64,000 bases of DNA, from NCBI GenBank assembly GCA_029204225.1, contig MU832236.1, positions 1 through 64,000 of the forward strand. The letters are read 5' to 3'. Under the pieces are notes generated by a model that was given only the letters and a program-made list of their open reading frames with translations, was not told the DNA's origin and did no database searches. This DNA comes from Diphasiastrum complanatum (taxonomy: Eukaryota > Streptophyta > Lycopodiopsida > Lycopodiales > Lycopodiaceae). How positions within the stretch are numbered: the first letter of the stretch is position 1; each line of letters begins with the position of its first letter. Below, one piece after another: positions 1 through 64,000 of this stretch. The position numbers and the translations under genes were made by a program.

Positions 1-1130
1 ATACCTTATACTAGATCTATTTCTATATCTACAAAGCCTTTTCAACTTGTACATTTGGATATTTCATGGATTTACTAAAATTAGCAATAGTGGAGCTAAG
101 ATGTATGTAGCATTCATTGATGATTTTAGTAGATTTTGTTGGATCTATCTACTAAAGAGCAAGGATGAAGTGTATGATGTCTTTTTCAAGTTCAAGAATG
201 CAAGGGAGAACCAATTTTCCACAAAGATCAAGTGCTTGAGAGGTGACAATGGTGGTGAGTACATATCTAACAAGTTCAAGGCCTTTTGTGATGAGCATGG
301 GATCAAGAGAGAGTATACAACATCAAGGACCCCACAACAAAATGGAGTGGCTGAAAGGAAGAATAGGACTTTATGTGATTGTGCTAAAGCTATGAGGTTA
401 AGTGCTAATCTTGACAAACAATTTTGGGATCAAGCTTTGTTGTGTGCCAATTTCTTGTGCAATAGGTGGCTGAGTGCTAATTTGGATGGAAGGACACCTT
501 TTGAGATGCTATTCAAGAGGAGGCCGAGTGTCAAATTTCTAAGAACCTTTGGATGTAGATGCTATGTCAACCTTACTCTTGATGATATGACCAAGGAGGA
601 TCCATCTTCAAGAAGAGGTATTTTTGTTGGATATAGTGAGGTGAGTAAAGCCTACAAGGTTTACATTCCTTCTACTAACAAAGTGTTTGTTGGTAGAGAT
701 GTCATTTTTGATGAGGGGAACATTCCAAAAGTGTCTTCAAGCATGATTGATGGTAGAGTGGATGGATCTAACATTCTTGATGTTGATGAGAAGGATCCTA
801 CTTTGGATGGTGATGATGATGGACCTTCATCAAGTCAAAATCCAAGGAGAACATCAAGAGAAAGACAAGTACCTTCAAGGCTCACATATGATCAAAAGGG
901 TAAGCAAGTAGTTTATGGAAATTATGTTGTTTTCCTAACCTCTTTGGATGAACCTACAAGTGTAGATCAAGCAAAGAAAGAAGAGGAGTGGATCCAAGAA
1001 ATGGATCTTGAGTATCGATCTCTTATGAAGAGTGGAACATCTTTTGAATACTCAAGTAAGGTCAAAGGAGCAGCAAAGAAGTGTTGTTCAAGTTTACTTT
1101 ATTTGTACTATCTCATGTTTGAGCATTTTC
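1..1130 (+). pseudogene. Ty1/copia element K: integrase core and C-terminal linker, 5' end outside window
   Basis: The frame open from about 47 to 1165 encodes a copia integrase core, which joins retroelement cDNA to host DNA. The catalytic triad is visible as FIDDFSRF (first Asp), RGDNGGEY (second Asp) and GVAERKNR (Glu). The GCRCYVN segment, the IFVGY strand and a basic linker (NPRRTSRERQ) follow. The frame ends in the first residues of reverse transcriptase (EEEWIQEMDLEYRSLMKSGT), after which homology stops near 1035. Compared with the minus-strand relative at 2.0-3.9 kb, one extra T lies near 64, so the TTG start of the open frame is not the true start. Reverse transcriptase is missing, so this is a remnant despite an intact triad. 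Confidence 0.85.
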
Positions 1131-1165
1131 CAAGTGGATGTGTGCAAATTGTCAAGATATGGTAA

Positions 1166-1680
1166 AACTAGCTACATTGGTGAGCATTGTTTTGGTGTTG
1201 GATTTGTACTAGCATTCTTGGCTGGTTTTGTTGATGGAAATGAAGCTATTGTAGGTTTATTATGTCACTCATTCATGGTCAAGTCATCAAGGTATGATGA
1301 CATCTTATGGCAAGATGAAGATGGAGGATCATTCATGGAGTATCATGGTGGATACAAGGCAACAAAGGACAAAGGAGAAGGAGACATGCAAGCAAATGTT
1401 GATCACTCAATTTATTATTTGTTTGCTGTATTTTTCTAGGAAGTTCAGAACTGGAAGCAGGGTGGAATCATCTCATTTACATTCTATTTGATTCTTCATG
1501 TTCTAGTCACATTTTGACATGTAAAATTGATGTAAGAAATAGTGAAGCATCCCCAGTGGAAACTATTCTCTATATCAATTATGGTTGTTTCTATTTTGAG
1601 CATTACATGATCATTGAAAGGACATCTATTATTAGGAAGAAGATCATTCTTATGATGGTTCTATTGTCAAAAACTATGCT
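1166..1680. other. Unassigned sequence between copia fragments
   Basis: This stretch sits where copia reverse transcriptase and most of RNase H would be expected between integrase fragment K and the RNase H tail at 1681. Short open frames exist on the plus strand (for example 1032-1439), but none shows a motif I recognise. It is probably filler from a rearrangement or another degraded element. Confidence 0.4.
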
Positions 1681-1884
1681 AGGAGCAAGCATATTGAGAT
1701 ACAATATCACTTTGTGAGGGAGCAAGTCATTGCAAAGGAGGTGGAGCTTCAACATGTGTCTTCAAGGGAATGTGTAGCTGATATCTTCACCAAAGCATTG
1801 GGAAAAGACTTGTTCATGAAGCATAGGACTTCACTTGGAGTGTCTTCAAAGTATATGCTAAAACTAGTTGAAGAGGGAGTGTGA
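1681..1884 (+). pseudogene. Copia RNase H C-terminal fragment, F family
   Basis: The frame starting at 1681 reads RSKHIEIQYHFVREQVIAKE and continues through the C-terminal helix of copia RNase H (VADIFTKALGK), ending in LVEEGV and a TGA at 1882-1884. It closely matches the C-terminus of element F at 21.9-22.1 kb. Only the last 67 codons remain; the RNase H active-site residues lie upstream and are absent. The sequence leads through a purine tract (GAAGAGGGAG) straight into an LTR that starts TGTGAAAG, the normal 3' end of a copia element. Confidence 0.85.
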
Positions 1885-2003
1885 AAGATTCAACTAGTTT
1901 CATCACATTTTGCTATATTTCCATATTTGGCATATTGAGCCCAAAACTTGTTTTAGACTTAGAGGTTGAATTTTCAAAGTTCATTAGTCTAAATTTCATT
2001 TTG
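1880..2003 (+). repeat. Truncated 3' LTR, F family
   Basis: The sequence starts TGTGAAAGATTCAACTAG directly after the purine tract. It parallels the first 120 or so bases of element F's LTR read on the minus strand from 21917. The match ends near 2003, so most of the LTR has been lost. Confidence 0.75.
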
Positions 2004-2033
2004 TAAAAGACATACATGATTTGGCTTTGTGGA

Positions 2034-3965
2034 TTAAATGTAGCACTCAAGTTGCTCCATGTACACTTTGTCCTCAAGATCGCCATTCAAAAATGCATTT
2101 GTAATGCCCAATTGCCATAGATCCCATCCATCAAGAGTAGTAAGAGAGATGACGACCAGAATGCTTACCATCTTTGCCAGGGGTGCAAAGGTCTCATCAT
2201 AGTCAATACCATGTTCTTGTGCATATCCCTTGGCCACCAACCTTGCCTTATGCTTATTGATAGATCCACCTTAGTCAGTCTTTGCTTTGAAGATCCATTT
2301 GCATCCAATAGCTTTCTTGTCCTTAGGTAACTCCACCAATCTCCATGTTCCATTCTTCATAAGAGCTTCATACTCAAGATCCACTGCTTGGTCCACTCCT
2401 CTTTGTTCCTTGTAGGTTCATCAAAAGAGGTTAGGAAATCAAAGTTTGTTCTAGCAACTACTTGCGTACCTTTCTCATCATACGTGAGCCTTGAAGGCAT
2501 TTGTCTTTCCCTTGATGTTCTCCTTGGATTTTGACTTGATAAAGGTCCTTCAAAATCACCATCTAAAGTAGGATCCATAACATCATCATCAAGATTGTTA
2601 GATCCATCCACATCATCATTACTTGAAGATACTTTTGAAGTGTTTCCCTCATCAAAAATGACATCTCTACCAATAATCACCTTATCAGTAGTAGGAATGC
2701 AAACCTTATAGGCTTTACTCACCTCGCAATATTCCAACAAATATACCTTTCCTTGAAGATGGATCCTCCTTTGTACTCTCAATAGTTATATTGACATAGC
2801 AAGTGCATCCAAAAATTCTAAAAAACTTGACACTCGGCCTCCTCTTGAATAGCATCTCAAAAGGTATCCTTCCATCCAATATAGCACTCGGCCACCTATT
2901 GCATAAAAATTTAGCACACAATAAAGCTTGATCCCAAAATGGTTTTGGAAGATTAGCTCCTAACCTCGTGGCTTTAGCACTTTCACATTAAGTCCTATTC
3001 TTCCTTTCAGCCACTCCACCAGTGTTGTGGGGTCCTTGGTGTTGTGTACTCCCTCTTGATCCCATGCTCATCACAAAAGGCCTTGAACTTGGTAGATATG
3101 TACTCACCACCATTGTCACTCCTTAAGCACTCGATCCTTGTGCAAAATTGGTTCCCCCTTGCATTCTTGAACTTAACAAAGACATCATACACTTCATCTT
3201 TGCTTTTTAGTAGATAGATCCAACAAAATCTACTAAAATCATCAATGAAAGTTACATACATCTTAGCTCCACTATTGCTAATTGTAGTGATTCCATGAAT
3301 ATCCAAATGTACAAGTTGAAAAGGCTTTGTAGATCTAGATGTAGATCACAAACATGATTGATACTTTTTAAGGAACTTGGAAGACCTATCACAACTTGCT
3401 TTCTAGCCATTACCTCCAATGACTTGAAGTTGAGGTGTCCCATCCTTTTATACCAAACCTCTTGAATAGGTATTTGCTCTCTTGCAACACATCCAACTTG
3501 GTTAGCAATAACACAAGCATCCTTCCTTTTGATCATACAAGCATCTCCATCAAACTCAACTTTGAGGCCTATACTTAGCAATTGGCTCACACAAAGCAAA
3601 TTCTTGGTAATATATGGAATAAACAAGACATCCTCCAAATGAACACTCCTATTTGTAGAGAGAGAAATAGGAATTGTACCAATTCCTTTGATTGCACACT
3701 CACCATCATTGGCCATGTAGATCACCCTCTTGTCATCTCCATAGCCAACAACGAAGTGAAATACTCTTTGTGAAAAGTCATGTGTGAACTTGCTCCACTA
3801 TCAATCCACCATGGATCTATATCTCCATCATTATCAAGCATACATGAAGACATCACAAAAGCATCATCATTTGCATCTTGAACATCCAAACCATTCTCGT
3901 CAAGAGTACGATAACCTTACTTGTCTCCTTGATCTCTCTTCTTCTTGTAGCACTCACTTGCACAA
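2034..3965 (-). pseudogene. Ty1/copia element H: broken pol (zinc knuckle end, protease, integrase, start of RT)
   Basis: Read from 3965 down to 2034 the order is: end of a zinc knuckle (SECYKKK), protease active site WWIDSGASSHMTF (about 3815), GAG-pre-integrase (YKRMGHLNFKSL), integrase with FIDDFSRF and RSDNGGEYIS, the IFGCTCYVN segment, the basic linker (RRTSRERQ) and the N-terminal half of reverse transcriptase (KARLVAKGYAQEHGIDYDET, ending in MEQ). The reading frame changes several times, at about 3730, 3010, 2780 and 2350. The integrase glutamate region is disrupted around 3005, where the expected GVAERKNR is shifted out of frame. The YVDD box, RNase H and LTRs are absent. It faces fragment K and belongs to the same family. 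Confidence 0.85.
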
Positions 3966-3969
3966 CTAT

Positions 3970-4425
3970 AAATATAGGCCCATTGCCATGCCCATTGCCA
4001 CACACATAAGATGGGGACTAGATTTGACCCAACGGCCCTCGCGTGGCAATGTCCGTGGCAATCACGTGGCAAACTGTGTGGCAATGAACGTGTGGCACTG
4101 CCACGCTGTCAAAGTTTTTCATCATCGGCTCTTCCTCCGAACAAATTTGGGGGGGGGGGGGGGGGGGGGGGCTCAGAGCAATTCAAATTTTGAATATGCA
4201 TGGCACTGCCACGCTTAAAATTTTGGAAATTTGCCACGCGTGGCATTTTTTTTCCAGAATGCTGAATTTTGCCATGCGTGGCAAAATTCTTGAAATTTTT
4301 TTTGAAGTTTGCCATGCGTGGCAGTGCCACGCATGGCAAATTTTCTAGCAAGCAAAAACTTGCCACGCCATGGCAAGTTTTTTGGAATTTTTTTTTAGGG
4401 CATGGCAGTGCCACGCAGAAATATT
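3970..4425. repeat. Cluster of TGCCACGCGTGGCA-type palindromes
   Basis: At least ten copies of GTGGCA or TGCCAC occur here, many joined as palindromes such as TGCCACGCGTGGCA, separated by A/T-rich spacers. The largest is a perfect inverted repeat with 16-nt arms (TTTGCCATGCGTGGCA at 4308-4323 and its complement at 4325-4340) around one G. A run of about 23 G lies at 4149-4171. The overlapping open frames on both strands show no protein motif and are probably spurious. I see no coding content. Confidence 0.7.
4149..4171 (+). repeat. Poly-G run of about 23 bases
   Basis: An uninterrupted G homopolymer lies inside the palindrome cluster. Its exact length is the kind of feature sequencing and assembly often get wrong. 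Confidence 0.9.
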
Positions 4426-4489
4426 TTAACAAAAAAAAAACTCGCAAAATGGAAAAGGTGGGGGCCTCGACTGCATTTGCAAATAGATT

Positions 4490-5012
<523 letters not shown>

Positions 5013-5560
5013 TTATGCATTCTAAACTTTGGTAGATTACATTTGAGTCATAAAGTGCATTTTCATAGTATCTTCAACATGGTGAGATTGATGTAACAAT
5101 GATTAATGATTTTTAATTTAACAATGATTCTTTGATTTGTATTCTAACAATTATCATTTTGTTGATTGATTTGTAATCTAACAATGATTATCTGATTTGT
5201 AATCTAGCAATGATTTGGTTTTCATTGTTTGCTTTTATAGAGAAAAAAAGAGATGCATCTCATCCAAACAATAGATGAGGTATGTTTTTATCATCTTGAA
5301 TTGATGTTTCTGTTTGTTTTTTATTGTTTGTATATATTTACAACAAATTTATACAAGATGAAATAGAAAAACATAAACAATAAACAATCATTCCATACAT
5401 AATGAGATAGAGATGATCAAATACAAAAGTTTATATTCATAATTCAAAAAAGTGTATATATTTGCATCTAATTCATGAAAAGAGCATTGATACTAATATC
5501 CTTTTTTACTACTTTTGCAAATACTAAAAATACGTTAAATCTAAGAAGTAATAGTAGGCT
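5013..5560. other. A/T-rich sequence without a recognisable gene
   Basis: This holds short repeats of TTTGTAATCTAACAATGATT type (about 5100-5215) and nothing with coding character. It lies downstream of the minus-strand gene at 5563-6687 and may be its 3' flank. Confidence 0.4.
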
Positions 5561-5562
5561 TC

Positions 5563-6686
5563 TTAGTCTTCGCTATCTTCTCCCTCATCGTTGTCTGAAG
5601 CCAAATCTTGTCCTTCGTCTTCGCCTTCGTCCCCTTCATCTTCATTCCCTTCTTCTCCTTGGTTTCCTCCCGTACTTTCTTCCACAAAGGAAGCGGATGC
5701 CCTCTACATACACATTCACAAAACAGATTAATAAATATTAGCCAAACACATGTCATAAAATTGAAATGAAATACAAATTGTGTATCAAAAATAAGAGAAA
5801 TATAAATTATGTAACAAAAATTTGCCCTTGGATGTACGCCTTGTGTCGCAAGATGATCAACCAAGGCACTATAGCCTTGGCAATATCCAATATTGTACTC
5901 GGCATTTGTGTACTTATGCCCATAATCTTCAACCTACATCAACACAAATTGATGATTAGAAAAAAGCAAAAAATTATTGGTAAACAATAAAAATATGAAA
6001 TGCATGCTAAAAGAGAATTGCTTACAAATTGGGCATGCATATTGGCCTTGCCTCCCGATCCAAGGTGAGATTGGCCTAAAAGATTAAGCCTTGATTTTGG
6101 TGCCTCTCTTTGTTGCTTAAAGCGCTCGGGATTAGGATTCTTGGATTCATAAACAACTTTTCCCCAATCTTTTTTAGATGCCCATCCCGGCCTCTTCTTG
6201 CCTTTACTACATAATCGTTTTAATGATTGGAGCTTATGACAAATATGCGTACACATACCAGTCTTCGTCCATTTGTCATTAAATCGATTTGGTTGTGGAA
6301 ACTCACGGTACAATATATCAAGTATCTTGTCTTTGTCCCCTTGGTCTTGTTGCTCCCAAGGGTTAAACAAATCGTGACCAAAGTATTTAAGAGTAAGGTC
6401 GTGGAATCTATTGATGATGACCTTACCCCTAATGTCCATGATGATGGAACTGTCCTCATCAAGGTCATAGAAAATATTTGTGGATTCTTCCGATGGCATC
6501 TCCGTCGAAATGAATCCACAATCTTGTTGATCGGATTCTCCTTCGGAAAGACAAAGGGCTTTCATCCTTTGTCTTTCCTCGCGAGATAGCATAGTATAAA
6601 TATCTCGCACTCGATCGGAATCTGATCCCGAGGCTTGTCCTCTTCCACCGGAAGAGGATCTTGGCCTCCTCCTTGATGCTCCGCTA
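5563..6686 (-). pseudogene. Plant transposase-associated protein (Ptta/En/Spm type), three exons, 5' end lost
   Basis: Exon 1 (6686-6026) encodes a low-complexity N-terminus followed by a conserved core: FPQPNRFNDKW, ICHKLQSLKRLC, RPGWASKKDWGKVV, ERFKQQREA and LNLLGQSHLGSGGKANM. This order resembles plant Ptta/En/Spm transposase-type proteins (Pfam Transposase_24); the family assignment is from memory. A GTAAG donor follows at 6025. Exon 2 (5933-5838) starts after TAG and reads VEDYGHKYTNAEYNIGYCQG. Exon 3 (5703-5563) is a strongly acidic tail ending at TAA 5565-5563. All joins are phase 0. The 5' end is replaced by an LTR at 6687, so no native start remains. Exons 2 and 3 are inferred from splice sites only. 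Confidence 0.65.
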
Positions 6687-7056
6687 TGACAAAATTTCCA
6701 GAATTCACACGTGTGGGGAATGTCCAAAAGTAACCTGATGGATCTAATTAAGCTTTGTGATTAGCACAGTAACCTGATTCTAGATTGATTAGCAAGATCT
6801 AGTTCAGAAGAAATGGCTTAACCACAATCTAGCATGCTAAGCAACTGAATATGATAGCAATGAATCAATAATGAGCAAAAGTACAAGATATCAGTGTACA
6901 AGCATTAGCTTCAACACGAGTTAGAGAGAGAAAGATAGAGAGATAACAAGCAAAATAGTTTAGATCCAAAATGGCATGAAGTAGCTACAAAACTTTGGTT
7001 CTTCGTCATTGATTGTGAGGAGAGCTACACATATTTATGGAGTTTGAGGTAGCTCG
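6687..7056 (-). repeat. LTR fragment, family L, inserted in the transposase-associated gene
   Basis: This segment is the reverse complement of 48975-49313 with modest divergence. On the minus strand it ends CACACGTGTGAATTCTGG then AAATTTTGTCA, a TG...CA-type LTR end. Its outer part is missing because the LTR of element A begins at 7057. It interrupts exon 1 of the gene on its left. Confidence 0.65.
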
Positions 7057-7881
7057 TGTGAAAAATGCAAAAATAAGCTTGGTAGAGGCTAAAAATCTTG
7101 TATATAGATAAACACACATGTGTGGAGGCTGTTCCCATGTGTAAAACTAGTGTACTTGTCATGTACCATAATCATGTACATATGATTTAATTCAAGTTCT
7201 AGTGGCTAAAATGGCCAAAAACTAGTTTTCTAGATATATGACACATGGCATCAATCTATTGATTGCATGAGCCAAATATTTTGGTTAGGTGTCATATCCC
7301 ATGTGTAGAGGATAGCTCACACGTGTGGAATAAGCTGAAGTAGGCGAATTTTGACTTCTAGAAGATTTCTAAGTAGATCTCCATATAGAAAAAAATGGAC
7401 CAAAAGTACTCAAAATAGAAGGTTTTGTCCAAGTGTTAGTTTTGCATGATGAATCATCATATGACAAAGCACCTTCACACATGTGGGATCAGAGGGATGA
7501 TCAGTACCATGAGCTCTCACTTATTGTATATATAGAGCCACATTTGGCCATAATCATTGTGAGACACCAATCTTGGTTTTGGAAGCAATTTTGAGTGATT
7601 CTCTCCATTTGTCTACATTTGTTTTGATTGTTTTGAGGTTCCATCAATGTGTACTTGATTTTCAGGTTGGAGTCTATACTCAGACAATGTTTCACACGTG
7701 TGAAACCATAAAGTACACTTACCTTCAATTAATGATTGTTCTTGTTAGGATTTTGTGTCTAGAATTGATCTAGATTGATCTTAATCTGAAGTAGATTGAT
7801 AGATCAAGTAATCTGACAACCAATCCCTCTTGAGGATCAAATTAGGATCCACTCTTGGTCCTTTCTGTACTTTTTTGCACA
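7057..7881 (+). repeat. 5' LTR of copia element A
   Basis: This 825-bp LTR starts TGTGAAAAATGC and ends TTTTTTGCACA. It is followed at 7882 by the primer-binding site TGGTATCAGAGCCAAG, complementary to plant initiator Met-tRNA. It carries the perfect palindrome TTCACACGTGTGAA at 7691-7704. The inverted LTR of element B at 15186-16016 matches it throughout, which fixes both ends. Confidence 0.85.
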
Positions 7882-9600
7882 TGGTATCAGAGCCAAGTAC
7901 AAAATTTTTTGTTGAAATTGATAGAGTTTATCCAAATCAAAGCCAAAATTAGCAGTTTTTTGGAAACTAGTCAAATTTTGTGTAGCGAGTTGGATTTGAT
8001 AGCTATCCTCAAAATTTTTGGTCCAGATCTTGTTGTGGGCTGTAGGAACCCTTTTCACATGTGTGAGGCCGTATAGCTCTGGTTTTGACTGAGAAATTTT
8101 AAAAATTTGTAGAATTTGACTCACATACCCAATTTGAGTGATTTTTGGTGCAAAATCAAGCATTTTCTAGACAGAATCTAATTCTTGATTAGTTCTTGGA
8201 TTAGATCAGCCAAGAAAATAAATTTGAAGCTTGAATTGGGTGCATTAATTGATTATCTCTGATTTTTTGAGTGCATGTTGAAGTTGCGAGAGATTTTGCT
8301 AAAAATCATAGATTAAGGAGTGATATGCAAGGTGAGAGGTTGTAATCCATTGTACCATCACTCTAGATTTGTTCAAGAGTGATACAGTCAAGTTTAGAAG
8401 CATCAATTTGCTAGAAAACATCCTTGGATCTGTCCTCCAAGTGAAATCTTTGAGAGTTTCTAGTGCATATAGAGCATCTATGCAGATCTTTTGTAGAATT
8501 TGACATAGATTGGCTTAAATTGAGAGTTCTAGAAAAGAGATTGAGGTACAAGTCACATTGTTCAACCCTACTCAATTTGTTTGAGTGATTGTAAGGTTTG
8601 AAAAGATTCATTAAGGTGTCTATGGAAAATGTGTAGAGAGAGATCCAATTTTCTAAGAGTTCCTTCCTTTGTAGAAGGCAAGATCTAGAAGCTCATTTTG
8701 TGTTGTTATTGGTGGAGAGTTTGTCTCTTCCCAGGTGATCAAATCTTTCTAAGTGGCATTAGCTCTTTGAAGCACAATATCTTAGTGAGAAAAATCACAA
8801 CTTTTGATTTTGAATTTCATTCCAAGTCTTAAGAGGTAGAGTAATTGGTGGAATCCAATAGGGGTGATTGAATCAATTTATTGAGCAAAAATTGACATAG
8901 TATGTATGAAACTCAAATTAGTTCTATTCAACTTTCTTTGTGAGGGTGTGAGGGTCAATTTGAGATCCCATTGGATGTCTAGAATGAGGAGGAGTCCATA
9001 TTTGAGTATTCATGCATGGTTGAGATCTTTGTGAATCTCTAGTTGTCTAATTTTTTAAGCTTTGTGAAAAATTGGTGGTATAGTTTGTTGTCAAATCAAA
9101 TCAAATTCATTCTAAATTTCAAGTGTGAGATTATTTGGGTCAAGAGTGAGTCCAAAAGAAGTGATTAAGTTTGATTTTCATGTATTTGAAACAAAACCCA
9201 TCTTTTGTTCAAGAATCTCAAGTGTTGAGAGAACTAGTCAAGTGAAAAGAAAAATCTAGGTGTCAAATATTTTTCATATCCATTTCAACTTTCAAAAGAA
9301 AGAGTCATTGGTATTTGATGAGTCCAATAGGAGATTGGATCTGATTTCTTTAGTGATTTGATTCAAAGATTGTGTGCTTTTGTCTTAGTGATCAAAGCAA
9401 AGTTTCCAAGTGACTAGTCATTACTGTGAAGATTGATTCTTAGGTTTGTGAGCTAGATCTTTTGTAGATCCTTCTAGATTGTTGAAGATGTTCAAATCTA
9501 GTCTCTTGAAAGTCACAAATTACATTTGTAGAATTTTGAGCTATATCGCATGATAGGGGTCAATTCCATTTACAAGCGATAAAAAACAATCAATCTAAAT
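7882..9600 (+). other. Primer-binding site and long untranslated leader of element A
   Basis: The 16-nt tRNA primer site at 7882-7897 is followed by about 1.7 kb with no sustained reading frame. The same leader, inverted, follows element B's LTR (15185 down to about 13530) and is recognisable in element D. Long leaders between primer site and gag suggest packaging or translational control sequence, but that is inference. Confidence 0.7.
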
Positions 9601-9604
9601 GTAC

Positions 9605-10205
9605 TACATGATGGAAGTCCAAGAATAAGATCCAAAGCATGGCAAAAGTGATGATGATCAAGAATCAAGCTCTAAAGAAAAGAAGAAAGACAAAGCCAAA
9701 CAAAAGTGTTTCTTTTGTGAAAGGCACTTTGCATCCCAGTGCTACAAAAAGAAGAATGCACAAGATGAGAGTAAGCAAGACAACCTTACCATTGAGGATT
9801 ATGAGGATGAAGTTGATTCATCCTTGATGGCATCTACACCAACAATCAAGAGCTACTCCAATGACACATGGTAGATTGAGAGTGGGGCTAGTTCTCACAT
9901 GACATTCCAAAAGGAATTCTTCTCAACTCTTGTACCTTTTTTAGGTTGTAAAAAGTCTATTCTAACAGCAAGTGATCAAGAATGTAGAACAGATTGAGTG
10001 GGAACAATCTCTTTAAGTCTTGGATCCTCTAAAAGATTGGATATAGAAAATGTACTCTATGTTTCTAATCTTACTAGGAGCTTGCTTGTGCTGGGCAACT
10101 AATGGATAGTGGTTTAGATGTTCATTTTAAGGAAGATGTTTGCTCTATTATGATACTTGCATTGTAAACGGATTTAAGAAAAGGAGGCTATTCTCAAAGG
10201 CCCGC
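9605..10205 (+). pseudogene. Element A gag zinc knuckle and protease remnant
   Basis: A degenerate zinc knuckle (CFFCERHFASQC, two residues shorter than CX2CX4HX4C) is followed by an acidic stretch and a protease active-site region, W*IESGASSHMTF. There a stop replaces the usual Tyr and Glu replaces the catalytic Asp. ASDQECRTD and LGSSKRLDIENVLYVSNLT are typical of the protease C-terminus. Further stops break the frame after 9870. Integrase, reverse transcriptase and RNase H are missing; the element is cut at about 10205-10218 by element C sequence. Confidence 0.7.
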
Positions 10206-10218
10206 AAGCAACCATTTT

Positions 10219-10280
10219 GATGAGAATCGTGAGATGCTCTAATACCACTGATGAGAATCGTGAGATGCTCTGATACCACT
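10219..10280 (-). repeat. 31-bp tandem duplication containing a tRNA primer site
   Basis: Two 31-nt copies (10219-10249 and 10250-10280) differ at one base. Each contains, on the minus strand, the copia primer-binding sequence GTGGTATCAGAGCA; the outer copy has TATTAGAGCA. The inner copy directly follows the LTR end at 10280. Confidence 0.8.
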
Positions 10281-10759
10281 GATGAATCTAGGGGAGAAAA
10301 TTCACGAAACAGTCGCGACTCTCTTTCAAGATTCGGATGGAGTTCAGATGCGTTCGTTGGGCACTGCCAGCTGAAACACTCCTACAATCCTCCAGAGAGT
10401 AGTCAGTTACTACTGATCTACGTTCATAAATTAGTACAGCATTTGACTTAATTTCAACCAAGTTGCAAAATTCAAAGGGAACAAGAAAACTCAGACATAT
10501 GAAATAAACAGCATAAGCATTCAACATCCAAGATCAGACACAATAATCTATATTGATTTTCTCTGATTTCTTCAGGGCACTGCATGCGAATCCACGTAGT
10601 GAGTTGGCATGAGAGAAGCACGGTTCTCTCAAGAGTAGTAGTCTCACTTCACTAGCGGACAATTGGATCTTCTAATCCTAGACAGAATTATCTTCTCGCA
10701 CACAAGCGAAGCTTCTGTCTGTGTTCGTCTTGATTGCTTACTAATAGTAGGTTGGAACA
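10280..10759 (-). repeat. LTR of copia element C
   Basis: On the minus strand this roughly 480-bp segment starts TGTTCCAACC and ends GATTCATCA, giving TG...CA termini. It has a primer-binding site just beyond its 3' edge (10266-10279) and a second primer-site-like sequence just before its 5' edge (TGGTATCAGAGCCA, 10760-10774). No second copy lies in the window, so the ends rest on terminal dinucleotides and flanking motifs. Confidence 0.6.
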
Positions 10760-10779
10760 ATGGCTCTGATACCACTCCA

Positions 10780-12200
10780 TTGGGTGGCTCTCGAAGAGAG
10801 AAGGGCTGAAAGCTAGCAAGGCTTTGTAATCGGAAACACTTTGTTTCTTCAGCTCCCTCTCAAAGCATGGTAGCTTTATGATCCCGAGATTGCTCCTTTG
10901 CCTCTCAAAGAGCCCTTTGTCCAGAGCTTTAGTGAAGATGTCAACAACCATATCTTTTGTTCCTATGAAGGTGGTCTGCATCATCTTCCTTTCAATCAGA
11001 TCCCTGATCAAGTGATACTTGATCGCAATGTGCTTCGTTCTTGAGTGAAACACAGGATCTTTCGTTAGGTGTATCGCAAAGGTGTTGTCCATCTGCTAGA
11101 CCAATGGCTCGTTTCTTGTTTCACCCAATTCGTCCAGGAACTGCCTTAGCCAAATTATTTCGTTGGCCATCTTCGCTGCTGCTACGTACTCTGCTTCGCA
11201 GGACGACTGGGCTACAATGGTCTACTTCTTGCTGACCCAGAGAATTGCTATCCCTAATGCGATGGTGAATCCTCTTGAGATGCTTTTACAGTCATCCCTG
11301 AGAGATGCCCAGCTAGCATCGTTGTAGGAAAGTATCCTGAGGCCTGCACCACGACAATAACATAAGCCATAATCCCTCGTTAATTAAAGATATTTCAAAA
11401 TTTGTTTTGCAATCATCAAATGTGTTGAGCCTGGATTCGTGCAGAATTGGCTCATCCTGAATACTGCATAAGCAATATCAGGATGTGTGTTGTCTCCAAG
11501 GTACATCAGTGAACCTATCAACCTCATATAGGGTTTGAGCTACATCTGTTCTCTTTCTTCCTCAGTCTTTGGACAGTCGTCATTTGTTAGCATCGTCCCC
11601 ACGAGCATTGGAGTGTTTGCTCCTTTGCAGTTCAGCATCCAAAAGTCCTCTAGGATCTTCTGGGTGTATCTGGATTGGTGAAGATATAACTTGCCTCCCT
11701 CATAGTCTCTTTCGATTTGTAAGCCTAGGTAACATCTGGTTTCTCCTAGATCCACTATCTCGAAATGCTTCGAGATGTCTGTCTTTATTTCAGCAATTAG
11801 CTGCTCACTCCTGTAAAGTATCAGAGTGTCGTCCACATAAACAACCACTATGATGATCTTCCCATCTATAACTTTGACATACACGCTGGAGTAAACCAAC
11901 AGAGGCTTGAATCCCAATGATTGAAGGGCCTGATCCTTCTTCTTGTACCATTGTCGGGCTGATTGCTTCAGACCAATGCTTCTATGCATTCTGCATACAT
12001 AGTCAGGAAGTGAATTCGAGACAAATCATGGGGGTTGATCCATGTAGACCTCTTCGTCTAATTCGCCATGCAAGAAGGCTGTCTTCTCGTCCACAATGTG
12101 GATCCTGAGGTTCTAAGCTGCTGCATATGCAAACAACAGATGTAGGGATGAATGTTTGACGACAGGAGAGAAGATTTCAGAGTAGTCAATACCGTATCTT
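10780..12200 (-). pseudogene. Copia element C: reverse transcriptase C-half and RNase H
   Basis: Read downward from 12200 the frame gives YGIDYSEIFSPVVKH (reverse transcriptase), QSARQWYKKKDQALQSLGF, the YVDD box in VVVYVDDTLIL (about 11840) and LGLQIERDYEGGKLYLHQSR. RNase H motifs follow (LIGSLMYLGDNTHPDIAYA, SCEAEYVAAA, TKHIAIKYHLIRDLIERKMM, VVDIFTKALDKGL). Scattered stops interrupt the frame, for example near 12113, 11540 and 11220. The 5' part of pol, integrase and gag are lost at the junction with element B near 12200. Confidence 0.85.
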
Positions 12201-12205
12201 TGAGA

Positions 12206-13527
12206 CATACTCAACTAGTATGGCTTTACTCCAATTTTGAGATGCGATGATCTCACTAAAGCAATTTGATTTATCAAATGACATAAGAGAAGTAAGTATG
12301 AGATGTATACCACATGAGATATGCTCCTCTTTCCCTTGAAATGTGAGCCACATGGGCTCAACCATTTTTCTTGAGTTTCTTTTTGGAATCACAATTTGAG
12401 AAGGTCTCTCCTCCTCAATCCTTGGCACACTTGAACCTTGAGAAGGATTCTCCTCCTCAATCCTTGGCACATTTGAACCTTGAGATGACTCCTTAAGATC
12501 CTCTTCATGGTGCTCCTTTTTTATGGAAATCTGAGACCTCCATGTCTCATAATGATCAAAACAAGTATGACCATTCAATATGCACTTCCTATGATTATCA
12601 AGATTACTTATGCTAGAAATATAAGTCCAAAAATCACCACAACTTGGCATGATTTTTCCAATATTGAAATCAAAGGTATTTCCATCTCAATAAGGCTAAC
12701 TACTTGCTTATGGATATAAGTGTCCACTTTGGATGCTTCACTTATTCTCATAAGAAGTTTACAACTTGCCTTTAGGATTGAAAACTTACAATTTTCATCT
12801 GTATGAATGAACACGTCATTCATGATCTTATTGAAACCAAAAGATCCTATATTATGAAGATATTTCCATTTCCTTGACTTCATAACTAATGTAAGCTTAC
12901 AAGGAAAACATATTTTTCTATCTTTTAAGGCATCACACTCAACTAGTATTGCCTTAATCCACCTTTGAGATACAAAAATCTCTTCAAAGCAAAATGGTTC
13001 TTCATAAGTTGACAAGATAGCATAAATGAAACTATTTTCATTTTGTGATTGCTGTTTCTTATTCTTGATTGATTTCTCTTGGATCATAACAATAAGTTTG
13101 GACTTATCTAGAGTTCCAAGAAAAATACTTTCCAAGGACATAAAATAAATCCAAGTTACTTTCATGAAAGTGGCATCTACTTTTGCATCTTGAACCAAAC
13201 AATGCACTTCCAAATAAAAAATTTCAAAAGATTTGACTCTGTGTTGTGATGGACTCTTGAAGACAAATCTTGCAAGTCCTTGTGAGACTCCAAGCCTCAT
13301 TCACCTTTCCACAAAGGAAACACCTTTCCTTGGACTTGTCCTTCTTGTATTTGCATTTAAAACTTGAAGCTCCATCCTTCACCTCGGCCCCCTTGCTTTG
13401 GTTCTCCTTGGATGGATTGGTCTTCTTTTTGTAGCTTCTTGAGAAAATATATCCTCCCTTACCACAAAGGTTTCACTTAGGATCCTTCATTTCCTTCAGT
13501 AAGATGCCACCTATTGATGCCATGTGA
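12206..13527 (-). pseudogene. Element B zinc-knuckle and module-repeat protein (same family as element D), broken
   Basis: The start region ATGGCATCAATAGGTGGC (near 13522) matches the start of the element D protein. The first zinc knuckle is damaged: a stop replaces its first Cys. From 13300 a long frame reads LEVHCLVQDAKVDATFMKVT, FCFEEIFVSQRWIKAILVEC and CKLLMRISEASKVDTYIHKQ, then shifts frame near 12640 into a part with a duplicated VPRIEEE(N/R)PSQ segment. It ends at SWSKAILVEY-type sequence, where element C begins. Function is unknown. The product resembles a Gag zinc knuckle fused to diverged copia linker sequence. Confidence 0.6.
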
Positions 13528-15185
13528 ATAAAAAACTGTGATATGATTCTACAAATTTAATTTGTGACTTTCAAGAGACTAGATTTGAACATCTTCAATA
13601 ATCTAGAATGATCTACAAAATATCCAGCTCACAAACCTAAGAATCAATCTTCACACTAATGACTAGTCACTTGGAAACTTTGCTTTGATCACTAAGACAA
13701 AAGCACACAATATTTGAATCGAATCACAAAAGAAATCAGATCCAATCTCCTATTGGACTCATCAAATACCAATGACTCTTTCTTTTGAAAAAAAAATGGA
13801 TATGAAAAGATTTGACACCTAGATTTTCCTTTTCACTTGACTAGTTCTCTCAACACTTGAGACTTTTGAACAAAAGATGGATTTTGTTTCAAACACATGA
13901 AAATCAAACATAATCACTTCTTTTAGACTCACTCTTGACTCAAATAATCTCACTCTTGAGATTTAGAATGAATTTGATTTGATTTGAAAACAAACTATAC
14001 CATCAATTTTTCACAAAGCTTAAAAATTAGACAACTAGAGATTCACAAAGATCTCAACCATGCATGAATATTCAAATATGGACTCCTCCTCCTTCTAGAC
14101 ATCCAATGGGATCACAAATTGACCCTCACACTCTCATAAAGAAAGTTGAATAGAACTAATTTGAGTTTCATACATACTGTCAATTTTTGCTCAATAAATT
14201 GATTCAATCACCCCTATTGGATTCCACCAATTACTCTACCTCTTAAGACTTGGAATGAAATTCAAAATCAAAAGTTATGATTTTTCTCACTAAGATATTG
14301 TGCTTCAAAGAGCTAATGCCACTTAGAAAGATTTGATCACCTGGGAAGAGACAAACTCTCCACCAATAACAACACAAAATGAGCTTCTAGATCTTGCCTT
14401 CTACAAAGGAAGGAACTCTTAGAAAATTGGATCTCTCTCTACCTTAATGACTCTTTTCACACCTTAATGACTCTTTTCAAACCTTACAATCACTCAAAAA
14501 AATTGAGTAGGGTTGAGCTATGTGACTTGGATCCCAATCTCGTTTTTAGAACTCTCAATTGAAGCCAATCTATGTCAAATTCTACAAAAGATTTGCATAG
14601 ACTAGAAACTCTCAAAGGTTTCACTTGGAGGACAGATCCAAAGATGTTTTCTAGCAAATTGATGCTTATAAACTTGACCCTATCACTCTTGAACAAATCT
14701 AGAGTGATGGTACAATGGATTTCAACCTCTCACCTTGCATATCACTCCTTAATCTATGAGTTTTAGCAATTTCTCTCTTCAACCTCAACATACACTCAAA
14801 AAATCAGAGAAGATCAATTAATGCACCTAATTCAAGCTTCAATTTTAATTTTTTGGCTGATATAATCCAAGAACTAATCAAGGAATTAGATTCACTATAG
14901 AAAATGCTTGATTTTGCACCAAAAATCACTCAAATTGGGTATGTGAGTCAAATTCTACAAATTTTTGAAATTTCTCAGTCAAAACAGGATCTGTATGGAC
15001 TCACACGTGTGAAAAGAGTTTCTACAGCCCACAACAAGATCTAGACCAAATATTTTGAGAATAGCTATCAAATTCAACTCGCTACACAAAATTTGACTAG
15101 TTTCCAAAAAACTGCTAATTTTGGCCTTGATTTGGATTAACCCTATCAATTTCAACAAAACCTCTTGTACTTAGCTCTGATACCA
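13528..15185 (-). other. Leader and primer-binding site of element B
   Basis: A primer site (minus strand TGGTATCAGAGC, with one base change in the usual GCC) adjoins the LTR at 15185. The untranslated leader is the inverted counterpart of 7882-9540 in element A. I see no coding capacity in it. Confidence 0.65.
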
Positions 15186-16016
15186 TGTGGAAAAAGTACA
15201 ATTTGGACCAAGAGTGGATTCTAATCTGATCCTCAAGAGGGATTGGATGTTAGATTTACTTGATCTATCAATCTACATAAGATTAAGATCAATCTAGATC
15301 AATTCTAGACATAAAATCCTAACAAGAACAATCATTAATGAAGGTAAATGTACTTTCTGGTTTCACACGTGTGAAAACCTGTCAGAGTACGGACTCCAAC
15401 CTAAAAACAAAGTACACTATGATAGAAACTCAAAACATTCAAGAAAAATCAAGACAAATGGAGAGATTGACACAAAAAGTCTCCAAAACCAAGATTGGTG
15501 TTTCATAATGATTATGGCCAAATGTGGCTCTATATATACAATAAGTGGGAGCTTGTGGTACTGATCATCCCTCTGATCCCACATGTGTAAAGGTGCTTTG
15601 TCATATGATGATTCATCATACAAAACTGACACTTGGACAAACCCTTCTATTTTGAGCACTTTGGGCCAATTTCCTACTATATGGAGATCAACTTGGAAAT
15701 CTTCTAGAAGTCAAAATTTGCCTACTTCAGTTGTCCTCCACATGTGTGAGCTATCCTCTATACATGGTATATGACACCTAACCAAAGGATGTGGCTCATG
15801 CAATCAATAGATTGATGCCATGTTTCATATGTCTAGAAAACTAGTTTTTGGCCATTTTAGCCACTAGAACTTGAATTAAATCATATGTACAACATATATG
15901 ATTATGGTACATGACAATTACACTAGTTTCACACGTGGGAACAAGCTCCACACATGTGTGTTTATCTATATACAAGATTTTTGGCATCTACCAAGCTTAT
16001 TTTTGCATTTTTCACA
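15186..16016 (-). repeat. 5' LTR of copia element B
   Basis: This 831-bp LTR starts (minus strand) TGTGAAAAATGC and ends in CCACA next to the primer site. It is the inverted copy of element A's LTR and carries TTCACACGTGTGAA at 15362-15375. No 3' LTR of element B remains in the window. Confidence 0.85.
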
Positions 16017-16613
16017 TAAAGTACAAAATCAGGTGCTCAGACACATGTGAGGAACATCCAATTTCAGTTTAAAAGTTCTCTTTCATGTTTGATCGAAAAA
16101 TATTGCTAGATAGCTTGTTTGAAAGCTAGTTTTGTCTAGTTTATGTAGCAATTAGTTTTATTCAATTTGATTGAGCCAATAAAAAGTTATAAGCTTTTGA
16201 AGAGAGACAGGTAGGTCACCTAGGCCTATGTGGACAGATTTGGTTTGATCAAGAGATTGCTTGTTTAATCCTAAATCACAGTTGTATGCTTGTCAATTCT
16301 ATCTATTTGAGATCTAGGCATTGTTTTGAGATCTTAGCCATTTTGTTTCATACAATATCATTGTATTTGAGTCAAATTTTGTTTCTTAGTGTATTTCACA
16401 TGTGCTAAGTGTGTTTGATCCTAAATTTGCCCATACTCCAGTATTTGATGTGAAGTAGATCTAGTTTTAGAGAGATTGGTAGAGCTAGTGAGAATCATCT
16501 CACAATTTCTTGCAAGATCTTGCCTATGAGTTGGTAGCTCACCATTATTGGATCATATAGTGAGAGAGTAGCAACAGTTTTTGTTCATCACTTGAGTCTA
16601 TTTCCACTTTATA
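16017..16613 (+). other. Leader of copia element E; its 5' LTR is not visible
   Basis: This stretch lies upstream of the element E gag start and has no sustained frame. A primer site or LTR end cannot be identified, so the 5' end of element E was probably lost when element B's LTR came to abut it. Confidence 0.4.
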
Positions 16614-19600
16614 TGGCTTCAATGGGTTCATCCTTGTTGGAACAAAGTGAGATATTGACTACTTCCAATCATTCAATATTGGAGTTGAGAATGGAGTCCA
16701 CACTGATACTCCAAGATGTGATGGACATTGTTCTTGGCCTTGAAGAAGAGCCTCAAGTTCTCCAAGAGGTTAAAAAATACAAGAAGAGAGCTAGGATGGA
16801 TCTCCACTACATCAAGATGAATGTCTCTAATGAGATATTGAGGGAGATTGTTACTTGCACTACAGGCAAAGAAGCTTGGGATTGGTCTCAAGTCTATCTA
16901 TGAGGCTAAGAACACCTCTAGGCTCCTCACTCTTAGAAATCAAATCTTCCAAAGTAGTCAAAAGACTGATGAGAGTGCATCTCAGAATTATGTTTTGAGA
17001 GTCATTGATATTCATAGGGAGCTTGCATGCATTGTGACTCAACCAATCAAAGTGAGCTAGTCCAAGTCATTCTCAATGGCTTGAGAAGTGAATATGACAA
17101 CTTGTCCAATCCTATGCCATTAAGGACGAACTACCAAATTTGGAGGCCCTTCAAAATGTGGTTATTTATGAAGAATCAAGACAAGAGTACAAACTCTTGA
17201 GGATGGACAAGCTATCACTCAATCATAATGATGGCAAGGCTTTATTTGTCAAGGACAAGCACAAAGGGAGGAGCAAGAACCAATATCAACAATCCTCAAG
17301 CAAGGACAAAGCCAAAGCCAAAGACAAAGAGGAGGAGGAAGATAATTCCTCTAGTGCTTCTATATCTAAGGTCAAGAAGAAGAAGATCAAGTGCTTTTAT
17401 TGTGGCAAGAAAGGCCATTATGACACCAATTGCTTCAAGAAGAAGAATCAATTCAATCAAGCCAACATCGCCAATGAGAAAGAAGACACTATTGCAAGTG
17501 ATGGAGAGGGATCTCTTATGATCTCTAGCTTCTCATCCTCTCCTTTCAAGAAGGATGGATTATGGTATATTGATAGTGGAGCTTCTTCACATATGTGTAG
17601 CTCCAAGGACTCTTTCTCATCTATTGCACCTTATGATGGAGCCAAGAAATCAATATACACTACATGTCCAATTGAAGGAATAGGGAATATTCTCTTAAAT
17701 CTTGCATCTTCTAAATTTTTTTCTCCTACTAAAGTTCTTTTTGTACCTAAGATTACAAAGAATCTTATTAGTATTGGACAATTTCTTGATAATGGCCTTG
17801 ATGTGAAATTCAATGTTGATACTTGTACTATCAAAAAGAATGATGAGATATTTGACCTAGGATCTAGATTTGGAGGCATCTATAAACTAGATCCAAGAGA
17901 AAGTGTAAATTCTTGTAATGTTGCTTTTGTGACCAAGCTATCTATGGAGGATTTATGGCATAGGAGGTTGGGACATCCCAACTACAAATCCATGCTCTCT
18001 ATGATCAAAGAAGCGAAAGTTATTGGCTTGCCAAAGTCATTTTACAAGGAGATCAAGCCATGTGAGACTTGTGCTATTGCTAAATCTCACAAGAAGCCAT
18101 TTACAAGATCTTCTATCAAGAGTAAGCATCCTTTGGATTTGATCCACTCAGATGTTCATTTCTCATCATCTATGAGCAAGGGAGGAGCCACTTGGATATA
18201 TCTTCTTTCTTCTAAATCTATGGTGTTTGATCATTTCCTTATTTTCAAATCTTATGTTGAGAAGCAATTCTCATTAAAGATTATAATATTTTAGATGTGA
18301 TGGAGGTGGAGAGTATATCTCCAATAAATTCCATGACTATTGTGAGCATGAAGGCATTAAAAGTGAGTCCTCTGTTGCCTACTCTCCATCTCAAAATGGA
18401 GTGGCCGAGAGAAAGAATAGATCCTTATGTGAATGTGCCAAAGCCATAAGGATTGAGGCATCTTTTCCAAAATACTTTTGGGGAGAAGCCATAAGTTGTG
18501 CAAATTATCTTTGCAATAGACTCCCACATATTGCTCTTGGAGGAAAGTCACCATATGAGATCTTATCTATAAAGAGCCCTAAGGTTGATCACCTTAGAGT
18601 TTTTGGATGCATATGTTTTGCCCATATTCCCTTGGAAACAAGGAAGAAAGATGTTTCTACTTCATGCAAAGGGATCATGGTTGTATATTCATCCACTAAG
18701 AAGGCCTATAGAGTCTTTATACTCTCTACCTCGATTGTGATTGAGAGTAGAGATGTTATTCTTCATGAAGAGCAAAAATCCAATTTGGAAAGGGCCGAGA
18801 TCAAAGCATCTCTAGATGCATCAATTGCTATCGAGGACAATTATGAAGTGATGGGGTTGAGAATTGAAGAGGAGTCTCCATGGATTTTTCACCAAGAAGG
18901 TCCATGAGAGAGAGATCCGAGCCCAAGAGGCTCTCATATGTCGATAAAGGCAAGCAAGTGGATCTGGATTCCACTAATTATGCCTTCTTTGTTTCTCATG
19001 AAGAGCCAAAGAATATTCAAGAGGCACTCAATACCCAGGAGTGGTATGATGCCATGAAGCAAGAGTATGATGATGCATTGATCACCAACAACACTTGGGA
19101 GCTTGTGGATCCACCATCCAACAAGCATGTGATTGGATGCAAGTGGGTATTTCGAATCAAATACAATCATGATGGCACCATCAAAATGTACAAGGCAAGA
19201 TTATGTGCTAAAGGATTTTCTCAAATCCATGGCCTTGACTATGAAGAGACCTTTGCACCTATTGCAAAGATGGTGACAATAAGAATTCTTATCTCTCTTG
19301 CTTGTTTTTTCAAATGGAAGGTGTTCCAATTGGAGGTATCCAATGCCTTTTGAATGGTTATCTTGAGGAGGAGATACATATGGAACAACCTCAAGGGTTC
19401 ATCAAGGATGAGTCCAAAGTGTGTTTGCTCTTCAAAAGTCTTTATGGACTAAAGCAAGCACCAAGATCATGGTATTCAAGACTCAACTCTTTTCTTATCT
19501 CACTAGGATTTGTCCTTAGTGACTATGATCCTTCCATGTATCTAAAGTTTGTTGATAGTAATATTGTTATTCTTCTAATCTATGTTGATGACATTATTCT

Positions 19601-20540
19601 TTGTGAAAGTTGCATCAAGCTAGTTGAAGACACTAAGCTAGCTAGAAGTGAGTATAGAATGCAAGATCTAGGAGAGATCCACTACATACTAGGCCTAGAG
19701 ATTGACTTTCATGAAGATTATGTTTTTATATGTCAATCTAGATATGCTCTTTCTATGTTGAAAAAATTTCATATGGAAAATTCTAAGAGCATAGATACTC
19801 CAATGGAGCAAGTTGTGAAAGATCCTAATAAAGGTGATGAAAGATCCTTCGAGGACATCACACTTTTTAAGAGTCTTATAGGCTCCTTAATTTGGCTTAC
19901 CATCACTAGGCCCGACTTGAGCTTTTGTGTGCACAAGTTGAGCCAATTTATAGAAGATCCAAAGATCCATCATTGGAAGATGGCCAAGAGGATTCTAAGA
20001 TATATATCTTCATCTTTTGACTATGGTCTATTCTACAAAAGTCAAGATCTATCCATTATTGGCTACTCGGATTCGAACTTTGCAAGTAATAAGATGGATC
20101 GAAAGTCCATAAGTGCATACACCATATTCCTTGGAGGCAATCTAATATCTTGGCTTTCCAAAAAGAAATTTACTATATCTTTTTCGTCATGTGAAGTTGA
20201 GTACAAAGCACTCACCACAACTACCAAAGATGTGCTTTGGATCAAGAGATTGTTATTGGAGCTAAAGTGCATCAAGGAGGATGATCTACCAATGATCAAA
20301 TGTAACAACATCTCGGCCCAAGACCTTGACAATAATCCCATACTTCATGCAAGGAGCAACCTCATAGAAGTGGCACACCACTTTGTGAGGGAAAAGCTTA
20401 TTGGAAGAGAAATCTATTTGGAGCATGTCAACACATCCTCGTGTATTGTCAATTCACCAAGCCCTTGAGCAAAAGTGCCTTCACCAAGCATAGATCTAAT
20501 CTTGGAGTAATATCAAGATCAATGCTTAATCTTCAATTGA
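16614..20540 (+). pseudogene. Copia element E: nearly complete gag-pol with several lesions
   Basis: The start MASMGSSLLEQSEI at 16614 leads a UBN2-type gag. It continues to zinc knuckle CFYCGKKGHYDTNC (about 17394), protease WYIDSGASSHM (17562) and pre-integrase LWHRRLGHPNYKSM (17955). Integrase has RCDGGGEY (18293) and GVAERKNR (18402). Reverse transcriptase has YVDD (19586), and RNase H has GYSDSNFAS and SSCEVEYKAL. Frame breaks lie near 16880, 17060, 18290, 18880 and 19345. The segment holding the first integrase Asp (FIDDFSR) is deleted between GGAT and WIYLL near 18195. The RT QLDV motif reads QLEV, and the RNase H CDN motif reads CNN. It is clearly inactive. Confidence 0.9.
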
Positions 20541-20549
20541 TAAATTTTT

Positions 20550-21264
20550 AAGAGGAGTGTGAAAAATTCAAAAAGGTTATCTATGTTAGTTGTAGGGGTC
20601 TTACACTTTTCTATGTCAAGTATCTTGGTGTAGAACACTGATAGTAGGGTCAAAATTGGCATAGAAGGAAAATTGGTCAAATCCACATGTAAGCCTCTAT
20701 TGAGCCAAAGTAGTGTAAGTGGTAGAACTCGAGCTAGATTTGTAAAGTTGTTATTGGATGTGTGACAAATCAAAGTTCAAGAGGTCCAATAGAATTAAGA
20801 GGTGGAAGTGTCAATGATCCAGTAGGATTTGAGTTATGTTTGAGAATGATCCAATAGAATCAAGAGGTAGATGCATCATTGGTCCAATAGAATCAAGAGG
20901 TGATAGAAATGAGGTCCAATAGTTTTTGAGGGTGAACTACCTCATGGATCTACTAGTCTCATTGTACTTCTCATTTTGTTCTAAATAATTTGGAGATCAA
21001 TCAAGTTTTTGAGTCTAAGTGTTTACTTGATTTCTATCTCTACTCGAGAGCTATTGATTGCATTCTCTCTCTACTCGAGGGTTGGCCTTTTCCTTAGTTT
21101 TTTTGAGAAATCACTTTCCACACTTGTGTATGTACTTTGGTTTTGAGTTAATGCATGTGGTAGTGTGTTTTTGCCTTTGCGAGTGAGATAGATCTTGAAT
21201 CTCAATCTAATCTTGATCATTGTGCATTCACACACCTTAGGAGATCTAAATCACACTTTGCGGA
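20550..21264 (+). repeat. Polypurine tract and 3' LTR region of element E
   Basis: AAGAGGAG (20550-20557) is a copia polypurine tract, followed by an LTR start TGTGAAAAATTC at 20558. Repeated short segments such as TCCAATAGAATCAAGAGGT lie at 20780-20930. The LTR's 3' end cannot be fixed, because no second copy exists and element F is inserted at 21270. Confidence 0.6.
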
Positions 21265-24200
21265 CACTCTGTGAAAGTTTTCAGATCCTTACGATCCAAT
21301 CAACTTGAAAGTTCTTTGGTTAGAAAGAGATATACACTACCAATCTCACCAATGTAGAAAAATCAGCATCTACACACAAAATGAGATGCAAACACTAATA
21401 GGACTTGATCAAACTTGAATGAAATGATAAAAACTGTTGCTGTCCACACAAAACCAGCAAGCTACTATATTTCACACGTCTGGATCTGAAAATAGCAATT
21501 ATAGATCATTCTACACATAAAATTGCATGCAATCACAAGTATAGTGTACCAATGGATAGTGGATCCCAAGAGAACCATGTATAAGCATGAAATGAGATAG
21601 AGAAGAGAGAAGATCACTCTCTCCATGAGTTACATCCTTTCATAGCATGTCCAAACCCTATTTGGGCACTTGGCTTTTCCTCCAAAATGCTAACCCTACT
21701 ATTTTTGGGTCTAGATTTAAAGTACCCAACATTCAAATTTGAATCTACTCAAACTCACCTTCTAACTTTCCCACACTTTCAAAAAGTGTTTATTCAAATG
21801 ACATTTAGACTAATGAGCTTTAAAAAAGTCAATCTTTAAGTCTAAAAACAAAGTTGGCCTCAATATGCCAAATATGGAAATATAACAAATATGATCAAAC
21901 TAGTTGAATCTTTCACACTCCCTCTTCAACTAGTTTTAGCATAGACTTTGATAACACTCCAAGTGATGTCCCATGCTTCATGAACAAGTCTTTTCCCAAT
22001 GCTTTGGTGAAGATATCAGCTACACATTCCCTTGAATACACATGTTGAAGCTCCACCTCCTTTGCAATGACTTGCTCCCTCACAAAATGACATTGCACCT
22101 CAATATGCTTGCTCCTAGCATGAAAGATAGGATTGGTTGCCAACCTTTGGGCTGATTGATTGTCACAAAAGATGATTGGGCTCTCTAAGAAATCCAGCAA
22201 GTGAAGATCCTTAATCATCCTCTTGATCCATATCATCTCCTTTGTGCAATGTGTAAGAGCTTTGTACTCGGCCTCACTAGATGACAATGAGATAGTGGCT
22301 TGTTTTTTCGACATCCATGATATAGCTCCATCACCTATGAAAATACAATGAAATCTAATAGATTTCCTATCCATTACATCTCCAACATAGTTCAAATCTG
22401 AAAATCCAAAAAGATTAGGTGATGATCCCTCATACAATATGCCAAAATCTCGAGTTCCAATGATGTACCTCAAAACTTGCTTTCCTTGCTTCCAATGCTC
22501 CTCACTAGGATCTTGCATGAATTGACTCAATCTTCCAACACAATAGCTTAGATTTGGTCTAGTAATGGCTAGATAGATGAGTGAACCAACTATCTTCCTA
22601 TAGAGAGTAATGTCCTTGAAAGATCATTACCTCTTATAGTTAGCTTGACTCCATAGGTGTATCACTAGCTTTTGCATCTACCATATGAAATATTTCTAGA
22701 AAAGAATTAGCATACTTCTCTTGACAAATGAAGTAGATTGATAAGATCTAATGACTTCTTTTCCCAAAATGTAATGCAAATTACCAAGATCATGCACCTC
22801 AGACTCCATCTTAAGAGCATTCTTGATATCCTCCACATCTTGATTGTCTCCACCACTCAAGATGATATCATCTACATAGATTAGCAAGATGGTAACATCA
22901 TTTCCAGCAAACCTATAATAAAGTGAATGATTATACTCAGTCATAACAAAGCCTTGAGAGAGTAAGAAAGTGTTAAGCTTAGCATACCAACTCCTTGGTG
23001 TCTGATTTAATACTTTCATCCTCAAAACAAAAGTAGTTAGACTTTTTTCATTCTTTTGCAAACAAGAAAATATTTGCCTTCTTAGAGTCAACACTCTAGA
23101 AGTAGACTTGGATTCATGAAGCTTCTTCAATGAATCTCAAGCTTCCAAAGATGATGTGCCCTTACCAACTTCTTTGAGAAGCTCATTGGTAACATCCATC
23201 TTTATCATGTGTAGACCCTTCTTGGCCCTCTGTCATACCTCACTTGATCTTGTTGTATTACTGGTATCTCCTCCAAACCTACAACAATATTCAAAACAAC
23301 ATTCATCTCAAAAAGTGACTCCATCCTCACTTTTCACAATGAATAGATACTTGAATTAAGCCTATCATTGACTTCCAACATGACTCCAATTGAGGTTGCC
23401 ATGTAACAATGACCTAATTTTCTTTTTCAACTCGTTTCAATGCACAAAGCACTCCTTTGAACAACAACAAATTCTTTCCAAAGAGATCACAAAGATTTGA
23501 AACTATCTCAAAAATTCTCTTTTAGCACTTATACCAAGCAAATCAACACATAAAATCATGGAATCTTGATCAACCTATGATCTATCCTCAATCTAATGAC
23601 TTTTGCCACTTCCTAATATTGAAACACACTCAAATGAAGTCCATCAACCTCACTATCTAGGGATCTAATCAAAATTAGGGTTTTGACAACATTACAAAAA
23701 ATTGACTATTCCAAATCTACATGCAAATGCTGAAATTTTGATTATGCAATCTAATAGCCACCACTAAGGCTGATCCAATAATCCAAAAATTGGTCAAATC
23801 TAGTATGTGAAATCAAAAATCGGAATTGATCAAGTTTATAGACCTATATAGGGTTTTGATCTACAAAAGATCCAATCTACAAAAGCAAAAAACTCGATTT
23901 TGGTGTAGAATCCCCTCTAGCATGCTCTAGCTTGATATCTTTACCAAATCATTGATAGATCTGATTTCCTCCATAACCTGAAACACAAGCTCTGATACCA
24001 TGTGAAAGTTTTCAGATCCTTAAGATCCAATCAACTTGAAAGATCTTTGGTAAAAAGATAAATACACTACTAATCTCACCAATGTAGAACTTGATCAAAC
24101 ACTAATAGAGATGCAAACACTAATAGAACTTGATCAAACTTGAATAAAAGGATAATAGAGAACCATGTATAAGCATGAAATGAGATAGAGAAGAGAGAAT

Positions 24201-24509
24201 ATCACTCTCTCCACGAGTTACATCCTTTTATAATAGGTCCAAACCCTATTTGGCCACTTGACTTTCCTTCCAAAATGCTAATCCTACTATTTTTGGGTCT
24301 AGATTCAAAGTACCCAACATTCAAATTTGAATCTACTCAAACTTACCTTCTAACTTTCCCACACTTTCAAAAAGTGTTTATTCAAATGACATTTAGACTA
24401 ATGAACTTTGAAAAGTCAATCTCTAAGTCTAAAAACAAAGTTGGCCTCAGTATGCCAAATATGGAAATATAACAAATATGATCAAACTAGTTGAATCTTT
24501 CACACACTC
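21265..24509 (-). mobile_element. Copia element F with target-site duplication, internally deleted
   Basis: The element spans 21270-24504, bounded by TGTGAAAG...TTTCACA LTRs at 21270-21917 (648 bp) and 24001-24504 (504 bp). The 5-bp target duplication CACTC is present at 21265-21269 and 24505-24509. The primer site TGGTATCAGAGCT lies on the minus strand at 23988-24000 and the polypurine tract (GAAGAGGGAG) at 21918-21927. The right LTR is about 140 bp shorter because of an internal deletion near 24090. Only about 2.1 kb of internal sequence remains, so it could move only with help from a relative. Confidence 0.9.
21914..23403 (-). pseudogene. Element F gag-RT fusion and RNase H remnants
   Basis: Gag begins with MATSIGVMLEVNDRLN near 23400, with an early in-frame stop and further damage. 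Gag then runs directly into reverse transcriptase: LTTFVLRMKVLN is joined to QTPRSWYAKLNTFLLSQGF in one open frame (23130-22696). A deletion therefore removed the zinc knuckle, protease, integrase and the first half of RT. YVDD is present (LLIYVDDIILSGG). RNase H (22530-21913) retains SDLNYVGD, SSSEAEYKAL and FCDNQSAQ and ends LVEEGV. Confidence 0.85.
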
Positions 24510-26330
24510 CACATGTCAAGCAAGCAAATCTCTCCAAAGAGATTGAAGAAGATTTTGTTCCAAGTGATGGAGAAGGATCACTCATGGTATCCAGTTTTTC
24601 TTCATCACCTTTCAAGAAAGATGGAACTTGGTACATAGATAGTGGAGCTTCTTCACATATGTGCTGTTCAAAGGAGTCTTTTGACTCAATTGTATTTTAC
24701 AAAGGACTTAAGAGATCTATTTGCACTGCTAATGATCATGAGTGCTCTATAGAAGGAATTGGCAACATTCTATTGAAACTTGCTTCTTCTAAAGTTCTTG
24801 CACTTTCTAATGTTCTTTTCATTCCAAAACTTACAAAGAACTTGATTAGTGTGGGAAAATTGCTTCATAGTGGTTGTGATGTAAAGTTCAACTCCAATAC
24901 TTGCTTTACCAAGAAAAATGATGAGGTCCTAGATGATGGATCTAAATATGGTGGAATTTCCAAGTTGAAGTCTTATGAGAATGCAAACCTTTGTGAAGTT
25001 GTTTTTTTTATCTAAGGAGGACTTGTGGCATAGAAGGTTGGGCCATCCTAACTTTAAGTCTATGTCTTCTATGGTTAAGAAAGAGAAGGCTATTGGTTTT
25101 CCAAAATCACTTGCCAAAGATTTCAAGCCTTGTGAGTCTTGTGCTATTGAAAAATCACATAGAAAGCCATATCAAAAGTCTTTTATCAAGACTACTCATC
25201 CTTTGGAGCTTATACACTCGGATGTTCATTTTTCTTCTTCTAAAAGTATTGGTGGTGCAACATGTTTTGTCACCTTTATTGATGATTTTAAAAGCTATGG
25301 TATTTGATCATTTCCTAATCTTCAAAGCTTATTTTGAGAAACAATTTTTTTTCAAAGTTAAATCTTTAAGATGTGATGGAGGAGGTGAATACATCTCCAA
25401 CAAGTTTCATGAATATTGTGAAGGTGAAGGAATAAAGAGAGAGTTTTCTTGTGCTTATTCTCCATCTCAAAATGGAGTTGCTGAGAGGAAAAACAGATAT
25501 TTATGTGAATGTGCTAAAGCAATCCAAGTTGAAGCTTCTTTGCCTATTGAATATTGGGGTGAAGCTATAATTGTGCAAACTATTTGTGCAATAGATTACC
25601 TCACAATGCACTTGCTGGAAAATCAGCTTTTGAAGTCTTGTTTAAAAAAAAAACCTAAGTTAGATCACCTTAGAGTTTTTGGATGTGCTTGCTTTGTTCA
25701 TGTACCCTTGGAAACAAGAAAAAGAGATGATCCTAATTCTATTAAAGGGATCGTGGTTGGATATGCATCCAACAAGAAGGCTTACAGAATCTATGTTCCA
25801 CATCAACTACAATTGAGAGTAGGGATGTTATATTTCATGAGGATCAAAAATACATTCTTGAAGAGGCCGAGTTTAAAGATTCTCACAAAGATACTCCAAT
25901 TGTCACCCTTGAAGACTATCATGGAGAGATGGGGCCGAGAATTGAGGAGGAGTCACCTCGAATTTTTTCACCAAGGAGATCTCAAAGAGAAAGATCCGAG
26001 CCTAGGAGGCTTACTTATGAAGATAGAGGCAAGCAAGTGGAACTCAACTCCACTAATTGTGCTTATTTTATTTCACATGAGGAGCCAAAGGATGTATATG
26101 ATGCACTCAATTTGAAGGAATGGTATCTTTCCATGCAAATAGCAAACATATTGAAGTTGCACATCACTTTGTGAGAGAGAAGCTCATTGGAAGGGAAATC
26201 TACTTGGAGCACATCGACACATCATCTTGTATTGCTGATATGCTCACCAAATCTTTGAGCAAGAGTTCCTTCATCAAGCATAGACCCAATCTTGGAGTAA
26301 TACCAAGATCCATGTTCATGTCAATATAGA
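24510..26330 (+). pseudogene. Copia element G: protease-integrase with RT and RNase H deleted
   Basis: The frame opens in the gag-protease linker, with protease WYIDSGASSHMCC (24630). Pre-integrase LWHRRLGHPNFKSM (25024) follows, then integrase FIDDF (25278), RCDGGGEYIS (25369) and GVAERKNR (25471). The linker SPRRSQRERSEPRRLTYEDR (25970) follows. At about 26125 the first residues of RT (NLKEWY) jump into the end of RNase H (SKHIEVAHHFVREKLIGREI), deleting roughly 1.3 kb. Frame breaks lie near 25013, 25290 and 25800. It is closely related to element E and has the same orientation. Confidence 0.88.
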
Positions 26331-26338
26331 TTGTTTTT

Positions 26339-26575
26339 AGGAGGAGTTTTGAAATGGAAAAATAATCCATCTTGACTTTAGGCTTGCTACAAACATTGTA
26401 CCATGCAAGTATGTTGTTCCATAAATGCAAATGCCAAGTTTGGCCTAGATAGAACTCGAGCTACATGGATATGTCATATCTAGTTTGATGTTACAACTTG
26501 CATATAGATTGTAGACTTAGAATTAGCAAAATTATGCTTGTAACATATATATTCATTTATATAATATTTTGGCAA
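26339..26575 (+). repeat. Polypurine tract and truncated 3' LTR of element G
   Basis: AGGAGGAG at 26339-26346 is followed by TTTTGAAATGG, apparently a mutated TGTGAAA LTR start. The sequence loses any LTR character near 26575, where a different minus-strand gene begins to overlap. Confidence 0.45.
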
Positions 26576-27175
26576 ATAAAAAAAAAACATTTAGAATGTA
26601 AACTAGCAATATCTTCCTCAGTATTGGCATTAGAGCCAATGAAAACATCCCTCAACATATCAATATCTACATTCAAATATTCAGTCTCTTTATCAGGAGT
26701 ATCAATCAAGAAATGACTGATATCCTTAATGGAATGTCCAGTAGTGGAGGATAAAGGGATCTTAGTATCATGAATCAAAGTATCTGACTCTACTGGGATT
26801 TGTACCAAAAGGAAAAACACAAATCCAGTCTGCGACATTTTCGATTACAAACATTACATTCACTAGAATTCTTAAATTGATCAAAAAGTCTAGTGTACAT
26901 CTTGTCTAGCCGCTGCTTATAATGAGAAAAAATATGTACAAGATCAGTGAAATGCATAAACGACAAATTAGATGCAGAGATTGGAGGGATACTGACTATA
27001 TCCCTGAATTTGATATACTGGTCATAAAAAAATCAGGACTCTATTGTACCGTACTGAACACATTTAGAAAAGGCTGAAAGAGGGACTTGAAGTACTCTAT
27101 GCACTCAGTTATACCGAACTCAGAGAGAAAATTAGACAACAAACGCTCACGACTAGGATCAGAGGAGAAAGACAT
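26557..27175 (-). pseudogene. Unknown protein with a CxxC motif, frameshifted, divergent from the H3/Ulp1-like gene
   Basis: From ATG at 27175-27173 the frame reads MSFSSDPSRERLLSNFLSEF and then crosses into a second frame that contains DQYIKFRDIVSIPPISASNL, HYKQRLDKMYTRLFDQFKN and a cysteine motif ECNVCNRKC. It crosses again into a third frame (26838-26557) with ETEYLNVDIDMLRDVF. The three open pieces are collinear and look like one protein broken by two frameshifts. I do not recognise the family. The start lies 857 bp from the divergent gene at 28032, and the intervening DNA holds the CACGTG repeat array. Confidence 0.4.
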
Positions 27176-27430
27176 TGAGTAGTATTGGATTTGTGCGAGA
27201 GGGGAGTAACCGAAGATGAAGGGAGAACATTACGCACGCACAGAAGTGATATGTACAAACGACGTATCGCTCTTTTGAAACAGGATACAATAAGAGAACA
27301 AACAAGGCGCGCACAAAAGCAATATGTGACGAAAATAGATATAAAATATGCGCGTAGAGAATCAATATGAGCAAAATCCGAGAAAGTAAAAAAAATAGGT
27401 TTTCAAAGATCGTGCCCTTTATAGTCATCT

Positions 27431-27795
27431 CACACGTGCGAGTCAATGGTCAACTGCCCACGTGTCATACGATGATTTGCTGAAAATCATCCACACGTGT
27501 GCAGTCGTACAGAATGCATGTGTCACATTCTGATTCGTTGTCGCTTGACACGTGTCATAGGATGATTCGATCAAAATATTTCACACGTGTGAACTGGTAC
27601 AAGAGGCATGTGTCACATTTTGATTTGTTGCCGCTTGACACGTGTTGTAAGATGATTCTAAAAAATATTCCACACGTGTGAAGCTATGTGTTGCATTCTG
27701 ATTGGATGGAGTGTGACACTTGTCGATGGCTGATTTGTTACTAGACACGTGCGGACGGCACGTGTGACCACACATGTGTGACTACACATGTGCAA
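27431..27795. repeat. About 90-bp tandem repeats carrying CACGTG palindromes
   Basis: CACACGTGTG occurs at 27492, 27582 and 27671, and GACACGTGT(C/T) at 27547 and 27637, giving a period of 89-90 bp over about three copies. A related CCCACGTGTC lies at 27456, and further CACGTG or CACATGTG boxes run to 27795. CACGTG is the plant G-box core bound by bZIP and bHLH factors. The array sits between two divergent gene starts (27175 minus, 28032 plus), so a shared promoter role is possible but unproven. Confidence 0.75.
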
Positions 27796-28031
27796 AAAAA
27801 CCGTTTACACATGTTCACGAGCTTAGAGGCAGTTTCACTTGTTTTTTTCTAATTTTTGTACCATATCGCTTCTCTGCGAATGCTCTTTTCTCTTTTATCT
27901 CCGTCTCCTTCTATGTGCGAACAAGAGCGATATTACCGTCGTACATATCGCTTATGTGCGTGGTTAGCTTTTTGTCTCGTTGTTTTTGTTTTTCACACTG
28001 GCACAAGAGCGATACGTCCTAGACTGCTCTC

Positions 28032-29544
28032 ATGTCTAGGGTCAAACAGAAACAGAGGGATTTCTTCTCTCCTGGGGCTATATCCACAAGTACCCCTGCT
28101 GTTAATTCTCCACGGAAGACCGGGCGTAACAGGAGGAGATGGCTCTCTAAGATTAAGAAATATCAGAGATCCACCTTGCTCTTGATACCCACAGCTCTCT
28201 TCTACAGAACTATTTGTCTGATTACCCGAGATAATCTGTAGAGTGCTATCAGGTTCACACCTAGAGCATTGTAGTGTTTGCAAGAGTCCGTAGAGGACTA
28301 TTTGGCTCTTTTTTTTTAGGATTCTATTTTGCTTTCCATCCATGCCAAGTGAGTGACCATAATGCCTAAAGATTTTCAAATCCTATATAGAATGAGAGAG
28401 AGATTTTGTAGACTTCACAAGGGTGAACCCGATGTTCCCTGGAACAAACCCCTTGATAGGACCAACCTACTCTCCAAGAAGCCTCGCAAGCAACCTGCCC
28501 CCAGAAGGAGCAAGCCATCCTCTTCTAAGGCTCCCAAAAAGGTCCGACGTGTAACCCTCCAAGCTTCCACATCTGGAGGTGATGGAATTGTAAATATTGT
28601 AGCTCTTGATACTGTGGTTGATTCAACCACAAAAATTTTGGACATTCCCTCCATTGTAGATACTCTCCTGCCTCCTCCTGTTAATGTCAAACCTGTAGCA
28701 TATTTAGATTCTGATAATTATTTAAAATTTAAGAAAGATATTTCAGATGCGATAGATAGTATCGGCATGCCAATCCTCTTCCAAATAGAAGAGATTGGTC
28801 TTACTCTTAATTTTAAAATTCCATATTGTTTGCAGATGAAGGATAGAAGGGCATCTATTAGCGATCCAGTGATTGAGGCTGGTCTCCCCTGACTGCACTA
28901 TGATATAGCAAGGGATTCCATGAAAGAAGTGTCGCTTCTTAGCAATTTTTTCCTGCAAGGCATCAAGGACAACAACGACACTTTGTCACACTGTATCCTT
29001 AGTGCTTGCTCACCTACTGTGAAGTTTTTGTTGATGCCATATCATACCAAGTATGTCTATCTCTTTACTTGTCAAATTCATTACTTGTCTACTTCTTTAC
29101 TCGTAATTATTGTATCGTTTATCTAATGAAATTCTTCATGATTTTTTGCAGTGATAACTGGAGCTTTATTGTAATTTCTGTAAAAATCACAGATAATAAT
29201 ATTGTAAATCTTTTTTGTGTAAAGATGAATTTTGCCAGCAACACACATAAGGATATTGACTCACTGTTGTCGGAGATATGTAAATATTTTTCAATAGAGA
29301 ATCCCACGGCAGGGAAATGTGAAATTGTGATTATTGATCATTGAGGTAATCATTAAACATTTCTGGTGTATTTTTGTTTATCATCATTGTTAAGCATTAG
29401 TACCTTCATCCCATTATTAATCAATTGAATGTATTGCAGAAACTCCAACAAAATGACTCATATAGTTGTGCGTGGTATACTCTATACAATGCAAAGTTAT
29501 TTTTCCAGTGGTACAATCTTCAGGAGGATGTTGATATTTCAAAA
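28032..29544 (+). pseudogene. Histone H3-like (CENH3-like) sequence in frame with a Ulp1/C48 protease-like domain
   Basis: From ATG 28032 one frame reads MSRVKQ (H3 N-terminus), a basic tail, KYQRSTLLLIP (H3 helix alpha-N/alpha-1), RALxCLQESVEDYL (alpha-2) and SIHAKxVTIMPKDFQ (loop 2/alpha-3). LLIP and EDYL favour a CENH3-like variant. Four in-frame stops occur (28239, 28272, 28317, 28350) without a frameshift. The same frame continues through a Lys/Arg-rich linker (about 28470-28560), a TGA at 28890 and a region ending PYHT-NDNWSFIVIS across an intron (29051-29151). After a second intron (29346-29439) comes LQQNDSYSCAWY, matching the Ulp1 catalytic-Cys block. The expected HW is NW, so the catalytic His is gone. 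A 1-nt shift is needed at the last join. Ulp1 proteases remove SUMO, and plant transposons often carry Ulp1-like domains. Confidence 0.7.
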
Positions 29545-30045
29545 GTGAGTTATTAGCCCTTTCTATTTTATCTTTATGTTAACTATTGTTTGTTATTAAT
29601 ATTCATCTAATACAATGTTTATTGCAGTTTGTCCTAGGTGATTATACTGTTGGCAAAGTGTACATAAGTGTACATATTTCGACAGGAGATCATTCTTAGT
29701 CTATTGGCCAGGTCAACTGCTGGACCAAAGATTGATGTTGGGCCATCTAAGGCAGACGATGTTCAGATTTTAAATGAGACTGGGCAAATTGTAAATACTT
29801 AAGCTGAATAGATAGACTTATAAACATATAGAAATAGAATTATAGAGATATAGACATACAGAAACAAAATCATTTGAACAAATGTACAAATTCCCCAAAT
29901 TCGGGTGATCTTTTATTGAATACATATACCAATTTGTACAATTGATTGTACTTTTTCGTATCTGCATGAAAGATAAGCAATTTGTTAATTTCTCTATTCT
30001 CTAATAAAGGTACATATATGATCATTGACTGATTTACAAATCAGA
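29545..30045. other. 3' flank between convergent genes
   Basis: A possible further exon lies after an acceptor near 29629 (reading FVLGDYTVGKVYISVHIS), followed by A/T-rich sequence. The 3' ends of the plus-strand gene at 28032 and the minus-strand gene at 31270 meet here. I see no other feature. Confidence 0.35.
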
Positions 30046-31270
30046 TTAAAATCTTACGAGCTTTCCATTGATAATGAATGTGAAATATTCTAGTAGAATT
30101 TCATTGTCCATTAAGACCAACTCTTGTCTAATATAACTCAAGCTCCAATGATCCTCCACTATAATTGTAGTTAGCATATCTTCATTGTTGAAAATGTGGA
30201 CTTTTTTTCGATCTGTGTGATCATCCATTTAAAGGTCTTGATTGAGTGGCATCCATGTCTCACTTATTCGTTTCCATCTCTGGTAACTAAATGTAAGACT
30301 AAGCATTTGTCTTGCAATGCAATAACGAAATATCATAGATGATTTCTTAATTCTACATTCAATATCTCCAACCGCCTTGCATTCCCAACCCACATCCATC
30401 AGATCTGAAAGAGTGTCATCTGGCACATCCTTACGAACAAATAATGTTGGTGTTCTATGAACATTTGCATTTGAAAAAAAATAATCTACAAATACAGATA
30501 AGGATAGAAACCAACTTAATCTATTGACTTTTGATCCAGTGCTAGCTTTGATTGAGTTTTTCAAATATAATAGTAATTTGCATCTAAAAGATTCTGACAC
30601 CATACTATCAGGTGCAAGCCATTCATCACTTCCAAAATGTGGCAGTGGTATATCTTCAAGCTTTCCAAAACCTCCATGCATATCTGGAATATACTTGGAC
30701 TCATAGAAAAATATACCACTATCTACAAGCTCCTTAGAAGTTTTTCCTCTGTATTGTAATTTTCCAATATTCGAATGAACTTCACATCCAATATACCTGC
30801 TAGGGATTGTGTTGGCTCCCATTCGCATATCCTGGATGGATATAAATCTACAAGAATGCAATACATATATGATAACTGATATGATTTCAACAAGTTTCAA
30901 AAGCATGAATGTTATAATATAGATCCCAATTTTTTTTAAACTTATAGTTACATTTTTGGCGATCATGAATATCAAAATCTTGTAGATATAGCTCCGAATG
31001 CATATAGACATGTTGAACCAAGACTTCTGAGATTGATTGCCCTCCTGGAGAAGTCCTAAAATCAAGGATCTTTGCTTTCTAATATGATTTGAATGTCATC
31101 TTTGCTTTCTTTTTTGGTCTAAACATGCCTTTTGAGAATGGATGCAGCAGAACCCATGAGTTTTTGATATATCTTGTTGGTTTCCAAAATCCGGCATCAT
31201 CCTTCTCATTGTGAAGAATCATTGATTCAATTTTAGATCTTGGTCTCCTGGCCATATCGATTGCTTCCAA
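30046..31270 (-). pseudogene. Unknown intron-containing protein with in-frame stops
   Basis: Exon 1 (31270-30952) reads MARRPRSKIESMILHNEKDD, meets an in-frame TAG at 31081-31079 and continues KAKILDFRTSPGGQSISEVL to a GTAACT donor. After an intron of about 104 bp, exon 2 (from 30847) reads FISIQDMRMGANTIPSRYIG and PDMHGGFGKLEDIPLPHFGS, ending at TAA 30231-30229. The same frame then continues with MDDHTDRKKVHIFNNEDML to 30046. The join needs a one-base adjustment. I recognise no domain. The block is convergent with the H3/Ulp1-like gene and has the same pattern of in-frame stops with few frameshifts, so the two may belong to one element. Confidence 0.45.
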
Positions 31271-31785
31271 AGTTTAGCGCCAAATTCTCAAATATATGAA
31301 ATGCCAAATCGACTCAATGCTATATGATACTTATTCAATGTGAATGGATAACTGGACCACAGTAACAACATGTGGTAACTATGCTTATTGTCTAACTGTG
31401 ATGCATGTCACCAGTTCCTATGCATGTGATGACTTACTGTTGGCAAACCTATGTAGTTTGAAATTTATGAACATATTAACCAATGTGGTTAAATAATTAA
31501 CTAGAGACAATGTCGTTGTGGGCAGATTCACACATTCGGGACAGACACTATCCACCAATAGCATATTCCCATCCTGCCCGGCGGCAAACTCAAAAATTTT
31601 AAAAGTTAATTTTTATAACTTTATTATTTCTATCTACGTTACGTAGATTTCAAATATATGCAATTTCATTGGGCTACATGGCGGACAAAACTAAGAAAAA
31701 AAAATTAAAAGCATATTTAGGAAGGGTCTTTTTTTATTTTAAAAATCCTCTTATGGCTACACACAACATGACTACGACATAGTCA
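31271..31785. other. Intergenic sequence, nothing recognised
   Basis: This is A/T-rich and contains no supported gene or repeat. The right edge leads into copia integrase sequence near 31790. Confidence 0.4.
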
Positions 31786-31789
31786 TCGA

Positions 31790-32703
31790 CTCAGGAGCAA
31801 CTTCTACCAAGAACAAGGAATAGAACATCAATTCACTCCTGTATACACACCACAGTACAATGGTGTTGCAAAACGAAGAAACATGACGCTTGTCGAAGGA
31901 GCGAAATGCATGATGGCATAGGCTCAATTGCCAAGTCTATTTTGGGTTGAGGCAGTAGCTGCAGTTGTACACTTGCAGATCAAATCGACAATAACAACCC
32001 TGGAAAATAAGACACCGTATGAAATGTAGACAAGTAAAAAGCCTAATATAAACAGGACCAAGAAGGTTGACAAGACAAAGAAAACCTCCAAACCGATACA
32101 CTGACAATCTTCAATGGAGTGAAGATGCAAATATCAAATATTGTAGCTTCACTAAGGAATCGACAACCTACCAAGAAGCTATCCAGAGTCCAAAGGGAGA
32201 ATCATGGAAGCAGACAATGTAAAAAAAGTTCGAGTCGATGAGGCAAAATGAGGCATGGACATTAGAGCCACTGTCTGAAGGAAATAAGACTTTCGACTGC
32301 AAATGGTTCTACAAAGAAAAGTAGAAGTTAGATGGCATTGTTGGATGCTACAAGGCTAGACTTGTCGCCAAGGGTTACATATAGAGGTATGGCATCGACT
32401 ACTTTGATACATACTCACCAATGGTCAAGATGGCAAGCATCCGACTACTCCTTGCATATGCAATGCAAAGCAACGCAATCTGGAAATTCATTAGATTGAT
32501 GTTAAAACAGTCATTCTCCACGGAGATCTAGAAGAAGAAATCTTCAGAAGCTGCCAGAAGGATTCAAAGACCTTGACAATCAAAAGTACGTCTGTCGACT
32601 ACATCGATGCATCTATGGTCTGAAATAGGCATCACGAGCTTGGTACATGAAGTTCGACGACCTTCTGAAGTCTCTAGACTTCGTTCCTACTCAACCTGAT
32701 TCG
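31790..32703 (+). pseudogene. Copia pol fragment: integrase end and reverse transcriptase, heavily mutated
   Basis: Recognisable pieces in order are EQGIEHQFTPVYTPQYNGVA, where the catalytic Glu of GVAERRN reads Lys (GVAKRRN, 31870), and FWVEAVAA. RT pieces follow, split over frames (FDCKWFYK, CYKARLVAKGY, RYGIDYFDTYSP near 32390, LPEGFKDLDNQKYVCRLHR, ASRAWYMKFDDLLKSLDFVP). Stops and frameshifts are frequent. Homology ends abruptly at about 32703, where the first CT-containing repeat unit begins, before the YVDD box. Confidence 0.8.
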
Positions 32704-33290
<587 letters not shown>

Positions 33291-33295
33291 AAAAA

Positions 33296-34160
33296 TGTGA
33301 AATTTCAGAGAAATAAAGACCAAGAATGGATCTACATCAGATCCTCAAGAGGTTTTGGAAGCTAGATTACATGATCTACTAATCAACCAATGATTAGATC
33401 TAGAATTAGATCAATTCCCCATCAAAAATCTAGCAAGAACAACAAGCAAATGATTAAACTTGAGACCTACTGCCTTCACACGTGTGAAGAACAGTACCTG
33501 TACGGAATTACAGCAGAGAGTGAAGTACACAAGTGTTAGAAAGCAATAGAACCATAAAATCACAACACAAATATGAGAATACTCAAGATATGCCTCCAAA
33601 ACCAAGATCTTGCCTCATTGATCTCTCAAAGTGGATCCATCATGGATTAAATACAAAAATCATCATACTCTCTCTCTAAGACACTTCCAGCACGTGTGAG
33701 ACAGGTCATAGTGCTTATCCATATCCACTTTGGCTAAGATTCCATTAATTTGCCACATCATCATTGGTGGCTAGTGTTGACCTTCTAGATTCCTACAAAT
33801 TAGGAGATAGGTCCTACAATCTAGGAGATTTGACTTTTGACATGTATGAAATCTATATACAATGGATCTGAACTTTCTATATGATATTTCACACGTGGGA
33901 GACCACTCCTACCCATGTGATATAGCATTTTCTACCACTAGAATGGTGCCAAGTGTCATAATACTACTAAACTAGTTTTTGGCCAATTTAGCCACTAGTT
34001 TCCAATTTAAATGATATGTACAACATTTATGATCTATCTAAATGACTTAGGCATAGATTTCACACGTGGGAACAGGCTCCACACATGTCTAATGATGATA
34101 GGTACAAGTCATTATGGTATTTACAAGATTTAACCAAGTTAGCTTTTGCCAATTTTAACA
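33296..34160 (-). repeat. Element D 3' LTR
   Basis: On the minus strand this starts TGTTAAAATTGG and ends GAAATTTCACA. It carries TTCACACGTGTGAA at 33475-33488. It matches the 5' LTR base for base as far as I can read. Confidence 0.95.
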
Positions 34161-34277
34161 CTCCTCCTCAAAACTAACTTGATACATCTATGGTACATCT
34201 ATTTACAACACTTAAGGCTGATCATTGCAGGTTCATAGGTGTGAAGATCAGCCAATGAGTTTGATGAAGATCCAAGA

Positions 34278-36126
34278 TCACCATATCCATGATAGTGCCT
34301 CCTTGATGTTGACTTCTTTGATGAACTTGAGAGCTTTGCACCACTTGATCACTTTTTCCATTGATTTGTTCCATCCTTGAAACATATGGTTGATCCAAAA
34401 GCTCCTCCTCCTAAAAAATAGCTGAAATTCCATGAGAAAATAAAGAGTCCTTCTTGAATCATAAGGATCACAAAGATCCAACATCATGTTACCAAGATCT
34501 CGAGAATTAGGCTCATCAACATTGGCAAGACTATGCATGCTATAATAACCAAGAGTTTGCATCATATCTTTATGCTTGATTTCCATTCTAATCTCAGATC
34601 TAATGAGGCTAAATACTTTATTATGGAGATAAGTGTCCTTAAAGGATGATTCACTTACTCTCATAAAGAGTTTACAATTTGCCTCAATACATGAAAAAAG
34701 ACAAATTTTCACACTATGAGTGAGCAAATCACTCTTGCTCTTGCAAGATTCAAGAGCATACATTTGATGAAATAACCATTTGCTTTCTAATTGATCTAAA
34801 ATCAATTTGAAATCATTAAGAACATCAACTATGTCCTCAAGAGAGACACCATACTCAACTAGTATTGCTTTACTCCAGCTTTGAGTTGCAAAAGTCTCAC
34901 CAAAGAAAATTGATTCACCAAATGACATATGAGAAGAAAGCATAAGATGTATACCACTTGAAATGTGCTCCTCTTTCCCTTGAAATGTGAGCCATATGAG
35001 CTCAACCATGTCTCTTGATATTCTTCTTGGAATCATAACTTGAGAAGGACTCTCCTCCTCAATCCTTGGCACACTTGAACCTTGAGATGACTCCTTAAGA
35101 TCAACTTCTTGGTGCTCCTCCTTGATGAAAATCCGAGACCTCCATGTCTCATAATGATCACAATAAACATGACCATACATTGTGCACTTTCTATGATCAA
35201 CAATATTACTTATGCTAGAACCATAAGTCCAAAAATCACCACAACTTGACATGATTTTTCTAATATTGAAATCAAGAACTATTTCCATCTCAATAAGGCT
35301 AACTACTTGCTTATGGATATAAGTGTCCACTTTGGATGCTTCACTTATTCTCATAAGAAGTTTACAACTTGCCTTTAAAATTGAAAATTTACAACTTTCA
35401 ACATTATGAATGAACACATCATTCATGATCTTATTGAAACCAAAAGAAAATACATCATGAAGACATTTCCATTTCCTTGTCTTTATACTCAATGTAAGTT
35501 TACAAGGAAAAACATGCTTTGCTATCTATTAAGGCATCACACTCAACTAGTATTGCCTTAATCCACATTTGAGATACAAAAATCTCTTCAAAGCAAAATA
35601 GTTCTTCAAAAGATGTCATGAGAGCATAAATGGAACTATTTTCATTTTGTGATTGCTCCTCCTTAATTTTGCTTGGTTTCTCTTGGATCATAACAATAAC
35701 TTTGAACTTATCCAAAGTTCCAAACAAAATGCTTTCCAAGAACATGAAATAAATCCAAGTGACATTCATGAAAGAAACATCTTTCTTTGCATCTTGAACC
35801 AAACAATGCACTTCCAAATGAAAAACTTCTAGAGGTTTGAAATGTGTGGTGATGGATTTTTGAAGACAACTCTTGTAAGTCCTTGTGAGACTCCAAGCCT
35901 CATGCATCTTTCCACAAAGGAAACACATTTCCTTGGATTTGTCCTTCTTGCCTTTGCATTTTTCACTTGAAGCTCCATCCTTCACCTCGGCCCCTTTGCT
36001 TTGGTTCTCCTTGGATGAATTGGTCTTCATTTTGTAGCATCTTGAGACAAAATGATCTCTCTTGCCACAAAGGTTGCATTTAGGATCCTTACTTGCCTCC
36101 AATAGGTTGCCACCTATTGATGCCAT
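34278..36126 (-). CDS. Element D protein: zinc knuckle followed by duplicated modules, function unknown, frame split once
   Basis: From ATG 36126 the first part (36126-35500) opens MASIGGNLLEASKDPKCNLC; the zinc knuckle CNLCGKRDHFVSRC fits CX2CX4HX4C of Gag nucleocapsid, and a degenerate CFLCGKMHEAW follows. The second part (35492-34278, 404 codons) is offset by one base. Element B has a four-base A run (plus strand) where D has five (35508-35512), so D carries a 1-nt insertion. Two module types repeat: CKLLMRISEASKVDTYIHKQ versus CKLFMRVSESSFKDTYLHNK, and FVSQMWIKAILVEC versus FATQSWSKAILVEY. The PRIEEESP...RR.SR segment resembles the copia integrase-RT linker (compare element G near 25940). 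It may be a remodelled Gag/pol relic or a new protein. Confidence 0.6.
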
Positions 36127-38153
36127 GATGAGGAACTAAACCTTTGTGATATGACTTTTCAAAATGTAATTTGTGACTCTCAAGAAACTAGATTTGAACA
36201 CATTCATCAATCTAGAAGGATCTACACAAGACAAATTTTGAATCATATCTCTTTTCAACCTAGTCAATTGGAAACTAATCTTTGCTTTGATCACTAAGAC
36301 CAAAGCACTCTATCAAATCAAAAAAATCAGATCCAAACACCCCTATTGGACTCAACAAACACCAATGACTCTTTCTTTTGAGAGTTGGAATGGATTTGAA
36401 AAGATTTGACTCCTAGATTTTCCTTTTCTCTTGACTAGTTCAATCAACTTTTGATATTCTTGAACAAAGGATGGGTTCTGTTTCAAATACTTGAAAATCA
36501 AATTTAATCACTTCTTTTGGACTCACTCTTGACCCAAATAATCTCACTCTTGAGATTTTGATTGAATTTGATTTGATTTGACAACAAATTAAACCACTAA
36601 TTTTCACAAAAAAAAAAAAATATCTACACTAGATCACATTAAACTTGACATGTATACTTGATTCAAACACACAAAGATCAGATCCAATCACCCCTTTTGG
36701 AATCCTCTTGACCCAAAGAATCTCACTCTTGAGATTTGGAATGGACATGAAATGGTTTGATAACAATCTATGTCAATAATTTTTCACTAAGCTTAAAAAT
36801 TAGACATCTAGAGATTCACAAAGATCCCAACCATGTAGGAACACTCAAATATGGACTCCTCCTTGTTCTGTACTCCCAATGGGATCACAACTTGACCCTC
36901 ACCATCTCACAAAGAAAGTTGAATTAGAACTTATTTGAGTTTCATACATACAATGTCAAATTGTGCTCAAAAATTGAATTCATTCACCCCTATTGGACTC
37001 CACCAAGTACCAATGACTCTACCTCTTTAGAGTTGGAATGAAATTCAAATTTTCAAAAATGTGATACTTCTCTCTCACTAAGATATGTGCTTACAAAGAG
37101 AAAATGCCACTTAGCAAGATTTGATCACAATGAAGAAGACAATTTTTCCACCAAAGAAATGAGTTACTAGAACTTGCCCTCTACAAAGGAACTCTTAGGA
37201 TTTTTGGATCAAACACTACACATGTGACTCACACACCTCTATGACTCTCTTTCAAGCCAAACAAAACTCAACTCTTTGAGTAGGAGTGGAACAATGTGAC
37301 TTAGATCTCAAAAAATCACTTCTAGAACTCTCCAACAATGCTTATCACTTGTATTGGTAGATTTTGCCTTTATGAGTGTTTGTGCTCTAGAAATTCACTT
37401 AAGATTTCACTTGGAGGACTTATCCAAGGCTGACTTCTAGCACTTAGATGCTTCTAGTCTCAACCCTTTCACTCTTGAACACATCTAGAATGAAGATACA
37501 ATGGATTTCAATCTCTCCCCTTGCAAATCACTCCTTAATCTATGGTTTTTTTTGCAATCTTTCACTCTCAACTTTAATGCACACCCAAAGCATCTGAGAA
37601 TCAGCTTTAATGTACTGTAATAAAGATTCAAATCATCTATATGATTGATCTATACCAAGAACAAATCAAAGGAATAGAAACAATGCATTAGAAAGCTTGA
37701 AAAATGCACTAGATTGACTAGTTTTGGGTGTATGAGGCATTAAATCCACCAAAACTGAATTTTATTGCTCAGAATAGGTTATGTAAAAGCCTCACACGTG
37801 TGGGAAGTACACATGAAGCCCACAAAAATATTTGGTACAAATATAATGATTCTATCTATCTATTCAAACTTGCTACCTCAAGATTAGCTAGTTTCCAAAA
37901 AAACTGCTAGTTTGGGTGTGTGAGTAAGGTATAGCATCAAACTGAAAAATATAGCTCCAAAACTGGTACTGTACATCCTCACACGTGTGAACAATAACCC
38001 TGCATCCCACAAGCAAGTTTGATGCACAAATATCAAGGCTAACTAACTCTTCAAACTCGCCCACTCAAGATTAGTGAGTTTTCTCAAAAAACTTGCCAAT
38101 CTGGGTGTTGTTTAGATCAATGCTTTAATCTCTTGTACTTGGCTCTGATACCA
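36127..38153 (-). other. Element D leader and primer-binding site
   Basis: About 2 kb of untranslated sequence follows the primer site, homologous in parts to the leaders of elements A and B. CACACGTGTG palindromes occur near 37794 and 37979. I see no coding frame. Confidence 0.7.
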
Positions 38154-39018
38154 TGTGAAATTTCAGAGAAATAAAGACCAAGAATGGATCTACATCAGAT
38201 CCTCAAGAGGTTTTGGAAGCTAGATTACATGATCTACTAATCAACCAATGATTAGATCTAGAATTAGATCAATTCCCCATCAAAAATCTAGCAAGAACAA
38301 CAAGCAAATGATTAAACTTGAGACCTACTGCCTTCACACGTGTGAAGAACAGTACCTGTACGGAATTACAGCAGAGAGTGAAGTACACAAGTGTTAGAAA
38401 GCAATAGAACCATAAAATCACAACACAAATATGAGAATACTCAAGATATGCCTCCAAAACCAAGATCTTGCCTCATTGATCTCTCAAAGTGGATCCATCA
38501 TGGATTAAATACAAAAATCATCATACTCTCTCTCTAAGACACTTCCAGCACGTGTGAGACAGGTCATAGTGCTTATCCATATCCACTTTGGCTAAGATTC
38601 CATTAATTTGCCACATCATCATTGGTGGCTAGTGTTGACCTTCTAGATTCCTACAAATTAGGAGATAGGTCCTACAATCTAGGAGATTTGACTTTTGACA
38701 TGTATGAAATCTATATACAATGGATCTGAACTTTCTATATGATATTTCACACGTGGGAGACCACTCCTACCCATGTGATATAGCATTTTCTACCACTAGA
38801 ATGGTGCCAAGTGTCATAATACTACTAAACTAGTTTTTGGCCAATTTAGCCACTAGTTTCCAATTTAAATGATATGTACAACATTTATGATCTATCTAAA
38901 TGACTTAGGCATAGATTTCACACGTGGGAACAGGCTCCACACATGTCTAATGATGATAGGTACAAGTCATTATGGTATTTACAAGATTTAACCAAGTTAG
39001 CTTTTGCCAATTTTAACA
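38154..39018 (-). repeat. Element D 5' LTR
   Basis: This is the second 865-bp LTR, next to the primer site. It carries TTCACACGTGTGAA at 38333-38346. Termini are TG...CA. Confidence 0.95.
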
Positions 39019-41130
<2,112 letters not shown>

Positions 41131-41329
41131 GTGCTAATCAAAACTCCCAAACCGTACAGTTATATTCTATTCCAGAATGTCACCACATGATCCCTCCCTA
41201 CAACGTTTGGGCTTTCTCATGAAACTTATCGTCCAACAAGAAACATTTGAACCATGCCTTTATCGGAAAAAAACAAGGGCTACACACCTTCCTAGAATTG
41301 GGAGTGTTGGCTACCTTTAAATCTTTCAT

Positions 41330-41404
<75 letters not shown>
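41131..41404 (+). repeat. CT-tract repeat unit 4, truncated
   Basis: The unit starts GAGTGCTAATC and runs to (TC)n at 41332-41404. The tract abuts copia element J coding sequence directly, so its right half is missing. Confidence 0.85.
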
Positions 41405-41405
<1 letters not shown>

Positions 41406-43610
41406 AGCAGATTTGGTTCTTGATAAGAGATGAATACTCTTTATCCATAGCTTCTTGCCAGAGATCTGAATCTGGATGATTGAGTGCCTCTTTGACAATC
41501 GTTGGCTCGTGAACAAGGTAGGCTGCAGACTCGTCGATATATCTGATAGGTGGTCTGCTAGCTCTTGATGATCTTTTGGAAAATAGAGGAAGTTGATCAT
41601 TTTCATCATATTGTAGTTGTTGAATTGCAACACCATCATCTTCTGATTCATCGTTAATTTATTGTTCATCAAAAGTAGATGAGCTTGGTCCTTCAATGGG
41701 AATAGTCGACTGAGGAACTGGAAAGTTCAATATGTCAAGGAAATCTGACAGGTCGGCTGGATGGGCAATACCTTTTTCCTTGAGGTCTTGAAATTGATCT
41801 TAGATGAAGATGACATCCTAACTAGTGAATATCTTCAACTCAATGGGATTGAACAACTTGTAGGCTTGATCTAAAATAGTGTAGTTGATGAAAATACATT
41901 TGATACGTTAGAAGTCGATTTTCTTCTTGAGATCGTGAGGAATTTGCACATAAGCAGTACATCCAAAAACTCATAAGTTTGATAGAGAAGGTTTGATACC
42001 TGTTCAAACTTCGAATGGTGTTTTGTATGAGAGATCTTTACTAGGACATATGTTCTGAACATAAGTTGTCGTTGAAATAGCTTTAGCCCAGAAGGACTTC
42101 GGTAGTGTCGCATGTAATAACATACACTTTGTCGATTCGACGAAGGTTCTGTTCTTTCTCTCAGCAAGACCATTTGACTGAGGTAAATAGGAGGTAATGT
42201 ATTGTTGCTCAATGCCATTGTTAAGACAGTACTCCTTGAATTCGATGTAGATATATTCTCCCCTGTTATCTAACCTCAATGCTTTGATTTGTTTGCCAGT
42301 TTGATTTTTTGCATGCTCTTTGAATTGTCTAAACTCGATGAAAGCCTCTTATTTTAGTCTAATGAAATAAATAGCCGTTTTTCTGAAGAATTCATCAATA
42401 AAGGTAATGAAATACTTTGCATCTAACAATGAAGGAGTTTGCATAGGTCCACATATATCTATATGAACAACATCTAACAAACCTTCTGTTGCATGCCTAT
42501 GACTTGGTCTAAAAGGAATCCTAGTCTGCTTTCCAAGGATGCAGCTATGGTAGATAGGCAGATCGACTTTACCAAAAGGATAGTCGAGATCAAGAGCCAT
42601 GGATTGGCTGACATGTTCAAAACAGATGCATAAGTCAAGTGTCCTAAGCGATGATGCCATAGTAATGCCTTATTGACAAGAATAGAGATTTTCAAGGCTT
42701 GACTAGAATCAGAATAACAATTATGTTGAGTAGCTCCAGAATCCAAAAATCACGAATCATCCAAATTCGTGTATTTGTCTTTGACCATAAAAGTGCCTTT
42801 GTCCATTTCGACTTGAGGAGATACTGTAACTATATTTGCTTGTTGATCATGTTGCTTGGCTGTATTCTTCGCTTTGAGAATTCAACAATCCTGGATCTAA
42901 TGGTTATTGCATTTGCAATACTTGCAAAACATCTTCTTCTTTGACGAATGTGGATTTGATGATTGTTCTTGACTTTGAGTCTGTCTGTGATTCGACGTAG
43001 ACTGCTTGGAGCTTTTCTGCTTCTGTCATTTCAAGCCCTTGTTGACATAGAGAGCATGAGATCAAGAGGTAGACAAAGTGTCTTGACTTCTTCGATTATC
43101 TTCTTGCAGCAACATAGTGATAACTCTGATAAGAGTTAAATCTGAGTGTGTTATGATGATCGTCATCTAGTTCTCATATGTAAAGGGCAGACTTAAAAGC
43201 AATGTCATAATTGCGTCTTGATCGTCTATGACTGATCCGACAATGGCCATCTGTTGCAAGAGATTCTTAAACTGGTTAATATGTTTCTGAAGACAATCAC
43301 CATTTGACATCTTGAGTGTGACGAATTTTCTTCGAAGATCTAACTTGGTAGTTACGTCTCTCACATCATATAGTGAGCTCAGGATGTCCCAAACTTTTTT
43401 CGAAGTCTTAGGCTCAGCTATATGGCCAATTTGAGTATATGATATATTGAGGATAATAAGCGCGAAAGCTTTACCATCATTCGATTTCCATTCCGAGGTT
43501 TCTGTGTCGTTTTCAGGTTTCACTTTGATACCTGTAACAACATCCCACAACTCGTTGGCGATTAGCAAGGCCTTCATCTTAAATTTTCACAAATGATAAT
43601 TGGATCCATT
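41405..43610 (-). pseudogene. Copia element J: gag, integrase and start of RT
   Basis: Gag (43577-43167) reads MKALLIANELWDVVTGIKVK, a UBN2-type copia Gag. A broken knuckle region follows, then a protease start DSGATQHN (42740) fused by deletion to pre-integrase LLWHHRLGHLTYAS. Integrase retains FITFIDEFFRKTAIYF (first Asp), LDNRGEYIYIEF (second Asp) and GLAERKNRTF (Glu). The basic linker (SRASRPPIRYIDES) and first RT residues (DLWQEAMDKEYSSLIKN) end exactly at the CT tract. Several frameshifts and stops are present. Confidence 0.85.
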
Positions 43611-44141
43611 CAGCTTGTTTGTGATAGAACCGACTTTACTTTGAGAATCCATTTGGAACTTAGTTTGTCGATTGTATCGATGACGCTAAGATGTAGTGAT
43701 GCCAACAATAGGAAATCAATTCTCTGATACTGAAAGGATGAAAGGAACTGAAAAATATGATATCAATTTGTTATCGCGAAAGATATCAAGTATTAGAGCT
43801 TTTCGTTCTGATATCGAAATAGTATTAGGCGTTGAAGAAGAATCAATGCTCTGAAACCATGTCAAAAATAGGTGAGTAATAGAATGTGGAAACTTCCTAC
43901 TTCCAATGCATGACTACTCCTATAACAAAATGAATAAAGTCGTAGTGATGGAAATTACGTCCAATCTTTAGCAACTAACTTTTGCTAGATACTAAGTGAC
44001 TACATAGACAAACATAAAGTATTAAATTCTCAGACAATTTTTATCAGTTACAAAAGCAATACAAAGATGCATGCATTCTGACACAAACTGAATGCAATAA
44101 GGAAATAGTATTGATTTAGAAAAACAAGATCAGATGCTAAT

Positions 44142-44177
44142 GAGTGCAAGACAATAGCGGATAGAAACCGTGCACTC
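44142..44177 (-). ncRNA. Candidate conserved hairpin in the J-family LTR
   Basis: GAGTGC (44142-44147) pairs with GCACTC (44172-44177), with an inner CGG/CCG stem. The related LTR near 63.8 kb has GAGCAC/GTGCTC at the same place, so two base pairs changed on both sides. This may be a structured part of the LTR transcript; function unknown. Confidence 0.45.
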
Positions 44178-44589
44178 TAAAGCTATCTCTGAGTAACTAA
44201 GAATAAGTCTGAAATAAGGAACTTTGCTGATAAGCAGTAGCGCAATAGCAACTCTAAAATACATCTCTATAAAACTGATCTAGAATGCTCAAGAGAGTTC
44301 AAGCTTGAAAGCTTGATAGAGAGCTAACAACAATACTTTCTGATTGTGAATGATCTGCTTGATGAGAGTGTAGGAAGTGTCGTGTAATAACACTCAACTC
44401 CTTCACAATCCACAATGTTGATGGATCATTCTACTGATAATGAGATGTATGAACAACTGATTTATACTAAGTAATTAGGTCGTCAAATGCGATTGCCAGT
44501 TGGCTGGTGTCCATTGACATTCATCCAGTTCTTCTCAGAAGTTGTTTGTTGATAAGCGGTGACAATTGGCCGTAAACTGTCATTTTGCA

Positions 44590-44815
44590 TAAATGAATGT
44601 AAATTGTCACAGGCGAAAAATGTGACACTGTATTTTTACTCGTAATTTTTGACAGGCAAAAAATGCAAAAAAGACGACATTGCATTTTTGCACGTAATTC
44701 CTTATAGGCAAAAAATACAAAAAAGATGACACTGCATTTTTACACATAATTCCTGACAGGCGAAAAATGCGAAAAAGCCGACACTGTCTTTTTACATGAG
44801 ATTCCTGACAGGCGA
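44590..44815. repeat. About 58-bp tandem repeat in the J LTR
   Basis: Roughly four copies share GACAGGC(A/G)AAAAATGC, a CGACA(C/T)TG core and TTTTTACACGTAATTCC. Each copy contains AAAAATGC facing GCATTTTT, so each can fold back on itself. Confidence 0.7.
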
Positions 44816-45006
44816 CACTGTCGGGTTTGTAGAGAGAGAAAATATGACACTATTGTCAAACTCCGTGTATTTTTGCAGATTGTGTAAAAACACTTGTAAT
44901 TCTGTAGATTGTATAAAGACATGAGAAAATTCGCAGAACTGGATAAACAGTTGGATGAAGATTAAAACCCGATTAGTCGATTAGTAGGACAGAGAATAAT
45001 CCAACA

Positions 45007-45484
45007 CTATTTTGCTTTCATACTGAATCAATACTATCTTCTTATCCCATTCAGCTTCATCTCAGAATGTATGCATTTTTATAATTTTTTGCGACTGATT
45101 ATTTGTCTGATAATTCAATGCTTTAATGTTTGGCTACGTAATCGTTGTAGTACTAATGATTTCATAGTTAGTTACTATAAGATTGAACGTGATTTCAATC
45201 ACTATTCTTTTGTTCAAAATTGATAGGCGTAGTCATGCATGAAGAAAGAGAAAGATAGTTTATTCTATTATGCATGATAAGTTTTCTTTCTTGTCGTTTG
45301 AGTTATTTTTATTCAAATCTTATTTGACCTATCTTTTATACACCGCTTTCCAACATCGTATTTAAGTATTGATTCTTCTTCAAGGCCTGATACTATATCA
45401 GAGCGCAAGCTCTTATACTTGATATCTTTCGTGATATCAAATTATTCTTCAGTTCGAATCAATTTATTTCGGTATCAGAGAATT
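45007..45484 (+). repeat. Truncated 5' LTR and primer site of copia element I
   Basis: Read in the opposite direction, this matches the inner 460 bp of the J LTR, including ATATCTTTCGTGATATCA. It ends at about 45470, next to GGTATCAGAGAATTGG (from 45471). Its outer part is lost at the junction with the J LTR, leaving the two elements head to head. Confidence 0.7.
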
Positions 45485-45550
45485 GGATTCCACAGCATTG
45501 TATCTTTCTCTTAAAGACGATTGAATTATCAATAGTCTAAAGTTCCAGAT

Positions 45551-46781
45551 GGATTCTCAAACTAAAGCCAGTCTTATCGTAGACAATCTGAATGGATCCA
45601 ATTATCATTTATGAAAATTTAAGATGAAGACCTTGCTAATCTCCAATGAGTTGTGGGATGTTGTTACACGTATCGAAGTGAAACCTGAAGATGATACAGA
45701 AGACTCAAAATGAAAATCAAAGGATGGTAAAGCTTTCGCGATTATTATCCTCAATATCAGATACTCAAGCTAAGTTTTTGGAAGAAGTCTGGGACATCCT
45801 GAACTCACTATGTGATGTGAGTGACGTAACTAATAAGTTACATCTTTGAAGGAAATTATTCAGACTCAAGATTTCAAATAATGATTCTCTTCAGAATCAT
45901 ATTAGCCAGTTTAAGAATCTCTTGAAACAGATGGCCGTTGTTGGATCAGTCATACATGATCAAGACACAATTATGACATTGCTTTCAAGCCTATCCTCTA
46001 CATATAAGAACTGAGTGATGATCATCATAACACACTCAAATTTATCTCTTACTAGAGTTATCACTATGTTGCTACAAGAAGATAATCGAAGAAGTCAAGT
46101 CACTTCGTCTACCTCTTTATCTCATGCTCTATATGTCAACAAGGGCTCAAAACGACAAAAGCAGAAAAGCTCCAAGCAGTCTACATCAAATCAGAAACAG
46201 ACTCAAAATCAAGAACAATCATCAAATCCACGTTCGTCGAAGAAGAAGCTTTTTTGCAGGTATTGCAACCACAATAACCATGAGATCTAGGATTGCCGAA
46301 TTCTCAAAGCGAAGAATGCAGCCAAGAAAACTGACCAACAAGCAAATACAGTTACAGCATCCCCTGAAGTCAAAATGGATGACGGTGCTTTTATGGTCAA
46401 CGACAAATATTCGAATTCGATGATTCATGGTTTCTAGATTCTGGAGCTATTCAACATATGACCAATCATTGTGAGATTTTCCAATCCTATACGCCTTACA
46501 GCACAAAGAAGTATGTTCATCTTGGTGATGATAGTACTCACACTATCGAAGGTGGAGGTATTGTAAGATTAAGATTCCAGCATGGTCAATTCAAACTATT
46601 GTCAAAAGTCTTGTATGTTTCTAAACTCTCTATAAATGTGTTATCAATAAGTAGAATTATAGATTTAGGTCATAAGGTGGAGTTTGAGTCTGATCAATGT
46701 AGAATTATCAATAGGAGTAATAAGATCCTTGCACTCGACAAGAGACATGGATACTTATATAGATTGGCACGTTGTGTTTGA
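45551..46781 (+). pseudogene. Copia element I: gag and protease remnant
   Basis: Gag starts MDSQTKASLIVDNLNGSNYH at 45551 and parallels element J (LLISNELWDVV, GKAFAIIILNI), with stops and frameshifts. A knuckle-like region (FCRYCNHNNHEI) lies near 46250. Protease is well kept in a frame to 46781: DSWFLDSGAIQHMTNH (about 46420), KYVHLGDDSTHTIEGGG and VLYVSKLSINVLSISRIIDL. Everything downstream of protease is absent; an unrelated gene begins at about 46790. Confidence 0.85.
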
Positions 46782-46789
46782 TGGTGGAC

Positions 46790-48430
46790 ATTCAAATTTT
46801 TTTAGATAAGACTATAATTCAAGGTGCTTGTGATTTTGTAAGTATTAGCATGGAAGCATATGCAACAATATTTAAACTAATTAGAGAAGCTTTTCAGCAA
46901 GTTCAAATTAGAAAAGTCCCAATCCCTAGGACACATCACTTGAAAAAAGAGAGAGATACATTAAACATAGGTTTGCATAAGATCACTGGAACTCCATTTC
47001 ATATTGAGGAGGTGTATGAAACTGATGGAAGATCGATATCCTATTATTCATCAAACAACTTATTTGTTGATCTAAATTACTTGCTGAGATACATCCTCAC
47101 ATTCTATGATATAGCCTTTTAAAAGGTGAATGACAAAATAGTCATAGTACTTAAGTTAGATGAGTCAGAAATTGTGAAAGGGCTAAAGATGGAGAGAGTT
47201 AGTATAACTCTCATGAATGGTGCACTATCACAAACAGAGGACCAAGAAGATTTCAGATTCAGTGTCCAGTCAGAAAATGATATATGGTGGTTGGCAGCGT
47301 TTCAAGTAACTAGCTTCATTATTACATCACATTAATTGAATAGTATTAATTCTTTGTCAACTAAGTTTGATTAATTCTTTGGATAGGTGCTGAAGGAGGA
47401 TCATGATATATTATCATGGATATTCTCAAGGACATCTTATCCTAGGATCATCAAGGACCATATGGATGGAGGACTTCTCAATATTCCAGGAGTTGGAGAC
47501 TTCAATGTTGAATGGCACTTAGCAGGCGATTTGAAAACATTGAAATGTATGTATAATGTCTCTCAAGGTGCTACATCAAAACACCCTTGTTTGTACTGCA
47601 TGAAAATGGAAAAAGATGTTACTAGGAGTACAGGAATTACTAGAGAATATGCGGATCCAAACTGGTAGCCTGTGCTACCTATCCCCTTGAAAAATGTGCA
47701 TGTTTGCACTCTTCATGCAGAAGTTAGATTAATAGAAAAGATCATTTATCTTCATATAGTTTCTGCTTGGAATACTAAGCTAGCATCATCAACAAAAGAA
47801 GCTATCTCTCGATTAGAAGATGTTTTATCAAAAGCAGGACTTCATAAGAGACATGTCAAAATTCAAAAAGATGAAAAGCTTTCAGATTAGAATGGGAATA
47901 TGCCAACTAAGCCAAGCATAGGAGGAGCAAAAGCGTCTCTATCAAATCATACTGGTAAGGCTTCTAATATTCAACACTCAATCTCTGGACACATATTATT
48001 GCTACCACTCAGGATTTCGAGAAAGACGGCAAAACTAGAATACTAAAGTTGATGTATGGAAGAAGATTGATAGTATGATTGCTATTTAAAAAAAAAGATA
48101 AATACTATGATATTGATAAGAAAGCCATACAAAGGACTTGTGTTGAGTTTGTTAATGTAGTATCAAAATCATGGGGAGAAAATCACATCACTCATTACAT
48201 GGTTAGTATAAATTCTTTAAGTTGCTTTCAATTTTTCATATATATTTAGATCCAAACATAAGATTGACATTATGGTTTTGACATCTGCAACACATACTAA
48301 GAGATCATACAACATTTTTTGCAAACACGTATGGAAGCTTGAGTGTCTGGTCATCAAAGGGGATGGAGAAGTCACATTGGCAAGCACGAGCAGCATTTCA
48401 TCAAAATACACAACATGGAGGAACCAATGA
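46790..48430 (+). pseudogene. Uncharacterised transposase-like protein with an intron
   Basis: The first part (46790-47305) reads ACDFVSISMEAYATIFKLIR and RVSITLMNGALSQTEDQEDF, ending NDIWWLAAFQ at a GTAACT donor. After an 81-bp intron (47306-47386) the frame continues VLKEDHDILSWIF, NVEWHLAGDLKTLKCMYNVS and a cysteine pair HPCLYCMK. Later pieces include TKEAISRLEDVLSKAGLHKR and, near 48375, EKSHWQARAAFHQNTQHGG. Acidic/His residues followed by CxxC and a final HGG-type motif recall transposase-like proteins, but I cannot name a family. Stops near 47120, 47668 and 47888 show it is degraded. Confidence 0.5.
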
Positions 48431-48639
48431 AAAATAAAACTACATTTGTCAATGTTTCAGTGGTTCTACCGCAGAGTTTAGATTCGACATATAACAAAGT
48501 CCACACAATACAACAAGTTTAGAAAAGCATGCAAGTTCATACAGGGAGATAAAATTAGATGATTGATGAGTAGAAGATAAAAAGACATTCAATCATCATG
48601 GTCATCAAATCATGACATGTTCAGAATTGCTTGCAAATT

Positions 48640-48845
48640 CATTGAACAAGAGAGGAAAAATACTCAATGTAAATGTGTGACATGTTCAGAATTGCATGCA
48701 AATTCATGGAACTTGCTTCCCATTGTTGTTTAAATCAATCGGGATTTGAATGCTTGGCCTCATGTATCACCTTTGCCCAATCTTTTTTGGAAGCCCAACC
48801 TAGTCTTCTAAATGATTGACAAAGTGAAATGGACACATGCATGAT
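48640..48845 (-). pseudogene. Second Ptta/En/Spm-type fragment
   Basis: On the minus strand, RRLGWASKKDWAKVIHEAKH and FKQQWEAS line up with RPGWASKKDWGKVV and FKQQREA of the gene at 5563-6686. One stop and missing flanks make it a short remnant. It lies next to LTR copy L, as the first gene does. Confidence 0.6.
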
Positions 48846-48974
48846 GATTTGTACAATTCTAGTTAGAACTAGGACACTTGGTAAAAGTAGGTAGAGATAC
48901 ACGCATGAGATATGACAAATGTCACATAGACTCTAGTTTTCACTTTAGATGTCATTGAAAGGTGGATGGATGTG

Positions 48975-49313
48975 GTTCTACCTCGAGCTATTCCATAAAT
49001 ATGTGTAGCTCTTCTAATAATTAATGATGAAGAACCAAAGCTTTGTAGCTATCTCATGCCATTTTGGATCCTTCTCTCTCTAACTCGTGTTGATGCTAAT
49101 GCTAATGCACTAATTTCTTGTACTTTTGCTCATTTATGATTCATTGCTATCATACTCTTATGCTTAGCATGCTAGATTGTGGTTAAGCCATAACTTATGT
49201 AATAGATCTTGCTATTCAATCTAGAATCAGGTTATTGTGCTAATCATAAAGCTTAATTAGATCTATCATACATGTGGATCATTCCCACACGTGTGAATCT
49301 TGAAATTTTGTCA
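48975..49313 (+). repeat. LTR fragment, family L (inverted copy of 6687-7056)
   Basis: This matches the reverse complement of 6687-7056, including GAGCTACACATATTTATGG (inverted) and the end CACACGTGTGAATC...TTTTGTCA at 49313. It is followed at once by copia integrase coding sequence rather than a primer site, so a deletion joins them. Confidence 0.65.
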
Positions 49314-49960
49314 ATATGTAACTTTCATTGATGATTTTAGTAGATTTTGTTGGATCTATCTACTAAAGAGCAAAGATGAAGTGTATGATATCTTTGTTAA
49401 GTTCAAGAATGCAAGGGGGAACCAATTTTCCACAAGGATCGAGTTCTTAAGGAGTGACAATGGTGGCGAGTACATATCTACCAAGTTCAAGGCCTTTTGT
49501 GATGAGCATGGGATCAAGAGGGAGTATACAACACCAAGGACCCCACAACACTGAATGGAGTGGCTGAAAGGAAGAATAGGACTTTATGTGAAAGTGCTAA
49601 AGCCATGAGGCTAGTAGCTATTCTTCCAAAACCATTTTGGAATCAAGCTTTATTGTGTGCTAACTTTTTATGCCATAGATGGCCGAGTGCTATATTGGAC
49701 GGAAGGATACCTTTTGAGATGATATTCAAGAGGAGGCCGAGTGTCAAGTTTTTTAGAACTTTTGGATGCACTTGCTATGTCAATATAACTCTTGATGATT
49801 GAAGGAGGATCCATTTTCAAGGAAAGGTATATTTGTTGGATATCGTGAGGTGAGTAAAGCCTACAAGGTTAACATTCCTACTACTGATAAGGTGATTAGT
49901 AGAGATGTCATTTTTTATGAGGGGAACACTTCAAAAGTATCTTCAAGTAATGATGATGTG
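49314..49960 (+). pseudogene. Copia integrase fragment, H family
   Basis: The frame contains VTFIDDFSRFCWIYLLKSKD, RSDNGGEYIS, then a break at about 49553 and VAERKNRTLCESAKAMRL, the GCTCYVN segment and VIFYEGNTSKVSSSN. It closely parallels element H (minus strand, 2640-3290). Both carry an altered CACAACACTG where fragment K reads CACAACAAAATG, a shared lesion next to the catalytic Glu. Confidence 0.85.
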
Positions 49961-50869
49961 GATTTCATTTCAAATTTACTTAAGCTCAAATGTACTTGAA
50001 TTACCCCTTTTATAAAGTGAGAGAAATAGTAGAAGGTTGTAGTGGGTTTCTTTCCTTCCTAATCTGAATCCAAGATCTAGTCAATCTAGCATCAAAGAGA
50101 CAGAGTTAGTTGTCACGCGGAGGTTCATTCCCATGAGAGCGATAGTATAGTTCATATTTCAACATGAATGGAGGATCTAACACTAACATCCATTAACACT
50201 AAGCATTAACACTACATCCATTAATCCTACTTCCATTAACCCTAAATCCACAACAATGATAGAAACTTACTCTTCTCTCTCTCCCTTTCTCTCTCACAAA
50301 AAGCATAAGAAATAGCAATCCCAATAATGATCAAATCCAACAATTAGCAAAATCCAAAGAAATCATAAGAAATAGCAATCCCAATAATGATCAAATCCAA
50401 CAATTAACAAAATCCAAAGAAAGCATGAGAAATGGAGAAAAAGAGAGGAAGAGCAAGGACATTCATCAATCCATTTCTAAAGAGAACCAATCTGCTTTAT
50501 TGAAATGAGAAAATGAACATCAGGAGCAACTCGAGTTGGTCCCTTTTTATAGTAGAGAGGAGGAACCTGGCCTCTGAATCCTATTGGTCCAGTCTTGCCT
50601 CTCTTTTTATTCAGATTTAAAAAAGTGTGGGAACCATCAAAATTGGAAGGAAACCCAACTTTATTCACTAACTTAACATTTAGGTCCTACGACATTAAAA
50701 GTCCCGCAAAAAAGCCTAAAGTCCTTTTATTGAATCTCTAATTAATCAAATAACTATGTGATAATTGGGTTGGACTTACACACGCAGGGTGCCAAATCCC
50801 TCTCACTTTTAACTAGGGTTAGGGTTGCCTTGGGATCCGCAAACCCTCCCCCACACCTGCAATATGTAG
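49961..50869. other. Non-coding sequence with a 60-bp tandem duplication
   Basis: Two near-identical 60-bp copies lie at 50301-50360 and 50361-50420. A run of CATTAACACTA/CCATTAATCC-type short repeats occurs at 50200-50260, and a CT-rich stretch at 50272-50296. No gene is evident. Confidence 0.6.
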
Positions 50870-52859
50870 TTATTGGGGACTTTTATTGGCTTCGCGCCGA
50901 ATATTAATTAAATAATACTGCACCTTTTTCATAAATTCAAGACGTGCAGTATTGAGATCCAAATTATGCGACAGGAAACAACGGTGGGCTCCAACAATCA
51001 ACTTGGAAGTTGTCCATGAGGTGAAGCGAGATTCCCAAGAGCCTCCCATCATAGCCGCACGAAAATACAGTCGAGCAATCGGCAGCTGATCTTTGATTTG
51101 CTCTAAGGCCATCGGCTTATTTAGATCGAATGCCAGGGTAGGAAGACAATCGTCCCATTTGGTTGCCACTGACGCCAACAGAGTTAGATCTTTTGCAAGC
51201 ATTGTCGATTGTCGCACCGTTGGATCCGGAGAGTGAACATACTCTCTCTGATATGCTTGTAAGCTCGGTGGAAGTCCACTAAAATATTCCAGCTGTAAGA
51301 CTGGTGGATGATTGGCCAATTGGGCATATGGATGGTGATTTTATCCATAGCCAATCCCAAGTCTTTCCATTTTTGTCTTTGCGGCATTGGCACGTAATAA
51401 GGATCTACCCGCAACTGGCGAGGGCTGGTGACGTAACTCCTAATTGATTCCGGAGTTTTCTCAAAAACCGTGATTCTCCATGCCGATTGCTCTCCTAGTG
51501 CAAGTATTTTGTCTAATTCTTTGCCGGTCTCGATCTCGGAGGTCTTAAATTTGAGAACCCATCCACCACGTCAGGACTCATGTGGATGCTGCTTTAATAA
51601 GGTCTGGATCTGGTCCTCGACGCTGATGGGCCTTCTGAATAAATGGCTTGTCCTTGATGAGGAGGACCCGCTTGTATTGTCGGTATAGTTGGCGGTTGAT
51701 CTGTTAGATCTGGAGCTCCCCCCTGGTCCATGCTCGAATCAACCCCTGTATCCATCTATACAACTTCTTCGCGCGAAGGGGAGAATTGCGGCATGACCGG
51801 GACGGGGATTTGTGGTCCGGCTTCCAACACTTGAGCGACGGCTTTTTCATAGGCATTGATGGTCTCTTATGCCTTTGCCAACTCGGTTGAAGCTGCTCCT
51901 TTGAACCTATCAAAGCGACCTTGGAATTCCTGAAGGGCCACTTTGTATGTTTTCACTTTCTTGAAAAAATATGCAATCTCCGTCGGCGTGACCAGATGAT
52001 CGGGTATTTGTGTTTGCAGATATGCATCACGCTCAAGGGTGGTCGCATCCAATTCACCTTGAAGCCATGTGCGATCTTGTTCGGCCATTTGTAATTGCCC
52101 CTTCAGCAGCTGCACCTGTTGCTTGGCATCTTGCACTGCCTTATCTACCTGATCTTGTGCGGTTGTCAGGGCATTTTGCAGGGAGCTGATGTAGGTTTCC
52201 AAGTGATCAGCTTGTTGCTGGACCAAAATCTTTTCGCTTTCAGCCTTTTCTTCATGTTGCTTGGCTATCTTTACCTCTCGATTCAGCTGGACAATTTTCT
52301 GGCTGATCAGAGTGTTTTTGGATCCTAAATCATAGATCCTCTACTCCATTTCCTTCTTCTTATCCAACATAGACTGGATCACTTTCCCAAGGCTTGAAAC
52401 TAATCCGAGAGCATCACTAGAATCGATAGTTGTGGAGGTGGCAGCAGCAGGAGACCCTGATGGTACTGTCGTTGGTAGGTGTGGAATAGGTGCCAAGGTC
52501 TCTTCTTCTTCAAAAATATTCTCGTCTTCAAACCCTTCAAGCACCGTGGCGTCGAACTGCTTTGGTGACTTTACAGTTGTGTCGAGCCGAAGTGTGGTTG
52601 GGCTACCCTATGTGGGTGGTTGCTGAGTGGCATCTTCGACACCAACAGTAGCTTCATGGATATGCTCGAATCTTCTTCCAAGGGATTGGGGTTTAAAGGG
52701 CACTGGGCTCTGGGGCATTTCAAAGATTTTGGTGGCCCCAAGGGGGCCGGAATCATCGAACATATCCATGAAGAACTGTGTGTTGGGTGAGGTTGCTTTG
52801 GTGTGTGGGGGTGAGGCGGCCTGAGCAGCCATGATGGGAATGGTAGGCCTAATGGTCAC
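50870..52859 (-). pseudogene. Proline-rich and coiled-coil protein of unknown family, broken
   Basis: One minus-strand frame runs from 52859 to about 51700 with in-frame stops near 52608, 52341 and 51867. It starts with a Pro/Ser-rich region (MAAQAASPPHTKA), an acidic patch (EDENIFEEEE) and a long heptad-rich segment (QQQADHLETYISSLQNALTT to GELDATTLERDAYLQ) that should form a coiled coil. In other frames, 51414-50870 reads YVPMPQRQKWKDLGLAMDKI and WDDCLPTLAFDLNKPMALEQ. It may be a Gag-like protein of a Ty3/gypsy-type element whose pol remnant lies upstream, but no Gag motif is visible. Confidence 0.4.
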
Positions 52860-53229
52860 AAACTGTCCTTGTATAGGAGTAGAGGCGAGGGAAGCATCAG
52901 AGGTGAGGGAATGGGAAGTTCAGTGCGAACAGCAGCAAGGGGTGGGAGCGCAGCTGATGAGGTATGCCTAGTACGTCGTCGTAACACGAAAGGCGAGTCA
53001 AGAATTACGATCTCGCTGCGTGGACGACGATTACTATGAGAACTTGAGACATGGTGAGATGACTCGGCCGGTGCTTCTTCATAAACCGAAAGCACAGAAT
53101 CCAGGTGGAAGCCATGGCTTTTGTTTTCTAAGTGAGAAGCGGTGAAGAGGGACAATAGAGAGCCAGCGACGAACTGCTGCTTTGTATTGGCCTTAATTGT
53201 TCGCTTGAGCTCACCAAAAATAGTCTTAA

Positions 53230-54055
53230 ACTAGTTATATGGTTCAAGAGGGGCTTTGGCCAAGATGTAAGAGTTCATAATTCTGTTGAGTAGGCCGTCG
53301 TGCTCACTGGCAGACATCACATGTCTGAATAAAATTTTTTGTGTCCTTATGAAGCGTAGGCAACCAACAACTGGATTGCAAAAGTTTGCGAACAGTAATA
53401 TCTGTAGAGAAGTGTCCTCCACCCATGCCATCATGTGAAAACATGATTAGATCTGGTACTTCATGTGATAAAACACATCTTCGTAAAATATTATCTCATC
53501 CACGACAATACAATTGTCCTGCAATTAATTGATAAGGTTGAGTCTTATGAATCAATTGTCTTTTCTGTACTTTTGTCAAAGAGTCATTCGGTTGTCCTAG
53601 CATCAGGTACTCAACAATATCTGCCGCCCACTCAAGTACTGCTTCAACATAGAACAACGCAGCATCTGGCAGTTCATCATCCACTTCAGTATTAACTGGT
53701 GCGGATTCAATTCGCGAAATGTGATTGGCTAGATAATGTTGCTTCCCTTTCTGACCACAATTCGAAAGTCAAATTCAGTCAATAATAATAACCATCTTGC
53801 AATACGTCCAATATTACACATCTTATTTACCAAGTAAAGTAACGGTTGATGATTCGTATAAAATACAAAGTGCGTTTCCATGAGGTAGTGACGAAATTTT
53901 CGAACAGAAAAAATCATGGCTAGCGCTTCACGTTCTGTTGTTGAATAATTCTTCTCTAGATCTGTAAGCTGTCTGCTTGCAAATCGTATAGGATAATCCT
54001 TCTTATAGTCACCTGGCTGCGTCAAAACTGAGTCTTCCTGCTTGCTATTTGACAA
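53230..54055 (-). pseudogene. Ty3/gypsy pol fragment: RNase H and integrase zinc-binding domain
   Basis: From 54055 the frame reads YPIRFASRQLTDLEKNYSTT, EREALAMIFSVRKFRHYL and TNHQPLLYLVNKM, typical gypsy RNase H, with Asn where TDH is usual. It continues RIARWLLLLTEFDFRIVVRK and then the tether and integrase zinc finger HDGMGGGHFS...CWLPTLHKD...CDVCQ near 53430-53290, the HHCC module. The integrase catalytic core and reverse transcriptase are missing. Frames change near 53690 and 53490. Confidence 0.8.
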
Positions 54056-54059
54056 AATT

Positions 54060-54750
54060 TTATAGCAAAATAAATTCCAATCAATCCTAAAAGTGATGGA
54101 GGATGCACAAATAAAAGATCTAGGTCCAAACTATGAGCTAGAATCAAGACTAGTTACCAAAACTAGCAAATTTGGCATTTAACTCCACATTAGGCACATA
54201 GTTTGATCAAAGTAAGGTACATCAAGCTTCTCAGACCTGTAAACAGGTTCAGTACCTTTCAAACCAAGCAATTAATGCATAAGAACACTAACATCCAATA
54301 GCTAGAACTTGCCACCAAAAGACAATGATGATAGAAGTGGAAAAACTCTATTTTTCTTGATATTTGGATGGAAATCCCATCATACATTTATACTTTTCAA
54401 GTTCAGATCTAAGAATATTAGGGCACCTCTGAACTTATCATACCCTAACCCTAACATCTACCCTAATAGGTCATTGGATCCACCCCAACTTGGGGTCAAG
54501 ATCTCGAGATCCCAAAACAATGAAAAACGTGCTATTTTTAGCTCCTATTTTCTCTCTAGCTTATCAAAGCACTATTTGGACTCACTCCAAAGGTGCCACT
54601 CCTATGCTAGGCTAGGAATGAGACTTAGAAAGAGTATTCTATGCTATTTGGCACGTGTGACAAGCCGCAACATGAGCATAATACAATTTACAAACAATAT
54701 GACCAAAATTGGTCAAGCTAGAACTGTGAAATTTTAACACTATTCGACCA
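54060..54750. other. Sequence without a recognised feature
   Basis: No sustained homology is visible. Runs such as AACCCTAACATCTACCCTAA (near 54460) are simple. It may be LTR or leader sequence of the gypsy fragment, but no pair or terminus can be shown. Confidence 0.3.
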
Positions 54751-54754
54751 TAAA

Positions 54755-56123
54755 TCCATTGATGATTGGTAAGGATAATAAAGTTTGGCACAAAGCTTTG
54801 CGCCATTGACTTAAATGCATGTGTATCTCATGCCCATGTTGTTCCTCGAAAAATTCATATTTTGCATGTGGCTCATGTTTGACAATCAATGTCAGAGAGA
54901 CTGAAGAGATCTTTGGAGAATGCCTCATGTTAAGAATGCATTGACTAATGTGCAACAACCTCTATGCAACATTGAAACTATCATTCATAATCATTCATGG
55001 TTTTGTATATGGTGCAATATTCAAAATGATCCCCCAAATATGAAACCACGAATGAACTTACATTTTATCTCACATCATCAAGACATGAAGACGATCAATA
55101 TCATCATCATCATGCTTATCCACCAAACAGACAGAATAATATGCCTTCTTGTAATTCAGTACATCAGCTTCCAATTCTCCAACGGTATTTTAAAATTTTG
55201 TATCTAAACTTCAAAAACCTGGACATTGTTACTGAGATCAACTATATTTTCTATTTTTTGTAAGTGACCCATGTTTGACAACCAATGTCAGAGAGACTGA
55301 TCAAAGAGATCTTTGGATATGAGAGAGAAAATGCCATATTTTCTAAGCCGTGAATGTTGGCCAATCATTCATTGAAAAAGTTCTCCACATCAGACTTTCA
55401 ATTTTGTTGCAATTTCCTTCTTTGAGAAAATCCAACGAGCTGAATTGTACAAGGTCACTATAGTACTCAACATTGTCCACCTAAGAACTGGCCTAAAATC
55501 CTTCTTAAATAATGATATAGTCCATCTACAGTAGTACTCATCAATCGCACACATGATCCAATGTCTTGCAGTTTGATGATTGACCTGCATAAATCCATTG
55601 ATGATTGTTATGGATAATATACGTTTGGCACAAAGCTTTGCGCCATTGACTTCAATGCATGGATTACTATGAGATCCAGAATCAACAACTTTCACTTTCA
55701 ACACATATATCCAATTGCAATGTCCATATTGTTCCTCAAAAAATTCTATTTTTGTAGGTGACTGTCCTCAAAATCCAAACAGACCCTATTTTCATCTTAA
55801 ATAACAAGCGGTTCAGTGAAGTGCATGGTGTCTTCACATGACAGAACAACATGATGTTCAGTTTCATCTTGAGTTCGTGTCATAAGCTCTATGCGATCGA
55901 AAGTGATCTCGTCGTGAACATAGATCCATTGAATTAAACCAAGGGACTGAACATCATCCTCCATATTGAACGTGAGATTACCTACAAATTTTTTTGGAAC
56001 CACCACAAACGCTTTTAGATGAGCTCCAACAGAGTTCGATTTTGTAGAAATCTTCCAAGCCCTCGTAAAAACTAAGAGGCTTGGTTCCTCGGAAGTCGAT
56101 CAGCAATATAGAAAGTCTAGCCA
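54755..56123 (-). pseudogene. Unknown protein-like sequence, partly duplicated
   Basis: On the minus strand ATG near 56123 opens MARLSILLIDFRGTKPLSFY. A one-base shift leads into VVPKKFVGNLTFNMEDDVQS and IYVHDEITFDRIELMTRTQD (to 55797). A further piece (55704-55390) reads CIEVNGAKLCAKRILSITII and AIDEYYCRWTISLFKKDFRP. Segments near 55258-55340 and 55589-55755 recur at 54755-54920 (both contain TTTGGCACAAAGCTTTGCGC), so part of the region is duplicated. I do not recognise the protein. Confidence 0.35.
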
Positions 56124-57990
56124 TATTGCAATCATCACAATTTTAATTAGTGCATTGTAAAATTTTTGAATTGTATTTTGTTGCACCTATTTTATATTTC
56201 AATTGAATTTTTTTTAAAGAGACCCATTAAAGATGTTTTTTTTTTTAATTTTTGTTCAGGATTTTAAGAAAAAAAATTAAAATTTAATTTTTAATTTTTT
56301 TTTTCTAAAACAAAACAATTAGTGTCTATCTGTCAAGACAAAGTTTAATATTGAACTTTTTTAATAAACGAAACAAAAAAAAAAAAAAACATTTGCCTTG
56401 GTGGATGGTTTTTTATTTTTAAATTTTTTTTAAATTTTTTAGAAAAAAAAACCAAAAATAAATGTATTCAGTAAACCAACTCAAACTAAAAATTTCCAAC
56501 AGACCCCAAAACTAACTTTTACCATTTTTCAAAAGTAATAAATTTTGAAAAAGAAAAAATTTGCAATTTGCTTGATAGTAAAAAAAGCTTTGACAATCTT
56601 GAAAACAAATGGAAATTTATCTTCGAGACTCATGTATTTATCTTTTTTCAATTTTGTCATTTTCAAAAACAATTATGGAATAAATTTGATGAAAGTGTCA
56701 GATAGAGAGGAGCCAAGCCCCTCTCTTAGATGTTTTTGTTAAGAATAAATTTTTAGCTTTTTAGATAAATAACTGCAATTTATTTTTTAATTTTTTTTTT
56801 AAAAAAACACTTGGTGTCTATCCGCCACATCGGATGGTTTCCATCTGCCGCGACAGATGGTTTTTTATTTTTTATTTTATTTTTCTATTTTTTAGAAAAA
56901 AATTAAAAAAAAAAAATTAATTTTAAATTTTTTAATTAAACAAAACTTAAAAAAACCATTCGCCGCGGCGGATGATTTTTTATTTTTAAATTTTGTTTTC
57001 TATTTTTTAGAAAAAATAAATGGTCCAAGCTGCTCCTCCCTCCCCCCCAAAAAAAAAAATAAATAAATTCAAGGAGAGTTTGGCCCCCTTTCCATCCACC
57101 TCGGCGGGTGAAAGGACCAAGCCCTCCTCAAAGATGAAAATTTCAATTGTTTAGAAAAAAAATTAAATCTTGATTTTTAATTTTTTTTTCTAAAAAGGAA
57201 CAACTTGGGGTCCATCCACTACGACAGATGGTTTTGTTTTTTAAATTATTTATTTTTTCTATTATTTAGACAAAAAAAACAAATTTTAATTCTGATTTTT
57301 TTTTTAAAGAACAAGAGTATTTAGCAAGCCAACTCAAACTAAAGATTTCCAAAGTCGAAAAATTTGCAAAATGAAAAAACATAAAATAAAATAAGAAACT
57401 TTTCACAAAAGAAAAATATAAAATAAATCTATTAAGGGGGGCCAAATTGGGGCCAAGCCTCCCACTATAAATTATTCTGAAAAAAAAAAAAAAAAAAAAA
57501 AAAAAAACATAAATTAATTTTTTTAGGGCGGCCTTGACTCCATTCTTCTATTTAGCTCTTTTTATTTTAAGAATATTAAAAACTTTTGATAAAAGAGGGA
57601 TTTAAACAAAAAAAAAAACCATTTAAATAAAAACAGAGAGGTAGATATGTAATGTAAAGAGAGAGGCTAAAAATATAAACTATTCAACTAAGAGAGTTTG
57701 AGAAAATTAAAAAAATTAAAAAAATCTTAAATAGTCTAGTTTTCTCTCCTCTCCCTTCTTCCTCTCTCCTACTCCCCTGCCCTCTCTAATTGTCTCTTTC
57801 TCTCTATTTATCTCTCTCTTTCCATTACTCTTCTCCTATTCCTCTCTTTTTTGTGCGTATGTGTGAATGGTTGGATGTTGAGAAAGAAGGAGCCAGTTGT
57901 TGAGGCCACCCCTTCAAACATTGTTTTGAGAAAAATAAAATAAAGTTAAAATAAGATAGAAAAATGGTAGCTTGAAGGGGGAACAGTCAG
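56124..57990. repeat. A/T-rich low-complexity DNA with scattered GC palindromes
   Basis: Long A and T runs dominate (for example about 30 A at 57481-57507). Isolated CCATCCGCC-type dyads occur near 56820, 56950, 57087 and 57203, echoing the denser array that follows. No coding sequence is supported. Confidence 0.7.
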
Positions 57991-58850
57991 ACCCGCACCC
58001 CCAAGACCCAATCTTGGGGTGCCAAGCCCCAATCAAAGTGTTTGTTTTTTTCTTTTTTTGAAATTCTCAATTTTTTTGTATAAAAAATTAAAATATATTT
58101 ATTTGAAAAAAAATAAGAATCTTGGATCCATTCGTTGTGGCGGATGGAAGGGGCCAAGTTTCAATCAAAGTGTATTTTTTTTTTAATTTTGTTTTTCTCA
58201 ACTTTTGTGTAAAAAAAATTAAAAGTTATTTTTTTAATCTAGGGTCCATCCGCCACGGCGGATGGAACGGGCCAAGCTCCAATCAAAAGGTTTTAGTGTT
58301 TAATTTTGTTTTTCTCAACTTTTTTGTAAAAACATTAAAATATAGTTTTTTTGAGAAAACAAAAAAAAAAACTTGGGTTTATCCGTCGCGACGGATGGAA
58401 GGGGCCAAGCCCCAATCAAAGTGTATTTTTTTTTTCATTTTTTTGAAGAAAAAAAAATCTTGGGTACATCCGCCGCGGCGGATGGAAAGGGCCAAGCCTC
58501 AATCAAAGTGTTATTTTTTTTCTCATTTTTTTTGTAAAACAATTAAAAATTATTTTTAAAAAAAAATCTTGGCTCTATTCGTTGTGACAGAGCCCTAATC
58601 AAAATGCATTTTATTTTTAATTTATTTTTCTCAAGTTCTCTGTAAACAAAAATAAAATTTAATTTCTTGAAAAAAAAAAATCTGGAGTCAGGGGCCAAGC
58701 CCCGATCAAAGTGTATTTTATTTAAAATTTTGTTTTTCTCAACTTTCTTGTAAATAAAATTAAAATTTATTTTTCTGAAAAAAAAAAATCTAGGGTTTAG
58801 CGGCCGTGGTGGATGGAAGGGGCCAAGCTCCAATCCAAGTGTTTAATTTT
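57991..58850 (+). repeat. Satellite-like array with GC palindromes in A/T-rich DNA
   Basis: The sequence GCCAAGC(C/T)(C/T)CAATCAAAGTG recurs near 58019, 58151, 58270, 58403, 58491, 58694 and 58823, roughly every 90-130 bp. Most copies are preceded by ATCCGCCGCGGCGGATGG or a decayed version; 58468-58483 is a perfect 16-bp palindrome. Each unit also has a T-rich and A-rich half. Phe/Lys-rich open frames here are artefacts of composition. Confidence 0.75.
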
Positions 58851-59138
58851 TGCCTCTCAACACACAAATAAAAATAAAAAAAATAAAACAGAATAAAAAA
58901 ATTAAAAATATCTCAAAACTAGAAAATAAATAATAGAATTAAAAAATGAATAATAAAAAATCTAAAAACTATAAAATAAATTTAAAAATCAAACAATGAA
59001 TAATAAAAAGTCAAAAAACTATAAAAAAAAAGAATCTAAAACATAAACAATGAATAATAAAAAATCAAAAAATATTAAAAAAAAAATATATGAACATATA
59101 TATATCAGGGATGCATGTCCGGTGGGTTTTGGACATTT
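58851..59138. repeat. A-rich AATAAAAAATC simple repeats
   Basis: Short repeats of AATGAATAATAAAAAATC and AAAACTATAAAA type fill this stretch. No gene is present. Confidence 0.7.
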
Positions 59139-59700
59139 TTGTGCCCGCGTCCGCGTCCGCGTCCGTGCCCCCCATCCACTTTCTTATATATATAAGGACA
59201 TAGGCTAAGGGCTAAGGGCTTTAAAGGACTAAGAATAAAGCTTCCCATGACTAAGACCGATAGACCAAGGACTATGGGTGAAGGACCAAGGGCGAACGAC
59301 TAAGGCCCAAGTGCTTACGGCCAAGGACTAACATCTAACGGCTAATGGCTAAGGACTAACGACTAAGGCTAAGGGCCAAGAGTTAACATTAAGGGCCGAG
59401 GGCTAAGGCTAAGGGCCGAGAGCTAAGCCCAAGGGCCAAAGGCTATGGATGAAGGGATAAGCGCCAAGGGTCAAGTGCTAAAGGACTAAGGGCTACGGGT
59501 TAAGGGCCAAGTGCTTAACGTCCGAGGGACAAGGGTGCTAATGCTAAGGGCCAAGGGCTAAGGGTCTAGAGACAAGGGCCAAAGGCTAAGGGTTAAGGGT
59601 GAAGTGCTAAGGCTAAGGGCCGAGGGCCAAGGGCTATGGGCTAAGGGCTACGAGCTAAGCGCCATCGGCTAAAGGCCAAGATCTAAGGGCTAATGTTTCA
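59139..59700 (+). repeat. Hexamer and CTAAGGG-type minisatellite
   Basis: A short CGCGTC hexamer tract lies at about 59145-59166. From 59198 to about 59695 the sequence is mostly degenerate heptamers such as CTAAGGG, CCAAGGG and CTAACGG. It is related in form to, but distinct from, the plant telomere heptamer TTTAGGG. No gene is visible. Confidence 0.75.
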
Positions 59701-59825
59701 TAATTTTGCTATAGTTTTTTCTAATTTTGCTAATTATACTTTTATTACAGTTTCATAATTTTGTTAATTATACTTTCAATAGCATTGCAAATCCTAACAT
59801 AAAGTGTACTTATAATTTTTTTTCA

Positions 59826-60442
59826 GGGTCACTACATGGACTGCTCAAGAGAAGATGTTCCAGTTGCTTTAATTTTTTGGAGAGAGGCGGTTGCATTTGA
59901 AAATGTCTTAATTGCTGAATCAAACGGAATATTTTTTTTACAAAGAAGTTGGTATGGATAAAATTGTGGTCCTAATTTCAAAGGTGTTTAAAATAGATTG
60001 TCCCTTGCCATACCCTCACAGTGATTTTTATCGCCTAAAAGATGTTTACAACTACATCTCCATCGATCCCATTGCAAAGAAGATCTTGTGGGATAATGCA
60101 GATATTGTTAACATGAATGAATTTGTTCTTGCCAACTGTCCATTATACAACATTGATGACGTTGTTGATTGTATGGATTTTCAAGGGGTAGTAGTTTGCA
60201 TTGTTAAATTCAAAGGCTACTATACTGGTGAAAAACATTTGCTTGTTATCGTGAAGTTGACTTCAATTACAACAGAAGCAAATATTGCGAATGTCATGGC
60301 AGATGACGGAGACCCTTTCTACACACAAAATCAAACAATGATTTGGTGTTTGTCAAAACTGTCTTTGCACTCTAAAAAGAAAAAATATGTATCGTCTACT
60401 AAACCATTCACTGAGAGCTTTATATATTATTCTAGTGGTTAA
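59826..60442 (+). pseudogene. Unknown protein upstream of the DUF7869-like gene
   Basis: After a TTTTTTTCAG acceptor-like site ending near 59826 comes an open stretch, then the main frame from 59912. It reads YFFYKEVGMDKIVVLISKVF, PYPHSDFYRLKDVYNYISID, NMNEFVLANCPLYNIDDVVD and KFKGYYTGEKHLLVIVKLTS. The first part of the conserved-looking region lies in another frame, so at least one frameshift is present. I recognise no family. It ends 21 bp before the next frame (60464) on the same strand and may belong to the same mobile element. Confidence 0.4.
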
Positions 60443-60463
60443 AATAGGAGCAACATCAAAAAA

Positions 60464-63188
60464 ATGTTGAGCAAGCCTTGTGGTTCAAAAAAAGGTAGCA
60501 TTCAAAAAACGTCAACAAAATCAGTATATAATTCAGATTATGTAAGTGGTGTAGAAGATGTCAAAACCAGATCCACCGACTACAATACAACAAGATCAAG
60601 TAACTATAACTCGGATATCTTGACAGGAATCGAAGATATTTCTCAAAATCGTAATATGTCAAGATCAATGTATAATTCAGATATTACAAATGTCGAGGAT
60701 GTGGTTACTCATAATATATTTGCATCAACATACAACTCGGATATTCTTACAGATGTGGAGGATCTTGGAGAGACTGTTGATAACAACAAAAATAAAAGAC
60801 ATCATTTTGAAATCGACATTCAAACAAAGTGCACACCGAATTCGTCAATCTTGGCAAGTGCAAATGCATTCACCCGATGTAATTCAGATTTTTCGGAATT
60901 CAATTTCGATAAACATGATTACACAAGCAATATATTACATGATGCTAATATGACAACCGATCCTACAAGATCAAGATGGTCACAAGCAGAGGAAGTTTTT
61001 GAAGATCTGCAAAGAGAGCCTCAAGTATGTCCAACATCCTTTGGAACTCCTCAGAATTTCAAAAGAAAATGTGTGCTTGTTTTTGTTACACCAAAAAAGA
61101 CAGAATATGTTTTATCGTCAGAAAATATAAGAGAAACATTGATGCAACCATGTTGTGGTAAGTTGTGCATTCGACAAATCACCTACAAAGAATGTTAATA
61201 GTTGCGACTAGGTGTGTGGAGAAAATGAGGAGATGGCAAGCATAATCAGTTATTGCAAATGTTCAAATTTTTTTTTCATAGACGAGAAATATCAAATGCA
61301 ATGTTTGATATTTTGGAAGAACCCAAATTGTGCTTCAAATCTACGTTGGATGGTAAAGTTGTATGCATAAAAGCATATCAGAATCTATTGAGAATCTCCC
61401 ATGGAATGTTTTGGCAAGTAATTGTTGAGGCACGTTATTTCATTGTTGTGTACAAGTTTTATGGAAACATTGGCACATTCAAGCAACGTGGAAATTCTTC
61501 AAAAGGGCTGGCCATAATGCGTGGATTTTTGGAAAAGCATGTGTTGCCTCAACCACATCTACAACATAAATCAAAAGATGGTGTCGTTATTTGCGAACAT
61601 CATCTCCCACTCGGCATGCATAAACATGACGTCTTCAAAACTATAAACACACAACTTAAAGACACGTGTATTCCTGAAGTTTCAAGATCCACACTCTACA
61701 AGATGTGAAAACAAGAGTTTGGACATGTCAAGACTCCAACAAGACAAAGAATGTCCAAATGTTCAAAGAATGTGATGACCTAAAAAATGCAATAGAGACA
61801 ACTCCTGACGCTAGGATGCATGATCGCTATATTGCATTGAGAGGAAATCATCTACATCATGTTTTTGATTCTAGAAAATTGTATGCATATTGGAAAGAAG
61901 AGTCAAGATCCCATCCTGGGCAGTCTTTGTGTCTTATCATTGATGGATTGGATCAAAATACAATAACATTATCCTGTTTCAATAAGACTCCTCCCAGATT
62001 AGAGGGCAATCGATTTTTGGAAACACATGTTTGCGGGGCATTGGTTCATGGATTCAAATTGCTTTGTGATGTTTGGATTGATACCTTGCATGCTCATGAT
62101 AGCGATCAAGTTGCCACATCAATAATGTGAGCAATAAGAAAGGTACAAGCATCACGTGGTAACTTACATCCGATCTTACGTATTCAAGCTGACAATTGAG
62201 GGAGAACAAAAACAAATTTATTTTTTCTCTTTGTTGTATGTTAGTGGCACATAACATCTTCCAGAAGGTAGAAATGGGATTTCTTTTGGTTGGCCACACA
62301 CATGAAGACATAGATCAGGTTTTTAGTGTCATATCCAAGTCTTTGAAGTCCAAATCAGTTCATACAATGCCAGATATGCTAGCACAAATTGGTGAAAAGA
62401 TAGGTGGCGGTCGTATCAAAAGTACTAAAGTAGAAATACTTGAACAAATGGTAGACTGGAAACAGTTTATAGATCCTTGTATTGCTCAAGGAAATGACGG
62501 CTTAGAAGGACACACCAATCCTCACTATTTTTGTTTTCAAATGATGAATGGTGAGCCAACCATGCAATGGAAATACTATTCTAATGATGGAGACAACGTA
62601 TGGAGTGAACCTTTCAAATTGTTGCAGTGTGTACTTTCAAAACATGAATCCATCTTTCTAGCATCCACGAAGGATATGGATCCAGATGAAATGAAAGGAA
62701 TAATGTTTTTTATTGATTATTTGCAATTCATGAGCTAGAAGTTTTTAGAATACAAGGATCGCAATGATGCGTTTGTGGTTGAAACCAAAAAACTTGTCAA
62801 ATATCTTTCCAAACAAAAGATGTTGTCAGAATCAATGTATAGCCAAGAGGCTTTTTGGTCACAATCCTTGCCAACCACTTTCAATTCATTTGTATCAACT
62901 TCGATCAATGAGGTCGAAATGGATGTAGAGTTATTACCCCGGAAGTTCCATACCTATTTGGGTGGCAAAAGTTGTCGAACTGAAGAAAAACTCAGAAGGT
63001 TTGGCCACAGACTTTAAAGCTTATGGTACGAACCAAAATCTAATCAATGGCGTAAAGCCATTGAGATCACCGTCAAAAAAACCAAAAACTTTTGCCATCA
63101 CTTTCATGATATTTTTTTTAGGTTTCTTTTATTTGATGGGCACTAAAATAGTTTACGGAATTCAAAGTTCTATTCATTCCAATTTGTG
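60464..63188 (+). pseudogene. DUF7869-like transposase-type protein, degraded
   Basis: The N-terminal frame (60464-61198) has four YNSD-xxx-(V/I)ED repeats at 60528-60765 and ends with a Cys motif QPCCGKLC (about 61147). Next come a helix-rich segment GKVVCIKAYQNLLRISHGMF (61350), and YKM*KQEFGHVKTPTRQRMSK, where TGA 61706-61708 probably replaces Trp. A frameshift leads to KECDDLKNA, then LIIDGLDQNT (Asp at 61942), IQADN (Asp at 62191; a base is lost just after) and VGHTHEDID (62289-62315). The order Asp, Asp-Asn, GHTHEDID resembles DUF7869 proteins, which look like RNase H-fold transposases; this is from memory. Later pieces run to about 63188 with another frameshift near 62960. Confidence 0.6.
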
Positions 63189-63399
63189 ATTTTTTTTTAT
63201 ATATATACCCCACTTTTCTAAGTTGAATACAACTTCATCTTTTCTTCCTTTGAATTGTTGTAACTTCCTAATGTGAGCTCAGATTTTTAGTGTTGTAAAA
63301 ATGAAAAGTGATCATAACGACGAGCTTGGCATGACTAACTTATTGAAATTTTGTGATTATTACTTTTCATTTTTTTTCAAGGCCCACAAACAAGAAAAA

Positions 63400-64000
63400 A
63401 AACATAAACGGAAAGTGTTCGTGCGCAGCGGAACGAACTATACGACTTTCTCCGTAAGCATGACTACGCCTATCAAAACGAACAGAACGGTAGTGATGGA
63501 AATCACTATCGTTCTTGATTACGTAGCCAAACTTTAATAAAGCATCAGAAGAGTAATTTGTCGTGAATAGCTAGACAAACTATTAGTCACGAATGTTTTG
63601 TGAAGAGCTAGATTGAGCTTCAACTAATAATTAGTCATGAATTGTTCGCGAAAGACAAGACTAAATATTAGTCGTGCTAAAACAGATTACCAAATTGATC
63701 AACTAGAAAAGTTAGACAGAATGACTAATGATAAGCATAACAATATTGACACAGATCTGAACATAGAACAAAGAGTTGTTATCAGATTAAGTATATCAAA
63801 TATACATGTCAATAATGTGGTAGAGCACAAGACAATAGCGGGCAAAACCGCGTGCTCTACGAAGCTAATTTAATCTGTAAAGAAATGAAAACCTTATTAT
63901 TGACAAATAAAGAATAAATGCACAAAGCATCTACTTTTGTCTATCTCTGATAAGCTTCTAATACTGATTTACACACTTGATCTTCAATCAATCTCGTCTT
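63400..64000 (-). repeat. J-family LTR, partial at window end
   Basis: Segments such as GCATGACTACGCCTATCAAA and GATTACGTAGCCAAACTTTA match (inverted) element I's LTR near 45130-45240 and parallel the J LTR. CACAAGACAATAGCGG (63826-63841) corresponds to GCAAGACAATAGCGG at 44146-44160. The LTR continues past the window end. Confidence 0.7.
63820..63860 (-). ncRNA. Candidate conserved hairpin, second copy
   Basis: GTAGAGCAC (63820-63828) pairs perfectly with GTGCTCTAC (63852-63860). An inner GCGG/CCGC stem (63838-63841 with 63848-63851) closes a GCAAAA loop, leaving a one-sided AAGACAATA bulge. It corresponds to 44142-44177. Confidence 0.5.

Follow-up and report, generated by a model that had tools for sequence, protein, structure and literature searches.

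A decayed histone H3-Ulp1 fusion gene and the probable multi-gene DNA transposon that carries it

Why should a histone H3-like sequence lie in one reading frame with a Ulp1/SUMO-protease-like domain, and was such a protein ever encoded by a single gene? The question is raised by a stretch of 64,000 nucleotides (here called the window) on the contig labelled C718, for which an initial annotation had described a CENH3-like sequence running into a protease, either as an ancestral fusion or as an H3 pseudogene in frame by chance. It was pursued in one 1.74-Gb assembly of one eukaryote. The four peptide blocks named at the outset (MSRVKQ, KYQRSTLLLIP, CLQESVEDYL and IHAKxVTIMPKDFQ) indeed all lie in order in the frame at 28032-29053, which contains five stops (residues 70, 81, 96, 107 and 287). 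With X placed at the stops, residues 24-121 matched the Pfam family Histone with an E-value of 3.2e-17 and 63.4 bits (cut-off 26.4), and this histone H3 domain occupies 28101..28394 of the plus strand. Exon 1 of the H3-Ulp1 gene, recognized by Pfam and tblastn at 28032..29050 (plus strand), consists of an H3-like tail, the H3 core, a basic linker and the start of the Ulp1 part, and includes all five in-frame stops. The frame runs into the basic linker and then into intron 1 (donor 29051, acceptor ending at 29151), and the claimed phase consistency holds: both position and phase of this intron are the same as in two intact copies of the gene (L013 and L022).

The remaining exons also lie on the plus strand. 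Exon 2 (29152..29345, from tblastn and sequence) carries the Ulp1 His block, in which the catalytic His has been lost (DNW for DHW), and exon 3 (29440..29544, from tblastn and sequence) carries the Cys block QQNDSYSC with its Cys retained. Exon 4 (29628..29802), encoding the C-terminal tail, was placed by alignment with exon 4 of L013, its ends being read from the sequence. In tblastn the later exons matched the intact Ulp1 part with E-values of 2e-8 and 8e-17, and a Pfam search with exon 2 alone gave no match. Counted from the sequence, exon 2 is 194 nt long in the window copy, compared with 187 nt in L013 and L022, and this difference breaks the frame ahead of the Cys block, which lies behind the second intron in exon 3. 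Because of its five stops, its longer, frame-breaking exon 2 and the change of His to Asn in the HW block, the window copy is a dead copy of a genuine fusion gene.

Intact genes of this kind do exist in the same genome. The entire predicted H3-Ulp1 gene is open in both L013 and L022, without stops or frameshifts: it has four exons with GT-AG introns and a coding length of 1413 nt for 470 amino acids, the splicing being predicted from conserved GT-AG sites only. Both proteins exceed the Pfam cut-offs for Histone (E-values of 1.0e-27 and 8.7e-27; 97.3 bits for L013, cut-off 26.4) and for Peptidase_C48 (1.1e-10 and 5.4e-10; 42.2 and 39.9 bits, cut-off 20.7). The Pfam check and the search for intact two-domain copies proposed with the initial annotation thus gave a histone match above the cut-off in the window and two intact copies with both domains elsewhere; neither a lack of histone matches nor an occurrence of the two parts as separate genes only was seen, although one family of elements (family B, below) has the H3 domain without Ulp1. 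Of 16 fetched regions, six (L012, L013, L020, L021, L022 and L024) contained a sequence closely related to the window frame (E-value below 1e-105) with a stop-free exon 1. L024 and L012 keep the exon layout apart from indels or a truncated last exon; part of exon 3 is missing in L020, and exons 2-4 are missing in L021. A genome search with the 470-residue protein yielded 14,624 first-look candidates; among the 90 exon-1 rows scored, some of which look like one copy on two contigs, 18 were stop-free and 72 had stops (counted by eye), and among the matches listed those of exon 2 and exon 4 fall at many of the same places as exon 1.

The H3-Ulp1 fusion is therefore real. An H3 pseudogene that landed by chance upstream of a Ulp1 gene in the window would account for the five stops of the window copy taken alone, but the E-values, the intact fused copies and the recurrence of the fused exon at many places exclude a chance fusion, and we consider that explanation next to impossible. 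A search of the genome with the Pfam Histone model gave 6325 first-look candidates, of which 150 were scored, every listed row lying above the cut-off. The top 13 rows reached 164-165 bits, and the eight that were translated are canonical H3. From the lower-scoring places 36 were fetched (16 and 20): 34 proved to be diverged, transposon-type H3-like domains, and two (L049 and L050) are host H3.3 genes. By eye, H3.1 and H3.3 of the host resemble those of land plants. No host CENH3 gene was found among the H3 matches examined (150 of the 6325 candidates scored).

The fusion gene belongs to a larger unit. Joined with their left neighbours (L025 and L026), L013 and L022 give full elements of 8681 and 9305 bp, which are bounded by inverted repeats CATTAGAGGAGTTCTCAATATCAAAAAGACCC..., starting with CATTAG; the two repeats match perfectly over 35 bp in the L013 copy and at 29 of 36 positions in the L022 copy. 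Four predicted genes follow one another in these elements, which we call family A: T (plus strand), R (minus), H3-Ulp1 (plus) and U (minus). Ends of this family, allowing up to three mismatches, occur 1177 + 1240 = 2417 times in the genome, with none for the reversed control; counted by side, there were 1185 left and 779 right ends.

Sixteen pairs of flanks (11 of family A and five of family B) were compared, with one duplicate pair left out, as was the L010 pair of B ends because of its imperfect right end. Two of the 16 share 3 bp (0.34 pairs expected by chance, P 0.04) and the rest share 0-2 bp; matching flanks of 8 bp were not found in any of the 16. When the flanks of the L022 element were joined, all 40 scored copies of the surrounding repeat aligned without net gap, 31 of them across all 100 bases; four of these copies, re-read without gaps, agreed at 98-99 of 100 bases, with 98 of 100 for L077-L079. 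The insertion of the L022 element neither added nor removed a base. A consistent target-site duplication was thus not found in the 16 flank pairs or at the one resolved empty site (0 bp, L022), and a short duplication is possible in some insertions, 3-bp sharing being slightly above chance.

Parts of this unit are recognized around the window gene. A decayed gene U lies downstream (30055..31255, minus strand; tblastn against the gene of subfamily A1, 63-86% identity, E-value 9e-134), followed by the right terminal inverted repeat (31721..31755, minus strand), in which 26 of 35 bases are those of the A1 end. Upstream is an N-terminal fragment of gene R (26539..27175, minus strand), found by tblastn with the R protein of the L013 copy (46-56% identity, E-value 2e-47). 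This fragment adjoins sequence that is of copia type by eye; we could not find the remainder of gene R within the window, or the left part of the element in place beyond about 26,540. Between the divergent R and H3-Ulp1 genes is a spacer (27200..28031, no strand assigned), presumably a two-way promoter, within whose approximately 833 bp fall nine of the 30 CACGTG motifs (G-boxes) of the window; judged from their sequence, these motifs may tie the genes of the element to host bZIP/bHLH factors. A separate fragment of a related element at 46778..48458 (plus strand) contains part of the putative transposase gene T (tblastn, 68-88% identity, E-value 0.0); at the DNA level it is about 90% identical to the left-hand portion of the element in L013. 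It sits inside sequence that, by eye, also has a copia-type look.

Gene T, a putative transposase by its place in the element, has the pattern LDE...GDLKT...C-x-x-C...GMEK, which resembles that of DDE enzymes by eye. Pfam returned no match above any cut-off for T and none above cut-off for R, and U had no match above cut-off in Pfam or the PDB. T had no match in the PDB and chance-level matches only in PHROGs. Its pattern matched 28 times in viral contigs and 47 times in GTDB contigs, two sets that may leave out the genome of the window, and none of these matches was confirmed as a relative. A BAH domain was considered for U, but Pfam gave no BAH match for three U sequences even at an E-value of 10, and a PDB profile search gave a single chance-level match (E-value 0.64) to an unrelated protein; the single-sequence structure prediction for part of the window gene U had a mean pLDDT of 42.1, which is very low confidence. 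Assignment to CACTA/EnSpm was rejected: T has no Pfam match above cut-off to Transposase_21 or any other family, hhalign of T against four CACTA sequences of the same genome gave a probability of 0.08% (the profiles are shallow, and a distant tie is possible), and the 3-bp duplication expected of such elements was seen in only two of the 16 flank pairs, with 0 bp at the resolved empty site. Assignment to hAT was likewise unsupported: T has no Pfam match above cut-off and the 16 flank pairs include no 8-bp duplication.

Related H3-bearing elements fall into several types. Subfamily A2 (L023 3323-4318; L080-L083) has a start of the MART-S/T type, an H3 core (Histone E-value 2.7e-26; 61.5% identity to A1) and a long linker; 147 of 8291 candidates were scored in the genome search for it. 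Ulp1 exons follow downstream on the same strand in three of the four loci L080-L083, the lowest E-values against the Ulp1 part of A1 being 7e-10 in L081, 7e-10 in L082 and 2.5e-9 in L083, although L081 and L082 look like a single copy held twice. No Ulp1 sequence adjoins the A2 exon of the copy in L023/L080; the Ulp1 matches in L023 belong to a copy like that of the window (type W). In family B (L009-L011 and L014-L019), the H3 core stands at the C-terminus of a long, proline-rich, low-complexity protein, which in one copy begins with MARTKQTAR. The ends of this family (CATTAGGGCCC...) occur 979 + 971 = 1950 times in the genome, with none for the control, and no Ulp1 match was found in any of its nine loci (8-10 kb stretches, not all of which hold a whole element). 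Further H3 types are represented by C (L054) and D (L037). In all, H3 was found in types A1, A1b, A2, W, B, C and D, with 41-63% identity between the more distant ones compared, and Ulp1 turned up in A1, A2 and W but in none of the B loci.

The other genes are shared as well. Between A and B, T is 44-45% identical, with a common QGMEKSH tail at 42-49%; R is 31-32% identical over its C-terminal part, and U is 33% identical. As T, R, U and the H3 domain are common to A and B, this set of genes, H3 included, is old. The H3 domain is thus a lasting part of this group of elements and not random cargo. With a probability of roughly 0.6, we take the window to hold the decayed remains of a multi-gene DNA transposon with an H3-Ulp1 gene, H3 being a lasting part of it. 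The earlier suggestion that the ancestor encoded an H3-fold protein with a Ulp1-type protease on a mobile element agrees with L013 and L022, which are intact with both domains, and with the same arrangement in A2.

Transposons often pick up pieces of genes, and an H3 gene and Ulp1 exons might simply have been transduced and copied without use. Capture of H3 genes by hAT elements is known in fungi, according to the available portions of two reports (PMC3538342, PMC6710886). Selection was compared between A1 (L013 and L022) and A1b (L020, L048 and L040). The H3 core gave dN/dS values of 0.07-0.18 (Fisher p 6e-6 to 8e-11; six comparisons sharing sequences). For the linker the values were 0.42-0.61 (p 0.016-0.18). 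The Ulp1 N-part, compared for L020 only, gave 0.55 (p 0.33) and 0.64 (p 0.40); the L048 row was dropped, its 29 codons being those left where a 1-kb locus is truncated. Pooled pN/pS over six A1/A1b exon-1 copies was 0.27 for the core, 0.73 for the linker, 0.79 for the Ulp1 N-part and 0.50 for the tail. In A2 the core gave 0.25-0.42 (p 0.0004-0.034); of the three comparisons of the Ulp1 N-part, one gave 0.34 (p 0.014) and the others 0.51 and 0.84. Strong purifying selection on the H3 core between subfamilies is well supported; for the protease part such selection is not clear. The nearly unconstrained Ulp1 N-part in A1, the weakly constrained linker and the stops in 72 of the 90 exon-1 rows are what unused cargo would show. 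However, the constraint on the core across subfamilies, the retention of H3 in all seven types and the genes common to A and B speak against passive capture, which we consider quite unlikely. Between L013 (3976-4968) and L020 (3529-4539), dS is 0.46 in the H3 core and 0.07 in the Ulp1 N-part; the copies are therefore mosaics, and the H3 segment seems, from these values, to have been swapped between subfamilies.

Two other explanations give the H3 part a different task: mimicry of the centromeric CENH3, by which the element would be steered to centromeres or would exploit them, and service within the transposition complex as a module for DNA binding or dimerisation, which Ulp1 would process or release. 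All solved-structure matches listed for L013 (60 of 176) and L009 (60 of 180) are named H3 or histone-domain proteins, and the single-sequence structure prediction of the window H3 had a mean pLDDT of 41.9, again of very low confidence. Residues 49, 63, 64, 69, 83, 110, 113, 116, 118, 122, 123 and 126 we take to be contacts with H3', H4 or DNA. The H3 letter stands at 69, 83, 113, 118 and 123 in all ten transposon (TE) rows, at 116 in the nine readable rows, at 122 in nine of ten and at 126 in eight of ten. Position 110 is kept in three of ten and is Leu in all six A and W rows; Arg49 is kept in one of ten, and Arg63 and Lys64 in none (64 is Arg in nine). That most of the checked H3-H4 interface positions are kept argues for true nucleosome partners and against a mere module of the transposition complex. 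Such a module would suit the association of H3 with T, R and U in A and B, as well as the position of H3 in B, where it closes a long low-complexity protein; we regard it as unlikely.

The case for CENH3 mimicry was examined with reference cores of CENH3 from Arabidopsis, rice and maize, of yeast Cse4 and of a generic plant H3.1; the H3.1 row differs from the true host H3 by one core residue in L001-L003 (A for L, position 90) and additionally by K for R at 53 in L004-L008. Identity of the TE cores is 44-55% with plant H3.1 and 42-52% with the three plant CENH3s. At the seven sites where these three agree against H3, the TE rows have the CENH3 state at 3-5 and the H3 state at 1-2, whereas in a wider set of 19 sites the two states are about equally frequent. 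Like the reference plant CENH3s, most TE types have LLIP-APF, nine of ten rows have Thr85, and some types have an AR-type N-terminus. In the alignment, A1, A1b and W exceed H3 by one residue in loop 1, as does the rice CENH3 (those of Arabidopsis and maize exceed it by two); in A2, B, C and D, however, the loop has the H3 length. Across the types the TE loop is 0-2 residues shorter than those of the three CENH3s. In a tree of 16 rows, the TE H3s lie with plant CENH3 opposite H3 and Cse4 (support 88/89, not firm), yet they also form a group of their own (88/80, not firm). TE H3 differs further from plant CENH3 in being fused to Ulp1 in A and in ending a low-complexity protein in B, and the elements are placed along whole chromosomes, among the matches listed (first hundred each). 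A CENH3 ancestry of the TE H3 is possible from these sequence features, and centromeric mimicry is very unlikely; the original CENH3-like label therefore finds weak support in the seven-site comparison, which neither the wider site set nor the tree placement strengthens.

Under the preferred reading, a multi-gene transposon whose H3 is a lasting part, the H3-Ulp1 protein would pair with H4 and enter or bind nucleosomes, either where the element lies or at its target. The tethered protease would then strip SUMO from silencing or chromatin factors there, and this removal would help expression of the element by countering silencing, or its insertion by opening sites. We propose this mechanism tentatively and from sequence, the odds on the chain as a whole being clearly below even. 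In the Ulp1 part of L013, His, Gln and Cys align with those of yeast Ulp1. To the eye, both A1 and A2 seem to have Asn at the position of the catalytic Asp, which is weakly aligned, so protease activity, though plausible, is uncertain. That the elements represent an undescribed superfamily with terminal inverted repeats and no target-site duplication, which has an old H3 variant of its own, fused in some lineages to a SUMO protease, and which could thereby mark or remodel its chromatin or lift its silencing, is a proposal whose chances stand only somewhat below even.

Plant transposons of the MULE and CACTA types carry Ulp1/Peptidase_C48 genes, and to our knowledge these proteases are not joined to a histone. 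The present elements are likewise plant DNA transposons with a Ulp1-type protease, and they differ from CACTA in that their putative transposase has no match to Transposase_21. H3 cargo is known from fungal elements. In Pyrenophora tritici-repentis, a hAT transposon carries a histone H3-like gene, H3L (PMC3538342); as far as the available portion of that paper describes it, this too is a DNA transposon with terminal inverted repeats that has its own H3-like ORF beside the transposase and exists in tens of copies. However, the fungal element has a hAT transposase, a separate gene unfused to a protease and recent, near-identical copies, whereas the present H3 core shares only about half of its residues with host H3 and occurs in several diverged subfamilies. 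A hAT element of Pseudocercospora fijiensis has transduplicated H3 (PMC6710886). It is likewise a DNA transposon that amplifies H3, intron-free and in hundreds of copies, but all transposon copies there are inactivated by RIP, and the accessible part of the report mentions no fusion.

Two other known systems share single features with the elements described here. Fungal DNA transposons encode TET/JBP dioxygenases (PMC12730594), which, in the excerpts at hand, are likewise chromatin-modifying cargo thought to aid escape from silencing, though the enzyme acts in DNA demethylation and is not a histone. Spy transposons, which are PHIS members, also lack a target-site duplication, but prefer AAATTT according to the consulted sections of PMC4482050; no such preference was seen in the three bases on each side of the 16 insertions. 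Among the results listed, a literature search limited to open-licence papers found no H3-protease fusion and no plant transposon carrying a histone. In short, transposon-borne histones are already known from fungi, while the H3-Ulp1 architecture in a very abundant group of plant transposons appears to be new and the superfamily is possibly new.

Ordinarily it is the host's histones that package selfish DNA and keep it silent. If the preferred reading is true, these elements are a direct case of a transposon group that makes parts of chromatin, with its own diverged H3 under selection and in some members joined to a deSUMOylase-like domain. They would then offer a natural system in which to ask if histone variants can be turned against silencing, as well as a source of new H3 variants open to experiment.

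Some minor observations concern the distribution of the element ends. On contig C1 the right ends without mismatch are clustered, 13 of 46 lying at 64.9-66.7 Mb and 22 of 46 at 95-100 Mb, and the same two zones contain two and none of the 23 left ends. These clusters are probably an amplified right-end fragment and were not counted as evidence of targeting. On contig C3 two copies of the element, about 50 kb apart at 57.59-57.65 Mb, have identical 12-bp flanks and near-equal lengths, with further element ends up to 57.93 Mb; the pair is a segmental duplication carrying the element. In the L013 element, the spacer corresponding to that between R and H3-Ulp1 in the window contains ACACGTGTC five times, counting either strand.
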